Origin: Pseudarthrobacter sulfonivorans | Lineage (GTDB): Bacteria > Actinomycetota > Actinomycetes > Actinomycetales > Micrococcaceae | Length of the DNA stretch: 64,000 bases | Direction of reading: 5' to 3' | Assembly: GCF_001484605.1 (NCBI RefSeq) | Contig: NZ_CP013747.1 | Coordinates: 3,162,001-3,226,000, forward strand | Shown here: positions 1 to 64,000 of the stretch, in pieces | Layout of the letters: every line of letters begins with the position of its first letter | Numbering within the stretch: the first letter of the stretch is position 1 | Translations under genes and position numbers: made by a program | The notes under the pieces: model-generated | The model's database searches: none | Told to the model about the DNA's origin: nothing | The model's input: the letters and a program-made list of their open reading frames with translations, nothing else

Positions 1-68
1 TCGTGGGCCGGACGCGCAGCCGCTACGTCGAGGCCTACGAGAAGATCACCGGCAGGACGTTCGCCTAG
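1..68 (+). CDS. purC: Phosphoribosylaminoimidazole-succinocarboxamide synthase, C-terminal end (partial)
   Basis: Only the last 21 codons are present, entering from the left edge in the frame that starts at base 3 and ending at TAG 66-68. The residues read VGRTRSRYVEAYEKITGRTF followed by A. The segment RYVEAYEKITGRTF is the characteristic C-terminus of SAICAR synthetase, which joins aspartate to CAIR in purine synthesis. The call rests on this short tail alone, but the tail is distinctive. Confidence 0.8.
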   Translation, partial: VGRTRSRYVEAYEKITGRTFA

Positions 69-80
69 GGCGTTTTTGAC

Positions 81-103
81 GGGCCCGGCTTCAGGCCGGG
101 CCC
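81..103. terminator. Hairpin between convergent purC and the XRE-TPR regulator
   Basis: A 9-bp GC-rich perfect stem, GGGCCCGGC at 81-89 and GCCGGGCCC at 95-103, has a 5-nt loop. It lies between the purC stop and the end of the convergent regulator gene and could terminate both. Neither side has a good T-tract; a TTTTT run lies on the left, on the purC side. Confidence 0.55.
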
Positions 104-107
104 GAAC

Positions 108-1382
108 CTAGCTTGCTTTGACGTCATTCGCAGCTGCGGCGGCCCGCTGCTGGGCAAGCCTGATCTCAAGGACCGCGTCCAGTGCCTGCTGGACGCGGTC
201 CGAGGCTCCCGCGGCACTGAAGGCCTTCTGCGCTTCTTCGAGATAGACCAGGGCTTCGTCTGACTCGCCGGCGGCCTTCAGCGACTTTCCCAGCAGGAGT
301 GAAACTTCGCCTGCCGTGTGCTTGGCCAGAGCCCCTGATTCCGAGTGGATCTCGCGGAGCTTGTTGATGGCGGCCACGATGTCGCCGGTGAGATACAGCC
401 AGCGCGCGCGGATGAACGCAACTTCCAGCTGGTCGCTCTTGTTGCCGCCCACAATGGACAGCGCCAGTTCAGCGCGCTCGATGCTGGAAAGTGTTTCCGG
501 TTCTACAATTCCGGAGGACAGCCGGACGGCGGCCGAGGCCTTGTTGAAGCGGGCCCACAGATCAATGTCGTTGGCAGGGGACAGCATCCGGGCGGCGCGC
601 TCGTGGTACTTGATGCCCTCGGGGTAGTCGTGCCGCATAAAGGCGACGTTTCCGATCACCCAGGCAACCTCACCGGCAAGCTGGGACATGGAGTGCTCGT
701 CCATCTGGTCATTCATGGCCTGGCAGTACTTCCAGGCCTCGTCCAGGCGGCCGCTCTCCGCCAGCGCGCCGATCAGCGCGCGGTAGGCGCCGATGATCAG
801 CGTGGAACCGTTGGGCAGCTGGCCGCAGAGTTGGACGGCCGCCAATGCGTGTTCCACGGCAGTGCTCAGCTGTCCCTGTCCCTGGCAGATCGCCGCGAGC
901 ATCTGGCGGGCACGGACGGCGAGGCCGGCAGACTCCGTGGCCATGGGGTGCTCCAGGAGGTGCTGCATGATCTTTTGGCATTCCTGCCAGTTGCCCTGCT
1001 TGATCAGGCATTCGGCCTGCATGTAGGTCATGTTCCACCACGCGCTGGTGTTCTTGCCTTCCAAGGCTATCTGGGCCGCGTTGGCTGCGTGGGTGGCGGC
1101 CAGAGGATAGTCCCTGAGGTCCCAGGCCTGGCGCGCGTAGAGGCCGGCCAGGACGTACTCGGCGTCGCTGACAGTGATGGGCTGGCTCCAGGCTTCCAGC
1201 GCCTTGGGCGCCAGCTCCAGCCTGCGGGCGAGCTCCTCGATCACTTCGGCCGTCGGCTCACGGCGGCCGGTTTCGAGGAGGGAGATGTAACTGGGGGAAT
1301 ACAGGTCCTTGCCCAGTTCAGCCTGTGTCAGCCCACGTTCGAGACGCTCCGCACGGAGCTTCTCCCCGAATCCGTTGCCCAC
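108..1382 (-). CDS. XRE-family HTH regulator with C-terminal TPR-like repeats (RRNPP-like candidate peptide receptor)
   Basis: A cytoplasmic DNA-binding protein of 424 aa. Residues about 5-60 form an XRE helix-turn-helix (GEKLRAERLERGLTQAELG, then SYISLLETGRREPT). The remaining 350 or so residues are all-helical and look like TPR units, for example YPLAATHAANAAQIALEGKN and YPEGIKYHERAARML. I chose GTG 1382 because AGGAGG lies 7 nt upstream; the reading frame stays open 28 codons further but that part has no ribosome site. The architecture and size match the Firmicute Rgg/PlcR/NprR regulators, which bind short re-imported peptides. It is divergent from, and 132 bp away from, a secreted peptide gene with repeated motifs. 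No DUF397 partner, common beside Streptomyces XRE genes, is present. Peptide sensing is inferred, not shown. Confidence 0.8.
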   Translation of the reverse strand: MGNGFGEKLRAERLERGLTQAELGKDLYSPSYISLLETGRREPTAEVIEELARRLELAPKALEAWSQPITVSDAEYVLAGLYARQAWDLRDYPLAATHAANAAQIALEGKNTSAWWNMTYMQAECLIKQGNWQECQKIMQHLLEHPMATESAGLAVRARQMLAAICQGQGQLSTAVEHALAAVQLCGQLPNGSTLIIGAYRALIGALAESGRLDEAWKYCQAMNDQMDEHSMSQLAGEVAWVIGNVAFMRHDYPEGIKYHERAARMLSPANDIDLWARFNKASAAVRLSSGIVEPETLSSIERAELALSIVGGNKSDQLEVAFIRARWLYLTGDIVAAINKLREIHSESGALAKHTAGEVSLLLGKSLKAAGESDEALVYLEEAQKAFSAAGASDRVQQALDAVLEIRLAQQRAAAAANDVKAS

Positions 1383-1402
1383 GGGATTTCCTCCTAATTC
1401 TG

Positions 1403-1473
1403 GACAGTCTTTGTACTCAATGCTTGACAGTCCCTGTGGAAAACATTTTACAATGTATGTCAACAAGGACAGT
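1403..1473. promoter_or_regulatory. Three GACAGT direct repeats between regulator and peptide gene
   Basis: GACAGT occurs at 1403-1408, 1426-1431 and 1468-1473, with spacings of 23 and 42 bp, close to whole numbers of helical turns. The middle copy also forms ACAG-TCC-CTGT (1427-1437). The first and third copies are each followed by TTTGTA a few bases later. They flank the peptide promoter and are candidate binding sites for the adjacent XRE-TPR regulator. Confidence 0.45.
1424..1454 (+). promoter_or_regulatory. Probable sigma-70-type promoter of the peptide gene
   Basis: TTGACA at 1424-1429 matches the -35 consensus, and TACAAT at 1449-1454 is a good -10 box. The spacer is 19 bp, slightly long, which is typical of promoters needing an activator. 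A start site near 1461 would leave a leader of about 54 nt before the ATG at 1515. Confidence 0.55.
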
Positions 1474-1514
1474 GCTGACTTTGTAACGAATCCGACTCGT
1501 ATTGAGGAACTTAT

Positions 1515-1727
1515 ATGTTGAAGAAGATTGCGGCCGCTGGCGTACTCGCTGCTGCCCTGGCATTTTCTGCGGCGGCCCCGGCTGTCCTGTCGGCAGGTTC
1601 CATCGCCGACACCACCGGCGTATCCGTAGCCGTTGGCAACTGGCCCGATCCCATGTCCAAGCCCGTCAAGGACAAGACCGGCGGCACGTACACCACCAAC
1701 GTTGGCAACTGGCCCGACCCGATGTAA
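1515..1727 (+). CDS. Small secreted prepropeptide with two VGNWPDPM repeats (candidate pheromone precursor)
   Basis: A 70-aa protein starting at ATG 1515, with GAGGAA at 1504-1509 as ribosome site. Residues 1-4 (MLKK) are basic, residues 5-27 are hydrophobic and alanine-rich with AxA cleavage options (SAA, APA), so it should be exported by Sec. The mature part holds VGNWPDPM twice: once internally (bases 1632-1655) and once as the exact C-terminus (1701-1724). The two 24-nt copies differ at only two bases, both synonymous (GAT/GAC, CCC/CCG), so the peptide sequence is what is conserved. There is no cysteine and no modifying enzyme nearby. It is divergent from the XRE-TPR regulator, which suggests that a processed fragment such as the C-terminal octapeptide is the signal. 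I do not recognise a named family. Confidence 0.75.
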   Translation: MLKKIAAAGVLAAALAFSAAAPAVLSAGSIADTTGVSVAVGNWPDPMSKPVKDKTGGTYTTNVGNWPDPM

Positions 1728-1747
1728 GGAATCCTCTCAGGAGGCGC

Positions 1748-1787
1748 GGCCCCGGGGCATGGTCATCATGCCTCGGGGCCATTTCTT
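1748..1787 (+). terminator. Rho-independent terminator of the peptide gene
   Basis: A 14-bp stem with a single mismatch pairs 1748-1761 with 1767-1780 around a 5-nt loop, and is followed by ATTTCTTTG. It starts 21 nt after the peptide stop codon, so the peptide gene is a single-gene transcript. Confidence 0.75.
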
Positions 1788-1840
1788 TGTCCGGGCACTT
1801 GACCGTTCCTAGCCCCGGCGCTTGACAGCCGGGAAACACA

Positions 1841-1873
1841 AAAGAGGGCCTCCCCTGGGGGAGACCCTCTTTC
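1841..1873 (-). terminator. Terminator of the tRNA-Pro gene
   Basis: On the minus strand AAAGAGGG and CTCCCC pair with GGGGAG and CCCTCTTT, giving a long nearly perfect stem that ends in a CTCTTTTG run. It lies 4 nt past the CCA end of the tRNA. Confidence 0.7.
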
Positions 1874-1876
1874 AAT

Positions 1877-1953
1877 TGGTCGGGATGACAGGATTTGAAC
1901 CTGCGACCTCGTCGTCCCGAACGACGCGCGCTACCAAGCTGCGCCACATCCCG
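1877..1953 (-). tRNA. tRNA-Pro (anticodon CGG)
   Basis: Read on the minus strand, acceptor CGGGATG pairs with CATCCCG. The D arm is GCGC...GCGC. The anticodon stem CGTCG/CGACG holds loop TTCGGGA, giving anticodon CGG for CCG codons. The T arm loop is TTCAAAT. The discriminator is A and CCA is encoded (1877-1879). All arms fold without gaps. Confidence 0.95.
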
Positions 1954-2034
1954 ATCCGCTGCAAAAGCAACTTTACAAGAATAGCCGACGCCGGGCCCGG
2001 ATGCGAAATCGGCGGCGCAGGCCGGGCCAGATCC

Positions 2035-3933
2035 CTAGACCAGGGAGTCCTTCCAGGCGCCGTGGAGGTCTGCGAAGCGTCCGCCGCCGCCGATGAGTTC
2101 CGCGGGGGTGCCGTCCTCAACCACGCGGCCGTCGTGGACCACCAGGACGCGGTCGGCAGTTTCAACGGTGGAGAGGCGGTGCGCGATGATCAGCGCCGTC
2201 CGGCCGCCGCCGGCAGCAGCTGAGCCCTCGGCCGCAGATCCCGCATCAGACGAGCCCGGGGCACCTGCCGGACTGCCGGCGTCGGACGTTGCCCGCAGAA
2301 GGCGCGCCAGGCCGCTCTGGACGAGCCGCTCGGAGGGGATGTCCAGGGACGAGGTGGCCTCGTCCAGGATCAGCACCGCCGGCCGGGCCAGGAACGCCCG
2401 GGCGAAGCTGATCAGCTGCCGTTGCCCGGAGGACACCCGGCCGCCGCGCTTGTTGACATCCGTGTCATAGCCTTCGGGGAGTTCGGTAATGAACTCGTGG
2501 GCGCCCACGGCCCGGGCAGCATCCTCGATCTCCGCCCGCGAAGCCTCCGGCCGGCCCAGCGCGATGTTGTCCGCCACGGAGCCGCTGAACAGGAACGCCT
2601 CCTGCGTGACCATCACGATGTTCCGGCGCAGGTCCGTGGTGGTGAGGCTGCGCAGGTCCACCCCGTCCAGGGTCAGGGAGCCGGAGGAGACGTCGTAGAA
2701 GCGGGCGATCAGCTTGGCAAGCGTGGATTTCCCGGCACCGGTCTGCCCCACCAGGGCCACGGTCTGGCCGGCGGGGATGTGCAGGTCCATGGTGGGGATG
2801 ACCACAGGGCCGTCGCCGTAGCGGAACTCCACACCCTTGAAATCGACGGCGCCCCTGGCATCGCGGAGCGCAACAGGGTTCTTGGGCGGACGGACCGTGG
2901 GAACCTCCTCCAGCAGGCCGGACACCTTCTCCAGGGCAGCCTGGGCGCTCTGGAAGGAGTTGTAGAACATGGCCATCTGGTCCACCGGCTGGAAGAAGCG
3001 TTTGGTGGAAAGGATCAGTGCCAGCAGCACGCCCACGGCAAGGTCCCCGTCCAGCACACGGAACCCGCCGAACAGGAGCACCACGGCCACGCAGACGTTG
3101 CCGATCAGCACCAGCCCGGGCTGGAAAATGCCGTTGAGGTTGATGGAGCGCACGGTGACCAGCCGGTAGTCCTCGGACAGCTGGCCGTACGTCTCGGCGT
3201 TTTCAGTTTCCTTGCGGAAGGCCTTCACGGCGCGGATCCCGGTCATGGTCTCCACAAAGTGCACAATCAGCCGGGCGGACACCACCCGGGATTCGCGGAA
3301 CACGATCTGGGAGTGCTTCTGGTACCAGCGCGACAGGAAGTACATCGGGACGCCGGCGGCCAGCACGATCAGCCCGCTGCGCCAGTCCAGGGCAAACACC
3401 GTCACAGCCGTGAAGACCATGAACAGCAGGCCCGAGGCAAGGGAGCTGACACCGGAGTCGAGGAGTTCCCGCAGCGCCTCCAGGTCCGAGGTCTGCCGGG
3501 CGATGATCCGTCCCGACGTGTACTTTTCGTGGAACTCCAGGCTCAGGCGCTGCGTGTGCCGGAAGACCCGGACGCGCAGGTCCAGCAGCATCGCCTGGCT
3601 GAGCCGCGCGGTGGAGGTGACGTAGAGGGCGGTGAGTCCCGCCGTCGCAATCGCTGCGAGCAGGTACGCGACACCGGTAAGCACCAGAGGGAGGTTGTCG
3701 CCCGCCTGCAACGACGGGAGCGCGTGGTCGATGCCGAACGCGATCAGTGCAGGCCCGGCCACGCGCGCGGCCTGGGACAGGACCACGGTGGCGATGGTCA
3801 GCCAGAACCTGAGCCGCACCGGACGGATCAGGGTGGCCAAGAGGGCGAGCGACCGCCGTCGTACGGTTTTACTGTCCGACTTGCTGAGGTGCGTGTTGTC
3901 CTCGTTGGCGGTGCCGAAGGTTGCGTTACTCAT
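2035..3933 (-). CDS. ABC exporter half-transporter, subunit with canonical Walker B and degenerate signature
   Basis: A 632-aa fused membrane-ATPase protein. Six membrane helices fill about residues 38-330, followed by an ATP-binding domain. Visible motifs are Walker [11 protein letters not shown]-loop VTQEAFLF, Walker [13 protein letters not shown] with catalytic Glu, and H-loop ALIIAHRLS. The signature motif is VSSGQRQ rather than LSGGQ. An Ala/Ser/Gly-rich insert of about 35 residues sits just before the H-loop. Its start codon overlaps the stop of the next upstream gene (ATGA, 3930-3933). The two proteins complement each other's motif defects and most likely form one heterodimeric multidrug or lipid exporter. 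The substrate cannot be told. Confidence 0.88.
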
Positions 3934-5738
3934 CGGATGCTGTCCTCTGACTCGTCCTCAAGCTCCGACAGTTCCGAATCCAGGTCCCGTGGTTCCCGGT
4001 CCAGGCTGGCGATGACGTAGCGGTAATGGGGGTTGTGCGCCAGAAGTTCCGTGTGGGTTCCGACGGCGGCGATCCGGCCTTCCTCGAGCAGCGCCACCCG
4101 GTCAGCCAGCGCCACGGTGGACGGGCGGTGCGCGACGATCAGTGTGGTGGTGTCCTTCAAGACCGCGCGGAGCCGGGTTTCCACGAGCTCCTCGGTGTGC
4201 ACGTCCAGGGCCGAGAGCGGATCGTCCAGCACGAGGACCCGGGGCCGCGCCGCGATGGCCCGGGCCAGGGCGATCCGCTGCCGCTGCCCGCCGGAGAGGC
4301 TCAGTCCCTCCTCGCCGATGAGGGTGGCCACGCCCTCCGGCAGCGAGTACGCGAAGTGCGCCTGCGCTACATCCAGGGCTTCGTCCAGGGCTGCCTCGGT
4401 CCGGTCCGGCGCCCCGAGGAGCACGTTGTCGCGGACGGAACTGGAGAACAGCGTGGTGTCCTCGAACGCGACGCCCACTACGCGCCGGAGCCCGTCGACG
4501 TCGAACTCGCGCAGGTCCACCCCGTCGATGGTGATGGAGCCGTCGGTGACGTCGTACAGGCGCGGGACCAGCTGGATCAGCGCGCTCTTGCCGCTGCCCG
4601 TGATGCCCACCAGTGCCATGGTTTCGCCGGGCCGGACATCCAGGTTGATGTCTTTGAGGATGGGTCTGTCCGGGGCGTCCTCGAACGCGAACGTGGCGTT
4701 ATTGAAGCTGAGTGCGCCCTTCAGTGGCGAGGGGGTGCGCGGCTCCGGGGGACTGGTGATGGTGTTGACCGAATCCATGACTTCGAAGTGGCGGTCGACG
4801 GCGGATTTGGCGGTGAGTGCCATGGCCAGCAGCATGCCGGAGAATTCCACCGGCATCGCGATGACCGCGGCGGTGGCGAAGAAGGCCACCAGGGCGCCGA
4901 TGCTCAGCTGGCCGCTGGCGCAAAGCATCACGCCCACTACCAGTCCGGCGCCGAGCGCGAGTTCGGGCAGCAGGGTGACCACCATGGTGAACGTGGCCTG
5001 GTGCTTCGCCTTCATGATCTCGGTCTGGCGGAGTTCCTCGGCCTGCTCGTTGAAGTTTTCCAGGGCCTCGCGGCTGCGGCCGAAGGCCTTCAGGACGCGG
5101 ATGCCGTGGACGGATTCCTCCACGGTGGTGGCGAGGTCGCCGGCCTGGTCCTGGCTCCGCCGCGCCACCTTGCTGAAGCGGGTCCGGAACCGGAAACCGT
5201 ACGCCATGATGGGCACCGCGGCGGCTAGGAAAATCAGGGCCAGTTGCCAGCTCATGGAGAACATAACCACAATGCCGATGACCACCGTGAGCGTGGTGAC
5301 CACCAGCATGATGGCACCGAACGCCATCCAGCGGCGGAGGAAGTTCAGGTCCGTCATGGCGCGTGAGAGGAGTTGGCCGGAGCCCCAGCGGTCATGGAAG
5401 GACACGGTCAGGTCCTGCAGGTGCCCGTAGAGCGAGACCCGCATCCGGGTTTCCACAGTGGTGGCCGGGTTGATCACAAACTGCCGGCGGAGGGCCACGA
5501 GTCCCGCTTCCGCGATGCCCAGGACCAGGATTACGACGGCGGCAGTCCAGACCGCGTCCGACGCGCCACCGGGTTTGAGGGACTCATTGACGAGGACCCG
5601 CAGCACCTGCGGGATGGTCAGCGCCACAACGCTGGCCAGGAGTGCGCAGAGGAGCCCCATCACCAGCCGGGGGATGATCGGCCTCACATGAGGGTAAAGA
5701 CGGCTGATGGATCTGAAAAATGAGGTCTGCTTGGCCAT
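3930..5738 (-). CDS. ABC exporter half-transporter, subunit with degenerate Walker B
   Basis: A 602-aa protein with N-terminal membrane domain (about residues 20-310) and C-terminal ATPase domain. Motifs are Walker [11 protein letters not shown], signature [14 protein letters not shown] (canonical), Walker [13 protein letters not shown] and H-loop TLIVAHRPS. The residue after the Walker B Asp is Asp instead of the catalytic Glu. In heterodimeric exporters such as TM287/288 and BmrCD one nucleotide site is degenerate in just this way. The C-terminus ends in an acidic tail ([14 protein letters not shown]). It is the first gene of a two-gene operon with the downstream subunit. Confidence 0.88.
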
Positions 5739-5820
5739 GCCCGCTTCTCAAGCTCTAAATCGAATGTAGTTTCCCTTAGCAACTACCCTATGCCATGGCG
5801 TGAGCAGGTTCACACCTTCG

Positions 5821-6768
5821 TTATTCGGGGGAGGTGAGCGTCAGCAGGACGGCCTCGGGTTTGCAGGCGATACGGATGGGAGCGAACCGGGAGGTGCCGA
5901 TGCCGCCCGAGACGTTGACCGGCGTCGTACGTCCGTTGCTTTCCCAGCTGTTGAGTCCCTTGGCCCGCCACGTAGGGAGGTCGCAGTTGGACACCAGGGC
6001 GCCGTAGCCGGGGATGCAGAGCTGGCCGCCGTGGGTGTGGCCCGCCAGCAGCAGGTCCGCGCCGTCCTGCGTGAAGTGGTCCAGGACCCGCTGGTACGGG
6101 GCATGGATGACCGCAACCCGGAGGTGCGCGTTCTCGTCCTGGTCACGGGTGCCGCGGGGCCAGCCCGCATAGCGCTCCCGGTCCAAGTGCGGATCGTCCA
6201 CGCCGGAGAAGTCGAAACGGATGCCCTTCAGTACCACCGATTGGTGCCGGTTGGTGAGGTCCACCCAGCCGCCCATGCCGAAGCCGGACCGCAGCCGTGG
6301 CCAGTCCAGTTCGGTTTCTTTGGGCTTGATCTTCGATGGACCCAGCAGGTAGGACGCGGGGTTCTTGAAGCTCGGGCCGTAGTAGTCGTTGGACCCCGGG
6401 ACGAAAACGCCGGGGAATTCCAGTAGCGGGCGCAGTGCTTTGAGCAGGGGCTCCACGGCCTTGACGTGGCTGAGGTTGTCCCCGGTGTTGACCACCAGGT
6501 CCGGCTCCAGCGACGCCAGCGACTCGAGCCAGCGGGCCTTGGTGTCCTGGCCCGGGACGAAGTGGATGTCGCTCAGGTGCAGGACGCGGAAGGGCGCGTG
6601 GCCTGCCGGCAGGATGGGCAATGTCTCCTCGCGGAGGACAAACTGGTTCTTCTCCCACAGCCCGTATCCGAAGGCGGCGAGACCCGCTGCGGTGCCCGCG
6701 CCGGCGGTGACGGCAAAGCCGCGCCCGAGGTTCCGGACGCGGCTGGCCAATGCAGGGCTGACTGCCAT
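5821..6768 (-). CDS. Membrane-anchored metallophosphoesterase (YkuE-like)
   Basis: A 315-aa calcineurin-like phosphoesterase. The metal-binding motifs are in order: HLSDIH, NTGDNL, GSND (in place of the usual GNHD), VIHAPY and AGHTHGGQ. A hydrophobic stretch around residues 17-35 suggests an uncleaved membrane anchor with the catalytic domain outside. It lies 5 nt after the penicillin-binding protein gene in the same direction, so they are probably co-transcribed, which fits a role at the envelope. The substrate is not predictable from sequence. Confidence 0.85.
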   Translation of the reverse strand: MAVSPALASRVRNLGRGFAVTAGAGTAAGLAAFGYGLWEKNQFVLREETLPILPAGHAPFRVLHLSDIHFVPGQDTKARWLESLASLEPDLVVNTGDNLSHVKAVEPLLKALRPLLEFPGVFVPGSNDYYGPSFKNPASYLLGPSKIKPKETELDWPRLRSGFGMGGWVDLTNRHQSVVLKGIRFDFSGVDDPHLDRERYAGWPRGTRDQDENAHLRVAVIHAPYQRVLDHFTQDGADLLLAGHTHGGQLCIPGYGALVSNCDLPTWRAKGLNSWESNGRTTPVNVSGGIGTSRFAPIRIACKPEAVLLTLTSPE

Positions 6769-6773
6769 GGAGG

Positions 6774-9041
6774 CTAGTTCTTCTTGTCGCTGTTGCCCGG
6801 TGCAGGGTCCGTGGACGGCTGCGTGGCTGGAGCCGTGGCAGGCGCGGTGGCCTGCGTTGACGGCGTGGTCCGGGCAGGCGTTCCGCTCACCATGTTGGTG
6901 GGCGGGGCCGTGAACGCGTTGGTGCCATACGCCGGAGCGACCTGGGCCATGTACTTGGAGAACATGGGACCGGCGATCATGTAACCGTCGATCGCCTCAT
7001 AGCGTTTCCCGTTGATGGTCAGGTTCCGGCCGGGCCGGAGCTGGTCACCCAGCGGGTCGCCGAACCATGCTGCAGTGGCCACACCGGTGGTGAAACCGAC
7101 CACCCAGGTGGAGCCGTTGGTGTCGTTGGTACCGGTCTTGGCGGCCACCGGGAAGTTGGTTTTGGTGGAGATCCGGGGTTTGATGAGGGATCCGGACCCC
7201 TCATCCAGAACTTTCTGCAAGGCATACGCAACGCCCCGGGCGACCTCCGGTTTGACGGCATCACGGCAGCTCGTGGCCTGGGCCGGGAGCTGTGCGCCGG
7301 TCTGGTCCGTGACAGACGTGATGGCGATGGGCTCGCAGTACTTGCCGTCGTTGGCGAACGTGGCAAACGCGGAGGCCATGGTCAGCGGGGCGGTCTGCGT
7401 GGAGCCGATCAGGTTGGCCAAAGTGGTCATCTTGACCGGCGGGTTGGGATCGTCACCCACCGGCAGGCCACCGTGGATACCGACGGCGTCCACGATCTTC
7501 TGGATGCCGCAGAGGTCAACCTGCGCCGCCGATGCGAAGGTGGCCGTATTGATCGAGTTCTGCAGGCCGTACAGGACGGTCATGTTCCGGTAGTAGCCGT
7601 CGTCGGAGTTCTGCAGGTCGAAGCTGCCGGGAATCCTGGCGTCATACCAGCCCACGGTGGGTTCCGGGCAGGTGTTCTTCCAGGGGAAGTTCTGAGGGTA
7701 TTTGCGTGTGGCGGCGTTGAGGTTGGTGTTCATCGACTTGCCTTCGTTCACCCACTGGGCGAATGTGAAGGGCTTCATGGTGGAACCGGGCTGGAATCCG
7801 CCCAGGCCGTTGAGGTCGTTGCCGTCCTTGTCCAGCTTGTCCACGTTGAAGTTCTGGGTCTGGTTGAACTTGCCTTCGGTGGGCAGGAACGACGTGTTCT
7901 GCGCCATGTTCAGGATCTTGCCGGTGGTGGGCTGCACGGAGACGATGGACGCACCCCAGTTGTCAGGGTTGACGCCGGCGGCCGCATCCGACTCGGCCTG
8001 TGCCACGTTCTGGGCGTTGACGTCCAGCGTGGTGGTGATGGTCAGACCGCCGCGGAACACCATCTGCTCACGCTCTTTGGGGGTGGCGCCGTAGGCCGGG
8101 TTGTTCAGCAGCAGGTGCAGCACGTAGTCGCAGAAGTACGGTGCCGTGCTGGCGTAGGCGCAGCCCTGGCGCGACTGAGTGATCTTTGGCTCCACCGGGG
8201 TGGCCACGGCGGCGTCGTGATCAACCTGCGTGATCTTTCCCTGGTTCAGCATCAGGCCCAGGACCAGGTCGCGACGCTCCTTGGCGTTCTCCGGGTTGGT
8301 GATGGGATCAAACGCCGACGGGCTGTTCACGAGGCCTGCAAGGAGTGCTGCTTGCGGGAGGGTCAGATCCTTCGCGGTGTTGCTGAAGAAGAATTTGGAC
8401 GCGGCCTCGATGCCGTAAGCGTCGCGGTTGAAGAAGACGATGTTGAGGTAACCCTCGAGGATCTGCTCCTTGGAGAATTTCTTCTCCAGGGCGATCGCGA
8501 GCTTCATTTCGCGAAGCTTGTCTCCTACGCCCTTGTTAACACCGTTGAGCTTGATGTCATCAGTGTTTCCCTCGGCGGCGAGGTTGGCGTTGAGTACGTT
8601 GTTCACGTATTGCTGGGTGATGGTGGAGGCACCCTGTTTGTTGCCGCGGGCCGTGCTGACCATGGCGCGGAGGATGCCGGTGGTGTCCACACCGCCATGA
8701 TCGTAGAACCGGCTGTCTTCGACAGCGATGATCGCTTCCTTCATGAACGGCGAAATCTGGTCGAGGGCAACCTTGGTCCGGTTTTCCTCGTAGAGGTTCG
8801 CGATCAGGCTGCCGTCCGCGGCGAGGATCCGGGTGGACTGGCTGGGCGGGTCCACCTGCAGCTCTGCCGGGAGGGTATCGAAGAACTCGATGGAACCGCT
8901 TGCCGCGCTGCCGGAAACGGCCGCAGCCGGGACCAGCAGGCCCGCCACCAGGACACCACAAATCGCGCTCACACCGAGGAAACCAAATATCTTTCCGAGG
9001 GTAGTGGCTGTGTCGAAAATGGGGTTCTTACGAGTCACCAT
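6774..9041 (-). CDS. Class A penicillin-binding protein (bifunctional transglycosylase/transpeptidase, PonA2-like)
   Basis: A 755-aa bifunctional peptidoglycan synthase. After a membrane helix near residues 16-40 comes the GT51 transglycosylase domain (EDSRFYDHGGVD, TITQQYVNN), then the transpeptidase domain with SxxK nucleophile in GSTMKPF (Ser420), SxN in QNSINTAT and KTGT near residue 620. The C-terminus is a Pro/Thr/Ala-rich tail. I chose ATG 9041 because TAAAGT (9049-9054 on the minus strand) ends exactly 7 nt upstream, pointing to a leaderless mRNA; GTG at 9050 is an alternative. Its position near ridA, crp and marP matches ponA2 (Rv3682) of M. tuberculosis. Confidence 0.93.
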   Translation of the reverse strand: MVTRKNPIFDTATTLGKIFGFLGVSAICGVLVAGLLVPAAAVSGSAASGSIEFFDTLPAELQVDPPSQSTRILAADGSLIANLYEENRTKVALDQISPFMKEAIIAVEDSRFYDHGGVDTTGILRAMVSTARGNKQGASTITQQYVNNVLNANLAAEGNTDDIKLNGVNKGVGDKLREMKLAIALEKKFSKEQILEGYLNIVFFNRDAYGIEAASKFFFSNTAKDLTLPQAALLAGLVNSPSAFDPITNPENAKERRDLVLGLMLNQGKITQVDHDAAVATPVEPKITQSRQGCAYASTAPYFCDYVLHLLLNNPAYGATPKEREQMVFRGGLTITTTLDVNAQNVAQAESDAAAGVNPDNWGASIVSVQPTTGKILNMAQNTSFLPTEGKFNQTQNFNVDKLDKDGNDLNGLGGFQPGSTMKPFTFAQWVNEGKSMNTNLNAATRKYPQNFPWKNTCPEPTVGWYDARIPGSFDLQNSDDGYYRNMTVLYGLQNSINTATFASAAQVDLCGIQKIVDAVGIHGGLPVGDDPNPPVKMTTLANLIGSTQTAPLTMASAFATFANDGKYCEPIAITSVTDQTGAQLPAQATSCRDAVKPEVARGVAYALQKVLDEGSGSLIKPRISTKTNFPVAAKTGTNDTNGSTWVVGFTTGVATAAWFGDPLGDQLRPGRNLTINGKRYEAIDGYMIAGPMFSKYMAQVAPAYGTNAFTAPPTNMVSGTPARTTPSTQATAPATAPATQPSTDPAPGNSDKKN

Positions 9042-9078
9042 GTTTTCCACTTTACCGGCAAGGACTAGTCTTTAGCTC

Positions 9079-9234
9079 ATGACCAAATGGGAGTACGCGA
9101 CGATTCCGCTCATTATTCACGCTACGAAGCAGATTCTGGACCAGTGGGGAGAGGACGGCTGGGAGCTCGTCCAGGTAATCACCGGACCGGACGGCAACGG
9201 CCTGGTTGCCTACCTCAAGAGGGAGAAGCAGTAG
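9079..9234 (+). CDS. DUF4177 family small protein
   Basis: A 51-aa protein (MTKWEYATIPLI..., GWELVQVI, LVAYLKREKQ). The pattern WEY...GWELV is that of DUF4177 proteins, common small cytoplasmic proteins of Actinobacteria without a known function. There is no ribosome site close to the ATG, but TAGTCT at 9066-9071 ends 7 nt before it, so the message is probably leaderless. The stop codon is followed within 3 nt by the RidA start, so the two genes form an operon. Confidence 0.85.
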   Translation: MTKWEYATIPLIIHATKQILDQWGEDGWELVQVITGPDGNGLVAYLKREKQ

Positions 9235-9236
9235 CG

Positions 9237-9770
9237 ATGAGCACCCCCGCAGAGACCACGTCCGGCGCGGAAACCGCGCCGATTTCAGCCGTTGAGCAGC
9301 GCCTCGCCGAGCTCGGACTGACCCTTCCCGAGGTGGCCGCTCCCGTCGCCGCCTACGTGCCGGCCGTCATCACCGGCAGCCATGTTTACACCTCCGGCCA
9401 GCTGCCGTTTATTAACGGCAAACTCGAAGCAACCGGCAAGGTCTCCACCGGCACGGAGGGCGCCTCCGACGAGCCCACCGTGTCCCCGGAGGACGCCAAG
9501 GCCTACGCCGCTGTCTGCGCCATCAACGCGCTGGCGGCCATCAAGAGCGTCATCGGCGATCTGGACCGCATCACCCGCATCGTCAAGGTGGTGGGCTTCG
9601 TGTCCTCCGATCCGGCCTTCACCGGACAGCCGGGCGTCATCAACGGCGCGTCCGAGCTCCTCGGCCAGGTCTTTGGTGACGCAGGCCAGCACGCCCGCTC
9701 CGCCGTCGGCGTGTCGGTTCTTCCGCTCGACTCTCCCGTAGAGGTCGAACTGATCGCTGAATTCAGCTAA
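9237..9770 (+). CDS. ridA: RidA family (YjgF/YER057c) protein
   Basis: A 177-aa protein. RidA enzymes hydrolyse reactive enamine/imine intermediates of PLP enzymes. Family features are SGQLPFINGKLEATGKV near the N-terminus, the alpha-beta core VCAINALAAIKSVIGDLD, and ARSAVGVSVLPLDSPVEVEL containing the conserved Arg that contacts substrate. It has an extra N-terminal segment of about 30 residues, as in actinobacterial homologues. It starts 2 nt after the DUF4177 stop and is followed by a NUDIX gene. Confidence 0.9.
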   Translation: MSTPAETTSGAETAPISAVEQRLAELGLTLPEVAAPVAAYVPAVITGSHVYTSGQLPFINGKLEATGKVSTGTEGASDEPTVSPEDAKAYAAVCAINALAAIKSVIGDLDRITRIVKVVGFVSSDPAFTGQPGVINGASELLGQVFGDAGQHARSAVGVSVLPLDSPVEVELIAEFS

Positions 9771-9787
9771 GGACCCGGTTCACTCAA

Positions 9788-10699
9788 TTGCCTCAGCTCG
9801 CCCGACGCTTGTTTGCCCTTCCTCCGGATCTTGAAGGGGCTGCCCAAAGCTGGCTCGAACACGGCGAGCGGACCCCGCGTGCCGCCCGCTACGCATCGTC
9901 CGTGGTGCTTCTGCGGGATTCGCCCACCGGCCTGGAGACGTGGCTGGGGTACCGGCCCGGCTCCTCGCCGCTGGGCGTCCTCGCGTTCCCCGGAGGTTCC
10001 CTGGAGGCGTCCGACGACGACGCCGTCGGTTGGCTGGGCCCCTCACCCCAGCATTGGGCCGAGCAGATGGGGACGGACGACGTCGGGCTGGCGCGGCGCC
10101 ACGTGGTGGGCGCCATCCGCGAACTCTTTGAGGAAGCCGGCGTTCTCCTTGCCGGGCCGGACATGTCCACCACGGTGGAAAACACGTCAACGCAGGACTG
10201 GATGCGGGCCCGCGTGGCCGTTGCCGACCAAGAGAAGACCTTCACGGAGCTCCTCGCCAAGCGGGGACTCTCGCTGCGGACCGACCTGCTGAAGCCGCTC
10301 GTCAACTGGCGCAGCCCCGACTTCGCGCACCGCCGCTTCGACACCCGCTATTTCGCCGCCACCGTCCCCATGAACCAGCAGCCCAGCCTGCTGGAGAGCA
10401 AGGGCGTCTGGGGCCGCTGGGTGTGCGCCACCAAGGCCATCGCCGCGCGCAGCACCACTGCCCTGGGCGATGAAGTGGGCCAGGAGAACACCGTTGGCCT
10501 TACCCTCGGCCAGCTCCTGGTGCCGGGGTCGGAGATCATGCTGGAGAAGATGGCCGCAGCGAACGGCTGCATCGCCTACCTCAGCTACAAGCGCAAACCC
10601 CACGTGTACCAGGCACGGCTGGTCGATGAAGAGGGCACGCTCATGCTCGAAGTCGAGGCCGCCAAAACCGTAGCCGGAGACCCCCAGCGCGAGCGCTAG
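9788..10699 (+). CDS. NUDIX hydrolase of the NUDT19 type (interrupted Nudix box)
   Basis: A 303-aa protein starting with TTG at 9788. The Nudix box is split: FPGGSLEASDDD is followed by an insert of about 30 residues before GAIRELFEEAGVLLAG, which supplies the REL-FEEAG metal-binding part. An insertion at this position is a mark of the NUDT19 (RP2) branch, whose animal members cleave CoA derivatives. It lies 17 nt after ridA, so probably in the same operon. No good ribosome site precedes the TTG (AAGGA is 14 nt away), so the start is the least certain part. Confidence 0.8.
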   Translation: MPQLARRLFALPPDLEGAAQSWLEHGERTPRAARYASSVVLLRDSPTGLETWLGYRPGSSPLGVLAFPGGSLEASDDDAVGWLGPSPQHWAEQMGTDDVGLARRHVVGAIRELFEEAGVLLAGPDMSTTVENTSTQDWMRARVAVADQEKTFTELLAKRGLSLRTDLLKPLVNWRSPDFAHRRFDTRYFAATVPMNQQPSLLESKGVWGRWVCATKAIAARSTTALGDEVGQENTVGLTLGQLLVPGSEIMLEKMAAANGCIAYLSYKRKPHVYQARLVDEEGTLMLEVEAAKTVAGDPQRER

Positions 10700-10722
10700 T
10701 CGCTTCTGGTTGCGTCCGCTAT

Positions 10723-10744
10723 GCGACGGCCCTTTCGCCGTCGC
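10723..10744 (+). terminator. Hairpin after the NUDIX gene
   Basis: An 8-bp perfect stem, GCGACGGC at 10723-10730 and GCCGTCGC at 10737-10744, has a 6-nt loop. TATGCG at 10720-10725 can alternatively pair with CGCATA downstream. There is no T-tract, so it is only a likely terminator. Confidence 0.4.
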
Positions 10745-10876
10745 TTAGACACAGCGCATAGGGGCACTTGCGGTCGCTGGGCGACCTTCAGCGCCCGATG
10801 CGCCGCGATGCGCTCCTACGCGAAAGACCGCCGCCCAGCTCGTATCCGTCACGCAGTCCGCTGCCCCAACGCAAAA

Positions 10877-10952
10877 GGCCCGAGGTCCGGCATCCGGAAG
10901 CGTGCGTCAGAGCGACGAAGGAGCAGCACGCGGAGGATGCCGGCCTCGGGCC
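10877..10952 (-). terminator. Large hairpin terminator of crp
   Basis: Arms 10877-10895 and 10935-10952 pair over 18 bp with one bulged base; GCGTGC and GCACGC pair again within the loop. On the minus strand the stem is followed by TTTTGCG. It lies just past the crp stop codon. The rest of the 10700-10966 gap is GC-rich with small hairpins and holds no gene I can support. Confidence 0.6.
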
Positions 10953-10966
10953 GGACGCAACTGGGA

Positions 10967-11644
10967 CTAGCGGGAGCGCTGGCGGAGGCGCTGCATGTCG
11001 AGGATCACTACGGCACGGGCTTCGAGGCGGAGCCAGCCGCGCTGGACGAACTCTGCGAGGGCCTTGTTGACCGTCTCGCGGGAGGCGCCTACCAGCTGGG
11101 CCAGCTCTTCCTGCGTGAGCTCGTGGGCTACCAGGACGCCGTCCGTTGCCGGGCGGCCGAAGCGGTCGGCCAGGTCCAGCAGTGCCTTGGCCACACGGCC
11201 GGGGACGTCGGAGAACACCAGGTCCGAGAGTGAATCGTTGGTGCGGCGCAGGCGGCGGGCCAGGGCCTGCAGCAGCTGCGCCGAAACCTCGGGGCGTGTC
11301 CGCAGCAGGGCGTTGAGGCTTTCGTTCTTCAGGCCAGCAAGGCGGGTTTCGGAGACAGCCGTGGCCGTGGCCGTGCGGGGGCTGGGGTCAAAGAGTGCCA
11401 TTTCGCCGAACAGTTCACCCGGGCCCAGGATGGCGAGCAGGGACTCCCTGCCATCGGGGGACGTGCGGCCCAGCTTCACCTTGCCGGAGACGATGAAGTA
11501 GAGCTGGTCGCCCTGGTCGCCCTCGCGGAATACCGATGCACCGCGGGAGAGGTCCACCTCGGTCAGCTCGTCCGTCAGCAGGCGGAATGCTTCGTCGTCG
11601 AGCGTGGCAAATAGGGGTGCTCGGCGCAGTACCTCGATGTCCAT
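10967..11644 (-). CDS. crp: cAMP-responsive Crp/Fnr-family regulator (GlxR/Crp)
   Basis: A 225-aa global regulator. The N-terminal cyclic-nucleotide domain has GELFGEMALFDPSPRTATATA, including the phosphate-binding Arg and Thr positions. The C-terminal winged HTH reads LTQEELAQLVGASRETVNKAL, close to C. glutamicum GlxR and M. tuberculosis Crp (Rv3676) along the entire length, including LARRLRRTN and FSDVPGRVAK. AGGAGA lies 5 nt before the ATG. It is a single-gene unit. In GlxR organisms this protein controls sugar uptake and acetate metabolism; sites that match its consensus occur in this window. Confidence 0.93.
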   Translation of the reverse strand: MDIEVLRRAPLFATLDDEAFRLLTDELTEVDLSRGASVFREGDQGDQLYFIVSGKVKLGRTSPDGRESLLAILGPGELFGEMALFDPSPRTATATAVSETRLAGLKNESLNALLRTRPEVSAQLLQALARRLRRTNDSLSDLVFSDVPGRVAKALLDLADRFGRPATDGVLVAHELTQEELAQLVGASRETVNKALAEFVQRGWLRLEARAVVILDMQRLRQRSR

Positions 11645-11710
11645 GAAATCTCCTGAATAAAAAGTGTCGGCTGTGGCGCTTTTGCCATTGTTTCAGAATT
11701 TTCAAGGTTC

Positions 11711-11726
11711 TGTGACGTACTTGGCA
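11711..11726. promoter_or_regulatory. Possible Crp/GlxR site upstream of crp
   Basis: The sequence TGTGACGTACTTGGCA matches the GlxR consensus TGTGANNTANNTCACA at 10 of 12 fixed positions, with a perfect left half. It is 67-82 nt upstream of the crp start, a normal place for autoregulation. The right half is weak. Confidence 0.35.
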
Positions 11727-11909
11727 GCGGAAACGCCGCTGACAGTGTGTAATGCGGGCACGATCCGGTGTCCGGCCCCACCCGGGGTGTGAGTTTGACG
11801 ACGGAACGTGGGCCGAACCTGGGCCGAAGGGGCGGGGGACTGGCGCCCACAGAACAATGTCAGCTTGCGCCACTAGAATTGGGTCTCAACCGTATTCGAG
11901 GAGCGCTCA

Positions 11910-13094
11910 GTGTTTGGCTTGACTGTTCTGGACCTGGCGCTGATCCTGGCCCTGCTGTCTTACCTGATCTATGGCCTGCGCAACGGCTTCCTGGTAACCC
12001 TCGGGGGTATCGCCGGCTTTGCCGCGGGCGCCATGGCTGCCTTCTTTGCCGTTCCACTGGTCAGCAACTTCGTGGAAGACTCCGGCTGGAGGCTGACCGC
12101 CATCGTGGCCGCCGCCGTCGTTCTGATGGCTCTGGGCCATGGCCTCGGGACCATGATCGGGCGCAAAATCCGTGGCGCCGTGCGGATCAAGCCGCTGCGT
12201 GCGGTGGACCGGCTGGTGGGCGGGGCCGTCAACGTGGTGGTCTCGGCCCTCGTGATGTCCATGCTCGCCTTCAGCGTCAGCGCCCTGGGCGTTCCGTTTG
12301 TGTCCCAGCAACTGGCCGAGTCCAAAGTCATCCGGTACATCGACGGGCTGACGCCTGTCCCCTTGAAGACCACCATGGCGCAGCTGCGGTCCACGGTGAT
12401 CGGCAACGGAATTCCCACGCTGCTTGAAGGCCTGGACCAGGGGCAGCCAGTGGCGGTGCCCAACGCCAGTACCGATACGCCAGCGCTGAACCGGGCCGCG
12501 CAGTCAGTCCTGAAAATTGCCGGAACCGCCTACCAATGCGGCCAGAACCAGACCGGCACCGGCTTTGTGGTTTCCCCGGGCCGGGTTGTGACCAATGCCC
12601 ATGTTGTGGCGGGCGTGTCGCAGCCGGTGGTTGAAATTCCCGACGGCGGCGCGATGCCCGGGCGGGTGGTGTACTTCGACCCCAGGCACGACCTCGCCGT
12701 CCTGGCCGTTGACGGTCTGCCGTCCGAACCGCTGACGCTGACGTCCGATCTCCCGAACGGCAGCCCGGCAGCTTTCGCGGGGTACCCTCACGGCGGTCCG
12801 TTCCAGTCCAACCCCGCCACGGTCCAGGACATCACCTCGGTTCTGGTGCCCGACATCTACGGCGAAAACCCGGCCCCGGAAGAGATCTACCGCCTGGCCG
12901 GCAACGTTCAGCCCGGGAACTCGGGCGGCCCGCTGCTGACCATGGAGGGCCTGGTGGCCGGCGTCATTTTCGCCAAGGCAACCTCGGACACCGAAATGGG
13001 TTTCGCGATCACCATGAATGACCTGTTCCCGGTCGCATCCCAGGCCGCAAGCCTCAGCGCTCCAGTCTCTTCCGGGCAGTGCATCCAGAAGTAG
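11910..13094 (+). CDS. marP: MarP-type membrane serine protease (CvpA + trypsin-like domain)
   Basis: A 394-aa protein starting at GTG 11910 with GAGGAG 7 nt upstream. Four membrane helices in residues 1-125 form a CvpA-like domain, then a periplasmic chymotrypsin-fold protease. The triad is His231 in VTNAHVVAG, Asp261 in RHDLAVL and Ser338 in PGNSGGP. These spacings nearly equal those of M. tuberculosis MarP (Rv3671c), a protease needed for acid and oxidative stress resistance. Cysteines in YQCGQ and at the C-terminus (SGQCIQ) could form the regulatory disulfide known from MarP. It lies beside crp as in mycobacteria. Confidence 0.92.
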   Translation: MFGLTVLDLALILALLSYLIYGLRNGFLVTLGGIAGFAAGAMAAFFAVPLVSNFVEDSGWRLTAIVAAAVVLMALGHGLGTMIGRKIRGAVRIKPLRAVDRLVGGAVNVVVSALVMSMLAFSVSALGVPFVSQQLAESKVIRYIDGLTPVPLKTTMAQLRSTVIGNGIPTLLEGLDQGQPVAVPNASTDTPALNRAAQSVLKIAGTAYQCGQNQTGTGFVVSPGRVVTNAHVVAGVSQPVVEIPDGGAMPGRVVYFDPRHDLAVLAVDGLPSEPLTLTSDLPNGSPAAFAGYPHGGPFQSNPATVQDITSVLVPDIYGENPAPEEIYRLAGNVQPGNSGGPLLTMEGLVAGVIFAKATSDTEMGFAITMNDLFPVASQAASLSAPVSSGQCIQK

Positions 13095-13139
13095 CCCGGG
13101 CGGCCTGAGTCACACGAGTCTGAGCCGCACAGCGCCGGG

Positions 13140-13598
13140 CTACAGCGCTTCGGCCAGGTAATCGATGGCCAGCTTGTAGCCGAAGACGCCGGCGCCCACG
13201 ATCACCGCGGCGCACACGGGGGACAGGAACGAGTGGTGCCGGAATTCCTCACGCTGGTGCACGTTGGTGATGTGGACCTCGACGGCGGGAAGCTGCACTG
13301 CTGCCAGGGCGTCGCGCAGGGCCACGGAGGTGTGGGTGAAGGCGCCGGCGTTCAGCACAATCCCGACGGCGGTGCCACGGGCTGCGTGGATGACGTCCAG
13401 GAGCACACCCTCATGGTTGGACTGGACGCATTCCACGTTGAAGCCGTGGGCCTGCGCCGTGGTGGCTGCCAGCTGCTCCACGTCCGCGAGGGTGGAGGTG
13501 CCGTACTTCTCCGGCTCACGGGTGCCCAACAGATTGAGGTTGGGGCCGTTGATCACGAGGATGGTGCCGCGCCCGGCAGCAGTGGTGGCTTCAGTCAT
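13140..13598 (-). CDS. aroQ: 3-dehydroquinate dehydratase, type II
   Basis: A 152-aa shikimate-pathway enzyme. The family signature [21 protein letters not shown] holds the catalytic Tyr; [30 protein letters not shown] and [16 protein letters not shown] follow. I chose ATG 13598 because TAGATT (13606-13611, minus strand) ends 7 nt upstream, so the message is probably leaderless. The frame is open far upstream and runs through the LacI remnant, but everything before 13598 is unrelated to the enzyme. Confidence 0.93.
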
Positions 13599-13796
13599 GG
13601 TTGCAAATCTAGCGCCTGGGCAGGCATGCCGCGCATTCTTACGATCAATGGGCTCTGGCAAGGCGTTCTCCGATGACGCGGGCCAGATGGTCCATAAGCT
13701 CACTATGAAACTGCTGGTCGCAGGCTTCATGGTGTGTTTTCTCACGGTGCCTGTGGTGCCAATAGCCGCCACTTGTGCGTGCCTCCGGGTCATCGC

Positions 13797-14045
13797 CGAC
13801 TGGCTGCCCCGTCCCCGGGCCAGTTCCGATGCCGCGGCGGAAGCAACATAGCCAAGGTTGGTTGCGGCAGCCATGACTTTCTGCCGGGTGGCCTCGGAGA
13901 CACGCGGGAGTCCACGCAGAGCGCGCGAGACGGTGGCCGTCGACACGCCGGCGGCGGCGGCCACGTCCCGGATGCCTGCGGCATGGAGTGACTGGCCAGT
14001 CTGCGCCTGAGCAGGTCCGGACGTTTGATAATCCGGGCTGGTCAT
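13797..14045 (-). pseudogene. Truncated LacI-family regulator (HTH only)
   Basis: From ATG 14045, with GGGGG upstream, the frame encodes a clear LacI DNA-binding domain ([19 protein letters not shown], then [19 protein letters not shown], hinge ASELARG). After about 80 residues the similarity stops where a sugar-binding domain of about 260 residues should begin. The frame continues without a stop as non-LacI sequence into aroQ. This looks like a deletion remnant. It sits next to galE and the alpha-galactosidase operon and may once have been their repressor. A short HTH-only protein could still be made. Confidence 0.7.
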
Positions 14046-14067
14046 GAATGCCCCCGTCCCAGCTGTC

Positions 14068-15081
14068 CTAGATCTTGTAACCATTCGGGTTGTTCTTCTG
14101 CCAGCGCCAGTGGTCCTCGCACATCTGGTCAACGGTTTTAGTGGTGGACCAGCTGAGGTCGGCCAGTGCTGACGTGGCGTCGGCCCAGAAGGCGGGCAGG
14201 TCGCCGGCGCGGCGTCCGGTGATCTCGTAGGGGATGGGCCTGCCTACTGCCTTTTCGAAGGAGTGCAGCACCTCCAGCACGGAGGAGCCCTTCCCGGAGC
14301 CAAGGTTCCAGCGGTAGACGCCGGACCGGTCGGCGATGTGGTTGAGCGCGGCTAGGTGGCCTTCAGCGAGGTCCACGACGTGGATGTAGTCGCGCAGGCA
14401 GGTTCCGTCCGGGGTATCGTAGTCGCCGCCGTAGACCATCAGTTTTTCGCGTCGCCCCACGGCAACCTGGGCGATGAACGGCACCAGGTTGTTGGGGATG
14501 CCTTGGGGGTCCTCGCCGAAGCTTCCTGAAGGGTGGGCGCCTACCGGGTTGAAATAGCGCAGCAGGGCGATATGCCAGCGGGTATCCGCTGCTCCCAGGT
14601 CCGAGAGGATGTCCTCGATCTGCTCCTTGGTCCGGCCGTAAGGGTTGTTGGCCCCGATCTCCATCTTCTCCACGTACGGGATGGGGTTGTGTTCGCCGTA
14701 TACGGTGGCTGAGGAGCTGAAGACGATGGACCGGACGCCGTGCCGTTCCATGACCCGGAGAAGATTCAGGGTGCCCACCAGGTTGTTGTGGTAGTACTTC
14801 AACGGCTCCTGCACCGATTCACCCACGGCCTTGAGCCCGGCAAAGTGGATCACGGAGTCGATCCCGTTTCCGGCAAAGACGTTTTCCACCGCGGCCTCGT
14901 CCACCAGGTCAACGTAGTGGAACTCCGCGATTCTGCCGCTCAGCTCGGCAACCCGCCACAGGGATTCCTCGCCGGAGTTCACCAAATTGTCGATCACCAC
15001 CACGTCATGGCCGGCTTCCTGCAGGGACAAAACAGTGTGGGAACCGATGTACCCGGTGCCACCTGTGACCAGAATTCTCAT
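14068..15081 (-). CDS. galE: UDP-glucose 4-epimerase
   Basis: A 337-aa SDR enzyme that interconverts UDP-galactose and UDP-glucose (Leloir pathway). Visible features are the NAD motif TGGTGYIG, the FSSSATVYG segment, catalytic Tyr and Lys in PYGRTK, and the substrate region [14 protein letters not shown] chose the second ATG (15081) because AGAGGA lies 5 nt upstream and overlaps the first ATG. It follows the alpha-galactosidase gene, so released galactose can be processed; a strong hairpin separates the two. Confidence 0.93.
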
Positions 15082-15105
15082 TTGCATCCTCTATCGGACC
15101 TGAGG

Positions 15106-15151
15106 CTGCCCGCCGTTCCCCGGCTCCGAGGGCGGGGGAACGGCGGGGCAG
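15106..15151 (-). terminator. Terminator-like hairpin between alpha-galactosidase and galE
   Basis: Arms 15106-15121 and 15135-15151 pair over 16 bp with one bulge (CTGCCCGCCGTTCCCC). No T-tract follows on the minus strand. It may reduce read-through into galE or protect the upstream mRNA. Confidence 0.5.
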
Positions 15152-15163
15152 GCCTTCAAGTTG

Positions 15164-17344
15164 TTACAGGGCGGTGAACCTCAGCACCAGGGCGTGTTCC
15201 GGGTTGAGGTTGGGCATCGGCAGGCCCACTTCGGCCAGGAAGCGGCCGCCCGCGACGGCACCGTTAGAAAGCCAAGCCGGGGGTCTGACCTGCGTGAACG
15301 TGTGTCCGTGGTCCGCATCACCGGGAGCCGGGAAGATGGCCTCCACCCGGTAGGTAAGGTCAGGCTCCAGCCCGGGGATGGTGATCCGGCCGGTCTGCTC
15401 GGCGAAGGAGGTGCCGGTACTGACCAGGGCAAACAGCGCCGCCGTCGTGCCTTTAAGAGATTCTGCGTCGGCTACCACGCCGTGGAGCATGAGGGAAGTG
15501 TCCGCGACGTCCGCGCGGACCATGCGTCCGGAGTGGATCAGGCCGCGGTGTTCCTTGTAGAGGGCGATGAAGCGTTTGAGTTCCTCGCGCTCGGCGCCCT
15601 GGACCCCGCGGACATCCCACTCCATGCCGAAGTGGCCGAACAGCGCGGTGATGGCGCGGAAGGACAGATCGTGCGTGCGGGCCGTGGTGTGCGAGGTGGT
15701 GGGGCCGACGTGCCCGCCCACGAGCTCCGGCGGGACCACCAGCCCGGTCCAGCGCTGGATGGTCTGCCGTTCCAGGGCGTCGTTGCAGTCCGAGGCCCAG
15801 ATCCGGTCCGTGCGCTCCAGGATGCCCAGGTCCACGCGGGCGCCGCCGGAGGAGCAGCTTTCAATCTCGACGCCGGGGTGGGCCTTCTTGAGTTCGTCAA
15901 AAAGACGGTAGGCGGCCAGGGTCTGTTCGTGGACCGAGGAGCGGCCGGCATGGCCGTGCTCCAACTGGTCCCGGTTCTGGTCCCACTTGAGGTAGCTGAT
16001 GTTGTTTTCGCGCAAGAGGGCGTCGACGCGGTCGAAGATGTACTGCCACGCGTCAGGGTTCACGAGATCGATGACGTGCTGGTTCCGCCATTCAAGCGGA
16101 AGGCGGCCACCGTCCTTGTAGCTCTGGACCGAAGGACCCACAATCCACTCCGGGTGCGAGCGGACGATATCGGAGTCCAGGTTGACCATCTCCGGCTCCA
16201 CCCACAGGCCGAACTCCATCCCACGCGAGGTCACGGCATCGATCAGCGGCGTGAGGCCATCGGGCCAGAGCGACTCGTCCACGTACCAGTCGCCGAGGCC
16301 GGCGTGGTCATCGCGGCGCCCGCGGAACCAGCCGTCGTCGAGCACAAAACGCTCCACGCCCAGTTCGGCGGCGGAGTCAGCCAGCTCGATCAGGGTTGAC
16401 AGGTTGTGGTCGAAATAGACTGCTTCCCAGGTGTTGAGCACCACGGGACGGGGCTTGCCGGCGCCCCCCGCGGGGAGCACGTGGTGCGGGCGGGACCGGA
16501 ACCAGCTGTAGAACGCCTCACTGATGCCGTCCAGGCCGCGGTCCGAGTAGGCCGCGAACAAGGCGGGCGTGGTGTAGCTGGCACCGGGCTCAAGAATGAC
16601 CTCGGCCGGGCCCAGGAGTTCGGAGCCACCGATCATGGTGCGGCCGTCGCCGATGCTGTCCGCAAACTGTTCGTGGTTGCCGCTCCAGGCCAGGTGCGTG
16701 GCCCAGACCTTACCGTGGCGGTTGCCGAAGCCGGCGGTGCCTGCGGCGAAGAGCAGCGAGGAGTCGTGTCCGGTGCGGCCATGCCGTCCGGTGCGGACCC
16801 AGGTGCCCTGCTGGATGGGGCGGCGCTGCGGGTGGCGTTCCCGGCACCAGCGCCCGGTCAGGTCAAGGAGCTCGACGGCGTCCGGCGCCACCGGGAGAAC
16901 GGTCGCCAGTTCATCGAGCTGGTAAGGGGTGCTGCCGTCATTGGTGACGGTGTGCCGCAGCTCCAGCAGGCCGCCGTCGTGCAGTGCCAGAGAGGACGAG
17001 ACGGTGAGGCCCGCGTCGGAATCGGCCTGGACGATGACCGCGGAGTTGCCCTCGGCGTTCACTGTCACGACGCGGAGGCGGGCCGAGAAGTCAAGGCCGG
17101 AGACGCCGTCGGCGAGGCGGTGGCCGCGGAGGGCGGGACGGCCACGCCAGCTGGACGATGCCTGCGGCAGGAGGCCGGCGGGCACAGTGGCGTCGATGGC
17201 GGAGTGGGGGACCGGTTCACCGAGAATGGCGAGGTCCGGCAAGGTGCTGCCAAGATCCGCGCCCCAGTGGATGACCTCGGCCTCCCCGCTGTCAAAGCTC
17301 ATCACCAGGCTGGTGCCGGCGGAACGGAGGTGGAGGGTATCCAT
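15164..17344 (-). CDS. Alpha-galactosidase, glycoside hydrolase family 36
   Basis: A 726-aa cytoplasmic enzyme that cleaves terminal alpha-1,6-galactose from sugars such as raffinose or melibiose. GH36 marks are ERFVLDDGWFRGRRDDHAGL, GLWVEPEMVN, the nucleophile Asp455 in YLKWDQNRD, CSSGGARVDLG, and acid/base Asp519 in WASDCND. There is no signal peptide, so substrate must be imported. It lies downstream of a solute-binding protein and two permeases and upstream of galE, forming a full import-cleavage-epimerisation path. The ribosome site is weak (AAGGA, 12 nt from the ATG). Confidence 0.93.
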   Translation of the reverse strand: MDTLHLRSAGTSLVMSFDSGEAEVIHWGADLGSTLPDLAILGEPVPHSAIDATVPAGLLPQASSSWRGRPALRGHRLADGVSGLDFSARLRVVTVNAEGNSAVIVQADSDAGLTVSSSLALHDGGLLELRHTVTNDGSTPYQLDELATVLPVAPDAVELLDLTGRWCRERHPQRRPIQQGTWVRTGRHGRTGHDSSLLFAAGTAGFGNRHGKVWATHLAWSGNHEQFADSIGDGRTMIGGSELLGPAEVILEPGASYTTPALFAAYSDRGLDGISEAFYSWFRSRPHHVLPAGGAGKPRPVVLNTWEAVYFDHNLSTLIELADSAAELGVERFVLDDGWFRGRRDDHAGLGDWYVDESLWPDGLTPLIDAVTSRGMEFGLWVEPEMVNLDSDIVRSHPEWIVGPSVQSYKDGGRLPLEWRNQHVIDLVNPDAWQYIFDRVDALLRENNISYLKWDQNRDQLEHGHAGRSSVHEQTLAAYRLFDELKKAHPGVEIESCSSGGARVDLGILERTDRIWASDCNDALERQTIQRWTGLVVPPELVGGHVGPTTSHTTARTHDLSFRAITALFGHFGMEWDVRGVQGAEREELKRFIALYKEHRGLIHSGRMVRADVADTSLMLHGVVADAESLKGTTAALFALVSTGTSFAEQTGRITIPGLEPDLTYRVEAIFPAPGDADHGHTFTQVRPPAWLSNGAVAGGRFLAEVGLPMPNLNPEHALVLRFTAL

Positions 17345-17383
17345 AGATAATGCTATCCTTCTGCGAGTTTTTTAGGAGTATGA

Positions 17384-17429
17384 AAAGAGGCTGCGCGCCG
17401 CGGGAACACAACGCCCGCGGCGCGCAGCC
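17384..17429 (-). terminator. Strong hairpin after the solute-binding protein gene
   Basis: A perfect 16-bp stem pairs 17389-17404 with 17414-17429 around a 9-nt loop, followed on the minus strand by CTCTTTTC. It could act as a partial terminator, lowering alpha-galactosidase expression relative to the binding protein. Confidence 0.7.
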
Positions 17430-17444
17430 GGTAGAGCTTGCGGC

Positions 17445-18788
17445 CTACTTGAAGAGGGCGTTGACCTGTTCGTTGGCCTGGGTCAGGGAGCTGGCGGGGA
17501 CCTTGCCGGACACTACTGCGTCCATGGCGGGCTCCATGATGCCCTTGACCTTGGCGGTGTTGTCCGTGATCGGGTACAGGAACGTGCTCTTGTTCTTGAC
17601 GTGCTCGGTGAACGCGGAGACGTCCACGTTCTTGGCGGCGAAGGCCGCGGCAGCCTTGTCGGAGGAAGCCTTGAGCGCGGGGAAGACGACGGCCTTGGAC
17701 GCTACGACGTCCTGGCAGTCAGCGGAGGCGAGGTACTCAACCCACTTGATCGAGGCGTCCTTCTTCTTGGTTCCGGCCCAGATCGAGTCGGCCAGGCCGT
17801 TGAACATGGAGGCACGCTTGCCTTCGGGGCCCACCGGGGTGGGGGCGATGCCCACATCGATGCCCTGGTAGCCGGTGTACTGGCCGGTCATCCACGAACC
17901 GTGGGCATTGATGGCGGACTTACCGGCCGCGAACGTGTCGGCCATGCTGGCGCCGACGGTGGTCTCCAGCTTGGGCATGTAGCCCTTTTCCACGAGTCCG
18001 GCGAACCAGTCCATGCTTTCCTGGAACTTGGGGTCGTCGTAGTTGTAGTGCGTGCCCCACGGGTTCTTGTCCGTGTGGGACCAGCCGGTGGTGTTGGTGA
18101 GGTAGCTCCACTCCGTCTGCCCGGAGGAGTCGCCGCCGCCGTTGAGGCCTAGGCCATAGACGGCGACGTTGTTCTTGTCGAAGCCGGCCTCGTCGCCGCG
18201 CTTGCCGTTCTTGTCAACGCTCAGGTGGGCGATGACCTGTTCGTACGTGCCGCCGTCCTGGGGGTTCCAGGTGAGGTTCTTCATCTGCTCTTCGGTGACG
18301 CCGCCGCTGGCGAGCATGGCCTCGTTGTAGAACAGGCCGATGGTGTCCCAGTCTTTCGGCAGGCCGTAGCGCTTGCCGTCCTGGCCAACCCAGAGGTCCG
18401 CGAGGCCCTCGTTGTACTGGGTCAGGTCAATGTTGTCCTTCTTGACGGCGTCGTCGATGGCCAGCAACTGCTTGTTCTCTGCGAGCTCGCCGTAGCGTCC
18501 GAGGTGGTTGGTGAAAACGTCCGGGGCAGTGCCGCCGACAAAGCCGTTGGTCAGCGTGCTCCAGTAGTCGTCCCACCCGCGCTGGGTGATCTTGACCGAG
18601 ATGTCCGGGTTGGCCTTCGCGAAGTCGTCGGCACACTGCTGGTAGGCGGGCAACTGGTTGGCGTCCCACAGCCAGTAGTTGATCTCGCCCTTGGCTGACT
18701 CTGCCGAGGAGGACGAGCCTCCGCCACAGGCGGACAGGGACAGTGCCATAACTGCGGCGACGGCGACGGCGCCGAGGGATTTCTTCAT
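17445..18788 (-). CDS. Sugar ABC importer, solute-binding lipoprotein (alpha-galactoside candidate)
   Basis: A 447-aa family 1 extracellular binding protein. The signal peptide MKKSLGAVAVAAVMALSLSA ends in lipobox LSAC, so the protein is tethered outside the membrane. The mature part has the usual features (GEINYWLWDANQLPAYQQCA, YWSTLTNGFVGGTAPDVFTN, and the WMTGQYTGYQGIDVGIAPTP region). GGAAAG lies 7 nt before the ATG. It sits after two permease genes and before the GH36 enzyme, so raffinose-type sugars are the probable ligands. No ATPase gene is in the cluster; a shared MsiK-type ATPase elsewhere is expected. Confidence 0.88.
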   Translation of the reverse strand: MKKSLGAVAVAAVMALSLSACGGGSSSSAESAKGEINYWLWDANQLPAYQQCADDFAKANPDISVKITQRGWDDYWSTLTNGFVGGTAPDVFTNHLGRYGELAENKQLLAIDDAVKKDNIDLTQYNEGLADLWVGQDGKRYGLPKDWDTIGLFYNEAMLASGGVTEEQMKNLTWNPQDGGTYEQVIAHLSVDKNGKRGDEAGFDKNNVAVYGLGLNGGGDSSGQTEWSYLTNTTGWSHTDKNPWGTHYNYDDPKFQESMDWFAGLVEKGYMPKLETTVGASMADTFAAGKSAINAHGSWMTGQYTGYQGIDVGIAPTPVGPEGKRASMFNGLADSIWAGTKKKDASIKWVEYLASADCQDVVASKAVVFPALKASSDKAAAAFAAKNVDVSAFTEHVKNKSTFLYPITDNTAKVKGIMEPAMDAVVSGKVPASSLTQANEQVNALFK

Positions 18789-18836
18789 GGTTCTACTTTC
18801 CGTTTGGGAGTTGGGGAGTGGGGTTTTTGGGGGTGG

Positions 18837-19763
18837 TTACTTGATGCCGGAGAAGCCGATGGAGTTGACGATCTTCTTGCCGAAGGCCGCGAAGAGGATC
18901 AGGACGGGCAGGGCCGAAACCAGGGTCGCGGCCATCAGGCCGGACCAGTCCGGGGAACCCTGGGGTGCCTGGGATTTGAAGACCCCGAGGCCTACCTGGA
19001 GGACGCGCACATCGTCCTGGGACCCGACGAGCAGCGGCCAGAAGTATTCATTCCACTGGCCGATGAAGGTGAGCAGGGCAAGGGTGGCGATGGGGGCTGC
19101 GGCGTTGGGAAGCACAATCTGGAAGAAGATGCGGAGGTGCTTGGCGCCGTCGAGCATGGCGGCTTCTTCGACCTCGCGGGACATGTTCAGGAAGAACTGG
19201 CGGAGGAAGAAGATGGCGAACGGCGTCATAAAGACGTATGGCAGGACCATGCCGAGCATTGTGTTGAGCAGGTCCAGGTTCTTGATCAGCAGGAAGTTGG
19301 GCAGTGCCGTGAAGATCGGCGGGACCAGCATGGTGCCCAGGAACAGGCTGAACACCGCGTTCCGGCCCCTCCAGCGCAGCCGTGCAAAGGCGTAGGCGGC
19401 CATGGCGCTGAAGAACACGGCCCCGGCGGTGGTGATGGACGAGAAGATGATGGAGTTCTTCAGGTACAGCCAGAAATCGATGGTGGCACCGGAACCGCCC
19501 TCGGCGATGGCGTCCGCGGGGCTCTGCAGCCCGAACACCCGCATAAAGGCACCGAACGTGAAATCGGCGGGAAGCAGGCTGGCTGAGTTGGCGGCCAGTG
19601 CCGAATTGGTGGACAGCGCCGTCCGCAGCACCCAAAGGAACGGGAGGACGGAGACGGCGATGGCGAGGACCAGGAGGGCCCAGGCACCTGCGCGGCGGGT
19701 GTTGAACGGACGACGACGGCGGGCCGGGGCCTGCTGCGGTGCGCGGCTGGTGGTGGATGTCAT
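18837..19763 (-). CDS. Sugar ABC importer permease (MalG/LacG type)
   Basis: A 308-aa inner-membrane permease with six predicted helices. The EAA loop reads EEAAMLDGAKHLRIFFQIVLP, the contact site for the ATPase. The N-terminus is basic and cytoplasmic (RRRRPFNTRRAG). It follows the other permease by 10 nt, with AAGGAG 6 nt upstream of its ATG. Confidence 0.9.
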   Translation of the reverse strand: MTSTTSRAPQQAPARRRRPFNTRRAGAWALLVLAIAVSVLPFLWVLRTALSTNSALAANSASLLPADFTFGAFMRVFGLQSPADAIAEGGSGATIDFWLYLKNSIIFSSITTAGAVFFSAMAAYAFARLRWRGRNAVFSLFLGTMLVPPIFTALPNFLLIKNLDLLNTMLGMVLPYVFMTPFAIFFLRQFFLNMSREVEEAAMLDGAKHLRIFFQIVLPNAAAPIATLALLTFIGQWNEYFWPLLVGSQDDVRVLQVGLGVFKSQAPQGSPDWSGLMAATLVSALPVLILFAAFGKKIVNSIGFSGIK

Positions 19764-19773
19764 GGGGGACTCC

Positions 19774-20715
19774 TTAGTCCAGGTCCGACTCGTTGCCCTT
19801 GAGGAACTTCATCTGGATGAAGGCCACCAGGGCGAGGATGAGGAAGAGAATGACGGCGATGGCGGATCCGTAACCGAAGTCCGACTCGGTGAAGGCCCGC
19901 TGGTAGATGTAGTACTGGATCACGCGGGTGGCGTTCACCGGTCCGCCCTGGGTGGTGACGGCCACGGTGTCGAAGACCTGGAAGGATCCGATCACGGTCA
20001 CCACGAGGACCAGCACCAGGACCGGGCGGAGCAGCGGAATGGTGATCTTGCGGAAGGTCTGGAACGCTGAGGCGCCGTCGAGTTTTGCGACCTCATAGAT
20101 GTTGCCGGGGATAGCCTGCAGGCCCGCGAAGATGAGCAGGGCGGTGTAGCCCATGTGCCGCCAGGTGTTGATGACTGCCTGGGTGGGGATGGCCCACTCT
20201 TCGCTGCCGAAGAACGCGACGCGGGGGAGGCCGGCCCATTCGATGAACTGGTTGACCACGCCGATCTGATAATCGAGCATCCAGAACCAGAGCAGCGCCG
20301 CGATGACGTTGGACATCAGGTAGGGCAGGAGTAGGGCGCCGCGGATGAGCGTGGACTTGGCGACCTGGTGCATCAGGAGGGCCAGTCCCAGTGCCAGGGC
20401 TGTCTGGAGGACGATGTTGATGAGGACGTACTGGCCGGTGACGGCCAGGGAATTCCAGAACAGCGGGTCCTTGGCGATCGCTGTGTAGTTGTCCATCCCC
20501 ACCCAAGTGGGGTCTCCGAGGATGTTGTACTCCGTGAAGCTCAAGTACACGCCGCGGATGGTTGGGACAACGTAGAAGAAGATGAACCCGATCATGGCCG
20601 GGGCGATGAAGAACAGGGCGATCTTGAGGTCGCCGAGCCGGCGGTAACCGCCGCGCGGCTTGGGGGCTCCCGGCTGGGGCGGGGCGGATCTCGCTGGTTT
20701 GGCAAGGGTGGTCAT
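19774..20715 (-). CDS. Sugar ABC importer permease (MalF/LacF type)
   Basis: A 313-aa permease with six predicted helices and an EAA loop YEVAKLDGASAFQTFRKITIP. It is the first gene of the import operon. The promoter immediately upstream is overlapped by a palindromic operator, so the operon is probably induced by its sugar. Confidence 0.9.
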   Translation of the reverse strand: MTTLAKPARSAPPQPGAPKPRGGYRRLGDLKIALFFIAPAMIGFIFFYVVPTIRGVYLSFTEYNILGDPTWVGMDNYTAIAKDPLFWNSLAVTGQYVLINIVLQTALALGLALLMHQVAKSTLIRGALLLPYLMSNVIAALLWFWMLDYQIGVVNQFIEWAGLPRVAFFGSEEWAIPTQAVINTWRHMGYTALLIFAGLQAIPGNIYEVAKLDGASAFQTFRKITIPLLRPVLVLVLVVTVIGSFQVFDTVAVTTQGGPVNATRVIQYYIYQRAFTESDFGYGSAIAVILFLILALVAFIQMKFLKGNESDLD

Positions 20716-20759
20716 CGTCGACCCTTTCCTGACTGTGATGTGGATAACAACTGGTGAGA

Positions 20760-20788
20760 AATCTACACGAGTAGATTAGGAGTGGCAA
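20760..20788 (-). promoter_or_regulatory. Promoter of the alpha-galactoside import operon with overlapping operator
   Basis: On the minus strand TTGCCA (20783-20788), a 17-bp spacer and TAGATT (20760-20765) form a good promoter. The 16-bp near-perfect palindrome ATCTACACGAGTAGAT at 20761-20776 covers the -10 box and spacer, a repressing position. It has the CG centre and length typical of LacI-family operators. Confidence 0.6.
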
Positions 20789-20837
20789 GTGTTTAATTTT
20801 CTTTTATTTTTAGAGGGATTTATCCAGTCGCTAGGGC

Positions 20838-20853
20838 ATTGACTCGAGTAGAT
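20838..20853. promoter_or_regulatory. Second copy of the operator, upstream of the oxidoreductase gene
   Basis: ATTGACTCGAGTAGAT matches the first operator at 13 of 16 positions, sharing CGAGTAGAT exactly. It contains TTGACT, a possible -35 box for the plus-strand gene at 20926. The two sites are 77 bp apart and may act together on both divergent units. Confidence 0.5.
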
Positions 20854-20925
20854 CTGGGTGAAACACTGGGAACCTGATGGACAGCGCTTGCCCGGCGCTT
20901 CACGGCACCCACGGAAAGAGAGACA

Positions 20926-22125
20926 ATGACGTTTTCAATCGGCGTAGTAGGGGTTGGCCAGTTCGGCGGCCAGTTCGCGCACCTCTTCAATCTCCACCCC
21001 GGCGTCAGTGCCGTCTATGTAGTGGATGAGCTTCCGGAGCGTGCCGCCGAGGCCGTGGACCGGTATCACCTGGCGGGTTCGGAGGCGAGCTTCGAAGACC
21101 TCCTCGCCTCCGACGTCGACGCCGTGGCCATCTTCACGCAACGCTGGACACACGGTCCGCTGGTAGAGCAGGCGCTCCGCGCCGGCAAGCACGTCTACTC
21201 AGCCGTCCCCATGGCCATCTCCGAGGAGGAAATCGCCCGGATCATCAGCGCTGTCCGCGAATCCGGCCTGGTCTACATGATGGGCGAGACCAGCTACTAC
21301 AACCCTGCCACCGTCTATGCACGCAAACAGCACGCGGCCGGCAGCTTCGGGCGGATCTTCTACAGCGAAGGGGACTACGTCCACGACATGGACCTGGGCT
21401 TCTACGATGCCTATGAGTACAGCGGCGGTGACCGCTGGAAGGAAACCGCCAGCTACCCGCCGATGCTGTACCCGACGCACGCGGTCGGGGGAGTGCTGGG
21501 CGCTGTCCCCGTCCATGCCGTCAGCGTCAGCTGCGTCGGAGTCAAGGATGACCGCAACGACGGCGTCTTTGACAAGGAGGTCAGCATGTTCGCCAACGAC
21601 TTCTCCAACGCTACGGCCCTTTTTGAACTCAACGATGGCGGCGTTATGCGGACCAACGAGATGCGCCGCGTGGGCTACCCCTCACACATCAGGGAGTCCC
21701 GGTTCCGGTTCTTCGGGACGGAAGCGAGCTTTGAACAGCTCGCAAGAGTCTCGGTCTGGCAGGACAAGGAAAACGTCCACGACATTTCCGAGCAGCTGGA
21801 AACACGGCCCACGATGTCCCTGGATGACCCGTCGCTGGCCAATGTTGCGCCGGAACTGAGGGATGCGTTCGTCTCCGGGCTCTCGCCGGTACATGACGCT
21901 GATCGGCTTCCGGAGGAGTTCCGCGGCGCACCGAACGGCCACGAGGGAAGCCACCATTTCCTGGTGGATGACTTCGTGACAGCGGTCAACACCGGCACCC
22001 TGCCGCCGGTCAACGCCTGGGTTGCCGCCCGGTTCACGCTGCCCGGCATCGTGGCGCACCAGTCCGCCCTCCGCGGCGGAGAGCGGCTTCCCATCCGTGA
22101 CTTCGGCGACGCACCGGGGATCTGA
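20926..22125 (+). CDS. Gfo/Idh/MocA family oxidoreductase
   Basis: A 399-aa NAD(P)-dependent sugar or inositol dehydrogenase-like protein. The nucleotide-binding fold starts at FSIGVVGVGQFGGQFAHLF; the EKP-like motif is replaced by AGKHVYSAVPMAISEEE. The second domain contains GETSYYNP and a glycine-rich turn. The start has AAAGAGAG upstream. It is divergent from the importer operon and followed 8 nt later by a LacI gene. Substrate unknown; the replaced EKP motif makes this a divergent member. Confidence 0.85.
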   Translation: MTFSIGVVGVGQFGGQFAHLFNLHPGVSAVYVVDELPERAAEAVDRYHLAGSEASFEDLLASDVDAVAIFTQRWTHGPLVEQALRAGKHVYSAVPMAISEEEIARIISAVRESGLVYMMGETSYYNPATVYARKQHAAGSFGRIFYSEGDYVHDMDLGFYDAYEYSGGDRWKETASYPPMLYPTHAVGGVLGAVPVHAVSVSCVGVKDDRNDGVFDKEVSMFANDFSNATALFELNDGGVMRTNEMRRVGYPSHIRESRFRFFGTEASFEQLARVSVWQDKENVHDISEQLETRPTMSLDDPSLANVAPELRDAFVSGLSPVHDADRLPEEFRGAPNGHEGSHHFLVDDFVTAVNTGTLPPVNAWVAARFTLPGIVAHQSALRGGERLPIRDFGDAPGI

Positions 22126-22133
22126 TAGCTAGC

Positions 22134-23162
22134 ATGTACACCATGACGACTCCCGCATTGCAGGCCCCACGCGGCCCGGTGACCCGCAAGGATGTTGCCC
22201 GGTACGCGGGCGTCAGCACCGCCGTCGTCAGCTATGTAGTTAACGGCGGGCCCAAGAAAGTGGCTCCGGCCACGGAAGCGAAGGTCCAGGACGCAATCCG
22301 CCGGCTGGGGTACCGTCCGAACGCTGCCGCGCGGGCCCTGAAACTGGGATCCAGCGAAACAATAGGGCTGGTCATTCCGGACAACAGCAACCCTTTCTTC
22401 TCGCTGCTGGCACACGCTGTGGAAGATGCTGCCGCCGAACTGGGTTACGCCCTGCTGCTTACCAACTCGGATGGAAACCTCGCGAAGGAACTCCGGCACG
22501 TCCGCAACCTTGCGGCACGCCAGGTGGACGGCGTCATACTGTCCAGTGTCTTGATGGAACCGGGCCTGACGGACCTTGAATCGGCGGAGATACCTGTGGT
22601 TCTCCTGAACCACAGTGCCGATGCGCCCGGATTCAACAGCGTGGGCGTGGACCTGGTGGCGGGCGCAAAGTCAGCCGTTGAACACTTGATCGGCCACGGA
22701 CACACCAACATCGCCCTTGCCATGGGTACGAACACCGGCAACTATTATGACGGCCGTGAAGAGGGCTGGCTGCAGGCTCTGGCCGGGGCGGGCCTGCCTG
22801 AAGGCCCCATTGTCCGTACCCCCTTCACCCGGGAAGGCGGCTACGCCGCAGGGAAACGCCTTCTGGCCGCCGCGAGCCGTCCGACGGCCATTTTTGCCAC
22901 CTCTGACCTGCAGGCTGTGGGAATCCTCCGGGCGCTCCACGAGGCCGGACTGTCGATCCCCAATGACATCGCCCTCGCGTCCTTCGATGGCTCAGCTGAA
23001 GCGGAGTACAGCTGGCCTCCCCTCACAACAGTGAAACAGCCGGCAAAGGCAATGGCGGAGGCCGCTGTCAGCGCCCTCATAGGCGCCCATCGCGGCCGCG
23101 AATCGGAACACCTCATCTTTCCTGCCGATTTACAGATCCGGCAGTCCTGCGGCTGCCCCTAG
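22134..23162 (+). CDS. LacI-family transcriptional regulator
   Basis: A 342-aa repressor. The HTH is TRKDVARYAGVSTAVVSYV, the hinge is AARALKLGSSETIGLVIPD, and a periplasmic-binding-like sugar domain follows (FATSDLQAVGILRALHEAG). It sits directly after the oxidoreductase gene (8 nt) and is a good candidate to bind the two CGAGTAGAT operators in the upstream divergent region. Its end overlaps the convergent DeoR gene by 4 nt. ATG 22143 is an alternative start. Confidence 0.9.
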   Translation: MYTMTTPALQAPRGPVTRKDVARYAGVSTAVVSYVVNGGPKKVAPATEAKVQDAIRRLGYRPNAAARALKLGSSETIGLVIPDNSNPFFSLLAHAVEDAAAELGYALLLTNSDGNLAKELRHVRNLAARQVDGVILSSVLMEPGLTDLESAEIPVVLLNHSADAPGFNSVGVDLVAGAKSAVEHLIGHGHTNIALAMGTNTGNYYDGREEGWLQALAGAGLPEGPIVRTPFTREGGYAAGKRLLAAASRPTAIFATSDLQAVGILRALHEAGLSIPNDIALASFDGSAEAEYSWPPLTTVKQPAKAMAEAAVSALIGAHRGRESEHLIFPADLQIRQSCGCP

Positions 23163-23947
23163 GCTGCAGCGAGCCGAAGCCTGCCAACCTTCTCCTGCAG
23201 GACACGCCGCGCCTCCGGACCCAGCCCGGCATCACTGATGACCTCGTCCACCTCGTCCAGTGACGCAATGGAACTGATGCCCAGCACCCCCCATTTGGTG
23301 TGGTCCGCCAGCACAACAGTTTTCCGCGCTGCGGCCACAAAAGCCCGGTTCGTTTCGGCCTCAAGCAGGTTGGGCGTGGTGAAACCGGCGACGGCTTCCA
23401 TGCCGTGAACGCCAAGGAACAGCACGTCCAGGTGCAACTGCTTCAGTGCGCTTGTGGCGATGGGGCCAACCAGTGCGTCCGACGGCGTGCGCTGGCCGCC
23501 GATCAGGATCACCGTGGAGCTGTAGCGGGCAGGGCCCGTTGCCGCAGCATGGTGGAACAGGTCAGCGATGCGCACCGAGTTGGTGACCACTGTAATTTGT
23601 GGGCCATTAACCAGTTCCTTGGCGAGCGCCCACGTTGTGGTCCCGGCACTCAAACCCACCGCCATCCCCTCGTGGACCAGCGCGGCCGCTTCAACAGCAA
23701 TGGCACGCTTCTCCGCTGTCAGCTGCGTGGACTTCAGTTCAAAGCCGGGTTCGTGTGTGCTCGCATCGCCGGGGAGCTTGGCGCCACCGTGGATACGCTC
23801 CAGCTTGCCCCCCTCCTCCAGCAGCTCGATATCCCGGCGGACAGTCATCAGCGAAACACCCAGTTGTTGGGCGAGGTCCGAGACGCGGACAACCCGTTCG
23901 CGCTGGACGGCGTCCACGATTGCCTGGTGGCGTGCTGCGGGGAGCAT
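23159..23947 (-). CDS. DeoR-family transcriptional regulator
   Basis: A 262-aa regulator. The HTH is RVSDLAQQLGVSLMTVRRDI, followed by GGKLERIHGGA, and a DeoRC effector domain with GLSAGTTTWALAKEL. DeoR proteins typically sense phosphorylated sugars. I chose ATG 23947 because AAAGGA lies 6 nt upstream. It is the last gene of the second sugar-import operon, so it probably controls that operon. Confidence 0.9.
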   Translation of the reverse strand: MLPAARHQAIVDAVQRERVVRVSDLAQQLGVSLMTVRRDIELLEEGGKLERIHGGAKLPGDASTHEPGFELKSTQLTAEKRAIAVEAAALVHEGMAVGLSAGTTTWALAKELVNGPQITVVTNSVRIADLFHHAAATGPARYSSTVILIGGQRTPSDALVGPIATSALKQLHLDVLFLGVHGMEAVAGFTTPNLLEAETNRAFVAAARKTVVLADHTKWGVLGISSIASLDEVDEVISDAGLGPEARRVLQEKVGRLRLAAA

Positions 23948-24008
23948 GGAGTTCCTTTCGTGCAGGGGGGACGGGGGAGCGATATCGCCCGTCCCGTTCC
24001 ATGATGGT

Positions 24009-24923
24009 CTACCCCTTGCTGGAACCAAGAGTCAGCCCCGCAACAAACTGCCGCTGCAGGAGCACGTAGATCACCAGCGTGGGAATGACAGTGATGACTG
24101 CACCGGCGGCCAGGAGGTTGTAGTTGTTCAGGAATTCGCCCTGCAGGTTGTTGATGGCCGTGGTGATCGGAAGCCGGTTGCCGCTCTGGATAAAGATGAG
24201 GGGCCAGAAGTAGTCGTTGTAGATGAAGATGACCTGGAGCGTGCCGAGGGCGGCGAACGCCGGACGGCAGAGTGGCATGATGATTTCCCGGTACTGCCGC
24301 CAGATGCCGGCCCCGTCCACCAGGGCGGCCTCGGTCAGGTCCGCGGAGAGCGCTTTCATGTAGTTGGACAGCACGAACGTGCAGAAACCCATCTGGAAAG
24401 CGATATTGACCGCGATCACGATGATGTAGGTGTTCAGCATGTTGCCGGAATCGCTGAAAGAGTACGGCACTTCGAAGTGCTTTGCCATCTCGAACAGCGG
24501 GGCGGCAAGGACCTGTGGGGGAAGAAGGTTGCCGGCGGTAAACATGATGAGCAGCGTGATGTTGAACTTCCAGCTGACCCGGCTGACGGCGAAGGCCATG
24601 AGGGAGGCGAGGAACAGGGTCAGGAGCACGGCCGGGACGGTGATGATGACTGAGTTCCAGAAGTACGTGGAAAACCCGCCCTGGGTCCAGGCCTGGACGA
24701 AGTTGTCGAAGTTGAATGCGCCGGCGAGGCTGAAATAGCCGTGCTCGTTCGTTGACGCCACCGGCCTGAGGGCGGTGAAGAGGGACCAGCCCAGCGGGAT
24801 CAGCCACATGACGGCCATGACCGTGAGGAAGATGTGTGTTCCGTAGTGGCGTTTGGGCCTGTTGCCGGAGCGTGGCGCCGCTGCGGTGGGCGTACGGCCG
24901 GCGCGGGCTGTGGTGGTGCTCAT
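24009..24923 (-). CDS. Sugar ABC importer permease (MalG type), second system
   Basis: A 304-aa permease with six predicted helices; the EAA loop is LTEAALVDGAGIWRQYREIIMP. Its start overlaps the stop of the upstream permease (ATGA, 24920-24923), with AAGGAG upstream. Confidence 0.9.
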   Translation of the reverse strand: MSTTTARAGRTPTAAAPRSGNRPKRHYGTHIFLTVMAVMWLIPLGWSLFTALRPVASTNEHGYFSLAGAFNFDNFVQAWTQGGFSTYFWNSVIITVPAVLLTLFLASLMAFAVSRVSWKFNITLLIMFTAGNLLPPQVLAAPLFEMAKHFEVPYSFSDSGNMLNTYIIVIAVNIAFQMGFCTFVLSNYMKALSADLTEAALVDGAGIWRQYREIIMPLCRPAFAALGTLQVIFIYNDYFWPLIFIQSGNRLPITTAINNLQGEFLNNYNLLAAGAVITVIPTLVIYVLLQRQFVAGLTLGSSKG

Positions 24924-25891
24924 GCTCTGTTCTCCTTGCCAAAGGTCCGGCTGAGGTAGAAGACGATGGGGACGAGGGAAATGACCAGCAGCACCACTGC
25001 CAGGGCAGAGCCGACGCCGATCACCTGGCCTTCGCCCACGAGGTTCTGGATCACCAGGGCGCTGAGCATTTCCAGGCCGTTGGTTCCGCGGTTAATGACG
25101 TAGACCACGTCAAAGGCGCGCAACGATTCGATGATGGTGATCACCACGATGACGATATTGATGGGGCGCATGGCCGGGAACACCACACGGAAGAAGGTCT
25201 GCACGGCATTGGCTCCGTCGATGGCGGCTGCTTCCTTCAGGGTCGGGTCCACGCCTTTCAGTCCGGCCAGGTACAGGAGCATGACATAGCCGGCATGCCG
25301 CCACGTGGCTGCGATCATGGCGGCCCAGATGTTCACGGAGGAGTCCCCGAACCAGTCAACGGCCTGTGGTGTCCCTGCGGTGCCAAGGAGGAAGTTCAGG
25401 AGTCCGTTGTCGCGCTGGTAGAAGAGCTGCCAGATGATGCCGATCAGGGCCAGTGACAACATCACGGGTGCGAAGAAGATGCTCTGGTAGATCTTGCTGC
25501 CCCTGATGTTCTGGTCCAGCAGTACGGCGAGCAGCAGCCCCAGCGGTGTGGCAATCAGGGCCAGGAACAGGAGCCACAGCAGGTTGTGCTGCACCGCCGG
25601 CCAAAAGGGCGGGTAGTCCTGCGTGATGTACTGGTAGTTCGCCGTGCCGGCGGGGCGTATGTCGGCCAGGTCCAGGCCGTTCCACCGGGTGAAGCTGAGC
25701 CCCACGGACATCAGCGTCGGCAGCCACACCAGGGCCAGTTCGATCAGGGTGGGGATCCCCACCATCAGCGACAGGACCACCTTGTCCCGCCCGGTCAGGC
25801 GGCGGACCCGCCCGCCTCTGGCCCGCGGGATACGGCCCCCGCCGGGTTCCCGCGCTTCCGGCGGTATCAGTTCTTGTGCAGTGCTGCTCAT
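24920..25891 (-). CDS. Sugar ABC importer permease (MalF type), second system
   Basis: A 323-aa permease. The basic N-terminal tail (RIPRARGGRVRRLTGRDK) is cytoplasmic; six helices follow, with the EAA loop LKEAAAIDGANAVQTFFRVVFP. It follows the binding-protein gene after a 135-nt gap containing a strong hairpin, and is translationally coupled to the next permease. Confidence 0.9.
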   Translation of the reverse strand: MSSTAQELIPPEAREPGGGRIPRARGGRVRRLTGRDKVVLSLMVGIPTLIELALVWLPTLMSVGLSFTRWNGLDLADIRPAGTANYQYITQDYPPFWPAVQHNLLWLLFLALIATPLGLLLAVLLDQNIRGSKIYQSIFFAPVMLSLALIGIIWQLFYQRDNGLLNFLLGTAGTPQAVDWFGDSSVNIWAAMIAATWRHAGYVMLLYLAGLKGVDPTLKEAAAIDGANAVQTFFRVVFPAMRPINIVIVVITIIESLRAFDVVYVINRGTNGLEMLSALVIQNLVGEGQVIGVGSALAVVLLVISLVPIVFYLSRTFGKENRA

Positions 25892-25926
25892 GGAAGTCTT
25901 CCCTCTATTGGTGGGGACGCTGGAAG

Positions 25927-25967
25927 GGAATGACGACGGCGGGATTCTGCGCCGCCGTCGTCGTTCC
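25927..25967 (-). terminator. Intercistronic hairpin between binding-protein and permease genes
   Basis: A 16-bp stem with a single G-U type mismatch pairs 25927-25942 with 25952-25967 around a 9-nt loop (GACGACGGCGG in the arm). No T-tract follows, so it more likely protects the binding-protein mRNA or only partly terminates, which would give more binding protein than permease. Confidence 0.6.
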
Positions 25968-26026
25968 GTTCCTGGCTGGTCGCCTCTGAAAACGGCGCTG
26001 ACAGGGCTGGAGGTGCTGCCCTGGAA

Positions 26027-27337
26027 CTACTGCGCGGCGTAGAGCGACTTGGCCTGGGCCTCAAGGTTTTTGACGTCCATTTTGCCGTCCTTGATGAAGC
26101 TCTGCAGGGCCGGGATCATGACGTTGTTGGCCATGGCCGGCAGGGCGTCGCGGTCAAAGAACTGGCTGATGTACTTCGCGTCCGCGATGGTGTCCGCACA
26201 CTTCTTGTTAAGCGGGCTGAACTTGGAGGTGTCCGTGCCTTTGGCGGCGGCGATGTTGGACGCATCCACGGCGGCGTAGGCGTCCTGGGCCTCGGCGGTG
26301 CCGAGGAAGGCCATGAAGTCGCGCGCCGCCTTGTTCTCCCCGCCCTTCTTGGACAGCAGGAGGCCGTCGATGGGGGCTTCGACGGCGTCACGGCCTTCCA
26401 TGGCGATCTCCGGGAAGGCGAAGAAATCGATGTCCGCCAGTACCGCCGGGTCGGTGAACTGCTGGGTGACGAAGGAACCCAACAGGTACATGCCGGTCTT
26501 CTTGGCTTCCAGCGCCTTGGCGGCGTCCTGCCAGGTCTGGCCGAGGGCTCCCGGATCCTGGAAAGGCAGGAGCGCTGCCCACGTGTCAAAGACCGCGCTG
26601 ACCTTTTGCTGGTCCCAGGATTCCTTGTGTGCGCACAGATCCACGTGGAACTGGTAGCCGTTGAGCCGCATGTTCATGTAGTCGAAGGTGCCCATGGCCG
26701 GCCAGCCGTCCTTGTCGGCGAAGCCGATAGGAATGATGCCATCTGCCTGCATCTTCGTGGCGAGAGCCTTGAGGGCGTCAAAGGTCTCGGGCACCTCGTA
26801 CCCCTTCTCGGCCCAGAGGCTCTTCCGGTAGAAGAACCCCCACGGGTAGTTGTAGTTAGGTACGAAGTACATCTTGCCGTCCGGTCCGGTGGAGGCTTTC
26901 TTCAGCGCATCGGAGTAGTTGCCGCCGATGGTTTCCCAGACGTCATCGATGGGCGCAAGGAGCCCCTTGCCTGCGTAGTACTGCATGCGGTAGCCAGCGA
27001 ACCAGGTGAACGTATCGTCCGGAGAGCCCTGCAGGTAGGAGTTGATCTTGTTCTGGAAATCATTGTGGGGCACCACGTTCGTGGTGACTTTCTTGCCGGT
27101 CTTGGCCGTGAAGGCGTCGGTGACAGCCTGGTACGCCCGCTTGGGGACGTCATCGGAGGACCCGGAACCGAAGGTAAGGCCGGGGGAATCGGAACCCGAG
27201 GCGGAGGGCGCAGTTCCGCCCGTACATGCTGCGAGGAACGGAATGCCGGCCAGGCCTGCCGCGCCGACGCCGACGGTCTTGAGGATGCTCCGCCTGCTGG
27301 GAAAAGCAGTTGCCGACGCATCAAACTGTGAAGCCAT
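26027..27337 (-). CDS. Sugar ABC importer, solute-binding lipoprotein, second system
   Basis: A 436-aa binding protein. The N-terminus has twin arginines (RRSILKTVGVGAAGLAGI) and lipobox LAAC, so it may be a Tat-exported lipoprotein. The mature part has TWFAGYRMQYYAGKG and YFVPNYNYPWGFFYRK typical of family 1 sugar binders. I chose ATG 27337, which has GGGAGA upstream; the frame is open 51 codons earlier without support. It is the first gene of a binding protein-permease-permease-DeoR operon. No ATPase is encoded here. The ligand is unknown. Confidence 0.87.
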   Translation of the reverse strand: MASQFDASATAFPSRRSILKTVGVGAAGLAGIPFLAACTGGTAPSASGSDSPGLTFGSGSSDDVPKRAYQAVTDAFTAKTGKKVTTNVVPHNDFQNKINSYLQGSPDDTFTWFAGYRMQYYAGKGLLAPIDDVWETIGGNYSDALKKASTGPDGKMYFVPNYNYPWGFFYRKSLWAEKGYEVPETFDALKALATKMQADGIIPIGFADKDGWPAMGTFDYMNMRLNGYQFHVDLCAHKESWDQQKVSAVFDTWAALLPFQDPGALGQTWQDAAKALEAKKTGMYLLGSFVTQQFTDPAVLADIDFFAFPEIAMEGRDAVEAPIDGLLLSKKGGENKAARDFMAFLGTAEAQDAYAAVDASNIAAAKGTDTSKFSPLNKKCADTIADAKYISQFFDRDALPAMANNVMIPALQSFIKDGKMDVKNLEAQAKSLYAAQ

Positions 27338-27362
27338 GTTCTCTCCCTTGAAAAATAGCTGC

Positions 27363-27380
27363 ATGTGAGACACCTCACAT
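27363..27380. promoter_or_regulatory. Palindromic Crp-type operator before the second sugar importer
   Basis: ATGTGAG-ACAC-CTCACAT has perfect 7-bp arms. Bases 27364-27379 match the Crp consensus TGTGA-N6-TCACA at all ten positions. It starts 26 nt upstream of the ATG and just downstream of a possible -10 box TATAGT, a position that suggests repression. The DeoR protein of this operon is the other candidate binder. Confidence 0.6.
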
Positions 27381-27469
27381 TGCGTCTGACTATAACCTCT
27401 CAAAATAGAACATGGAAGAACGGCAAATAACATTTTGAGCGTCGATTTTTTTGAATCGTCCCAAACAGG

Positions 27470-27515
27470 GAGTGGCCCCGGTTTTCCCATGGGGACGGGA
27501 AAACCGGGGCCACTC
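27470..27515 (-). terminator. Terminator of acs
   Basis: A perfect 19-bp stem pairs 27470-27488 with 27497-27515 around an 8-nt loop, located 31 nt beyond the acs stop codon. There is only a short TTT run after it, but the stem is very strong. Confidence 0.7.
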
Positions 27516-27546
27516 GATAGCGTCGGACGGGGTCGTAAGGCAGCTG

Positions 27547-29568
<2,022 letters not shown>

Positions 29569-29974
29569 GGTGAACCTCATCATTCATCGGTCTTTTCAGC
29601 GGCTGCCGTCGCCCGGCCGCCTCCGCCGATTTGCGCGACATTGGGCAGCGGCCGATCACGGACATTCCGCAAAGAGCTGTTCCGGAATCAACCCTAATAC
29701 GTGCCGGGGCCGCGACGTGTTCGCTGTCACAAAGGCGCCCGCGAACGGCATTTATTTAGCGGTGAATGGTTAAAGGACCCTGCCCGCTGGCGTTCCGCCG
29801 CTGCGGATCGGCTAGTGATCGGCCATGCGGTTGACTAGGCTGAGATTGAATTGTGACTTTCTACGGAGCTGTCGGATCCGGTGTATCACTGCCGGGCCTG
29901 GCCGTTGCCGCCGTTTCGGACGGCACAGTTTTGGGACGGAACCGTCCCGGTGCCGCCACGCTAAGGAGTACAGA
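29569..29974. other. 406-bp divergent intergenic region (acs / membrane protein)
   Basis: No gene is visible. On the minus strand TGTGACAGCGAACACG (29715-29730) matches the Crp consensus at 8 of 10 positions, about 150 nt upstream of acs. TTGACT at 29831-29836 is a possible -35 box toward the membrane protein gene, and a 6-bp hairpin GGGACG/CGTCCC lies at 29933-29948 in its leader. Confidence 0.35.
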
Positions 29975-31282
29975 ATGAACCAGCAAAGCTTCGGCCAGAA
30001 GTTTGGCCGCGCACCCGAGGCAGGGCCTGGCAGCACCCCGGGAGGCGGCTCAGCGAAGGGCGTGCAGAAGCCGGCCGGCGCCAAGCCGGGCACCACCAAC
30101 CAGGCCGTGCTGGGTCCGTTCACCCTGCGGGACCTGACAGTTTTCGCCGCCACCCTCATCCTGCTGGTCGCCTCGCTGCTGCCCATCTTCTTCGGCCGGT
30201 TTAACCTCTGGAACGCGGGCAGCCTGTTCTTCCTGGGCCTCGGCATTGTGTTGCCCATGATTGTCACGGCACTCTTTGCTGCCCGCCGGCTCGCTCCCGC
30301 CACGAAGGTCCGCATCGGCTCGCTGTCCATCGACCAGTTCGCGTCCGTGGTGGCTTCCTTTGCACTGGCGTTCTTCTTCGTTTCCACGGCCGCGGGCTAT
30401 GTGCCCAGCCTGTTGGTGGGCCTGATAGGTTCCGTCGTGCTGTTCGCGGGGACCGTGCTGAGCCGGTTCATCCCGTACTTCGCCGGCGACTTCCTGGGGC
30501 GCGACGAAACCCCGGCCCACGTGATGGCGCGCGACTCGGCTGTCCCGCTGCCCAAGCCGCACACGCCCAAGGAACCCAAGCCTGCGGCCGCGCCCGTTCC
30601 GGAGGCTGCCGCGCCTACCGCCACACCTGCAGCGGCAACTTCTGCGCGTGCCGCCGCGCCCGCCGCTTCGGCCGGGGCCCTTTCCGCCGCCGCGCCCACC
30701 TCCTCTCCGGCTGCGTCAGGAGCCGTCTCTTCCGCCCCGGAGGTCAACGAGTGGACCGCTGCCGGCGACCCGAGCCCCGCAACCCAGGCGGCCGACGTCG
30801 TGCCTTCCCCTTCAGCGACGGGCGCCTCGGCGCCCGCCGTTGCGGAAACCACAACGGGTGACACCCCGACGTCGGCCCCGGCTGCCCCTGCGCCGACCGC
30901 TACGGCGTCCGCCGCCGCTGCCCCTGAAGCAGCAACCCACGACGCCGGCACAGGTGTCCCTGCCTCGGCTCGCCAGTCTGCCGCGGAACCTGCAGCGACG
31001 GCCGTGCATCAGCAGGTGCGCCGCGTGGAGCCCATCGGCGCCACCGTGGATCCGGCATCCAGGCCGGAAGAATCGTACGAAGAGCCGGCGCATGAGGCGT
31101 TCTGGTTTGCCGTGGCCCAGCACCGGACCGCGGTGGACCCCCAGACCGGCGCCCCCGCCTTTGTGATTGAACCGGGCGGCTGGGTGCTGGCCCTGGAAGA
31201 CCGGGGCCACGAATTCCTGGTCCAGCACACCGACGGACGAGTGGGCGTGCTGCGCGACCTCAGCAACATCGAGCGCGGCTAG
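29975..31282 (+). CDS. Four-helix membrane protein with Ala/Pro-rich linker and C-terminal domain
   Basis: A 435-aa protein I do not recognise by name. ATG 29975 has AAGGAG 7 nt upstream. A hydrophilic N-terminal region (about 45 residues) is followed by four helices (starting near [20 protein letters not shown]). About 190 residues rich in Ala, Pro, Thr and Ser then form a disordered linker. The last 80 residues make a compact domain ([31 protein letters not shown]). It lies 8 nt before nth, so the two are probably co-transcribed. Confidence 0.75.
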
Positions 31283-31290
31283 CCGGCCCC

Positions 31291-32115
31291 GTGGCCACGT
31301 CCCGTAGACCCGGATCCGGCCCGGCCACGACAGCTCCGGAGTCTTTGCTGGCGTTGAAGCGCCGGGCGCGGCGGATCAACAAGGCCCTGGCGGAGAAGTA
31401 TCCCTATGCCCACGCGGAGCTGGATTTCCGGAACCCGTTCGAGCTGGTCGTGGCCACCGTCCTGTCGGCCCAGACCACCGATGTGCTGGTCAACCAGGTC
31501 ACCAAGATCCTGTTCGCACGGTACCCGGACGCCCGGGCCATGTCAGAGGCCGATCCCGCCGAGCTGGAAGCGATCCTGCAGCCCACCGGCTTTTTCCGGG
31601 CCAAAACGAAGAGCGTGCTGGCCCTGAGCACCCGCCTGGTGGACGAGTACGACGGCGTGGTCCCCGGCCGTCTGGAAGACCTGGTGACGCTGCCGGGAGT
31701 GGGGCGTAAGACTGCCAACGTGGTGCTCGGCAATGCCTTCGGCGTCCCCGGGATCACTGTGGATACCCACTTCGGCCGGCTCGCACGGCGCTTCGGCTGG
31801 ACCACGTCCGAGGACCCGGTGCAGGTCGAATTCGACGTCGCTGAACTGTTTGAGCCCAAGGACTGGACCATGCTCTCGCACCGTGTGGTGTTCCACGGGC
31901 GGCGGGTGTGCCACTCACGGAAGCCAGCCTGCGGCGCGTGTCCGGTGGCGAACTGGTGCCCCAGCTATGGGTTGGGCGAGACCGATCCCGTCAAAGCCGC
32001 CAAGCTCCTTAAATACGAGTTGGCGCCCGGGAGCGAGAGCCTCCTGGAACGGTTGCTGGCCGAGACGCACCGCGCCGCTGAAATACGGATGGAATCGCAG
32101 AGGCGGCTCCCGTGA
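31291..32115 (+). CDS. nth: Endonuclease III (DNA glycosylase/AP lyase)
   Basis: A 274-aa base-excision-repair enzyme. The helix-hairpin-helix [12 protein letters not shown] holds the catalytic Lys, and [11 protein letters not shown] holds the catalytic Asp. Four cysteines spaced C-x6-C-x2-C-x5-C ([17 protein letters not shown]) bind a 4Fe-4S cluster. GTG 31291 is the start. The stop overlaps the next gene's GTG start. Confidence 0.95.
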
Positions 32116-32789
32116 GCGCACGCCAGGACCTGATCGACCTGGTGCGCAGATCGGACAGTGGCGACGTCACCGCGCCGAACACTGCCTGGGCGGCCCTGAC
32201 TGTGGACGAAACCATAGCCCGCAAGGCGGCAGTCCTGATGCTTTTCGGTGTGCTGGACGACGTTCCCGCAGCCTCCGGCAAACCCCTTGCCGCGGCGGAT
32301 CTTGATGTCCTGCTGCTGGAACGCGCGCACACCCTGGATTCCCACCCCGGCCAGGTCGCCTTTCCCGGCGGTTCCATCGACGCGGACGAAACCCCGGTTG
32401 CGGCCGCCCTGCGGGAAGCCGAAGAAGAGACCGGGCTGGACTCCGCCGGTGTGGAGGTCCTGGGTGTGCTGCAGGAGCTTGGGCTGGCTCGCAGCAACTT
32501 CCTGGTGACGCCGGTACTCGGCTGGTGGGCGTCGCCGTCGCCCGTGCATGTGGTGGACTTTGCCGAATCCGCCCAGGTTTTCCGGATCCCTGTCCGCGAC
32601 CTGCTGGACCCGGCCAACCGGGTGACCGCCACGGTCAGCCGCGATGGCAGAACCTTCAGCAGCCCGGCCTTCGCGGTCAGCGGCGTGCTGGTCTGGGGCT
32701 TCACCGGGATCATTCTGGATGGACTCTTTGACCAGTTGGGCTGGGCCGTGCCGTGGGACCGGACCCGGCTCCACGAGGTGGTCTTCTAG
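32112..32789 (+). CDS. NUDIX hydrolase, probable CoA pyrophosphatase
   Basis: A 225-aa protein. The Nudix box [20 protein letters not shown] continues as ETGLD with every consensus residue present. Just before it, [11 protein letters not shown] is the NuCoA motif of CoA-cleaving members such as NudL. GTG 32112 overlaps the nth stop (GTGA), so they are translationally coupled; the same nth-NUDIX pair is seen in M. tuberculosis. Confidence 0.9.
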
Positions 32790-32817
32790 GTTCGGGGTAG
32801 CTCGCAGGGTCGGTGTG

Positions 32818-32843
32818 GCCCGGCGGGACTGAGCCCGCCGGGC
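32818..32843 (+). terminator. Terminator of the nth-NUDIX operon
   Basis: A perfect 10-bp stem GCCCGGCGGG / CCCGCCGGGC pairs 32818-32827 with 32834-32843 around a 6-nt loop, followed by TTG. Confidence 0.6.
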
Positions 32844-32852
32844 TTGCACCAC

Positions 32853-32879
32853 GTGTGCGCCGGCTGAGCTCGCGCACAC
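32853..32879 (-). terminator. Terminator of the YegP-like gene
   Basis: A perfect 8-bp stem GTGTGCGC / GCGCACAC pairs 32853-32860 with 32872-32879, ending 5 nt from the end of the convergent minus-strand gene. Confidence 0.45.
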
Positions 32880-32883
32880 CGCC

Positions 32884-33081
32884 TCAGCTGGCGATCGGCT
32901 GCTGCCGAAGATCAACAACAATGCCGGTGGCCGCGTTTTCACGCAGCGCATTGATGCCGTCCTTCAACGCGCCGAGATGCTTGAAGTCGGGCGAAACCGC
33001 CACTATGTTCCCGTTTGAGTCAGTGAGCCTCAGCCGATAGCACTCGTCACTTACACGATGTATTTCAAACCTGCCAGCCAT
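32884..33081 (-). CDS. YegP-family (DUF1508) small protein, single repeat
   Basis: A 65-aa protein (MAGRFEIHRVSDECYRLRLT, DSNGNIVAVSPDF, GINALRENA). The pattern FEI...YRL...NGN-IVA-S is that of DUF1508; many family members carry two repeats, this one has one. I chose ATG 33081 because GGAGG lies about 9 nt upstream. The function of the family is unknown. Confidence 0.8.
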   Translation of the reverse strand: MAGRFEIHRVSDECYRLRLTDSNGNIVAVSPDFKHLGALKDGINALRENAATGIVVDLRQQPIAS

Positions 33082-33216
33082 ATGCCGGACCTCCCCTGAT
33101 ATGCGTCTTTGCATGAATAGCTGGACCGTCTGCTTCAGTCCTGCACCGATGTAACCATGGTCACAGCGGTTCGACCAGCTACTCACCGGTAGGTTTCTTC
33201 CGGCTAACCGGATTTG

Positions 33217-34929
33217 CTATTTTGCGTTGTCGTAGGAGTCCACTACGGCCACGCTGACGGGGAATTCCACCGGGATGGGGCCGAACAGCAGTTCCTTCGC
33301 GGCTGCGGCAGCTTCCTCGATGGCCCGGATGCAGGCCTGGACGCCGGCCTCGGGGGCATGGACCATCACCTCGTCATGCAGGAAGAACACCAGCTCCGCC
33401 TGAACGGAGCCATCGGCACGCAAGGCCCGCAGCCGCCGTCGTAATTCCGCCAGCCAGCACGCCGCCCAGTCAGCGGCGGATCCCTGCACCACAAAGTTGC
33501 GGGTGAAGCGGCCGCGGGAACGGGCAATGGATTCCGCGCGGCGCTGCTCCTCGGCAGTGGCCGACTGCTGGCTCCGGTACCACCCTTCCGACGGGGGCGG
33601 GCTGCTCCGGCCAAGCCGGGTGGTCACGGTGCCGCCGGCCTCGCCGTCGCGCGCCGCCTGCTCCACGAAGCCGACGGCGCGGGGGTAGGTCCGTGCCAGC
33701 TGCGGCATCAGGCGCCCCGATTCGCCCGTGGTGGCACCATAAATGGCGCCGAGGAGGGCGACCTTCGCCTTAGCGCGATCGCCGCCGAAACCCTGGGCGG
33801 CGATGCCGGCGTACAGGTCCTTGTCGCGCGCTGCTTCCGCCATTTTGGAGTCCTGCGCCAGCGCCACCAGCACACGGGGTTCCAGCTGGGAGGCGTCCGC
33901 GACGATGAGCTTGTGGCCGGGATCCGCATGGACGGCGCCGCGGATCTGCCGCGGGATCTGCAGGGCCCCGCCGCCCCGCGAGGCCCAGCGGCCGGACACC
34001 ACACCGCCCACAACATACTCGGGCTGGAAGCGGCCCCTGGCTACCCATGCGTCCAGCCAGGCCCATCCGTTGGCGGTGTGCAGGCGGGACAGTTTCTTGT
34101 AGGCGAGGAGCGGCTCGATGGCGGGGTGGCTGGACTCCATCAGCTCCCACTGCCGCGTGCTTTTCACCTCGATGCCGTTGCGGTGCAGGGCGCGCATCAG
34201 TTCCTGCGGCGAGTCCGGGTTCAGCCCGGGCGAGTTGAGCAGCCCCCGCAGTTCGGTGTTCAGGGCCTCCAGCTTCGCGGGGCGGTGACCGGACGGCGGG
34301 CGCGGCCCGAGGTTGTGGGCCAGGATTTGCTCGTGCAGGTCCTCGCGCCAGGGGACGCCGGTGTGCTGCATCTCCGCGGCGATCATGGCGCCGGCGGATT
34401 CGGCGGCCAGCAGCAGCTGGAGCCGTTTCCGCTTGTTTTCTTCCGGTGCAGCATCGGCCAGGGCAGCCTGCTGGGCGGCGTATTCTGCGCGGAGCTCCGC
34501 CAGGCCTTGCCGTGGGGCGCGGTGGCGGACATCGTCAAAGAGGGCGCCCTGATCCGCTGGCGGGGGCGGCGGCTGGAGGGCGCGGGGCGTCTCCTGGGGA
34601 TCGTCCAACGATTCCTTGTCGGCGTTCCGCGCGTACTCCGTGTGGGCGGTGAACTGCGAATACGCCAGGATATTGCCGCACAAACCGAGGTCATAGCAGC
34701 GCTCCAGTTCCACGCCGGCCGCCAGCAGGGCGGGGTACCAGTCCTGGGTCCGGTTCCAGATCCAGCGGGGCGGCGCCTCGCGGGGCCGGTTCTCCAGCTG
34801 GCGTACGACGCCGGCCAGCTCGCTTTCGCTGATGAGGCGCGGTTCGGGGCGGTCGGGGTGGGGATCGCCCGCCTGGGTGACCTGCTGGAGGGCTGCGCCG
34901 TGGGCGTGGGCGGCGAGCAGCAGATACAT
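33217..34929 (-). CDS. Family A DNA polymerase-like protein (bifunctional 3'-5' exonuclease/polymerase annotation class)
   Basis: A 570-aa protein. The C-terminal half carries polymerase motifs: motif A DASQLEPRVLVALAQDS (the first catalytic Asp), motif B RAKAKVALLGAIYG and motif C FFLHDEVMVHA (the second Asp). It is much shorter than Pol I: there is no 5'-3' exonuclease domain and the N-terminal half is a divergent exonuclease-like region lacking clear DEDD motifs that I can assign. I chose ATG 34929. It shares a divergent control region with a small HTH gene. It may be a repair or translesion enzyme; this is inference. Confidence 0.82.
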   Translation of the reverse strand: MYLLLAAHAHGAALQQVTQAGDPHPDRPEPRLISESELAGVVRQLENRPREAPPRWIWNRTQDWYPALLAAGVELERCYDLGLCGNILAYSQFTAHTEYARNADKESLDDPQETPRALQPPPPPADQGALFDDVRHRAPRQGLAELRAEYAAQQAALADAAPEENKRKRLQLLLAAESAGAMIAAEMQHTGVPWREDLHEQILAHNLGPRPPSGHRPAKLEALNTELRGLLNSPGLNPDSPQELMRALHRNGIEVKSTRQWELMESSHPAIEPLLAYKKLSRLHTANGWAWLDAWVARGRFQPEYVVGGVVSGRWASRGGGALQIPRQIRGAVHADPGHKLIVADASQLEPRVLVALAQDSKMAEAARDKDLYAGIAAQGFGGDRAKAKVALLGAIYGATTGESGRLMPQLARTYPRAVGFVEQAARDGEAGGTVTTRLGRSSPPPSEGWYRSQQSATAEEQRRAESIARSRGRFTRNFVVQGSAADWAACWLAELRRRLRALRADGSVQAELVFFLHDEVMVHAPEAGVQACIRAIEEAAAAAKELLFGPIPVEFPVSVAVVDSYDNAK

Positions 34930-34980
34930 AGGTCCAATTCTGCCCTGTGGCGGGGACATTCAAGCCCCAATCCCATGCCG

Positions 34981-35034
34981 TCAACATGTGTTGACGTACC
35001 TCCATTCGTCAACTAAAGTTGACGAATGGAGGTA
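34981..35034. promoter_or_regulatory. Promoter of the small HTH gene with two TCAAC-N4-GTTGA operators
   Basis: TTGACG (34991-34996), a 17-bp spacer and TAAAGT (35014-35019) form a promoter for the plus-strand gene. TCAAC-ATGT-GTTGA (34981-34994) covers the -35 box and GTCAAC-TAAA-GTTGAC (35009-35022) covers the -10 box; their centres are 28 bp apart. The second site is the core of a perfect 17-bp inverted repeat (34997-35013 / 35018-35034) that extends over the GGAGGT ribosome site. Confidence 0.65.
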
Positions 35035-35040
35035 GGGCGG

Positions 35041-35241
35041 ATGAAAACGCTGGTCGCATCAATGGACGGGAAAGGCCCCGCTGAAGCGCTGTACGCGGTG
35101 GCGGAACTGCAGAAGGAGGTCGGCCGCGCCGAAGCGGCCCTGGTCCGCAAGGCGAGGCAGGCCGGTCTGTCCTGGGAGGCCATTGCCCTGTGCCTTGGGG
35201 TCAGCAAGCAGGCCGTCCACCGCAAATACGGGAAGCAGTAA
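35041..35241 (+). CDS. Small HTH DNA-binding protein, probably autoregulated
   Basis: A 66-aa protein. Residues 10-40 form a helix (AEALYAVAELQKEVGRAEAA); residues about 45-66 are a helix-turn-helix (LSWEAIALCLGVSKQAVHRK). I chose ATG 35041 because GGAGGT (35028-35033) lies 7 nt upstream; ATG 35026 is upstream of that. Its promoter is covered by two copies of a palindrome, so it most likely represses itself and perhaps the divergent polymerase-like gene. Similar small HTH proteins are common in Actinobacteria, without known roles. Confidence 0.75.
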   Translation: MKTLVASMDGKGPAEALYAVAELQKEVGRAEAALVRKARQAGLSWEAIALCLGVSKQAVHRKYGKQ

Positions 35242-35357
35242 CCGGTCCGACCGTTCGGCCCGTCTTTCTGTCCGGCCTTTCGGCCGCGTGGGGGAGTTGT
35301 CCACATACGGTGGCATGGCCCTGTTTCTCCCCCTTGAGTTCGGTGGAGAGTTGCTGC

Positions 35358-36584
35358 ATGAGCAGGCACCAGCTATCGCCACCCCCTTCCGAGCGGCCTT
35401 CCGCCCAGCTGTCCCGTGCCCGGCCCTCCCCTCCCCAAGGATCTGAATCCGGTGGTTCCCAGGCCCGTGGTTCCACGTCCCGCGCGCCTGCCTCGGCACA
35501 CGCCGCGGGAGCCTGGCTGCCGGACCCCGCCGGTGCCGAGGTTCTCCTGGTCACCGGCTACGACTTTCTGCAGGGCGAAGTGGAGCGGATTGTGGCTGCC
35601 GCCGGCGGCCAGCTGCGAGTGGTGGCGGATGTGGCCGATGCCGCGAAGTACTGGGACGCCGCGGCCGCTGTGTTGGTTGGGAGCGATGTCCGCGAGCTGC
35701 CGCCGCGGCGGCGGGCCCCTGCCGTGTTGGTGGGCCTGAACGGGGAGGGGGACAGTCTCTGGCACCTGGCCACAGCACTCGGCGCGGAGCGGGTGGCGGT
35801 GCTTCCGGATGCCGCGGCCTGGCTGGCAGAGTACCTGAGCCGGGCGCGGTCGCCTGAAGCGGGAGGGCTGGTCCTCGGCATAACAGGCGGTTGTGGCGGT
35901 GCCGGCGCCACCACTGCTGCAATCTGGATCGCCCAGGCGGCCGCCGGTCTGGGTGTGCGCGTACTGCTGGTTGATGGGGACCCGTGGGGTGGTGGCCTGG
36001 AACTGGCGCTGGCAGCTGAGGAGACGCCGGGGCTGCGCTGGCCTGACCTGTCCGACGCGAGCGGAAGCATCGATCCCGAGCAGCTGGCCGACTCACTGCC
36101 GGTCGCCGGCGGGTTCTCCTTCCTGTCCTGGCCCGGCAGCCGCGACCGCCAGGCACCGGTGGATGCCGCCACCGCGGGTGGCGTGCTGGATGCGGCCCGG
36201 CGGGGCTATGAACTGGTGGTGGTGGACATCGGCCGGGGCGCCGAACCCGTGCGCATGTTTGCCTGGGACTGCGACCGCATCCTCGTGGTTGTGCCGGCGC
36301 AGCTGAAGGCCGCGGTAGCCACGGCCCGGCTGCTGCACGAGCTTCCGCCGGTTGAGGCAGCCCTCCTGGTCCGGGGCAAGGCCGGCGCCGCGCTGGACGC
36401 CGGACTCATTGCGGACGCCGTCGGCCTGCCCGTCCAGGGCCGCGTACCGGAGCTGCGCGGCGTTACGGCGGCCGGGGAAAACGGGCGGCTACTTGACGTG
36501 GGCAAACGGCGGAGCGTCAGGCATTTCGCCGCCTCAGTGCTCGATCTGCTGGACGGCGACATCCCCGTCGGAGACCTGCCGTGA
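35358..36584 (+). CDS. ssd: Septum site-determining protein Ssd / CpaE-like ATPase of the Tad pilus locus
   Basis: A 408-aa MinD/CpaE-like protein and first gene of the pilus cluster. After a Ser/Pro-rich N-terminus of about 50 residues comes a receiver-like region, then the ATPase fold. The P-loop reads GITGGCGGAGATTAA and has no lysine where MinD has GKGGVGKT; the second motif VLLVDGDPWGGGLE is kept. This matches the atypical Ssd branch (Rv3660c in M. tuberculosis), which affects septum placement when over-expressed. ATG 35358 has GGAGAG upstream. Its stop overlaps tadA. Confidence 0.85.
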   Translation: MSRHQLSPPPSERPSAQLSRARPSPPQGSESGGSQARGSTSRAPASAHAAGAWLPDPAGAEVLLVTGYDFLQGEVERIVAAAGGQLRVVADVADAAKYWDAAAAVLVGSDVRELPPRRRAPAVLVGLNGEGDSLWHLATALGAERVAVLPDAAAWLAEYLSRARSPEAGGLVLGITGGCGGAGATTAAIWIAQAAAGLGVRVLLVDGDPWGGGLELALAAEETPGLRWPDLSDASGSIDPEQLADSLPVAGGFSFLSWPGSRDRQAPVDAATAGGVLDAARRGYELVVVDIGRGAEPVRMFAWDCDRILVVVPAQLKAAVATARLLHELPPVEAALLVRGKAGAALDAGLIADAVGLPVQGRVPELRGVTAAGENGRLLDVGKRRSVRHFAASVLDLLDGDIPVGDLP

Positions 36585-37834
36585 GCGCGCGGCAGCCAGT
36601 CCCGCCGCCGTTGCACCCGGACCAGCGGACCGGGGCACGCCGTCGGCAGGCCCGGGTCCTGGATCCGCGCCTCTTGGATTCGGCGCTGTTGGAAACAGTC
36701 CGTGAATCAGTCATGACCGACGCCGGACCTGTCACCCCGTCCCGGGTTGCCGCCGCGGTCCAGGCCACCGGACGGCTGCTGGGGACGGCCGGCTCCCTCG
36801 CCGCCGTGGAACGGATCAGCGCCGAGCTGAACGGGCTTGGCCCGCTCCAGGAACTGACGCGGGACGTCCACGTCACCGATATCTTCGTCAACGCCCCGGA
36901 CTCGGTGTGGATCGACCGGGGCCAAGGCATCGAACCGGCCGGGGTTTCGTTTTCCGGAGAGGCACAGGTGCGGGCTCTGGCATCGCGGCTTGTGGCCGCC
37001 GGCGGCAGGCGGCTGGACGACGGGTCCCCGTGCGTTGATGTCAGACTTGAGGGCGGATACCGTGTCCACGCAGTCCTGCCGCCGATTTCCACCGCCGGCA
37101 CCTTGCTGAGCGTCCGCATCCGGCGGGAGCAGGTCTTCTCCATGGACGAACTCCGTGCCGGCGGCATGTTCGGCAGCGTGGTCCAGGAGGTCCTTGAACG
37201 GGTTGTTGAGCAGCGGCTGAGTTTCCTGATCAGCGGGGCCACGGGTTCCGGAAAGACCACGTTGCTGTCCACCCTGCTGGGGCTGTGCTCCCCGGCGGAA
37301 CGGCTGGTCCTGATCGAGGATGCCTCCGAACTGAACCCCGTCCATCCGCACATCGTGTCGCTGGAGTCCCGTCACGGAAACCTCGAAGGCGGCGGCGAAG
37401 TGGATCTCGGCGAACTGGTCCGGCAGGCACTGCGGATGCGGCCGGACCGGCTGGTGGTGGGGGAATGCCGTGGGGCCGAGGTGCGGGAACTCCTGACGGC
37501 CATGAACACAGGCCACACTGGCGGGGGAGGGACCATCCATGCGAACGCTGCCACCGCTGTCCCGGCCCGCCTGACAGCTTTGGGAGCTCTGGCAGGCATG
37601 GGCCAGGACGCGGTCCGGCTGCAGGCAGCCAGCGCCTTGGACGTTGTGGTCCACGTGGAGCGGTCCGGGCACGGGCGGCATGTTGCGTGCGTGGGCGTGG
37701 TGCAGGACGGTCCCGGCGGTCTAACCGTGGTTCCGGCGTTGGAGGCCAGACGCGGCCAGGTCGGCACCGGTCCAGCCTGGGAGGCGATGAGCAAGCGGCT
37801 GGGACTGTCCCTCGAGGCGGGTGCCGCCGTATGA
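36581..37834 (+). CDS. tadA: TadA/CpaF-type pilus assembly ATPase
   Basis: A 417-aa secretion ATPase (VirB11-like) that powers Flp pilus assembly. Motifs are Walker A ISGATGSGKTTLLSTLLG, Asp box LIEDASELNPVHPH, Walker B RPDRLVVGECRGAE and His box TGHTGGGGTIHAN. GTG 36581 overlaps the ssd stop, and the stop overlaps the tadB start (ATGA). Confidence 0.93.
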   Translation: MSARQPVPPPLHPDQRTGARRRQARVLDPRLLDSALLETVRESVMTDAGPVTPSRVAAAVQATGRLLGTAGSLAAVERISAELNGLGPLQELTRDVHVTDIFVNAPDSVWIDRGQGIEPAGVSFSGEAQVRALASRLVAAGGRRLDDGSPCVDVRLEGGYRVHAVLPPISTAGTLLSVRIRREQVFSMDELRAGGMFGSVVQEVLERVVEQRLSFLISGATGSGKTTLLSTLLGLCSPAERLVLIEDASELNPVHPHIVSLESRHGNLEGGGEVDLGELVRQALRMRPDRLVVGECRGAEVRELLTAMNTGHTGGGGTIHANAATAVPARLTALGALAGMGQDAVRLQAASALDVVVHVERSGHGRHVACVGVVQDGPGGLTVVPALEARRGQVGTGPAWEAMSKRLGLSLEAGAAV

Positions 37835-38712
37835 CCCTTCTGCTGGCCGTGGTCCTCGTGCTGGCGGTCGTGCTGCTCTTCAGCCCGCCCGGCGGTGCCA
37901 CAGGCCGTTTCCGGCGGGCCGTGGGGAGTGCAGGGCCAGGCCTCGCCTCTCGGGTTCAGGGCGGGGCTGGTGGCAGCAGGACGGGCGGCTCGTGGCGCAA
38001 GTTGCTCCGTGCCGGACCGGAACGGAACGACCTGTCACTGACCCTTGTGGTGCAGCAGCTTGCTGCGCTGCTGAAGGGCGGCCGCACTCCGGCACGGCTA
38101 TGGGATGAACTGTGGCTGGTCCACCGTGGCCGTCGGGAGCCAGATTCCGCAACTGCGGGCGCAGGTTCACACGCATCGCAAGACCTTGGTGGAAGGGCGG
38201 AACCAATCCGTGGGTCAGCGGCCGGGCGCAGCGGTCCGAGCCTCAGCGCAGGTTCCCTGGTGATGCTTGGCGCCGTCCGGGCAGCAGCGTTCCGGGGCGC
38301 ACCCGTGTCTGAGGCGATCAGGAAGGCCGCGCAATCGGAGTTTTCGCGCGCCGACAGCAGGGAGTTACGGATCTGGTGTGAGCTTGCCGCCTGCTTTGAC
38401 ATTGCCGAAGCCAGTGGCTGTCCACTGGCGGATGTCCTGGCGAGGTTTGCGGCCCAATTGGAAGTGGAAGACGACGCCGAGGCCGCACGGCAGACAGCGC
38501 TCGCCGGGCCCAAGGCCACGGTCGGTCTCCTGACGTGGCTCCCGCTGATGGGACTGGGCCTGGGAATAGCGTTGGGGGTGGATCCCTTGGCCATCCTGAT
38601 CGGGACCCCGCTGGGACTGGCGGCCCTCGCCGCGGGTGTGGGCCTCACCATCGCCGGAAGAATCTGGTCCGCCCGCCTGGTCGGTGCTGCCGCCGGGGCC
38701 GGTGTGCCATGA
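37831..38712 (+). CDS. tadB: TadB-like inner-membrane pilus protein (type II secretion F domain)
   Basis: A 293-aa membrane protein. A first helix (TLLLAVVLVLAVVLLF) is followed by a cytoplasmic F domain (SLVMLGAVRAAAFRGAPVSE, CELAACFDIAEASGCPLADV) and two C-terminal helices (LLTWLPLMGLGLGIALGV, PLGLAALAAGVGLTIAG). ATG 37831 overlaps the tadA stop; the frame is open upstream inside tadA but that part is not real. Confidence 0.85.
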   Translation: MTLLLAVVLVLAVVLLFSPPGGATGRFRRAVGSAGPGLASRVQGGAGGSRTGGSWRKLLRAGPERNDLSLTLVVQQLAALLKGGRTPARLWDELWLVHRGRREPDSATAGAGSHASQDLGGRAEPIRGSAAGRSGPSLSAGSLVMLGAVRAAAFRGAPVSEAIRKAAQSEFSRADSRELRIWCELAACFDIAEASGCPLADVLARFAAQLEVEDDAEAARQTALAGPKATVGLLTWLPLMGLGLGIALGVDPLAILIGTPLGLAALAAGVGLTIAGRIWSARLVGAAAGAGVP

Positions 38713-39317
38713 CGGACATTCTTGTGCCGGGGCTTGCCTTGGCCGTTGTTCTGGCTGCTGCCGCCTGCCTTGCCCTTTCGCAGCCAAGCCGGGTCCGAAA
38801 GCGACTGCTCAGACTGCGAGGGGACGTGGGCGCCGGGCCGCATGGGGCCGATGAAGCACTCACTCAAGGCGGCCGCCTTCACGGATTGCGTGACACGGCC
38901 ATGATGCTTGAGCTCGTGGCCGCGATGCTGGACGCGGGGTCTGGCATTGGCCGGTCCCTGGAACTCGTCGCAGCCTCGGCCTCCGCGGACTACGGCAAGG
39001 CGCTGCGTCCGGTGGTGTCTGCGCTCGCCATCGGAGCCGACTGGGAAACAGCCTGGCGCAGTTCCGAAGTCCGTCTTCCTGAAATCCTGGAATTGCGTGA
39101 CGCCCTGGGATTCGCCGCCCTGACCGGAGCGCCGTCGTCGGCCATCCTTTACGCACAGGCCGCGAGGTTGCGCCGGGAAAGATTCCGCGCTGCGGAGAAA
39201 CGGGCGGCCTCGCTCGGCGTGAAGCTGGTCATTCCGCTGGGCCTGTGCTCGCTCCCGGCCTTCATCTGCCTGGGCGTAGTCCCGGTCCTGCTGGCACTGG
39301 TGCCGTCCGGGTCCTGA
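38709..39317 (+). CDS. tadC: TadC-like inner-membrane pilus protein (type II secretion F domain)
   Basis: A 202-aa partner of TadB. It starts at ATG 38709, overlapping the tadB stop. An N-terminal helix (ILVPGLALAVVLAAAACLAL), an F domain (LELVAAMLDAGSGIGRSLEL, DALGFAALTGAPSSAIL) and a C-terminal helix (LVIPLGLCSLPAFICLGVVP) are visible. Confidence 0.85.
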   Translation: MTDILVPGLALAVVLAAAACLALSQPSRVRKRLLRLRGDVGAGPHGADEALTQGGRLHGLRDTAMMLELVAAMLDAGSGIGRSLELVAASASADYGKALRPVVSALAIGADWETAWRSSEVRLPEILELRDALGFAALTGAPSSAILYAQAARLRRERFRAAEKRAASLGVKLVIPLGLCSLPAFICLGVVPVLLALVPSGS

Positions 39318-39490
39318 CCGCGGGATTTGGGTTACGGTCCATTCCTCCACACCCCGTCCCGTCCTCCACAATCCGCTCAAAGCGGCGCTTATCCACTTAC
39401 GGGATGTTTGCACTTACCGAGATCCGCGGAGCCGGGAAGAGTCGAAATCAGCCGGCAACTCGGCCGGAGCACAGAAGGGAAACCGTCACC

Positions 39491-39853
39491 ATGACCATCA
39501 TCCAAAACAGCCTTTCCGCCGCCCCTGCGCCGGAGCTCAGCACGGGAGTTGCGGGTACCCCCGCATGGGACTCCGTAGTACTTGCCAATGCAGGATTGGG
39601 CGCGTGTACCTGCCAACGGGAGGAGGCCCCGGATGCCGCTGGCAACGTCGTGGAGCTTTACCCCGGTGCCAGCGAGGCGAAAAAGCGCCGGCCCCGGCTC
39701 ACAGCTTCAGAGGCCGGAATGGCGACGGCCGAATACGCCATCGCCACCCTTGCCGCGGTTGGCTTCGCCGGACTTCTCGTCTTCATTCTCCGCAGCGACG
39801 AAGTGCGCGGATTCCTGTTGAATCTCATCCGCACGGCGCTGGCCTTGCCATGA
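39491..39853 (+). CDS. DUF4244 protein, Flp pilin-like
   Basis: A 120-aa protein, the probable pilin subunit. The C-terminal third is SEAGMATAEYAIATLAAVGF followed by a hydrophobic helix and VRGFLLNLIRTAL, which is DUF4244, resembling Flp pilins where cleavage occurs before the helix. The N-terminal part of about 75 residues (with a CTC pair) is unusually long for a prepilin leader. AAGGGAAA precedes ATG 39491. A 173-nt gap after tadC may carry its own promoter. The stop overlaps the next gene. Confidence 0.8.
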   Translation: MTIIQNSLSAAPAPELSTGVAGTPAWDSVVLANAGLGACTCQREEAPDAAGNVVELYPGASEAKKRRPRLTASEAGMATAEYAIATLAAVGFAGLLVFILRSDEVRGFLLNLIRTALALP

Positions 39854-40392
39854 GTCTGCCGCCGGCAGCGCTGCCACGGGCTGATGACCGGAGCAGCCGC
39901 TGTGGCCGCTGCCGGAACCAGGGCGTGGAAAGCCGCGTGGCGCTGGGACCGGCGGCCGCGTTCCGTCGCCGGCTCCGTCGCCGCCGCCGTAGTCCGGGGG
40001 ACGCCCACGGCGCCGTGACGGCGGAGTTCGCGGTAGCGCTGCCGGCAGTACTGTTGCTCCTCGCACTGCTCTTAGCGGGAGCCTCCGCGGGCGTCACGCA
40101 GCTCAGGCTCGAGGAGGCGGCACGGGCCGGCGCCAGGGCGCTGGCCCGTGGCGAGGACCCGGCCGCAGTGCAGGGGATCGTCAGGACCTTGGCGGGGACG
40201 TCGGCAACGGCGTCCGTTGGGACTGAAGGTGAGTGGCTCAGCGTTACGGTGGCCGACGGTGTGGGCGGGCCGCTGGGGGCAACTGTGCCCTGGACGCTCA
40301 CGGCCAAGGCCACCACGCGGAGCGAAACGCCGGCTGCCGCGGCCAATCCGGGGTTGGAGCCGGTCGGGGCCCCGGAGGAGGCGCCGTCGTGA
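39850..40392 (+). CDS. tadE: TadE-like minor pilin protein
   Basis: A 180-aa protein. ATG 39850 overlaps the stop of the pilin gene. After an Arg-rich cytoplasmic segment (RRRLRRRRRSPGDAHG) comes the TadE motif GAVTAEFAVALPAVLLLLAL, a pilin-like helix with conserved Glu, and an exported domain of about 100 residues. Stop overlaps the next gene. Confidence 0.85.
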   Translation: MSLPPAALPRADDRSSRCGRCRNQGVESRVALGPAAAFRRRLRRRRRSPGDAHGAVTAEFAVALPAVLLLLALLLAGASAGVTQLRLEEAARAGARALARGEDPAAVQGIVRTLAGTSATASVGTEGEWLSVTVADGVGGPLGATVPWTLTAKATTRSETPAAAANPGLEPVGAPEEAPS

Positions 40393-40748
40393 ACAGGCAA
40401 TTCCGGGACAACCCGGAGCGCGGTTCGGGAACAGTACTCGCTGCGGGACTGGGGCTGGTTGTCATCATGGCGATGGCTCTGATGCTGTTGTTCGCACAGT
40501 CCGCGGTGATGGCCAGCAGGGCAGCGGCAGCGGCGGACCTCGCTGCCCTTGCGGCGGCCGATGCCCTGCGCGGGATCACGTCCGGAGACCCCTGCACGGT
40601 GGCCGCCGAGGTAGCAGCCCGCCATGAGGCGGCACTCGTCAGCTGTACGGAAGGGGCCGGCCAGACCGTCAAGGTCCGAACGGAGCTGAACGCACGGACG
40701 CTCGTGGGCGCCGCCACCGGTCAGGCGCGGGCCGGACCGCCGCCCTGA
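40389..40748 (+). CDS. TadG/Rv3654c-like helicase-neighbour pilin-like protein
   Basis: A 119-aa protein, starting at GTG 40389, which overlaps the TadE stop. RGSGTVLAAGLGLVVIMAMA is the start of a single pilin-like helix, followed by ASRAAAAADLAALAAADAL, the typical pattern of the Rv3654c/TadE-like family next to the DEAH helicase gene. The last 28 bases overlap the convergent helicase gene. Confidence 0.82.
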   Translation: MNRQFRDNPERGSGTVLAAGLGLVVIMAMALMLLFAQSAVMASRAAAAADLAALAAADALRGITSGDPCTVAAEVAARHEAALVSCTEGAGQTVKVRTELNARTLVGAATGQARAGPPP

Positions 40749-43150
40749 GCGGCTGTGGTGCTGAACGGCTCCGTGCTCGCCAGGAATTCCGCACTGCGGA
40801 GAGGCATTTCGCGCGCGTCTTTGAGGAGGACGTCGATGAGCGTGACGGCGGCAGCCTTGTCCAGCGGATTGTTCTTGTTCCCACATTTGGGGGACTGGAC
40901 GCAGGACGGGCAGCCCGACTCGCATTCACACGCCTTGATGGCGTCGCGCGTCGCCGAGAGCCACACCTTTGCCTTGTCGAAGCCGCGTTCGGCAAAGCCG
41001 GCACCGCCGGGGTGCCCGTCGTACACAAAGATGGTGGGCACGCCGGTGTCGGCGTGGATTGCGGTGGATACTCCGCCGATGTCCCAGCGGTCGCTGGAGG
41101 CCACAAGCGGCAGCAGGCCGATCGCTGCGTGTTCGGCGGCGTGCAGGGCCCCCGGGAACTGCGCCTCGATGAGCCCGGCGCCCGTCAGCGAACGGTTCTC
41201 CACCACAAACCAGACGGCCTTCGTGAACAGGTCCCGGGCGCCCAGCTCCAGCGGCTCCTCGCCCAGGATTTCGTTTGAAATCAAGGCCTTGCGCTGAAAG
41301 GAAACCACCTGTGTTGTCACTTTCACATCGCCGAAGTGAACGGCGATATCGCCCCAGTGCTCAGTCCGGAGTGTTTCGAGCACTTCGATCTGGGTCACGT
41401 CCCGGGCCGTTGTGTAGTAGTCGGGGTTGGCGCGCCGGACCACCACGCAGTGGTCGTCTTCGTTCAGGTCCTCCACCACATAGCTGTCGCCCTGGTGCAC
41501 GTAGATGGCACCTGTGTGCGCCTGGTAGTGCGTCTGGGGCGAATCCATGGTCCCGAGCAGGGAACCGGTGTCGGCGTCAACGATGCTTACCGGTCCGCCT
41601 CCGTCGGCGCGAAGGTTCACCATGGCCGCAGCGCTCTGGGAGTGCGTCCAGAACCAGCCCGCCGGCCGGCGGCGCAAATAGCCCTGCGCCACGAGCTGCC
41701 CCAACAGCTTCTCTGCCGTGCCGCCGAACAGGCCCAGCTCAGCCACGCCCAACGGAAGCTCCGCGGCGGCGGCACAAAGATGGGGCCCCAGCACATAGGG
41801 ATTGGAGGGATCAAAGACGGTGGCCTCCACCGACACGTCGAAAATCGCCTCGGGATGGTTCACCAGGTAGGTGTCGAGCGGATCATCGCTGGCCACAAAC
41901 GCGGCGATGGCATCCTGGCCCGCGCGCCCGGCCCGGCCGATCTGCTGGAACAGCGACGCCCTGGTGCCTGGCCAGCCCGCGACCAGGACGGCATCCAGCC
42001 CGGAAATGTCGATGCCCAGTTCAAGGGCGGACGTGCTGGAGACACCCAGGAGCTCGCCGGAGCGGAGTGCCTTTTCCAGGGCCCGGCGTTCTTCCGGAAG
42101 GTACCCGGAACGGTAGGCGGCCACGCGTTGGGGAAGAGTGGGGTCCACGTCGTCCAGAAGGCGCTTGGTGATCGAAGCGATTGTCTCCGCTCCGCGGCGG
42201 GACTTGATGAAGGCGATGGTCCGGATGCGGGACGAGACCAGGTTCGCCAGCAGATCGGCCGTTTCAGCAACGGCGGTGCGGCGTTCCCTGGCGCCGTTCT
42301 CGCCCTTGAGGTCGGTCAGGGCAGGCTCCCAGAAAGCCACCGTAGTGGAACCGTGCGGCGAGCAGTCCTCGGCAACGGCCCGGACCGGCGCCCCGATCAG
42401 GCGGCCGAACGATGTGCCCGGCTCAGAAGCCGTGGCTGACGCGGCGATGAACACCGGACCGGGATGGGCCGTCCCGGCACCGTAGTACTCGCAGATGCGG
42501 CGCAGCCGGCGCATCAGGTTGGCCACGTGCGAACCGAACACGCCGCGGTAGCTGTGGGCCTCATCCACAATCACGTACCGCAGCCGCCGGAAGAAGCTGG
42601 CCCACCAGGCGTGATTTGGAAGGATGCCGAAGTGGAGCATGTCCGGATTCGCGAGGATGAAATTGGCGTGGTCCCGGATCCACCGGCGGGACGCGGGGTC
42701 GGTATCGCCGTCGTACGTCTCGGCCCGTACGGTGGGCAGCTTCAGGGAACGGATGGCTGCGAGCTGGTCGGCAGCGAGTGCCTTCGTGGGGGAGAGATAG
42801 AGCGTCACGGCGCCGTCGTCGTGGATCTTTCCCGGTTCGGACAGGACGCGCAGTTCGGAGCGGTGGATGGCATCAAGCGCCGGCAGTTGGTAGGCCAGGG
42901 ACTTGCCGGATGCGGTGCCGGTGGCGATGACCACGTGCTCGCCGCCGTGGGCCAAGTTGGCGGCCTGGATCTGGTGCCGGTACGGCTCGTGGATGCCCAG
43001 GGAGCCGTAAGCGGCCACCAGATCAGGGTGTGCCCACGCCGGCCACGGTTCGTGGACTGCCTGCCGGGCTGGGATGGTGCGGACATGACGCAACTGTTCC
43101 GGGTCCGGGCCTCGGCCCAGCAATGGAATCAGGGAGTCATGGGGGTTCAC
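40721..43150 (-). CDS. DEAD/DEAH helicase with C-terminal DUF1998 zinc domain (MrfA-like)
   Basis: An 809-aa superfamily 2 DNA helicase. Motif I is ATGTASGKS, motif II DEAH in VIVDEAHSYRG, motif III ASATASEP, and motif VI QQIGRAGRAGQ. The C-terminus has four cysteines (CECESGCPSCVQSPKCGNK), as in MrfA, a mitomycin-repair helicase, and in Rv3649, the M. tuberculosis counterpart next to the same pilus genes. GTG 43150 is the start. DNA repair is inferred from family. Confidence 0.9.
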   Translation of the reverse strand: MNPHDSLIPLLGRGPDPEQLRHVRTIPARQAVHEPWPAWAHPDLVAAYGSLGIHEPYRHQIQAANLAHGGEHVVIATGTASGKSLAYQLPALDAIHRSELRVLSEPGKIHDDGAVTLYLSPTKALAADQLAAIRSLKLPTVRAETYDGDTDPASRRWIRDHANFILANPDMLHFGILPNHAWWASFFRRLRYVIVDEAHSYRGVFGSHVANLMRRLRRICEYYGAGTAHPGPVFIAASATASEPGTSFGRLIGAPVRAVAEDCSPHGSTTVAFWEPALTDLKGENGARERRTAVAETADLLANLVSSRIRTIAFIKSRRGAETIASITKRLLDDVDPTLPQRVAAYRSGYLPEERRALEKALRSGELLGVSSTSALELGIDISGLDAVLVAGWPGTRASLFQQIGRAGRAGQDAIAAFVASDDPLDTYLVNHPEAIFDVSVEATVFDPSNPYVLGPHLCAAAAELPLGVAELGLFGGTAEKLLGQLVAQGYLRRRPAGWFWTHSQSAAAMVNLRADGGGPVSIVDADTGSLLGTMDSPQTHYQAHTGAIYVHQGDSYVVEDLNEDDHCVVVRRANPDYYTTARDVTQIEVLETLRTEHWGDIAVHFGDVKVTTQVVSFQRKALISNEILGEEPLELGARDLFTKAVWFVVENRSLTGAGLIEAQFPGALHAAEHAAIGLLPLVASSDRWDIGGVSTAIHADTGVPTIFVYDGHPGGAGFAERGFDKAKVWLSATRDAIKACECESGCPSCVQSPKCGNKNNPLDKAAAVTLIDVLLKDAREMPLRSAEFLASTEPFSTTAAQGGGPARA

Positions 43151-43177
43151 CCCAACATTCTTTCACCCGGGGAAAAA

Positions 43178-43870
43178 TCACCCCACGGAAAGGTCAGCAC
43201 CCTCATCGGAGGTGGACAACAAAAGCACGCGGCAAACAGTGGACCATCCCAGGTGGGAGTACAGCTTCTGGCCGTCGATGGAGGCCAGCAGCAGGCCGTT
43301 CTCCACATCCGGTCCGATGGCCTGCGCCGCAAGGGCCTTCATGATGAAGCTGCCCAGGCCGCGACGCTGGAACTCGGGTTGGACAACAATCTTGTCGAAC
43401 ACCGCCGTCTCGCCCACTACAAACACCCTGCCGCTCGCCGCCACCGTGTCACCCGATCGGACCACCGCGTGGTGGACGCCGTCAAGTTCGGAGGCGACCA
43501 GGTTCAGGTCGTCGTCGGAGAGCCACGGATCTTCCGTGTCCTGGGTGGCCATGTCCACAATCATCATGGCCTGCGATGCGGACGTGACGTTCAGGCCGTG
43601 TTTCTGGGCCAGCGCCGTGAAACGGGCAACGTCGTTGGTGAGGATGGTCAGGACCCTCGGCGGTGCCTCGGCAGTCTTCGCAGCCAGGGCCGCGAACTCG
43701 TCAGCGGAGGGGTCGTGGGCGAAGTATTCCCATTCCCCGGTGGTGTCGGCCCGCAGTGCGGCGGGGAATCGGCCCTCAACCGTTGTCTGGTAACCGCGGC
43801 AGCCGGCCCAGCCAGCTACCCAGACTTCAAGAAGGCGTGTGATGTCTTCAACCAAGGCGTCCGGACTCAT
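43178..43870 (-). CDS. GNAT-family N-acetyltransferase
   Basis: A 230-aa protein. The acetyl-CoA motif A is VVQPEFQRRGLGSFIMKALA; the C-terminus LLLASIDGQKLYSHLGW completes the GNAT fold. I chose ATG 43870, because TACTCT ends 6 nt upstream (leaderless pattern); an ATG 33 nt further upstream has no support. It precedes the helicase gene in the same direction by 27 nt. Substrate unknown. Confidence 0.82.
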   Translation of the reverse strand: MSPDALVEDITRLLEVWVAGWAGCRGYQTTVEGRFPAALRADTTGEWEYFAHDPSADEFAALAAKTAEAPPRVLTILTNDVARFTALAQKHGLNVTSASQAMMIVDMATQDTEDPWLSDDDLNLVASELDGVHHAVVRSGDTVAASGRVFVVGETAVFDKIVVQPEFQRRGLGSFIMKALAAQAIGPDVENGLLLASIDGQKLYSHLGWSTVCRVLLLSTSDEGADLSVG

Positions 43871-43965
43871 GTCATGAGAGTATTCCAGCCCCGACACAAG
43901 CAACAGGGGTAGGGTGCCCCCGATGTGACTTGCTTATGCAATCGTGACAGGACAAGACTGACCGA

Positions 43966-44424
43966 ATGCCCGCCGCCAAGGAACTGTCCAAGAACACCTT
44001 TCCGCTGTCCCTGCTGGTCTGCGTCGCCTTAATGGTGGCCATGGTGGGCGGCGCCAGGTATTGGGAGACGGCCACGGGCGTGGCTTACTGGGTCTGGCTT
44101 GCCTGCGGGCTCATCCCGCTGGTGGCCGGCGCACTGATCTACCGGAATTTGAAGCGCCCGCTGGACTTTTTGGGTTCGCGCTCCGAGCCCGAAGGAGCGC
44201 AACGGCCGGGACTTGGTGGGTTTCTTACTGCCGTGGTCCTGTTTGTGGTGCCGCGCCTCGTTGGTGACGGTGCGGCAGAACTCGCCCTCAACAATGGCGC
44301 TGATGCTTTCGCGGCCGCCGTGACGGCAACCGCGGTGCCCTTCGCCGTCGTCGTTCTGGGCTACCGGGCGGCCGAAACTGCCCTGAACAGGCGCGACGCC
44401 GCTATCGCGGCGGGCCAACCTTAG
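43966..44424 (+). CDS. Four-helix membrane protein of unknown function
   Basis: A 152-aa protein with predicted helices near residues 12-31, 38-59, 83-99 and 114-136. The loop between helices 2 and 3 is charged (RSEPEGAQRPG). I recognise no family. It lies 51 nt before trhO in the same direction. Confidence 0.65.
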   Translation: MPAAKELSKNTFPLSLLVCVALMVAMVGGARYWETATGVAYWVWLACGLIPLVAGALIYRNLKRPLDFLGSRSEPEGAQRPGLGGFLTAVVLFVVPRLVGDGAAELALNNGADAFAAAVTATAVPFAVVVLGYRAAETALNRRDAAIAAGQP

Positions 44425-44475
44425 CCCCGGCCACCGGGCGGGCCCGGTGCCCGGCAACCCAGTACCCTTAAATAC

Positions 44476-45369
44476 GTGGCTTTGAACCGAATTGTGCTCT
44501 TTTACGGCTTTACTCCCATCGCTGATCCGGACGCGGTGCGGCTCTGGCAGCGTGCCCTGTGCGAAAAACTCGGGCTGACCGGACGCATCCTCCTTTCCAA
44601 GGACGGCATCAACGCCACGGTGGGCGGCGAGATCGGCGCGGTCAAGCAGTACGTGAAGACCACACGCGAATACAGGGGCTTCCACGGCATCGACGTGAAA
44701 TGGTCCGACGGCGGCGCGGAGGACTTCCCGCGGCTGAGCGTTAAGGTCCGGGACGAGATCGTCTCCTTCGGCGCGCCAGGCGAACTCAAGGTGGATGAGC
44801 ACGGCGTGGTGGGCGGCGGCACCCATCTGAAGCCCGAAGAACTCCACGAACTGGTGGAAGCCACGAAACAGGCCGGCGAGGACGTGGTGTTCTTCGACGG
44901 CCGCAACGCCTTCGAGGCCCAGATCGGCAAGTTCAAGGACGCGATCGTCCCTGACGTGGCCACCACCCACGATTTCATCAAGGAGCTCGACTCCGGCAAG
45001 TACGACGCCCTCAAGGACAAACCGGTGGTCACCTACTGCACCGGCGGTATCCGCTGCGAGGTGCTCTCCAGCCTGATGGTGAACCGCGGTTTCAAGCAGG
45101 TGTACCAGCTCGACGGCGGCATCGTCCGCTATGGCGAAACGTTCAAGGACAAGGGCCTCTGGGAAGGCTCGCTGTACGTGTTCGACAAGCGCATGCACCT
45201 GGAATTCAGCGAGGACGCCCAGACCATCGGTGAGTGCGTCCGCTGTGCTGCGCCCACCAGCAAGTTCGAGAACTGCTCCAACCCGAGCTGCCGCACGCTG
45301 ACCTTGTACTGCACCGAGTGTGCCGCCAGCCCGGAGACGCTGCGCTGCCCCGAAGGCTGCGCGGCCTGA
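44476..45369 (+). CDS. trhO: tRNA uridine hydroxylase / rhodanese-like protein TrhO (YceA)
   Basis: A 297-aa protein that installs 5-hydroxyuridine in tRNA in E. coli and B. subtilis homologues. The N-terminal acylphosphatase-like domain ([18 protein letters not shown]) precedes a rhodanese domain with active Cys188 in CTGGIRC. The C-terminus has a zinc-like Cys array ([27 protein letters not shown]). GTG 44476 has TACCCT ending 7 nt upstream, so it is probably leaderless. Confidence 0.92.
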
Positions 45370-45397
45370 GCTACATGGTCTGAGCCGCGGGGCCGGT

Positions 45398-45994
45398 TCA
45401 GAGCCGGGCCAGCCGGTAGGCGAAATTGGCGGGGGACGGCGCTTCGACCTGGAATTGCAGCACCGTTTCCTTGGACAGGTAGATCACGCTTTCGCGCCGC
45501 GATCCGCAGCGCAGGCTGAGGTCCACCATGGTGAATTCGTCATTGCGGACTTTGAAGTCGACGCGCCGCTGGCTCCGGCACACCAGCACCAGGACATAGG
45601 TTCCGGCGGGGAGGGGCGCCGTCGCGTCCGTTCGGATTTCCTCCGCGCGCAACAGGCCGAATGTCCTATGCGCCACCTGCAGGCCGGGCCCCACCTGGGA
45701 CTCCGTCAGCCAGGCCTCCATTTCAGCCTCGCTGACGGGATCGTTCCGCCACAGCTCAGCGCGTGGCCCCGGCTCGGTCACCTCCGGCGCGGCCGGGGCG
45801 TTCTCGGCCGGCCGCCACCCTTCGTCGTACGTGTATTCACATCCGGCGAGCGCAGTTCCGGCCACCAGGGTGCCAGCCGTCCAGAGTACGACGGCGGCCC
45901 TCACCCGGGTGCGCACGGAGACTGACCGGGACGGGCAAGTGCCCGGACGAAGTACCGCCCTGCGGGGCGTCGGCGCCCCCTGCGTTGCGGGCAT
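45398..45994 (-). CDS. Lipoprotein of unknown function, paralogue of the next gene
   Basis: A 198-aa predicted lipoprotein with a long N-terminal region and lipobox LAGC (Cys about residue 52). The C-terminal domain reads GTYVLVLVCRSQRRVDFKVR, LSLRCGSRRESVIYL and ends NFAYRLARL. The neighbour at 46063 shares the same layout (GKYTLTLVCEGGGKAFLAVR, then AACYG, ending YAYQLVTAG), including two matching cysteines. ATG 45994 has TAGAGT ending 6 nt upstream. Function unknown. Confidence 0.75.
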   Translation of the reverse strand: MPATQGAPTPRRAVLRPGTCPSRSVSVRTRVRAAVVLWTAGTLVAGTALAGCEYTYDEGWRPAENAPAAPEVTEPGPRAELWRNDPVSEAEMEAWLTESQVGPGLQVAHRTFGLLRAEEIRTDATAPLPAGTYVLVLVCRSQRRVDFKVRNDEFTMVDLSLRCGSRRESVIYLSKETVLQFQVEAPSPANFAYRLARL

Positions 45995-46062
45995 ACTCCG
46001 ACTCTATGCCCGGCACGGACCCCAATCCAGAGCCTCGGGCAAGTGAGGGAAAGCCGGGTCAA

Positions 46063-46500
46063 CTAACCCGCGGTTACCAGCTGGTAGGCGTAGATCAGCG
46101 GTGCGTCGACGCTGGAGGCACTGAGCTCCAGCGGCCCCGATTCCGGGAGAGTGATTTTGCGGGACTCCGGCGTGCCGTAGCAGGCTGCTCCGAGGTCGGC
46201 GAGTTCCTTGCCGCCGGACCGCACCGCGAGGAAGGCCTTGCCGCCGCCTTCGCAGACGAGTGTCAGCGTGTACTTGCCTGCCGGCACGTTTTCCGAATGG
46301 TCAATGGGCTGGGCGTTGAGAATCTTGCCGGAGTCCTCGGCAACAATGCCGCTGGCCGACGGCATCGCCGTGGCTTTCCAGGCCGGCACATCGGCGTTCT
46401 CCACCGAAAGCTGCTGCGCACAGCCTGAGACACCCAGGAGGACAGCTGCTGCAGCCACAGCGGAGAGGGCGCGCGGCAAGGACGAAGGAATAACAGCCAT
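46063..46500 (-). CDS. Small lipoprotein of unknown function, paralogue of the previous gene
   Basis: A 145-aa predicted lipoprotein with signal ALSAVAAAAVLLGVSG and lipobox VSGC. The mature domain has two cysteines (TLVCEGG, AACYG), probably disulfide-linked, and beta-rich sequence. ATG 46500 has TAAGTT ending 6 nt upstream, so it is likely leaderless. It is upstream of the related 198-aa gene and 68 nt apart from it, suggesting a tandem duplication. Confidence 0.75.
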   Translation of the reverse strand: MAVIPSSLPRALSAVAAAAVLLGVSGCAQQLSVENADVPAWKATAMPSASGIVAEDSGKILNAQPIDHSENVPAGKYTLTLVCEGGGKAFLAVRSGGKELADLGAACYGTPESRKITLPESGPLELSASSVDAPLIYAYQLVTAG

Positions 46501-46545
46501 GCTTCCAACTTACCCGGCTCCATCTGTGCTCCGTGATTCAGACCC

Positions 46546-46576
46546 TTGACCTTGACGCTACGTCAACATTTATCGT
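46546..46576 (+). promoter_or_regulatory. MerR-type promoter with 19-bp spacer and dyad
   Basis: TTGACC (46546-46551) and TATCGT (46571-46576) are separated by 19 bp, the long spacer typical of promoters activated by MerR-family proteins. The dyad TTGACG-CTA-CGTCAA (46552-46566) lies in the spacer. The next gene encodes a TipA-like MerR protein, so autoactivation is likely. Confidence 0.65.
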
Positions 46577-46639
46577 GGAACCATCAGCCGGGACAGAACG
46601 TCCGGACCATCCCGCAAACAGAGCAGGAAGGAGGAACAC

Positions 46640-47422
46640 ATGGACTTGTCCATCCAGGACGTAGCCCGGATCGCAGGGACCACCAGCAGGACGCTGCGGC
46701 ACTATGACGACATCGGCCTGCTCAAGCCCAGCCGCACCGGCCACAACGGTTACCGCTACTACAACCAGGCCGCACTGGTGCAGCTCCAGCGCATCCTGCT
46801 CCTGCGCGGACTGGGGCTGGGCCTGCCGGTGATCAGCCAGGTGCTCGACGACGAAGCGGACGCAGCGAAGGCGCTCACCGGGCATCTCGAATGGCTGAAG
46901 GAGGAACAGGACAGGCTGGCGCGGCAGATCGCGTCGGTCACCCAAACCATCGAAGCAGTGAGAGGAGGTGGCGAAATCATGGCAGAAGACATGTTCAACG
47001 GTTTCGACCACACGCAGTACAAGGACGAAGTGGAGGAACGCTGGGGCAAGGACGCCTACGCGAAGGGGGATTCGTGGTGGCGCGGCATGAGCACCGCGGA
47101 GAAGGCCGCGTGGAAGCAGCGCTCGCAGCAGCTGGGCGAGGACTGGATCGCCGCCGCCACCGCCGGCATCGCACCGGACAGCGCGGAGGCCCAGGCCATC
47201 GCGAGGCGGCACGTCGAATGGCTGACCGGCATCCCGGGCACCCCGGCGTCGGACGCCCGCGGCAAGGGTGAAGGCAAGGGCACCGGTGACGTCCAGGCAT
47301 ACGTCACCGGGCTCGGCGAAATGTACGTTGCTGACCCCCGGTTCGCGAAGAACTACGGCGGCGCGGAGGGTGCCGGCTTCGTCCGGGATGCCCTGAAGAT
47401 CTACGCGGCGGAGAACCTGTAG
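46640..47422 (+). CDS. MerR-family regulator with TipAS antibiotic-sensing domain
   Basis: A 260-aa TipAL-like activator. Residues 1-75 are the MerR HTH (LSIQDVARIAGTTSRTLRHY, DDIGLLKPSRTGHNGYRYY), then a coiled-coil dimer helix (TGHLEWLKEEQDRLARQIAS), then a TipAS domain (FNGFDHTQYKDEVEERWG, QLGEDWIAA, YVADPRFAKNYG), which in Streptomyces TipA binds thiopeptide antibiotics. A good ribosome site (GGAGG) precedes ATG 46640. An internal start at ATG 46979 would yield the TipAS part alone, as occurs in tipA. Confidence 0.9.
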   Translation: MDLSIQDVARIAGTTSRTLRHYDDIGLLKPSRTGHNGYRYYNQAALVQLQRILLLRGLGLGLPVISQVLDDEADAAKALTGHLEWLKEEQDRLARQIASVTQTIEAVRGGGEIMAEDMFNGFDHTQYKDEVEERWGKDAYAKGDSWWRGMSTAEKAAWKQRSQQLGEDWIAAATAGIAPDSAEAQAIARRHVEWLTGIPGTPASDARGKGEGKGTGDVQAYVTGLGEMYVADPRFAKNYGGAEGAGFVRDALKIYAAENL

Positions 47423-47461
47423 CCCGTCAGGAGGAAGCGTGCCCGCCAATAGACTTGGGCG

Positions 47462-49177
47462 GTGACTGATTCCACGCTTTTCCTGGCCGGCAACACCCCC
47501 GATGCCCCGCGCAGCGACCTCCCCGGGCTGCTGGCGGCGCTCGCCGCGGACCTGCGCCGGGTGGACTACACGCTTGACGGCGTGGCCGGGCTGCTGGGCG
47601 AGTCGGCCTACCGCGCGCTGAACCGGGACCAGATCATCCCGGCGCTGCTCGCCACCGAAAGCGCCCTCCAGAATGATGCGGCGAAGGGTGACGCAGCGAA
47701 CGGTGAGAAGACGACGGCGGCGCTCGCCGCCGTCGTGCGTCTCTGGCTCCTGGCGGAACCGCAGACGCGGGAAACGCTCGACGCCGCCCTGCCGGGAGTA
47801 CGGGCCGACGGCCTGATCGAGCTGGGGCTGCTCGAGCCCGTGCCCGGCCCAGATCGGCCCGGCCCAGATCGGCCAGGGCAGGACTTGGTGCAGGCGAAAG
47901 CGGATCTGCGGCCGTACGGCTGGGACGCCAATGAGGACGGCAGCGGCGGCGCCGAGCTCTGGGTGGCCAGCGACCTCGCCGCGCACCAGCAGGCCGGCAT
48001 GCTCCGGCACGACCATGTGCTGGGGATCGGGCAGGCGTCCACCACGCTGGTGCAGACCACCGTCCGCCGCCACGTCGCCAAGGCCCTGGACCTGGGTACG
48101 GGCTGCGGCATCCAGTCCTTCCACCTCCTGCACCATGCCGAGCACGTGACGGCAACGGACATCTCAACACGGGCGCTGGCCTTCACCCGGTTTAACCTCC
48201 TCCTTAATGCCGCGGCCCTGCACCTGGACCCGCAGCACCTGGAGGACCGGGTCAGCCTTCGGCTGGGGTCGCTCCTGGAGCCGGTGGCGGGGGAGGAATT
48301 CGAGCTGGTGGTATCCAACCCGCCGTTCGTCATCACCCCGCGGACCCTGGGCGAAGCCGCGTCCGGGCAGTTCACCTATCGTGACGGCGGGCTGCCCGGC
48401 GATGACATTGTGTCCTCGCTCGTGGCGGCGCTGCCCGGTGCCCTCGCCCCGGGCGGCACCGCGCAGCTGCTGGGCAACTGGGAAATTCCCGCCGGGACCG
48501 AGTGGCACGAGCGGCCCAAGAGCTGGATCGGTCCGGACGCGGATGCCTGGTTCATCCAGCGCGAGCAGGTTGGCCCGGAGCAGTACGCCGAAACCTGGCT
48601 GCAGGACGCGTCCGAATCCCGCGACCGGAAGCATTACCGGGACGCCTACGCCGCCTACCTGGCGGACTTCGCGTCCCGGAACGTGGCGGGGATCGGCTTC
48701 GGGATGATCTGGCTGCGCCGGCCGACGGCGGGACGACCCGCCGCCTCCATTAGCCGTTTCGAGGAAATCACGTACCTCATTGAGCAGCCCATCGGGCCTC
48801 ACCTGGGCGCCGCCGTCAAGCGTTCCGACTGGCTGGCCGCCAACAGCCTGGCGGACGCGCACCTGCTCGTGGCGGACGACGTCACGGAGGAGCGCCATCA
48901 GCGCCCCGGCGCCGAGCACCCCGGCGTGATCCTGCTGCGCCAGGGTGCGGGCCTGCGCCGGACCAATCTGCTCAGCACCGAACTCGCCGGATTTGTCTCC
49001 GCGTGCGACGGTGACCTCTCCGTCGGCCAGATCATCGGAGCCCTTGCCGCGCTGCTCGGCGGGAGCCTCGCCGGGGAGGACGGGTTCGACGGCGACGCGT
49101 TCCGGACCGGGCTGCTCGACGACGTCGCGAACCTGGTCAGCGACGGTTTCCTGGTTCCTTCCGAGCCAGCTGAATAG
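47462..49177 (+). CDS. SAM-dependent methyltransferase (class I, NPPF motif)
   Basis: A 571-aa protein. The SAM site is ALDLGTGCGIQSFHLLHHA, followed by TATDISTRALAFTRFNLLLN and the N6/N5-type catalytic motif SNPPF (residues about 285), which is typical of enzymes that methylate nitrogen in nucleic acids or glutamine. The N-terminal 190 residues are a helical extra domain, the C-terminal 150 residues another. A short tandem repeat PGPDRPGPDRPG sits near residue 130. GTG 47462 has TAGACT ending 6 nt upstream (leaderless pattern). Substrate unknown; it precedes topA. Confidence 0.82.
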   Translation: MTDSTLFLAGNTPDAPRSDLPGLLAALAADLRRVDYTLDGVAGLLGESAYRALNRDQIIPALLATESALQNDAAKGDAANGEKTTAALAAVVRLWLLAEPQTRETLDAALPGVRADGLIELGLLEPVPGPDRPGPDRPGQDLVQAKADLRPYGWDANEDGSGGAELWVASDLAAHQQAGMLRHDHVLGIGQASTTLVQTTVRRHVAKALDLGTGCGIQSFHLLHHAEHVTATDISTRALAFTRFNLLLNAAALHLDPQHLEDRVSLRLGSLLEPVAGEEFELVVSNPPFVITPRTLGEAASGQFTYRDGGLPGDDIVSSLVAALPGALAPGGTAQLLGNWEIPAGTEWHERPKSWIGPDADAWFIQREQVGPEQYAETWLQDASESRDRKHYRDAYAAYLADFASRNVAGIGFGMIWLRRPTAGRPAASISRFEEITYLIEQPIGPHLGAAVKRSDWLAANSLADAHLLVADDVTEERHQRPGAEHPGVILLRQGAGLRRTNLLSTELAGFVSACDGDLSVGQIIGALAALLGGSLAGEDGFDGDAFRTGLLDDVANLVSDGFLVPSEPAE

Positions 49178-49333
49178 TGGTTTGGCGGGCCCCGGAACAC
49201 CCCAAATCGGTGTCCCGGATGTGCCTGATGAGTCAACGGGTTTTCCACATGAATGCGCACTATTGTCCAAAATATGGTGAACTAGGCCAATATGGGCTCA
49301 TCTGCCCGAGCAACCTTTTTCTGTAGGAGCACC

Positions 49334-52063
49334 GTGCCAAGCAAGGCCAAAACAGGCAAGAAACTCGTGATTGTGGAGTCTCCGGCCAAGAGCAAGACCA
49401 TCGCCAAGTACCTCGGCGAGGGCTTCATCGTAGAGGCCTCCATTGGTCACATCCGCGACCTGCCGCAGCCGTCTGAGCTCCCCGCAGAACTGAAGAAAAC
49501 CTCGGTGGGCAAGTTCGCCGTCGACATCGAAAACGACTTCAAACCGTATTACGTGGTGTCCGCGGACAAGCGGAAAAAAGTCACCGAGCTGAAGGCCGCG
49601 CTCAAGGATGCCGACGCCCTCTATCTCGCAACCGATGGGGACCGCGAGGGCGAGGCCATCGCGTGGCACCTGCTGGAAGTGCTCAAGCCCAAGGTCCCGG
49701 TGTACCGGATGACGTTCGGCGAAATCACCAAGGAAGCCATCCACCGCGCCATGGACAACCTGCGCGATGTTGATACGGCCCTGGTGGACGCCCAGGAAAC
49801 CCGCCGCGTCCTGGACCGGCTCTACGGCTACGAGATTTCCCCCGTGCTGTGGCGCAAGGTTGCCCGCGGCCTGTCCGCCGGGCGCGTGCAGTCCGTGGTC
49901 ACGCGCATGGTGGTGGACCGTGAACGCGAACGCATGGCCTTCAAGGCCGCCTCGTACTGGGACCTGACGGGCCAGTTCGGCGCCGGCGCCGGTTCGTTCA
50001 AGGCGAAGCTCGCTGCGGTTGACGGCGCCAAGGTCGCTTCGGGCCGGGACTTCAACGACGACGGCGTCCTCACCTCGCGCAATGCGGCGCACCTCAACGA
50101 GGAACTCGCCACCTCGCTGGCCGCCGGTCTCCAGGATGCGGACTTCCGTGTCCGGTCCGTGGACACCAAGCCGTACACGCGCCGTCCCGCCGCGCCGTTC
50201 ACCACGTCCACGCTGCAGCAGGAGGCCGGCCGCAAGCTCCGCTTCTCCTCAAAGAGCACCATGCAGGTGGCCCAGCGGCTGTACGAAAACGGCTACATCA
50301 CCTATATGCGTACCGACTCCTCGGCGCTGAGCGACGAAGCCGTCACGGCCGCCCGCCGCCAGGCCTCCGAGCTGTACGGCCCGGAGTACATCCCGGCGTC
50401 GCCCCGCGTGTACACCAGCAAGGCTGCGAACGCGCAGGAAGCCCACGAGGCCATCCGCCCCGCCGGTGACTCCTTCCGCACGCCGGCCCAGGTGGCCAAG
50501 CAGCTCTCCGGCGACGAGTTCCGCCTGTACGAACTGATCTGGAAGCGCACCGTCGCATCCCAGATGGGTGACGCCAAGGGCTCGACGGCGACCATCCGCC
50601 TGGGTGCCGTGGCCACCGATGGCCGGGACGCTGAATTCTCCGCCTCCGGTACCGTCATCACCTTCCCGGGCTTCCTGGCCGCCTATGAAGAAGGCAAGGA
50701 CGAAAGCCGCGGGGACGACGACTCCGACGAAGCCCGGCGGCTGCCGAACGTGGCCAAGGACGATGCCCTCACGGCGTCGGACATTCTGGCCGTGGGTCAC
50801 GAGACCTCGCCGCCTCCGCGCTTCACCGAAGCTTCGCTGACCGCCGAGCTGGAAAAGAAGGGCATCGGCCGACCGTCAACCTATGCCTCCACCATTTCCA
50901 CCATCCAGGACCGCGGCTACGTCCGGAAGCAGGGTTCCGCGCTGGTGCCCAGCTGGATCGCGTTCTCCGTGATCCGGCTGCTCGAGCAGCACTTCACGGA
51001 CTATGTGGACTACGAGTTCACGGCGGACATGGAAGGCGACCTGGATAAGATCGCCAACGGCCAGGCCGTTGGGTCCGCCTGGCTCAAGCACTTCTACTAC
51101 GGTGAAGATTCCGATCCGGGCCTGCTCAGCATCGTGAACAACCTGGGCGAGATCGACGCCCGGGAAATCAACTCCATTCCCATTACGGATGAGATCACGC
51201 TGCGGGTGGGCAAATTCGGCCCGTACCTGGAAAGCTCCGCTGCCACGGTGGACGCCAAGACCGGCGAAATCGTGGAGAACTCCCGCGCCAACGTCCCCGA
51301 GGACCTGGCGCCGGACGAACTGACGGCGGCGAAGGCCATCGAACTGATGGAAACGGCTGCGCCGGAAGAACGCGTACTCGGCGACGACCCCCACACCGGC
51401 CACAGCGTTGTCGCCAAGAACGGCCGCTACGGCGCGTACGTCACCGAAGTCATCCCGGAGATGACCGAGGAACAGCTGGCCAACCAGCCCGTGGAGTACT
51501 ACAAGAACGGCAAGCCGAAGCCGCCGAAAAAGCCCGTCAAGGCCAAGCCGCGCACCGGTTCGCTGTTCGCGTCCATGACCGTGGATTCCGTGACCCTGGA
51601 CGAAGCGCTGCAGCTGATGAGCCTGCCCCGCGCCCTGGGTGAGGACGCCGAGGGCAACCTCATCACGGTGCAGAACGGCCGCTTCGGTCCGTACCTGAAG
51701 AAGGGCACGGACTCCCGCTCCATCGGCACCGAAGAGGAAATCTTCACCATCACGCTGGAGCAGGCGCTGGAGATCTACTCGCAGCCCAAGCAGCGCGGCG
51801 CCCGGGCCGCGGTGGCGCCGCTGGCCGAGTTCGGACCGGACCCGGTTTCCGAGAAGAACATCGTGGTCAAGGAAGGCCGCTTCGGCCCGTACATCACCGA
51901 CGGCATCACCAACATCACCGTCCCGCGGTCCACGTCCCTGGAGGAACTGACCCGCGAACAGGCCGTTGAACTCCTCGCCGAGAAGCGGGCCAAGGGTCCG
52001 GTCAAGCGCGCCACAACGGCCCGCAAGCCCCCGGCCAAGAAGAAGGCTCCAGCCAAGAAGTAA
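49334..52063 (+). CDS. topA: DNA topoisomerase I
   Basis: A 909-aa type IA topoisomerase that relaxes negative supercoils. The Toprim domain has LVIVESPAKSKTIAKYLG and TDGDREGEAIAWH; the active-site Tyr324 is in ITYMRTDSS. The C-terminal half contains four repeats with GKFGPYLE, GRYGAYVTEV, GRFGPYLKKG and GRFGPYITDG instead of zinc fingers, as in other Actinobacteria, and ends in a Lys/Ala-rich tail. I chose GTG 49334 because TAGGAGC precedes it. Confidence 0.96.
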   Translation: MPSKAKTGKKLVIVESPAKSKTIAKYLGEGFIVEASIGHIRDLPQPSELPAELKKTSVGKFAVDIENDFKPYYVVSADKRKKVTELKAALKDADALYLATDGDREGEAIAWHLLEVLKPKVPVYRMTFGEITKEAIHRAMDNLRDVDTALVDAQETRRVLDRLYGYEISPVLWRKVARGLSAGRVQSVVTRMVVDRERERMAFKAASYWDLTGQFGAGAGSFKAKLAAVDGAKVASGRDFNDDGVLTSRNAAHLNEELATSLAAGLQDADFRVRSVDTKPYTRRPAAPFTTSTLQQEAGRKLRFSSKSTMQVAQRLYENGYITYMRTDSSALSDEAVTAARRQASELYGPEYIPASPRVYTSKAANAQEAHEAIRPAGDSFRTPAQVAKQLSGDEFRLYELIWKRTVASQMGDAKGSTATIRLGAVATDGRDAEFSASGTVITFPGFLAAYEEGKDESRGDDDSDEARRLPNVAKDDALTASDILAVGHETSPPPRFTEASLTAELEKKGIGRPSTYASTISTIQDRGYVRKQGSALVPSWIAFSVIRLLEQHFTDYVDYEFTADMEGDLDKIANGQAVGSAWLKHFYYGEDSDPGLLSIVNNLGEIDAREINSIPITDEITLRVGKFGPYLESSAATVDAKTGEIVENSRANVPEDLAPDELTAAKAIELMETAAPEERVLGDDPHTGHSVVAKNGRYGAYVTEVIPEMTEEQLANQPVEYYKNGKPKPPKKPVKAKPRTGSLFASMTVDSVTLDEALQLMSLPRALGEDAEGNLITVQNGRFGPYLKKGTDSRSIGTEEEIFTITLEQALEIYSQPKQRGARAAVAPLAEFGPDPVSEKNIVVKEGRFGPYITDGITNITVPRSTSLEELTREQAVELLAEKRAKGPVKRATTARKPPAKKKAPAKK

Positions 52064-52110
52064 GTACGGGCGGAATTGCGCCGGGCTCTCCAACGTGGTC
52101 GAGTAGATAC

Positions 52111-52563
52111 ATGACTGAACAGCCCGGCACAGCCGATCTCACTCCGCTCAACGACCTCGAAGAGAAGCTCGCCCTTGGCGGCCAGCCCGAGGGCAGCCCG
52201 GTGGACGTCATCCTGTCCTTCCTCAACAGCGAGGTCTACGTCATCAGCACCGACGGCATCGAAGGGGAGGATTCCCAGGTGGAGCCGCTGGTATTGGCGA
52301 ACGCCGACGGCGAGCCCGTCCTTGCGGTGTTCTCGCACCCCAGCCGCGTTGACGAGCAGTATCTTGAGGCGGCCCCGAACGTCCTGGGGACCCAGGGTGC
52401 AGCCATCATCGCCAACATCGGCGAGGAATTGGGCATGGTGATCAACCCCGGCGCTGCGTACGGGTTTGAGATCAACCCGGACGGCGTCGCCAACATCAAG
52501 CGCGACTTCAAGCGCGCCGATGAGCTTCCGGACAGCGCACCCGAGGACGCCTCCGCAAACTGA
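52111..52563 (+). CDS. SseB-like N-terminal domain protein
   Basis: A 150-aa protein resembling the SseB N-terminal domain (NDLEEKLALGG, LANADGEPVLAVFSHPSRVD, NPGAAYGFEINPDGV). Such proteins are cytoplasmic with unclear roles. It lies 47 nt after topA. Confidence 0.7.
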   Translation: MTEQPGTADLTPLNDLEEKLALGGQPEGSPVDVILSFLNSEVYVISTDGIEGEDSQVEPLVLANADGEPVLAVFSHPSRVDEQYLEAAPNVLGTQGAAIIANIGEELGMVINPGAAYGFEINPDGVANIKRDFKRADELPDSAPEDASAN

Positions 52564-52616
52564 CATCTTTTGCGCAGGGTTGTAAGTGAGGGCCCGGGCG
52601 GGGGAATAATGGCAGG

Positions 52617-53621
52617 ATGCGGCTAGGCGTCCTTGATATCGGGTCAAACACTGTCCACCTTCTCCTGGTGGATGCCCACCCTGGCGCGCGTCCGGTGCCT
52701 TTCGCGTCGCACAAACGGCCCATATCCCTGGTCCAATACCTGGATACCGACGGCAACATCACAGACGAAGGGCAGCACGAGCTGACCGAATTCGTCCTTG
52801 AAGCCTGGGAGTTTGCCGCCAGGCACAAAGCGGACGACCTGCTGGCTTTCTGTACGTCGGCCATCCGTGAAGCCACTAACGGCCCTGCAGTGCTGGCCCG
52901 GGTCAAGCACGAAACCACTGTCACCCTGCAGGAACTGACCGGCAGCGAAGAAGCCTCCATGACCTTCTTCGCCGTCCGCCGCTGGTACGGCTGGGGTGCG
53001 GGACCGATCCTGAACCTAGACATCGGCGGCGGCTCCTTCGAAATGGCCTTCGGGCAGGACGAACTGCCCGAAGTGGCCACTTCGGTGCCGCTGGGCGCCA
53101 GCCGCCTGACCCGCGACTGGCTGGCTGAGGACCCGCCTTCCGCCAAGAGCGTCAAAGAGCTGCGCCGCTACATCCGGGCCACCCTCGCCCCGGCAGTCAG
53201 GCAGTTCGACGGCCTGGGCCGCGCCAACGTTGTGGCTGGAACCTCCAAGACCTTCCGGTCGCTCGCCAGGGTCGCCGGAGCAGCCCCGAGCGCCGCAGGG
53301 CCCTACGTGAAGCGCACACTTAACGCCACGGATCTGGGCGTGTGGGCGCAGCGCATTTCAGCCATGAAGTCCGAGGACCGGCTCTTTCTGCCGGGCGTGT
53401 CCGAGGCCCGCGCGCACCAGCTGCTCGCCGGGGCTCTGGTGGCCGAGGCTGCCCTGGAAATGTTCAAGTTCAAGAAGATCAGGATCTGCCCGTGGGCGCT
53501 GCGTGAAGGGCTGATCCTGCGCCGGCTCGATCAGCTTGTCTTCGCCGGTCCGCTGGATCCGGCCCCGCATGTCATGGAGCCCGCCGCGGCACGCCAGGCG
53601 ATCGAGGCCACACCCGCCTGA
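52617..53621 (+). CDS. Ppx/GppA family phosphatase
   Basis: A 334-aa ASKHA-fold protein that acts on polyphosphate or (p)ppGpp-type substrates. Motifs are VLDIGSNTVHLLLVDA at the start, AFCTSAIREATNG, the catalytic Glu region GSEEASMTF, and LDIGGGSFEMAFG. At this length it is the short, single-module form (Rv0496 type). The order Ppx-proC is also seen in M. tuberculosis. Confidence 0.9.
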   Translation: MRLGVLDIGSNTVHLLLVDAHPGARPVPFASHKRPISLVQYLDTDGNITDEGQHELTEFVLEAWEFAARHKADDLLAFCTSAIREATNGPAVLARVKHETTVTLQELTGSEEASMTFFAVRRWYGWGAGPILNLDIGGGSFEMAFGQDELPEVATSVPLGASRLTRDWLAEDPPSAKSVKELRRYIRATLAPAVRQFDGLGRANVVAGTSKTFRSLARVAGAAPSAAGPYVKRTLNATDLGVWAQRISAMKSEDRLFLPGVSEARAHQLLAGALVAEAALEMFKFKKIRICPWALREGLILRRLDQLVFAGPLDPAPHVMEPAAARQAIEATPA

Positions 53622-53935
53622 GGCCCGCCGCGGCTTGATTGAGGCCGCGCTATGCCTGCGGCCTGGCCGAAAGAAGCATTAACGCGAAAGCGCCGGCGTC
53701 CGCAGCAGGAAAATGGGGGAAAACCTGCTGCAAACCACCGGCGCCTCGGGCAAACATCCCCATGCTTGCCGCATCACTCGCACCCTCAATGAGGTAATAA
53801 CTACGTTAGGCGGCGAAGTTGTGTGCAAGCTGCAGCGAACATGGGAGTCCGCTGTGAATGCATTTCGGGGGGTTCCCGCTTTTTCCGATTCGTTCCATTT
53901 CTGCAGCCGCCCACCCGAACTGCAATGATGGAAGC
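53622..53935. other. 314-bp intergenic region with a possible structured RNA
   Basis: A nested hairpin pairs GCGCCGG (53690-53696) with CCGGCGC (53738-53744) and GCAGCAGG (53702-53709) with CCTGCTGC (53724-53731). The 14-nt loop contains ATGGGG (53713-53718), which can pair with CCCCAT at 53758-53763 to form a pseudoknot. No gene is convincing: an open frame from 53713 begins inside the hairpin loop and has no ribosome site. I recognise no known riboswitch. Confidence 0.35.
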
Positions 53936-54769
53936 ATGAGCAACCGAATCGCCTTTCTGGGCTGTGGATCCATGAACGAAGCCATCCTCGCCGGCCTCTT
54001 GGGCGGGGGAACCGACCCCGCCGACGTCGTGGCTACAGTCAGGCGTGCTGAACGCGCCGCGGAACTGGCCTTGCGTCACCACGGCATCACGGCCATCGCA
54101 GGCGAAGAGGAACCGGACAACAACAAGCAGGCGGCCAAGGGATCCGCCGTCGTAATCCTTGGCGTCAAACCGGTGGGCATCGTCGACCTGGCGCGCGAGA
54201 TCAGCGGCTCCCTGTCCCCGAAGGCCATCGTTGTCAGCGTGGCCGCAGCCGTCTCTCTGGCGCAACTGGAAGCTGCCCTGCCTCCCGGACAGCCGGTGAT
54301 CCGCAGCATGCCGAACACCCCTGCCAAGCTGGGCCGCGGCGTCGTGTCCGTCTCACCCGGAACCAACTGCACGCCGGAACAGCTCCAGACCGTCAAGGAC
54401 ATCCTCCGGGCCACTGGCACCGTGGTGGAGGTGCGCGAGGATCAGGTGGACGCGTTGTCGGCCATCAGCGGCTCGGGTCCCGCCTACGCGTTCTACCTGG
54501 CCGAGGCCATGGCAGCTGCCGGCGTCGAACTGGGCCTGGATCCCGAGCTGTCGCTGCTCCTGGCGCGGGAGACGGTCGCAGGCGCCGGCTTTATGCTTGC
54601 CGAGCCGGGCGCCGATCCCTCGGCCCTGCGCAAGGGAGTGTCCAGCCCCAACGGCACAACCGAACGGGCCATCGCCACCTTCGACGACCGGGGCATTCCG
54701 GCCATCATAGCCGCCGGCGCCCGCGCCGCAGCGGACCGCTCCGCGGAGATCACCAGGCAGCTCGGCTGA
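53936..54769 (+). CDS. proC: Pyrroline-5-carboxylate reductase
   Basis: A 277-aa enzyme, last step of proline synthesis. The NADPH fold begins IAFLGCGSMNEAILAGLLGG; VIRSMPNTPAKLGRGV and SAISGSGPAYAFYLAEAM hold the conserved active-site positions, and KGVSSPNGTTERAI is the C-terminal family motif. ATG 53936 is the start, with only GGAAG nearby. Confidence 0.94.
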   Translation: MSNRIAFLGCGSMNEAILAGLLGGGTDPADVVATVRRAERAAELALRHHGITAIAGEEEPDNNKQAAKGSAVVILGVKPVGIVDLAREISGSLSPKAIVVSVAAAVSLAQLEAALPPGQPVIRSMPNTPAKLGRGVVSVSPGTNCTPEQLQTVKDILRATGTVVEVREDQVDALSAISGSGPAYAFYLAEAMAAAGVELGLDPELSLLLARETVAGAGFMLAEPGADPSALRKGVSSPNGTTERAIATFDDRGIPAIIAAGARAAADRSAEITRQLG

Positions 54770-54782
54770 TCCCCACCCGCAA

Positions 54783-55469
54783 TTACGGCCGGGCGGCGAA
54801 CCGTTCCAGCAGGTCCACGTGCCCGGACACGATCAGCATGTCGCGGGCGGACACCTTGGTTTCAGGGCGGGCGTAGGTGAAATCCTCGCCGGGCGATTTC
54901 ACGCCCACGATGGTCACGCCGTACTTGGAGCGCACCTTGGACTCATCCAGTGTGAAGCCCACCGTCTCGCGCGGCGGGTACATTTTCACGATGGCGAAAT
55001 CGTCGTCGAACTCGATGAAGTCCAGCATGCGGCCGGAGACCAGGTGCGCGGCACGGACGCCGGCGTCGGCCTCGGGGTAGATCACGTGGTTCGCGCCGAT
55101 GCGGGTGAGGATCTTGCCATGCGACGGCGTGATGGCCTTGACCCAGAGGTGCTCGATGCCCAGGTCCACCAGGTTCACGGTGATCAGCACGGAGGACTCG
55201 ATCGAGGTGCCCACGCCACAAACGGCAGAGCTGAACTCCTGTGCACCGAGCTGGCGCAGCGCATCAATGTTGGTGGCGTCGGCCTCCACCACGTGGGTGA
55301 GGAGCGGTGCCCATTTCTGGACCAGGTTCCGGTCGCGCTCGATTGCGAGCACCTCACGGCCCTGTTTCACGAGCTGCTCGGCGGTGGACGAGCCGAAGCG
55401 GCCCAGCCCGATCACCAAGACCGGCGCGTTATGGGCGGGGCGGTTGGGGGCGCCTGAGGAATTAGCCAA
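54783..55469 (-). CDS. Potassium uptake regulatory subunit, KtrA/TrkA type
   Basis: A 228-aa RCK protein that gates the partner channel. The N-terminal Rossmann fold begins VLVIGLGRFGSSTAEQLVKQ and binds nucleotides; the C-terminal RCK_C domain follows (TVGFTLDESKVRSKYGVTIV). I chose TTG 55469, which has AGAGAGG 7 nt upstream and overlaps the end of the channel gene by 8 nt. Confidence 0.9.
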   Translation of the reverse strand: MANSSGAPNRPAHNAPVLVIGLGRFGSSTAEQLVKQGREVLAIERDRNLVQKWAPLLTHVVEADATNIDALRQLGAQEFSSAVCGVGTSIESSVLITVNLVDLGIEHLWVKAITPSHGKILTRIGANHVIYPEADAGVRAAHLVSGRMLDFIEFDDDFAIVKMYPPRETVGFTLDESKVRSKYGVTIVGVKSPGEDFTYARPETKVSARDMLIVSGHVDLLERFAARP

Positions 55470-56895
55470 TGATGGGCCTCTCTTCCGGGTAGTGGAACAG
55501 CTGGCTGCGCTGGCGCAGTGCCAGCCCAGCGGCAAGGGTGACGGTGCCGACGCGGCCCGCGAACATCAGGGCCGTGAGGACATAAACGCCCGACGGCGGC
55601 AGCTCGGCGCTGAGGTTGGTGCTCAGCCCCACGGTGGCGAAGGCGGAAATGGTTTCGAACAGCACCCGGTCGAGGGACGCGCCGCTGATCTGCAGCAGCA
55701 GGAACGCCGAGACGGAGACCAGCGTGGCGCCGGCAACGATCACTGAGATAGCCACCCGCATGGTCCCCTGCGGGATGGTGCGGCCGTACACCTTCACGTC
55801 GGAGTCGCCGCGGGCCTCCGCGACGATGGCTAGGAACATCACGGCGATGGTGGTCACCTTGATGCCGCCCGCCGTCGACGCCGAACCGCCGCCGGCGAAC
55901 ATGAGGGCGTCGGTGAGCAGCATGGTGGTGGATTCCATGTGGTTCTGGTCCACCAGGTTGAACCCGCCCGAGCGGGTCATGACGGAGGCAAAAAGCGAAT
56001 GGGTGATCTTGTCGCCGAGGTCCATGTGGCCGATGGTCCGCACGTTGTCCCACTCCATCAGCGCCCACAGCACCGTGCCGGCGGCCAGCAGGATGAACGA
56101 CACCTGGATGGTGAGCTTGGTGTGCAGGTTCCACTTTTTCCAGTTGAGCCCGTTCTGCTGGAGGACCATGACCACGGGAAAACCCAGGCTGCCCAGGAAC
56201 ACGCCGAGCATCAGCGGGATGAGGATCCAGAGATCGGTCTCGTAGGGAACAATGCCGTCCGAATGAGGCGTGAAGCCGGCGTTATTGAACGAGGAAATGG
56301 AGTAGAAGACTCCGTGCCACACCGACTGCCAGAAGGGCTCGCCCAGCGTCATAAACCGGGGGATCAGGGCCAGCGCCAGGACGCCCTCGATCACCACGGA
56401 GGTCACAATGACGATCCGCAGCAGCGTACCCACTTCACCGAGCCGGCCGGCGTTGTTCATGGCCTCCTGCGCGATGAGCTTGCCGCGGACGCCAAGCTTC
56501 TTGCTCACCATGAGGGCCAGCAGCGACGCGAGCGTCAGGGTCCCCAAGCCGCCCACGAAGATGCCGATCAGGATGACCAGCTGGCCAAAGAATGACCAGT
56601 GCACCGCCGTCGAAACAACCGTCAGGCCGGTCACGCAGACCGCGGACACCGCGGTGAACAATGCCTGGTGTATCGGAGTGGCCGTACCGGTGGCGGAAGA
56701 GATGGGCAGCGAGAGGAAGAACGTGAAGACCAGACAGACCGCCCCGAAGGCGCTCAGGGCAAGCCGGGCGGGCGACGTATTGGCAATATCGTCGACGAAG
56801 TCGCGTACGCGGGTGAAGATCCAGAGGCCTTCGCGCTCCGGTGCGGCGGGGTGCCAGCTGGCCGGGTTCCGGGGCCTCGTCTGGCGTTGCGTCAT
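55462..56895 (-). CDS. Potassium uptake membrane subunit, KtrB/TrkH type
   Basis: A 477-aa membrane channel. The four pore-loop filters are visible as VCVTGLTVVS, SISSFNNAGFT, VMTRSGGFNLVD and AFATVGLSTNL. It begins at ATG 56895 with GAGGAAAAG upstream; the frame is open 37 codons further but has no site. It is followed by the RCK subunit, forming a KtrAB pair, and is divergent from the deacetylase gene. Confidence 0.9.
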   Translation of the reverse strand: MTQRQTRPRNPASWHPAAPEREGLWIFTRVRDFVDDIANTSPARLALSAFGAVCLVFTFFLSLPISSATGTATPIHQALFTAVSAVCVTGLTVVSTAVHWSFFGQLVILIGIFVGGLGTLTLASLLALMVSKKLGVRGKLIAQEAMNNAGRLGEVGTLLRIVIVTSVVIEGVLALALIPRFMTLGEPFWQSVWHGVFYSISSFNNAGFTPHSDGIVPYETDLWILIPLMLGVFLGSLGFPVVMVLQQNGLNWKKWNLHTKLTIQVSFILLAAGTVLWALMEWDNVRTIGHMDLGDKITHSLFASVMTRSGGFNLVDQNHMESTTMLLTDALMFAGGGSASTAGGIKVTTIAVMFLAIVAEARGDSDVKVYGRTIPQGTMRVAISVIVAGATLVSVSAFLLLQISGASLDRVLFETISAFATVGLSTNLSAELPPSGVYVLTALMFAGRVGTVTLAAGLALRQRSQLFHYPEERPIIG

Positions 56896-56999
56896 GGGGG
56901 GCTTTTCCTCGGTTGAAACTGTTTCCTCCAGTAGTAAACCACTAATGCCCGCGTAATGGCCGGGCTGGGGCAGCGGCGGCCTCCGGTAGCCTGTCATTG

Positions 57000-58211
57000 A
57001 TGACATTCCTGCCCGGTCTCAGCCAGCCCGCGCCACCAACGATGGTGGTGTGGAATTCGGCCATGACGGCCTACAATTTTGGCCTCGGCCACCCCATGGC
57101 TCCCGCGCGGCTGGACCTCACGGCCCGGCTGGCCCGTAGCCTCGGCCTGTTGGACCTTGCGCATGTGTTCGTGGAGGCTCCGGAGGTTGCGTCCGATGCC
57201 GAACTTGAAACCGTGCACTCGCCTGAGTTTGTGGCTGCGGTCCGCCGGGTCAGCGACGACCCGACCTCGCCGGATGAAGCCCGCGGACTGGGCACCGACG
57301 ACGATCCTGCCTTCGCCGGTATGCACGACGCCGCCGCAAGGCTCGCCGGCGGATCGCTGGCCGCCGCGTCCGCCATCCTGGACGGATCCGCGCTCCACGC
57401 CGTGAACTTCGGCGGGGGCCTGCACCACGCCGCCCGTGACCGCGCCAGCGGATTCTGCATCTACAACGACTCCGCCCTGGCCGTCCAGAGACTGCTCGAC
57501 GGCGGCATCAGCCGCGTGGCGTACATCGACGTCGATGCGCACCATGGGGACGGGACGGAAAGCATCTTCTGGGACGACCCCCGGGTCCTGACCATTTCGC
57601 TGCATGAAAGCGGACTCACACTTTTCCCCGGGACCGGTTTCGCAAACGAGATCGGCGGTCCGCAGGCTGAGGGCAGCGCCGTCAATGTTGCCCTGCCGTC
57701 GGGCACCGGCGACGCCGGCTGGCTGCGGGCATTCCACGCCGTGGTGCCGCAGCTCGTGGGCGCGTTCCAGCCCGAAGTCATCGTCAGCCAGCACGGCTGC
57801 GACTCGCACCGCCTTGATCCGCTGGCCCATCTGAACATCAGCGTGGACGGCCAGCGCGAGGCGGCCACCGCCGTCGGGAATCTTGCTGCCCGCCATTGCG
57901 AGGGCCGCTGGATCGCCACCGGCGGTGGGGGGTACAGCGTCACCGACGTTGTGCCGCGCTCCTGGAGCCACCTGATCGCCATCGCTGCCGGGCGCCCCGT
58001 TCCGCTCCGGACCCCGGTGCCGGAGGATTGGCGCACGTATGTTTCGGACAAGTTCGGCATGGACACCCCGGGCCTGATGGGCGATGACGTGGAGCTCTGG
58101 TGGCGGTCCTGGGAAGTGGGCTTTGACCCCAACGACGCCGTGGACCGCACCGTCATGGCCACCCGCAAAGCCGTTTTCCCGCTGCACGGCCTTGATCCCT
58201 GGTTCGACTGA
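57000..58211 (+). CDS. Acetoin utilization/histone deacetylase family protein (AcuC-like)
   Basis: A 403-aa zinc-dependent deacetylase. Motifs include GGGLHHAARDRASGFCIYND, zinc ligands in YIDVDAHHGDGTE, and SQHGCDSHRLDPLAHL with the third ligand. ATG 57000 has TAGCCT ending 7 nt upstream, so it is likely leaderless; TTG 56997 is an alternative. In B. subtilis AcuC deacetylates acetyl-CoA synthetase; the acs gene of this window has the matching C-terminal Lys, but a link is inference. Confidence 0.9.
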   Translation: MTFLPGLSQPAPPTMVVWNSAMTAYNFGLGHPMAPARLDLTARLARSLGLLDLAHVFVEAPEVASDAELETVHSPEFVAAVRRVSDDPTSPDEARGLGTDDDPAFAGMHDAAARLAGGSLAAASAILDGSALHAVNFGGGLHHAARDRASGFCIYNDSALAVQRLLDGGISRVAYIDVDAHHGDGTESIFWDDPRVLTISLHESGLTLFPGTGFANEIGGPQAEGSAVNVALPSGTGDAGWLRAFHAVVPQLVGAFQPEVIVSQHGCDSHRLDPLAHLNISVDGQREAATAVGNLAARHCEGRWIATGGGGYSVTDVVPRSWSHLIAIAAGRPVPLRTPVPEDWRTYVSDKFGMDTPGLMGDDVELWWRSWEVGFDPNDAVDRTVMATRKAVFPLHGLDPWFD

Positions 58212-58290
58212 TCCATCTTCAACCCGCGCGGGCCGGTCACGGGCGAAATAGTTGATGCCCGGCGGCGTATATGTCGCTAGGGTGGGAGTC

Positions 58291-58833
58291 ATGGTGACAG
58301 ACGACGTATTTGCCGTCATTGCGGAAGCAACCCGGCGCGACATTTTGGTATCCCTGCGCGCCGGGGACAAGGCAGTGGGCGAGCTGGTGGAAGAACTTTC
58401 CGCAAGCCAGCCCACCATTTCCAAGCACCTGAAAGTCCTCCGCGAGGCGCAGCTGGTCAGCATGCGGGCGCAGGGCCAGAAGCGCTATTACGCGCTGAAT
58501 GCCAAACCGCTTGAGGGGATCGTCAGCTGGCTGGAGACGTTCGACGTCGGCCCGGCGGCCGCCGTCGCCAAGTCACCTCGCGCGGAGGCGGACGCCGGCA
58601 CGGAGCGGCCCGTGGCTACCCCGCTGTCGGACAACGTGGCCGTTGCCGCCGTCCTTGAGCGCCCGGGCGCCGAACTGAGCCCCGCCGTCGTGATTCCCGG
58701 CGGCACGGTGGCCCCGCTCAGCGACGACACAGTGCCGCAGCAGATCGGCCGTACTGTGGGCCGCGCCGCCACCAAGGCCGCGGACCTGCTGGCCAACCTC
58801 CCGAACCTCCCCAAGTTCGGCCGCAAGAAGTAG
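58291..58833 (+). CDS. ArsR-type winged HTH regulator with unusual C-terminal extension
   Basis: A 180-aa protein. The HTH spans residues about 5-85 (FAVIAEATRRDILVSLRAGD, ASQPTISKHLKVLREAQLVS, GQKRYYALNAKPLEGI). It has no metal-binding cysteines. The last 90 residues (EADAGTERPVATPLSDNV, then IGRTVGRAATKAADLLANLP) are an extension of low complexity. ATG 58291 has TAGGGT ending 7 nt upstream, and GGGAG also lies there. Confidence 0.82.
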   Translation: MVTDDVFAVIAEATRRDILVSLRAGDKAVGELVEELSASQPTISKHLKVLREAQLVSMRAQGQKRYYALNAKPLEGIVSWLETFDVGPAAAVAKSPRAEADAGTERPVATPLSDNVAVAAVLERPGAELSPAVVIPGGTVAPLSDDTVPQQIGRTVGRAATKAADLLANLPNLPKFGRKK

Positions 58834-58862
58834 CCCCCGCCCACCCCTCTGGGCGGTGCGAC

Positions 58863-60194
58863 TTACTTGTTCAGCAGGCGCACGTGGTCCGGGGTCAGCT
58901 CGGAGATTTTGCTGACGCCCAGCAGCGCCATGGTGCGGGCCATGTCCTTCTCGAGGATCTGCAGGGTGCGGTCCACGCCGGCCCGGCCGCCGGCCATCAG
59001 GCCGTACAGGTACGCGCGGCCGATCAGCGTGAAGTCGGCGCCCAGGGCCAGCGCGGCGATGATGTCGGCGCCGCTCATGATGCCGGTGTCCAGCATGATG
59101 GCCGCGTCCGAGTTGTCCTTGGTGAAGGCCTCCTTGACGCCGGGCAGCAGGTGGAACGGGATGGGCGCGCGGTCCAGCTGACGGCCGCCGTGGTTGGAGA
59201 GCACTACGCCGTCGGCGCCGTGGTCCACCACCTTGCGGGCATCCTCCACGGTCTGGATGCCCTTGACCACGAGCTTGCCCTTCCAGGTTTCGCGCAGCCA
59301 GTCCAGGTCCTCGAACGTGAGCGTGGGGTCGAACATCGAGTTGATGAGGTCGGCCACGGTTCCGGTGTAGCGGGACAGCGAGGCGAAGGTGAGCGGCTCG
59401 TGCGTGAGGAAGTTGAACCACCAGGCCGGGCGGTAGGACGCGTCCAGGACGGTCTTGATGGTCAGTGCCGGCGGGATGGTCATGCCGTTGCGGACGTCGC
59501 GCAGGCGGGCGCCGGCGACGGCGGTGTCCACAGTGACCATGAGGGTGTCGTTGCCGGCCTTGGCGGCGCGCTCGATCAGTTCCAGCGAGCGGTCGCGGTC
59601 AGTCCACAGGTACAGCTGGAACCAGTTGCGGCCGTTCGGTGCGGCGGCGGCGACGTCCTCGATGGACGCGGTGCCCATGGTGGAAAGGGTGTACGGAATG
59701 CCGGCGGCCTCGGCTGCCTGCGAGCCCGCGTATTCGCCTTCGGACTGCATCATGCGGGTGAAGCCGGTGGGGGCGATGCCCACGGGCAGCCGTGACGGCT
59801 TGCCCAGGATGTCGGTGCTGAGGTCGATGTTGGAGACGTTCCGCAGGATGCCGGGCCGGAACTCGATGTCCAGGAAGGCCTCGCGGGCGCGGCGCAGGGT
59901 GATCTCGCCCTCGGCGGCGCCGTCGGTGTAGTCGAACGGGGCCTGCGGGGTCCGGCGTTTGGCCATGTCCCGCAGGTCCCAGATGGTGCTGGCACGCTTC
60001 AGCCGGGCTTCCTTGCTGAACTCGGGCTTCTTGAACTGCATCAGCGGGGCCAGGTCCGAGTACTTGGGGATGCGGCGCTTCAGCGCAGCCGGCACCGCCG
60101 GAGCTACCAGCTTCGGCGCCGCGGCGGCCGGGACGTCCGTGGCATCCGGGGCCGGCGTGACCTCGGGGTTGTTCGGCTGGATGGTGTGGGTCAT
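58863..60194 (-). CDS. lldD: FMN-dependent alpha-hydroxy-acid dehydrogenase (LldD-like)
   Basis: A 443-aa flavoprotein. FMN and catalytic signatures are [37 protein letters not shown], catalytic His in [13 protein letters not shown] and [19 protein letters not shown]. The first 45 residues are a Pro/Ala-rich extension. I chose ATG 60194 with GGAGG 5 nt upstream. It is divergent from an LldR-like regulator with two operators between, so L-lactate is the likely substrate. Confidence 0.88.
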
Positions 60195-60233
60195 GGCTGC
60201 CTCCGTTGGTGGGCCTGGCACAGGGGGTCGGGC

Positions 60234-60248
60234 TGTGGTCTAACCACA
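60234..60248. promoter_or_regulatory. FadR/LldR-type operator 1
   Basis: TGTGGT-CTA-ACCACA has perfect 6-bp arms and fits the TnGTnnnACnA pattern of FadR-subfamily GntR regulators. It lies 40 nt upstream of the dehydrogenase start. Confidence 0.65.
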
Positions 60249-60257
60249 CTCTAAACC

Positions 60258-60274
60258 ATGTGGTCCAACCACAT
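60258..60274. promoter_or_regulatory. FadR/LldR-type operator 2, overlapping the regulator promoter
   Basis: ATGTGGT-CCA-ACCACAT has perfect 7-bp arms and the same TGGTnnACCA core, centred 25 bp from the first site. It ends 4 nt before TACGAT (60279-60284), the -10 box of the regulator gene, so the regulator probably represses itself and the dehydrogenase. Confidence 0.7.
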
Positions 60275-60290
60275 CAACTACGATGGTGAT

Positions 60291-61010
60291 ATGCGTACGC
60301 ACCAACTTGTCCTGACGTGGATCGAACAGCAGCTCTCCGACGGACAGCTGAGCGTGGGCGGACGCCTGCCTGCGGAGCGGGCACTCGCCGAGCAGCTGGC
60401 AGTTTCCAGGACTTCGGTGCGCGAGGCCATCCGGATCCTGGAGGCCATGGGCGTGGTCCGGGCCGGGGTTGGCTCCGGCCCGGAAGCGGGGACGGTGGTG
60501 ATTTCGGATCCGACGGCGGCGCTCGGCTCCGCGCTGCGGCTCCACGTTGCCACGCAGCATCTGCCCGTGTCCGACATCGTGGAAACGCGCATCCTGCTGG
60601 AGACCTGGGCGGCTGCCAGGGCCAAGCCCGACGCTCCGGAACTGGGCCTGGCCGCCACGCTCCTGGGCGAGATGGACGCCGTCGAACGCGTTGCCCGGAC
60701 GGCGGATGACTTCCTGGCGCTGGATATCCGGTTCCATCTGGCCCTCGCGGACGCCGCCGGCAATGCCGTGGTCAGCGCCATGATGGGCTCGCTGCGCGAA
60801 TCCATCCAGGGGTACACCGCCCGGTTTACGGCCAATCTCCCGGACTGGGATGCCACGGCGTCCCGCCTGCAGGCGGAGCACCGGGAGATTCTGGCCGCCA
60901 TCAGGAACGACGACGGCGCGCGCGCGGCCGCGCTGGTGGCTGCCCACATCGAGGGGTACTACCGCGAGGGCGGGGTCGGGCGCCCGGCGGAGGGAACCGG
61001 GGCAACTTAG
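60291..61010 (+). CDS. lldR: GntR-family regulator, FadR/LldR subfamily
   Basis: A 239-aa regulator. The winged HTH is LPAERALAEQLAVSRTSVRE followed by EAMGVVRAGVGSG, and the helical FCD effector domain follows (VSDIVETRILLETWAAA, DIRFHLALADAAGN, HREILAAIRNDD). I chose ATG 60291 because the frame's earlier start lies inside operator 2, and TACGAT ends 6 nt upstream of 60291 (leaderless). It is divergent from the lactate-type dehydrogenase, and its end overlaps the convergent LacI gene by 4 nt. Confidence 0.88.
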   Translation: MRTHQLVLTWIEQQLSDGQLSVGGRLPAERALAEQLAVSRTSVREAIRILEAMGVVRAGVGSGPEAGTVVISDPTAALGSALRLHVATQHLPVSDIVETRILLETWAAARAKPDAPELGLAATLLGEMDAVERVARTADDFLALDIRFHLALADAAGNAVVSAMMGSLRESIQGYTARFTANLPDWDATASRLQAEHREILAAIRNDDGARAAALVAAHIEGYYREGGVGRPAEGTGAT

Positions 61011-62041
61011 CCGTGGGCCGCAGGACGTGGCGCCTTGGCGGGGCCGCTGCTGGCCCGGATTTCCAGTCGCGGCTGGTACCGGCTGCCCGGGGCGTCGTGG
61101 TCTTCCTTGCGGATGAGTGCCCGCAGTTCACGCCAGGCCTGGCCGCCGAGCTCGGCAATGGGAACCGCCGCGGTGGTCAGGGTGGGTGTGGTGTAGCGGG
61201 CGAACGGGATGTCGTCGAAGCCGGTGACGGAGATGTCGCCCGGCACGTCCACGCCGCGCTCGTGCAGGCCGCTCATCAGGCCCATGGCCACGAGGTCGTT
61301 GAACGCAAGGATGCCGGTGGCGCCGCTGGCCAGGACCGAGTCCACAGCCCCGTGGCCGGTGTCGAAGTCCGAGCCGCCGTCGAGCATGGTGACATCCACC
61401 TGCGGGTGCCGGGTTTTGAACGCCTCCAGGCCCTCGAGCCGGAGGCCGTTGGAGGCGCTGCCTGCCGGGCCGGCCAGGAAGGCCAGGCGCGTATGGCCGA
61501 GGCCCACCAGGTACTCGGCGAGGTCCTGGACTCCCTGCCCGTAGTCCACCACGAGGCTGGGAATCCCGGCAGCCGCCGTCGTCCGGTTGATCAGGACCAG
61601 CGGGTGCAGCGACGGCGCGATTTCCTCCAGTTCGGCATCGCTCATACGCGGGGCGCAGAGCACCAGGCCGTCGCAGCGCCGGCGGGCCTCGCCGGCCAGA
61701 ATGGCTTCCTCGCTGGAGACTTCGAAGGAATCGGCAATCAGGACGCGGTAGCCGTCCTCCGCCGCAGCCCGGCTCAATCCGCGCAGGATCGCCTGGAAGG
61801 TGGGGTTGGCAAGGTCCGGCACCACAATGCCGATGGTGTCCGTTTTTCCCAGCGCGAGGCTGCGACCCACTGGATTGGGCTGGTATTTGAGCTCGACGGC
61901 GGCCGCCCGCACCCGTGCCGCGATGTCCGGGTCCACGGTGAAGTTCCCGTTCATGACGCGCGAAACAGTGGCGTGCGAAACCCCTGCCTTCACGGCAACG
62001 TCCGCAATGCCGATCCTGCCGGTTGCCGATTTCCTGGCCAT
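61007..62041 (-). CDS. LacI-family transcriptional regulator
   Basis: A 344-aa repressor. HTH is GIADVAVKAGVSHATVSRVM, hinge VGRSLALGKTDTIGIVVPDL, and a sugar-binding domain follows (GILAFNDLVAMGLMSGLHE, SVTGFDDIPFARYTTPTLTT). It is divergent from a Gfo/Idh/MocA operon; three palindromic operators lie between. The ATG has AAAGGCAGG upstream. It probably controls the following sugar-oxidation operon and itself. Confidence 0.92.
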   Translation of the reverse strand: MARKSATGRIGIADVAVKAGVSHATVSRVMNGNFTVDPDIAARVRAAAVELKYQPNPVGRSLALGKTDTIGIVVPDLANPTFQAILRGLSRAAAEDGYRVLIADSFEVSSEEAILAGEARRRCDGLVLCAPRMSDAELEEIAPSLHPLVLINRTTAAAGIPSLVVDYGQGVQDLAEYLVGLGHTRLAFLAGPAGSASNGLRLEGLEAFKTRHPQVDVTMLDGGSDFDTGHGAVDSVLASGATGILAFNDLVAMGLMSGLHERGVDVPGDISVTGFDDIPFARYTTPTLTTAAVPIAELGGQAWRELRALIRKEDHDAPGSRYQPRLEIRASSGPAKAPRPAAHG

Positions 62042-62109
62042 GGCCCTGCCTTTCGTAAGTCCCGGTCCCCGTGATTACCGGCGCCCGTGGGAAAGCATAC
62101 AACGCTCTC

Positions 62110-62123
62110 GGAAACCGGTTTCC
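62110..62123. promoter_or_regulatory. LacI-type operator near the regulator gene
   Basis: GGAAACCGGTTTCC is a perfect 14-bp palindrome with CG centre, 69 nt upstream of the LacI gene. Confidence 0.55.
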
Positions 62124-62179
62124 ATTCGTTCGGCGCGCCGCATGATGGCTGCGCCGCCGCAGAAACAGGCCTTTTGGTC

Positions 62180-62193
62180 AGAAAGCGCTTTCT
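62180..62193. promoter_or_regulatory. LacI-type operator upstream of the oxidoreductase promoter
   Basis: AGAAAGCGCTTTCT is a perfect 14-bp palindrome with CG centre, just upstream of the -35 box at 62211. Confidence 0.65.
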
Positions 62194-62210
62194 CTTAGAG
62201 AGGATAAGGG

Positions 62211-62271
62211 TTGACGGGACCGCGCGTCTATTGATAGAAATCATGTAGCGGCACTGAGAAAACGCTTTCTC
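62211..62271 (+). promoter_or_regulatory. Promoter and downstream LacI-type operator of the oxidoreductase operon
   Basis: TTGACG (62211-62216), 16-bp spacer and TAGAAA (62233-62238) form a promoter. Downstream, CTGAGAAA-ACGC-TTTCTCAG (62252-62271) has perfect 8-bp arms and shares the GAAA/CGC/TTTC core with the site at 62180, so the promoter is flanked by two operators. The rest of the 62042-62406 gap holds no gene. Confidence 0.55.
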
Positions 62272-62406
62272 AGTTAACGCAGCGACTTCCGGGCCACGGT
62301 CCAGAGCAGCACAGGTTCCAAGCACTACAGTCCAGAGCACCACAGTCCAGCGCACCACCAGCGGCCGCAGCTCGGCCGAGTATTGAAGCCTTCGAAAGGG
62401 ACCCTC

Positions 62407-63831
62407 ATGGTCAACACAGCCGAATCGAGTTCTGCTACCGCTGCCTTCACTTCAGCGCCGGAGCCAGGAGCGCGCACCAAGGCCCGCATCGCCCTCATCG
62501 GCACCGGTGGCCGCTCCGAGATGTACATCCGGGCCATCTTCGGCAAGCACGCCGATACCGCGGAACTGGTGGCTTTCTCCGACGTGAACCCCGGCCGCGT
62601 GGAGTTCTACCAGAAGCTCATCCAGGAACTCGGTGCGCCCGGACCCGTCGCTTCCTTTGACCCCGCAGACCTCACCGCCTACATCCAGGCCAACAACATC
62701 GACCGCGTTGTGGTGACCACGCCGGACTACACCCACGCGGACTACATCGTGGAGGCACTCGAGGCGGGCGCCGACGTCGTGGTCGAAAAGCCCCTCACCA
62801 TCGACGCCGAAGGCTGCCGCCGCATCACCAAGGCCGTGGCGGAAACCGGCCGCAACGTGGTGGTCACCTTCAACTACCGCTACTCACCGCGCAACAGTGC
62901 GCTGAAGGAAATCATCCAGAGCGGCGTGATCGGCAAGGTGACCTCCATCGACTTCAGCTGGGTCCTGGATACCGTCCACGGCGCCGACTACTTCCGCCGC
63001 TGGCACCGCGAAAAGAAGAACTCCGGCGGCCTGCTGATCCACAAGGCATCGCACCACTTCGACCTGGTCAACTGGTGGATCAACGACGTCCCGGAGCGCG
63101 TGTTCGCCTCCGGTGGCCTCAAGTTCTACGGCGATGAGAACGCCGCCGAGCGCGGCCTGGGTCCCCGTCCGGAGCGTGGAACGCCCGACGCCGGCGCGCC
63201 CGATACTGCCGAAAAGGATCCGTTTGCGCTGGACCTGCGTGAGGATGAGCGCCTGAAGGCCCTCTTCCTGGACAACGAGCACTACGACGGCTACCGCCGC
63301 GACCAGGACGTCTTCACCGGCGGCATCACCATCGAGGACAACCTGGCACTCGTGGTGGAGTACCAGGGCGGCCCGCGCCTGAGCTACTCCCTGAACGCCC
63401 ACAGCCCGTGGGAAGGCTACCGCGTGGCCGTCAACGGCACCGAAGGCCGGGCCGAACTTGAAGTGGTGGAACGCGCCGCCGTCCTCAACAGCACGGACAA
63501 AAAGACCGTGGTGGACCCCAGCGCCACCCCCATCGAGGAGGAAGACGCCGTCCGCCGCAACGGCGAACGCCTGGTGGTCCAGCGCCACTGGGAAGCTGCC
63601 TACGAGGTGCCCATCCTTAACGGCGAAGGCGGCCACGGCGGCGGCGACGACCTGCTCCTCTCCGACCTCTTCAACGGTCCCGGCGAGGACCCGCTGGGCC
63701 GTCCGTCCGGCTACCTCGACGGCCTCCGCTCCGTGTCCGTGGGCATCGCCGGCAACCTTTCGCTGGAGTCCTCCCTTCCCGTCCGCATCGAGGATCTCCA
63801 CCTCGGCGCAGACCTTCGCCGCGACGCCTAG
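62407..63831 (+). CDS. Gfo/Idh/MocA family oxidoreductase, long form
   Basis: A 474-aa NAD(P)-dependent dehydrogenase. The nucleotide fold is ARIALIGTGGRSEMYIRAIF, and the EKP motif is intact in VVVEKPLTIDAEG. The second domain has FNYRYSPRNSALKE, and SGGLLIHKASHHFDLVNWW carries the likely catalytic residues. I chose ATG 62407, with AAGGGA upstream. It is longer than usual (350-400 aa), with an insert around residues 250-300. It begins an operon with the epimerase-like gene and is under LacI control. Sugar unknown. Confidence 0.88.
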   Translation: MVNTAESSSATAAFTSAPEPGARTKARIALIGTGGRSEMYIRAIFGKHADTAELVAFSDVNPGRVEFYQKLIQELGAPGPVASFDPADLTAYIQANNIDRVVVTTPDYTHADYIVEALEAGADVVVEKPLTIDAEGCRRITKAVAETGRNVVVTFNYRYSPRNSALKEIIQSGVIGKVTSIDFSWVLDTVHGADYFRRWHREKKNSGGLLIHKASHHFDLVNWWINDVPERVFASGGLKFYGDENAAERGLGPRPERGTPDAGAPDTAEKDPFALDLREDERLKALFLDNEHYDGYRRDQDVFTGGITIEDNLALVVEYQGGPRLSYSLNAHSPWEGYRVAVNGTEGRAELEVVERAAVLNSTDKKTVVDPSATPIEEEDAVRRNGERLVVQRHWEAAYEVPILNGEGGHGGGDDLLLSDLFNGPGEDPLGRPSGYLDGLRSVSVGIAGNLSLESSLPVRIEDLHLGADLRRDA

Positions 63832-63861
63832 TCCGCCGCCCGAAATCCCAAAGGAACCAAC

Positions 63862-64000
63862 ATGAGCAGGATCTTTGTCACCGGCGGCTCCGGCCGGCTG
63901 GGGCGCAGCGTCGTGGCCGGGCTCGCGGCTGCGGGCCACGAGGTCATCTCGGTGGACCGCGACGCCATCCCGGCGGACCAGCTGCCGGCCGGCGTTGTGC
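63862..64000 (+). CDS. NAD(P)-dependent epimerase/dehydratase-like protein, N-terminus (partial)
   Basis: Only the first 46 codons are in the window. ATG 63862 has AAGGAA upstream. MSRIFVTGGSGRLGRSVVAG is an SDR nucleotide-binding motif (TGGSGRLG). It is 30 nt after the oxidoreductase gene, so in the same operon. Confidence 0.8.
   Translation, partial: MSRIFVTGGSGRLGRSVVAGLAAAGHEVISVDRDAIPADQLPAGVV

Follow-up and report, generated by a model that had tools for sequence, protein, structure and literature searches.

A probable peptide pheromone and its TPR receptor in Arthrobacter relatives, resembling the RRNPP systems

The left end of the window, as we call the whole stretch of 64,000 nucleotides analysed here, carries the gene of a 424-aa XRE-HTH/TPR receptor and, divergent from it at a distance of 132 bp, the gene of a 70-aa precursor, and the two very probably form a receptor/pheromone pair working like the RRNPP(A) systems as an autoregulated circuit. 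The sequences themselves support the pairing of the genes, the conservation of the peptide against codon change, the covariation of peptide and receptor, and the association of an operator-like site with those pairs whose receptor has an HTH. Export, processing, import, binding geometry, DNA binding, the sign of regulation and the output are what we infer beyond this: the small precursor would leave the cell by the Sec route and be trimmed outside, leaving a short peptide built around VGNWPD (perhaps VGNWPDPM), which would re-enter the cytoplasm, probably via an oligopeptide permease, and bind in the groove that the TPR superhelix of the receptor forms. There, residue 1 of the peptide would lie near receptor residues 127, 132, 164 and 167 and peptide residue 8, less surely, near residues 195-202. 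Binding would alter the action of the HTH on a TTGACA/TGTCAA operator of the precursor's own promoter, such that receptor, peptide and precursor promoter would make up an autoregulatory loop.

Coordinates and domain matches agree with the original prediction, which had described a 424-aa XRE-HTH/TPR protein divergent from a 70-aa peptide with two copies of VGNWPDPM (Table 1). The precursor begins with Lys-Lys followed by a hydrophobic stretch and thereby resembles a Sec signal peptide, as judged by eye and by our own hydropathy filter. Its two DNA repeats, GTTGGCAACTGGCCCGATCCCATG and GTTGGCAACTGGCCCGACCCGATG, differ at two bases, both synonymous. Downstream of the gene, the stretch 1726-1795 folds with a z of -3.58, a value equalled by none of 200 shuffles; this strong terminator-like hairpin makes a single-gene transcript probable, and a role of the precursor as leader peptide is disfavoured by it. 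Near the pair lie a tRNA-Pro(cgg) gene (1877-1953) and, among the neighbours, two ABC half-transporter ORFs, the first of which was domain-scanned; the last residues of a neighbouring gene presumably resemble PurC.

Table 1. Features of the receptor and precursor genes and of the region between them (window positions).
Feature	Position	Strand	Remark
Receptor-regulator gene, XRE-HTH/TPR, 424 aa	1382..108	-	GTG start; stop codon 108-110
Receptor residue 167 codon (Gln; TPR3 helix A)	882..884	-	co-varies with peptide residue 1
Receptor residue 164 codon (Ala; TPR3 helix A)	891..893	-	weaker covariation with peptide residue 1
Receptor residue 132 codon (Trp; TPR2 helix B start)	987..989	-	co-varies with peptide residue 1
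Receptor residue 127 codon (Ile; TPR2 helix A)	1002..1004	-	co-varies with peptide residue 1
AGGAGG, ribosome binding site for the receptor	1390..1395	-	sequence reading
TTGACA: -35-like box and left arm of inverted repeat TTGACA...TGTCAA	1424..1429	+	conserved, 107-region alignment
TTTACAATGTATGTCAAC: -10-like TACAAT, operator-like TGTCAAC just downstream	1447..1464	+	intergenic alignment, pattern searches
Precursor gene, 70 aa, ATG start	1515..1727	+	candidate pheromone precursor, signal-peptide-like N-terminus
VGNWPDPM copy 1, internal	1632..1655	+	within precursor
VGNWPDPM copy 2, exact C-terminus	1701..1724	+	within precursor
Terminator-like hairpin 3' of the precursor gene	1748..1780	+	folding versus shuffles

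Receptor and precursor were both found in all 37 genomes of the genus (its own included), side by side by their coordinates, and neither of them in 22 genomes from other families of the order. One of the 37 genomes (G032) has a precursor match that crosses an in-frame TAG, the precursor there holding one copy. Within the family, 217 of the 395 drawn genomes, from 17 of 32 genera, contain a receptor relative at E<=1e-30; order-wide such a relative occurs at E<=1e-15 in 25 of 297 genomes, in some through the HTH alone, and phylum-wide at E<=1e-25 in 5 of 396 genomes, two of them belonging to the window's genus. A second family of the order has receptor relatives in 10 of 149 genomes and a WP precursor at 4 of the 14 receptor loci examined. 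No precursor was seen at two loci (L275, L276) in larger genomes of the same class, no relative is encoded on the viral contigs searched, and a search of the window's own genome gave no second relative. The best 80 of 292 named loci come from Arthrobacter, Pseudarthrobacter, Paenarthrobacter and one unclassified Micrococcaceae bacterium, and the source names of the receptors (at least 120 proteins listed) are of the kinds 'helix-turn-helix domain-containing', 'XRE-family HTH', 'pentatricopeptide repeat' and 'hypothetical'. The original prediction had staked itself, as far as sequence goes, on two points, that such regulators adjoin such peptides and that the motif is conserved. On the first, a precursor is present in 162 of 190 distinct receptor/precursor combinations (244 loci), or 163 after one correction, and the 28 combinations that lack one by our filter include entire receptor clades.

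Besides the HTH-bearing receptor, a second relative, which matches the TPR part only, is encoded in 17 of these 37 genomes; its length is about 340-360 aa wherever the start can be placed. Together with those of other genera, these TPR-only receptors form a clade of 25 rows, and a WP precursor accompanies every one of them (25/25), the loci with such an own precursor being L061-L077 and others. A GGDEF-EAL gene adjoins the HTH-less receptor on the same strand at 22 of the 25 loci (18 of the same genus, 4 of other genera) and at none of 139 other family loci, a set that includes 80 close relatives of the window. At L061 the protein matches the Pfam families EAL (9e-72) and GGDEF (6e-42), and at L065 the ORFs of receptor and enzyme overlap by 4 bases. 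The three HTH-less loci without this adjoining gene are L146-L148; L146 and L148 show a convergent gene with a CBM5/12 module. From the parallel with Rap we assume that the HTH-less TPR protein probably binds and controls the GGDEF-EAL enzyme, and the output in these relatives is most likely this c-di-GMP enzyme.

Receptors without a precursor are a further group, comprising 36 of the 96 rows of the broad tree and gathered into a small number of blocks (8 changes along its branches). One such clade of 13 rows has kept nearly all of the conserved TPR residues, and another of 11 rows has lost some of them, e.g. N245 in about a third. The notion that orphan receptors have lost their groove was not borne out, given the residues kept by the 13-row clade; such conservation would be expected of a receptor that senses signals coming from elsewhere.

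The receptor of the window matches the domain families HTH_31 (E=1.4e-11), HTH_3 (4.8e-11), TPR_12 (2.4e-9) and TPR_14 (4.3e-8), and no sign of a membrane protein was detected in it. Its AlphaFold2 model (mean pLDDT 82.3) shows a long TPR superhelix with a poorly modelled HTH. Rap and NprR are among the fold matches of this superhelix, and the top matches are eukaryotic LGN TPR domains, hence the fold is not specific to RRNPPA. A PDB search with the receptor alone gave mostly designed PPR/TPR chains. With profile A2, built from 18 family members, PlcR is the best natural PDB match over HTH and TPR (residues 4-198, comprising the HTH and the early TPRs; E=7.2e-9). Such a match beyond the HTH, together with the same order of HTH and TPR, the same layout and an HTH-less Rap-like branch, speaks for the pair being a member of the RRNPPA by descent, e.g. 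through an old transfer from Bacillota, and no independent invention. However, the match to PlcR is restricted to the HTH with profile A1, none of the receptor's listed Pfam/NCBIfam matches is a family named after RRNPP, Rgg or PlcR, and XRE-TPR proteins are common, so that this architecture could have been recruited twice; we regard membership by descent as rather unlikely. Of the RRNPP likeness claimed by the original prediction, layout and logic stand, and for descent the evidence differs between profiles A2 and A1.

Evidence for a pheromone-like role comes from the repeats within the precursors. Most of the distinct precursors (138/156) are multi-copy, and 135 of these 138 carry an identical hexamer in all of their copies, which bears out the second point of the original prediction; the exceptions are L073, L128 and L190. 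The last of these was apparently caught in the middle of a change, with IGIWPD twice, IGNWPD and TGIWPD. The hexamer differs between species. Across the copies within the 138 multi-copy precursors there are 840 synonymous differences at 1661 sites (pS 0.506) and 38 nonsynonymous differences at 6943 sites (pN 0.0055), figures that are descriptive, as related precursors are non-independent and were counted many times. The three residues that precede each copy have a pN of 0.712, versus 0.0055 within the copies. Two synonymous bases within one genome, from which selection on the peptide had been proposed at the outset, would be weak evidence; the comparative data go far beyond chance. The copies are alike in peptide and differ at 51% of their synonymous sites, hence we consider the peptide to be under selection, and recent gene conversion is disfavoured as the cause of the identical copies.

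The WP motif was also recovered by a filter that did not demand it, asking for a small ORF with a signal-like start. This motif-blind filter lists a divergent WP precursor at 49 of 77 loci (17 TPR-only paralogs, 50 distant or paralogous loci and 10 of the same genus); the precursor of L116 was found after these 49 cases. As a control, signal-like ORFs with WP[DNH] were counted over 694 kb of these loci; there were 48, and all but one (47) turned out to be the paired precursors. In the family, precursors carry 1-8 copies of variants such as IGNWPDPM, VGNWPDP, VGIWPN, VGNWPDA, TGNWPN, PGNWPD, PGIWPD, VWIWPD, VGEWPH, VGDWPH, IGWWPN and PGWWPD, and in the second family of the order VGGSWPT stands two or three times in L260, L279 and L280, and the precursor of L261 has one SDTWPA end. 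In precursors such as KIGDWPNKIGDWPNIGDWPN and VGGSWPTVGGSWPT zero or one spacer residue separates the repeats, and these tandem precursors of relatives suggest a mature core of 6-7 residues. The eighth residue differs among the copies of L110/L111 (S, A, T, F) and may therefore lie outside the mature peptide there. Among close relatives of the window, L078 has a single copy, and in L080, L167 and L168 the C-terminal copy is absent and the remaining copy internal. The precursor of the window has 70 aa, and in a few relatives the length is above 100 aa.

A candidate operator was found in the region between the two genes. In 107 distinct intergenic regions the best conserved block by eye is CTTGACAG...CTGTGG...ATTTTACAATG.ATGTCAACA, and in the window TTTACAATGTATGTCAAC overlaps a palindrome ACATT-TTAC-AATGT (1443-1456). 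The operator-like pattern TTTAC-N2-9-TGT[CT]AA, which was written after the sequences had been inspected, occurs at 141 of 142 loci that have an HTH receptor and a precursor (123 of the 142 belonging to the same genus), at none of the 21 TPR-only loci that have a precursor, at 1 of 26 HTH loci without a precursor and in 2 of 4880 shuffles. A re-check upstream of the precursor start returned the same counts (141/142 for HTH receptors, 0/21 for TPR-only receptors). Its presence at HTH pairs and absence at TPR-only pairs is as expected of an operator to which the receptor attaches through its HTH. The 18-base form, with up to 3 mismatches allowed, matches the window's genome once, at the precursor promoter. 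In ten genomes a shorter pattern gave 16 matches, 9 at precursor promoters and 7 elsewhere, the latter being no commoner than the 8 of a reversed control. Hence, no second operator-like site and no target besides the precursor was found in the window's genome and the ten genomes, and the receptor-precursor circuit looks autoregulatory; other targets, if there are any, would use different sites.

The peptide could be sensed by the producing cell itself, as an export or processing timer or self-signal, rather than serve as a density signal from cell to cell; self-sensing has been discussed for some Phr systems, the receptor gives no indication of being a membrane protein, the loop has an autoregulatory look, and sequence alone cannot separate the two. 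The precursors have signal-like N-termini, which pass a hydropathy and charge filter that itself demanded such a start, so that this argument against self-sensing is partly circular, and the peptide types vary between species, as pherotypes do. We judge self-sensing to be unlikely.

Binding of the mature peptide to the receptor's TPR domain is supported by covariation. For 126 full-length pairs, 7 of which have one copy in the precursor, the receptor tree shows 16 changes of the octapeptide. Peptide Ile1 goes together with receptor M127, L132, A164 and H167 in all 67 pairs, Val1 with I127, W132, A/G164 and Q167 in 44 of 46 (both exceptions are of the L110 type), and W132 is found in none of the 13 pairs with Thr or Ser as residue 1. 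All six changes in column 132 share their branch with a change of peptide residue 1; with a tree built without columns 119-215 this holds for 9 of 11 changes in column 132 and for 11 of 13 in column 167. In permutations that drew random sets of changing branches, weighted by the number of columns changing on them, the best p on this reduced tree was matched in 0 of 500 cases for peptide residue 1, where receptor column 167 is best, and once in 500 for peptide residue 8, where column 200 is best. In the receptor, I202 is confined to pairs with Ala8 (9 of 11) or Ser8 (2 of 2) and is absent from all 109 pairs with Met8. Well-supported branches provide five independent Val/Ile contrasts, of which on average 4.9 agree over random pairings, and a sign test on them has a median p of 0.0625, five being too few to pass 0.05. 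Along the sequence, the top-8 covarying columns show no significant clustering; permutations were as tight in 194 and in 87 of 500 cases.

Trees of single receptor segments differ in the changes they demand of peptide residue 1, namely 5 on columns 119-215 and 23, 15 and 18 on the other three, the low number being partly circular as the segment contains the covarying columns. The 23 changes belong to columns 1-118, which lie nearest the precursor gene and are the most conserved and least resolved segment. Columns 119-215 fit a specificity segment that was inherited with the precursor by recombination, or that is convergent. Within the repeats, receptor residues 127 and 167 are equivalent, each standing at position 12 of helix A in one of two consecutive TPRs, residue 164 is at position 9, and residues 195/196/198 are at 33/34/2; we take all of these to be among the ligand-facing TPR positions, and 132, 200 and 202 to fall outside them. 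Adjacency, motif conservation and covariation thus support the original reading as a peptide-receptor pair, and it is well supported by these comparisons that peptide and receptor belong together.

An exported peptide that is small, repeated and probably secreted, likely made from a single-gene transcript, and beside which no further target was found, could also have an extracellular job, e.g. as an antimicrobial or at the surface, with the TPR regulator using another ligand. But TPR residues of the receptor change in step with peptide residue 1, and HTH-less receptors, which have no operator-like site at their precursors, still keep precursors of their own, which makes such a job very unlikely. 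That adjacency and covariation arose from shared ancestry or linkage alone, without any interaction, is hardly credible: genes 132 bp apart would be co-inherited, related sequences inflate the association, and the segment tree with the fewest residue-1 changes includes the covarying columns themselves, but none of the 500 branch permutations reached the observed p on the tree without columns 119-215, and columns 1-118, though conserved and poorly resolved, demand 23 residue-1 changes.

Taking the receptor/pheromone pair as the preferred reading, a wider picture can be drawn tentatively, with the chances somewhat against it: Actinomycetota may possess their own class of cytoplasmic peptide-pheromone receptors with a WP-core peptide, of separate origin, in which the history of the RRNPPA was repeated with an autoregulating HTH-TPR form, precursor-less 'listeners' that keep the groove, and an HTH-less form that senses its pheromone and acts directly on a GGDEF-EAL enzyme as a switch. 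If true, the HTH-less form would couple cell-cell signalling to c-di-GMP, and the branch would offer a testable link from pheromone to c-di-GMP. The pair would open RRNPP-like communication in another phylum, and its genes are found in every searched genome of a common soil genus (Arthrobacter, Pseudarthrobacter, Paenarthrobacter). Moreover, natural pherotypes and residue-level predictions would make it a clean system for the co-evolution of signal and receptor.

The data suggest that Arthrobacter relatives possess a kind of bacterial communication that has until now been described chiefly from Bacillus-type bacteria. In the excerpts considered, RRNPPA systems are placed in Bacillota (PMC10075063, PMC9765709, PMC11343458, PMC12700828), and the signals of actinobacteria are given as typically small molecules (PMC10075063) or as gamma-butyrolactones and peptides that are cyclic or modified (PMC4748050); for Actinobacteria, these excerpts (PMC10075063, PMC9765709, PMC11343458, PMC12700828, PMC4748050) do not mention any cytoplasmic TPR receptor paired with an unmodified peptide. 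The system was not found among the matches listed in the open PMC literature, and the string NWPDP gave, among the matches listed there, one paper, on inductive position sensors. The operational signature of RRNPP(A), as excerpted, comprises a propeptide of 10-100 aa that is secreted by Sec and matured by peptidases, a receptor of 250-500 aa with TPRs, and adjacent genes (PMC10075063); the present pair has a propeptide of 70 aa, a TPR receptor of 424 aa, and genes 132 bp apart that adjoin in each of the 37 searched genomes of the genus. With Rap-Phr, Rgg-SHP, NprR-NprX, PlcR-PapR, PrgX and AimR-AimP, as far as the excerpts go, it shares a small propeptide, here putatively of Sec type, adjoining a TPR receptor, receptors mostly with an HTH plus an HTH-less branch, and a short peptide that is C-terminal or repeated (PMC10075063, PMC11343458). 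Differences are that the pair is actinobacterial with a WP core, that precursors here hold up to 8 copies compared with 1 to 4 in RRNPPA (PMC11343458, in excerpt), and that the HTH-less branch stands beside a GGDEF-EAL gene, whereas the targets of Rap are response regulators among others. The abstract on RcbA/RcbB of Vibrio describes a likewise similar case, a TPR protein encoded beside a GGDEF protein and controlling it, but there both partners have TPRs, the phylum is another one and a pheromone is unmentioned (PMC12282931).

An architectural parallel is provided by PlcR-PapR, where an HTH and TPR regulator adjoins its peptide gene, as is the case here; in contrast, the PlcR chain has 293 residues versus 424 here, and the precursor here is divergent and multi-copy. 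The receptor of the window carries an HTH and hence is not Rap-like, and the Rap feature, the lack of an HTH combined with an own propeptide, is found in its relatives. These TPR-only relatives with their own precursor resemble Rap-Phr, and phage Rap systems, according to the excerpt, share the tandem identical pheromones (PMC11343458). Unlike in Rap-Phr, the predicted target in the HTH-less branch here is a c-di-GMP enzyme.

The peptide type follows receptor alignment columns 119-215 best, with 5 changes against 15-23 for the rest of the receptor, a comparison which is partly circular because the segment itself contains the covarying columns. This closer agreement hints that the segment may be exchanged as a specificity cassette. 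Concerning the precursors, VGNWPDPM occurs in one copy in close relatives of the window (L080, L167, L168 and L078), and in the first three of these loci the sole copy is internal, while the C-terminal copy is absent. The precursor at another locus, L190, mixes IGIWPDPM (twice), IGNWPDPM and TGIWPDPM, and possibly represents a snapshot of pherotype change.

The chromosomal place of the receptor/precursor pair seems stable, since tRNA-Pro(cgg) is found nearby in the window and also in 9 of the 13 other loci scanned.

L133 and L134 harbor 32-aa ORFs with the end GFGGIGDWPHA(A/D), which start approximately 130-145 bases upstream of the receptor and display no evident signal peptide; these ORFs are perhaps leaderless precursors. 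In another family of the order, VGGSWPT repeats (L260, L279, L280) and a single SDTWPA C-terminus (L261) are located beside distant receptor relatives.

One receptor clade is not adjoined by any precursor, and nearly all conserved TPR residues are retained in it. TTGTCAAC was found upstream in two of its loci, L120 and L122. Possibly, these receptors are listeners, i.e. they would hear signals made elsewhere.

Features and loci of the receptor/precursor system
Feature	Position or loci	Remark
tRNA-Pro(cgg)	window 1877-1953	near the pair
tRNA-Pro(cgg), other loci	L107, L110, L112, L113, L115, L117, L118, L161, L163	near the pair
Receptor clade	L120-L124, L126, L130-L132, L151-L154	no adjoining precursor
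TPR-only (HTH-less) receptors	L061-L077, L149, L256, L257, L259, L274	own WP-core (WP) precursor and GGDEF-EAL neighbor

The TPR-only receptors of L146 and L148 are accompanied by MGNWPH/IGDWPN precursors; a gene with a CBM5/12 module is convergent to these receptors. At L061, a histidine-kinase gene flanks the locus on the side opposite the GGDEF-EAL gene. Such a c-di-GMP gene adjoins the receptor on the same strand in 22 of the 25 TPR-only loci, whose receptors are Rap-like.
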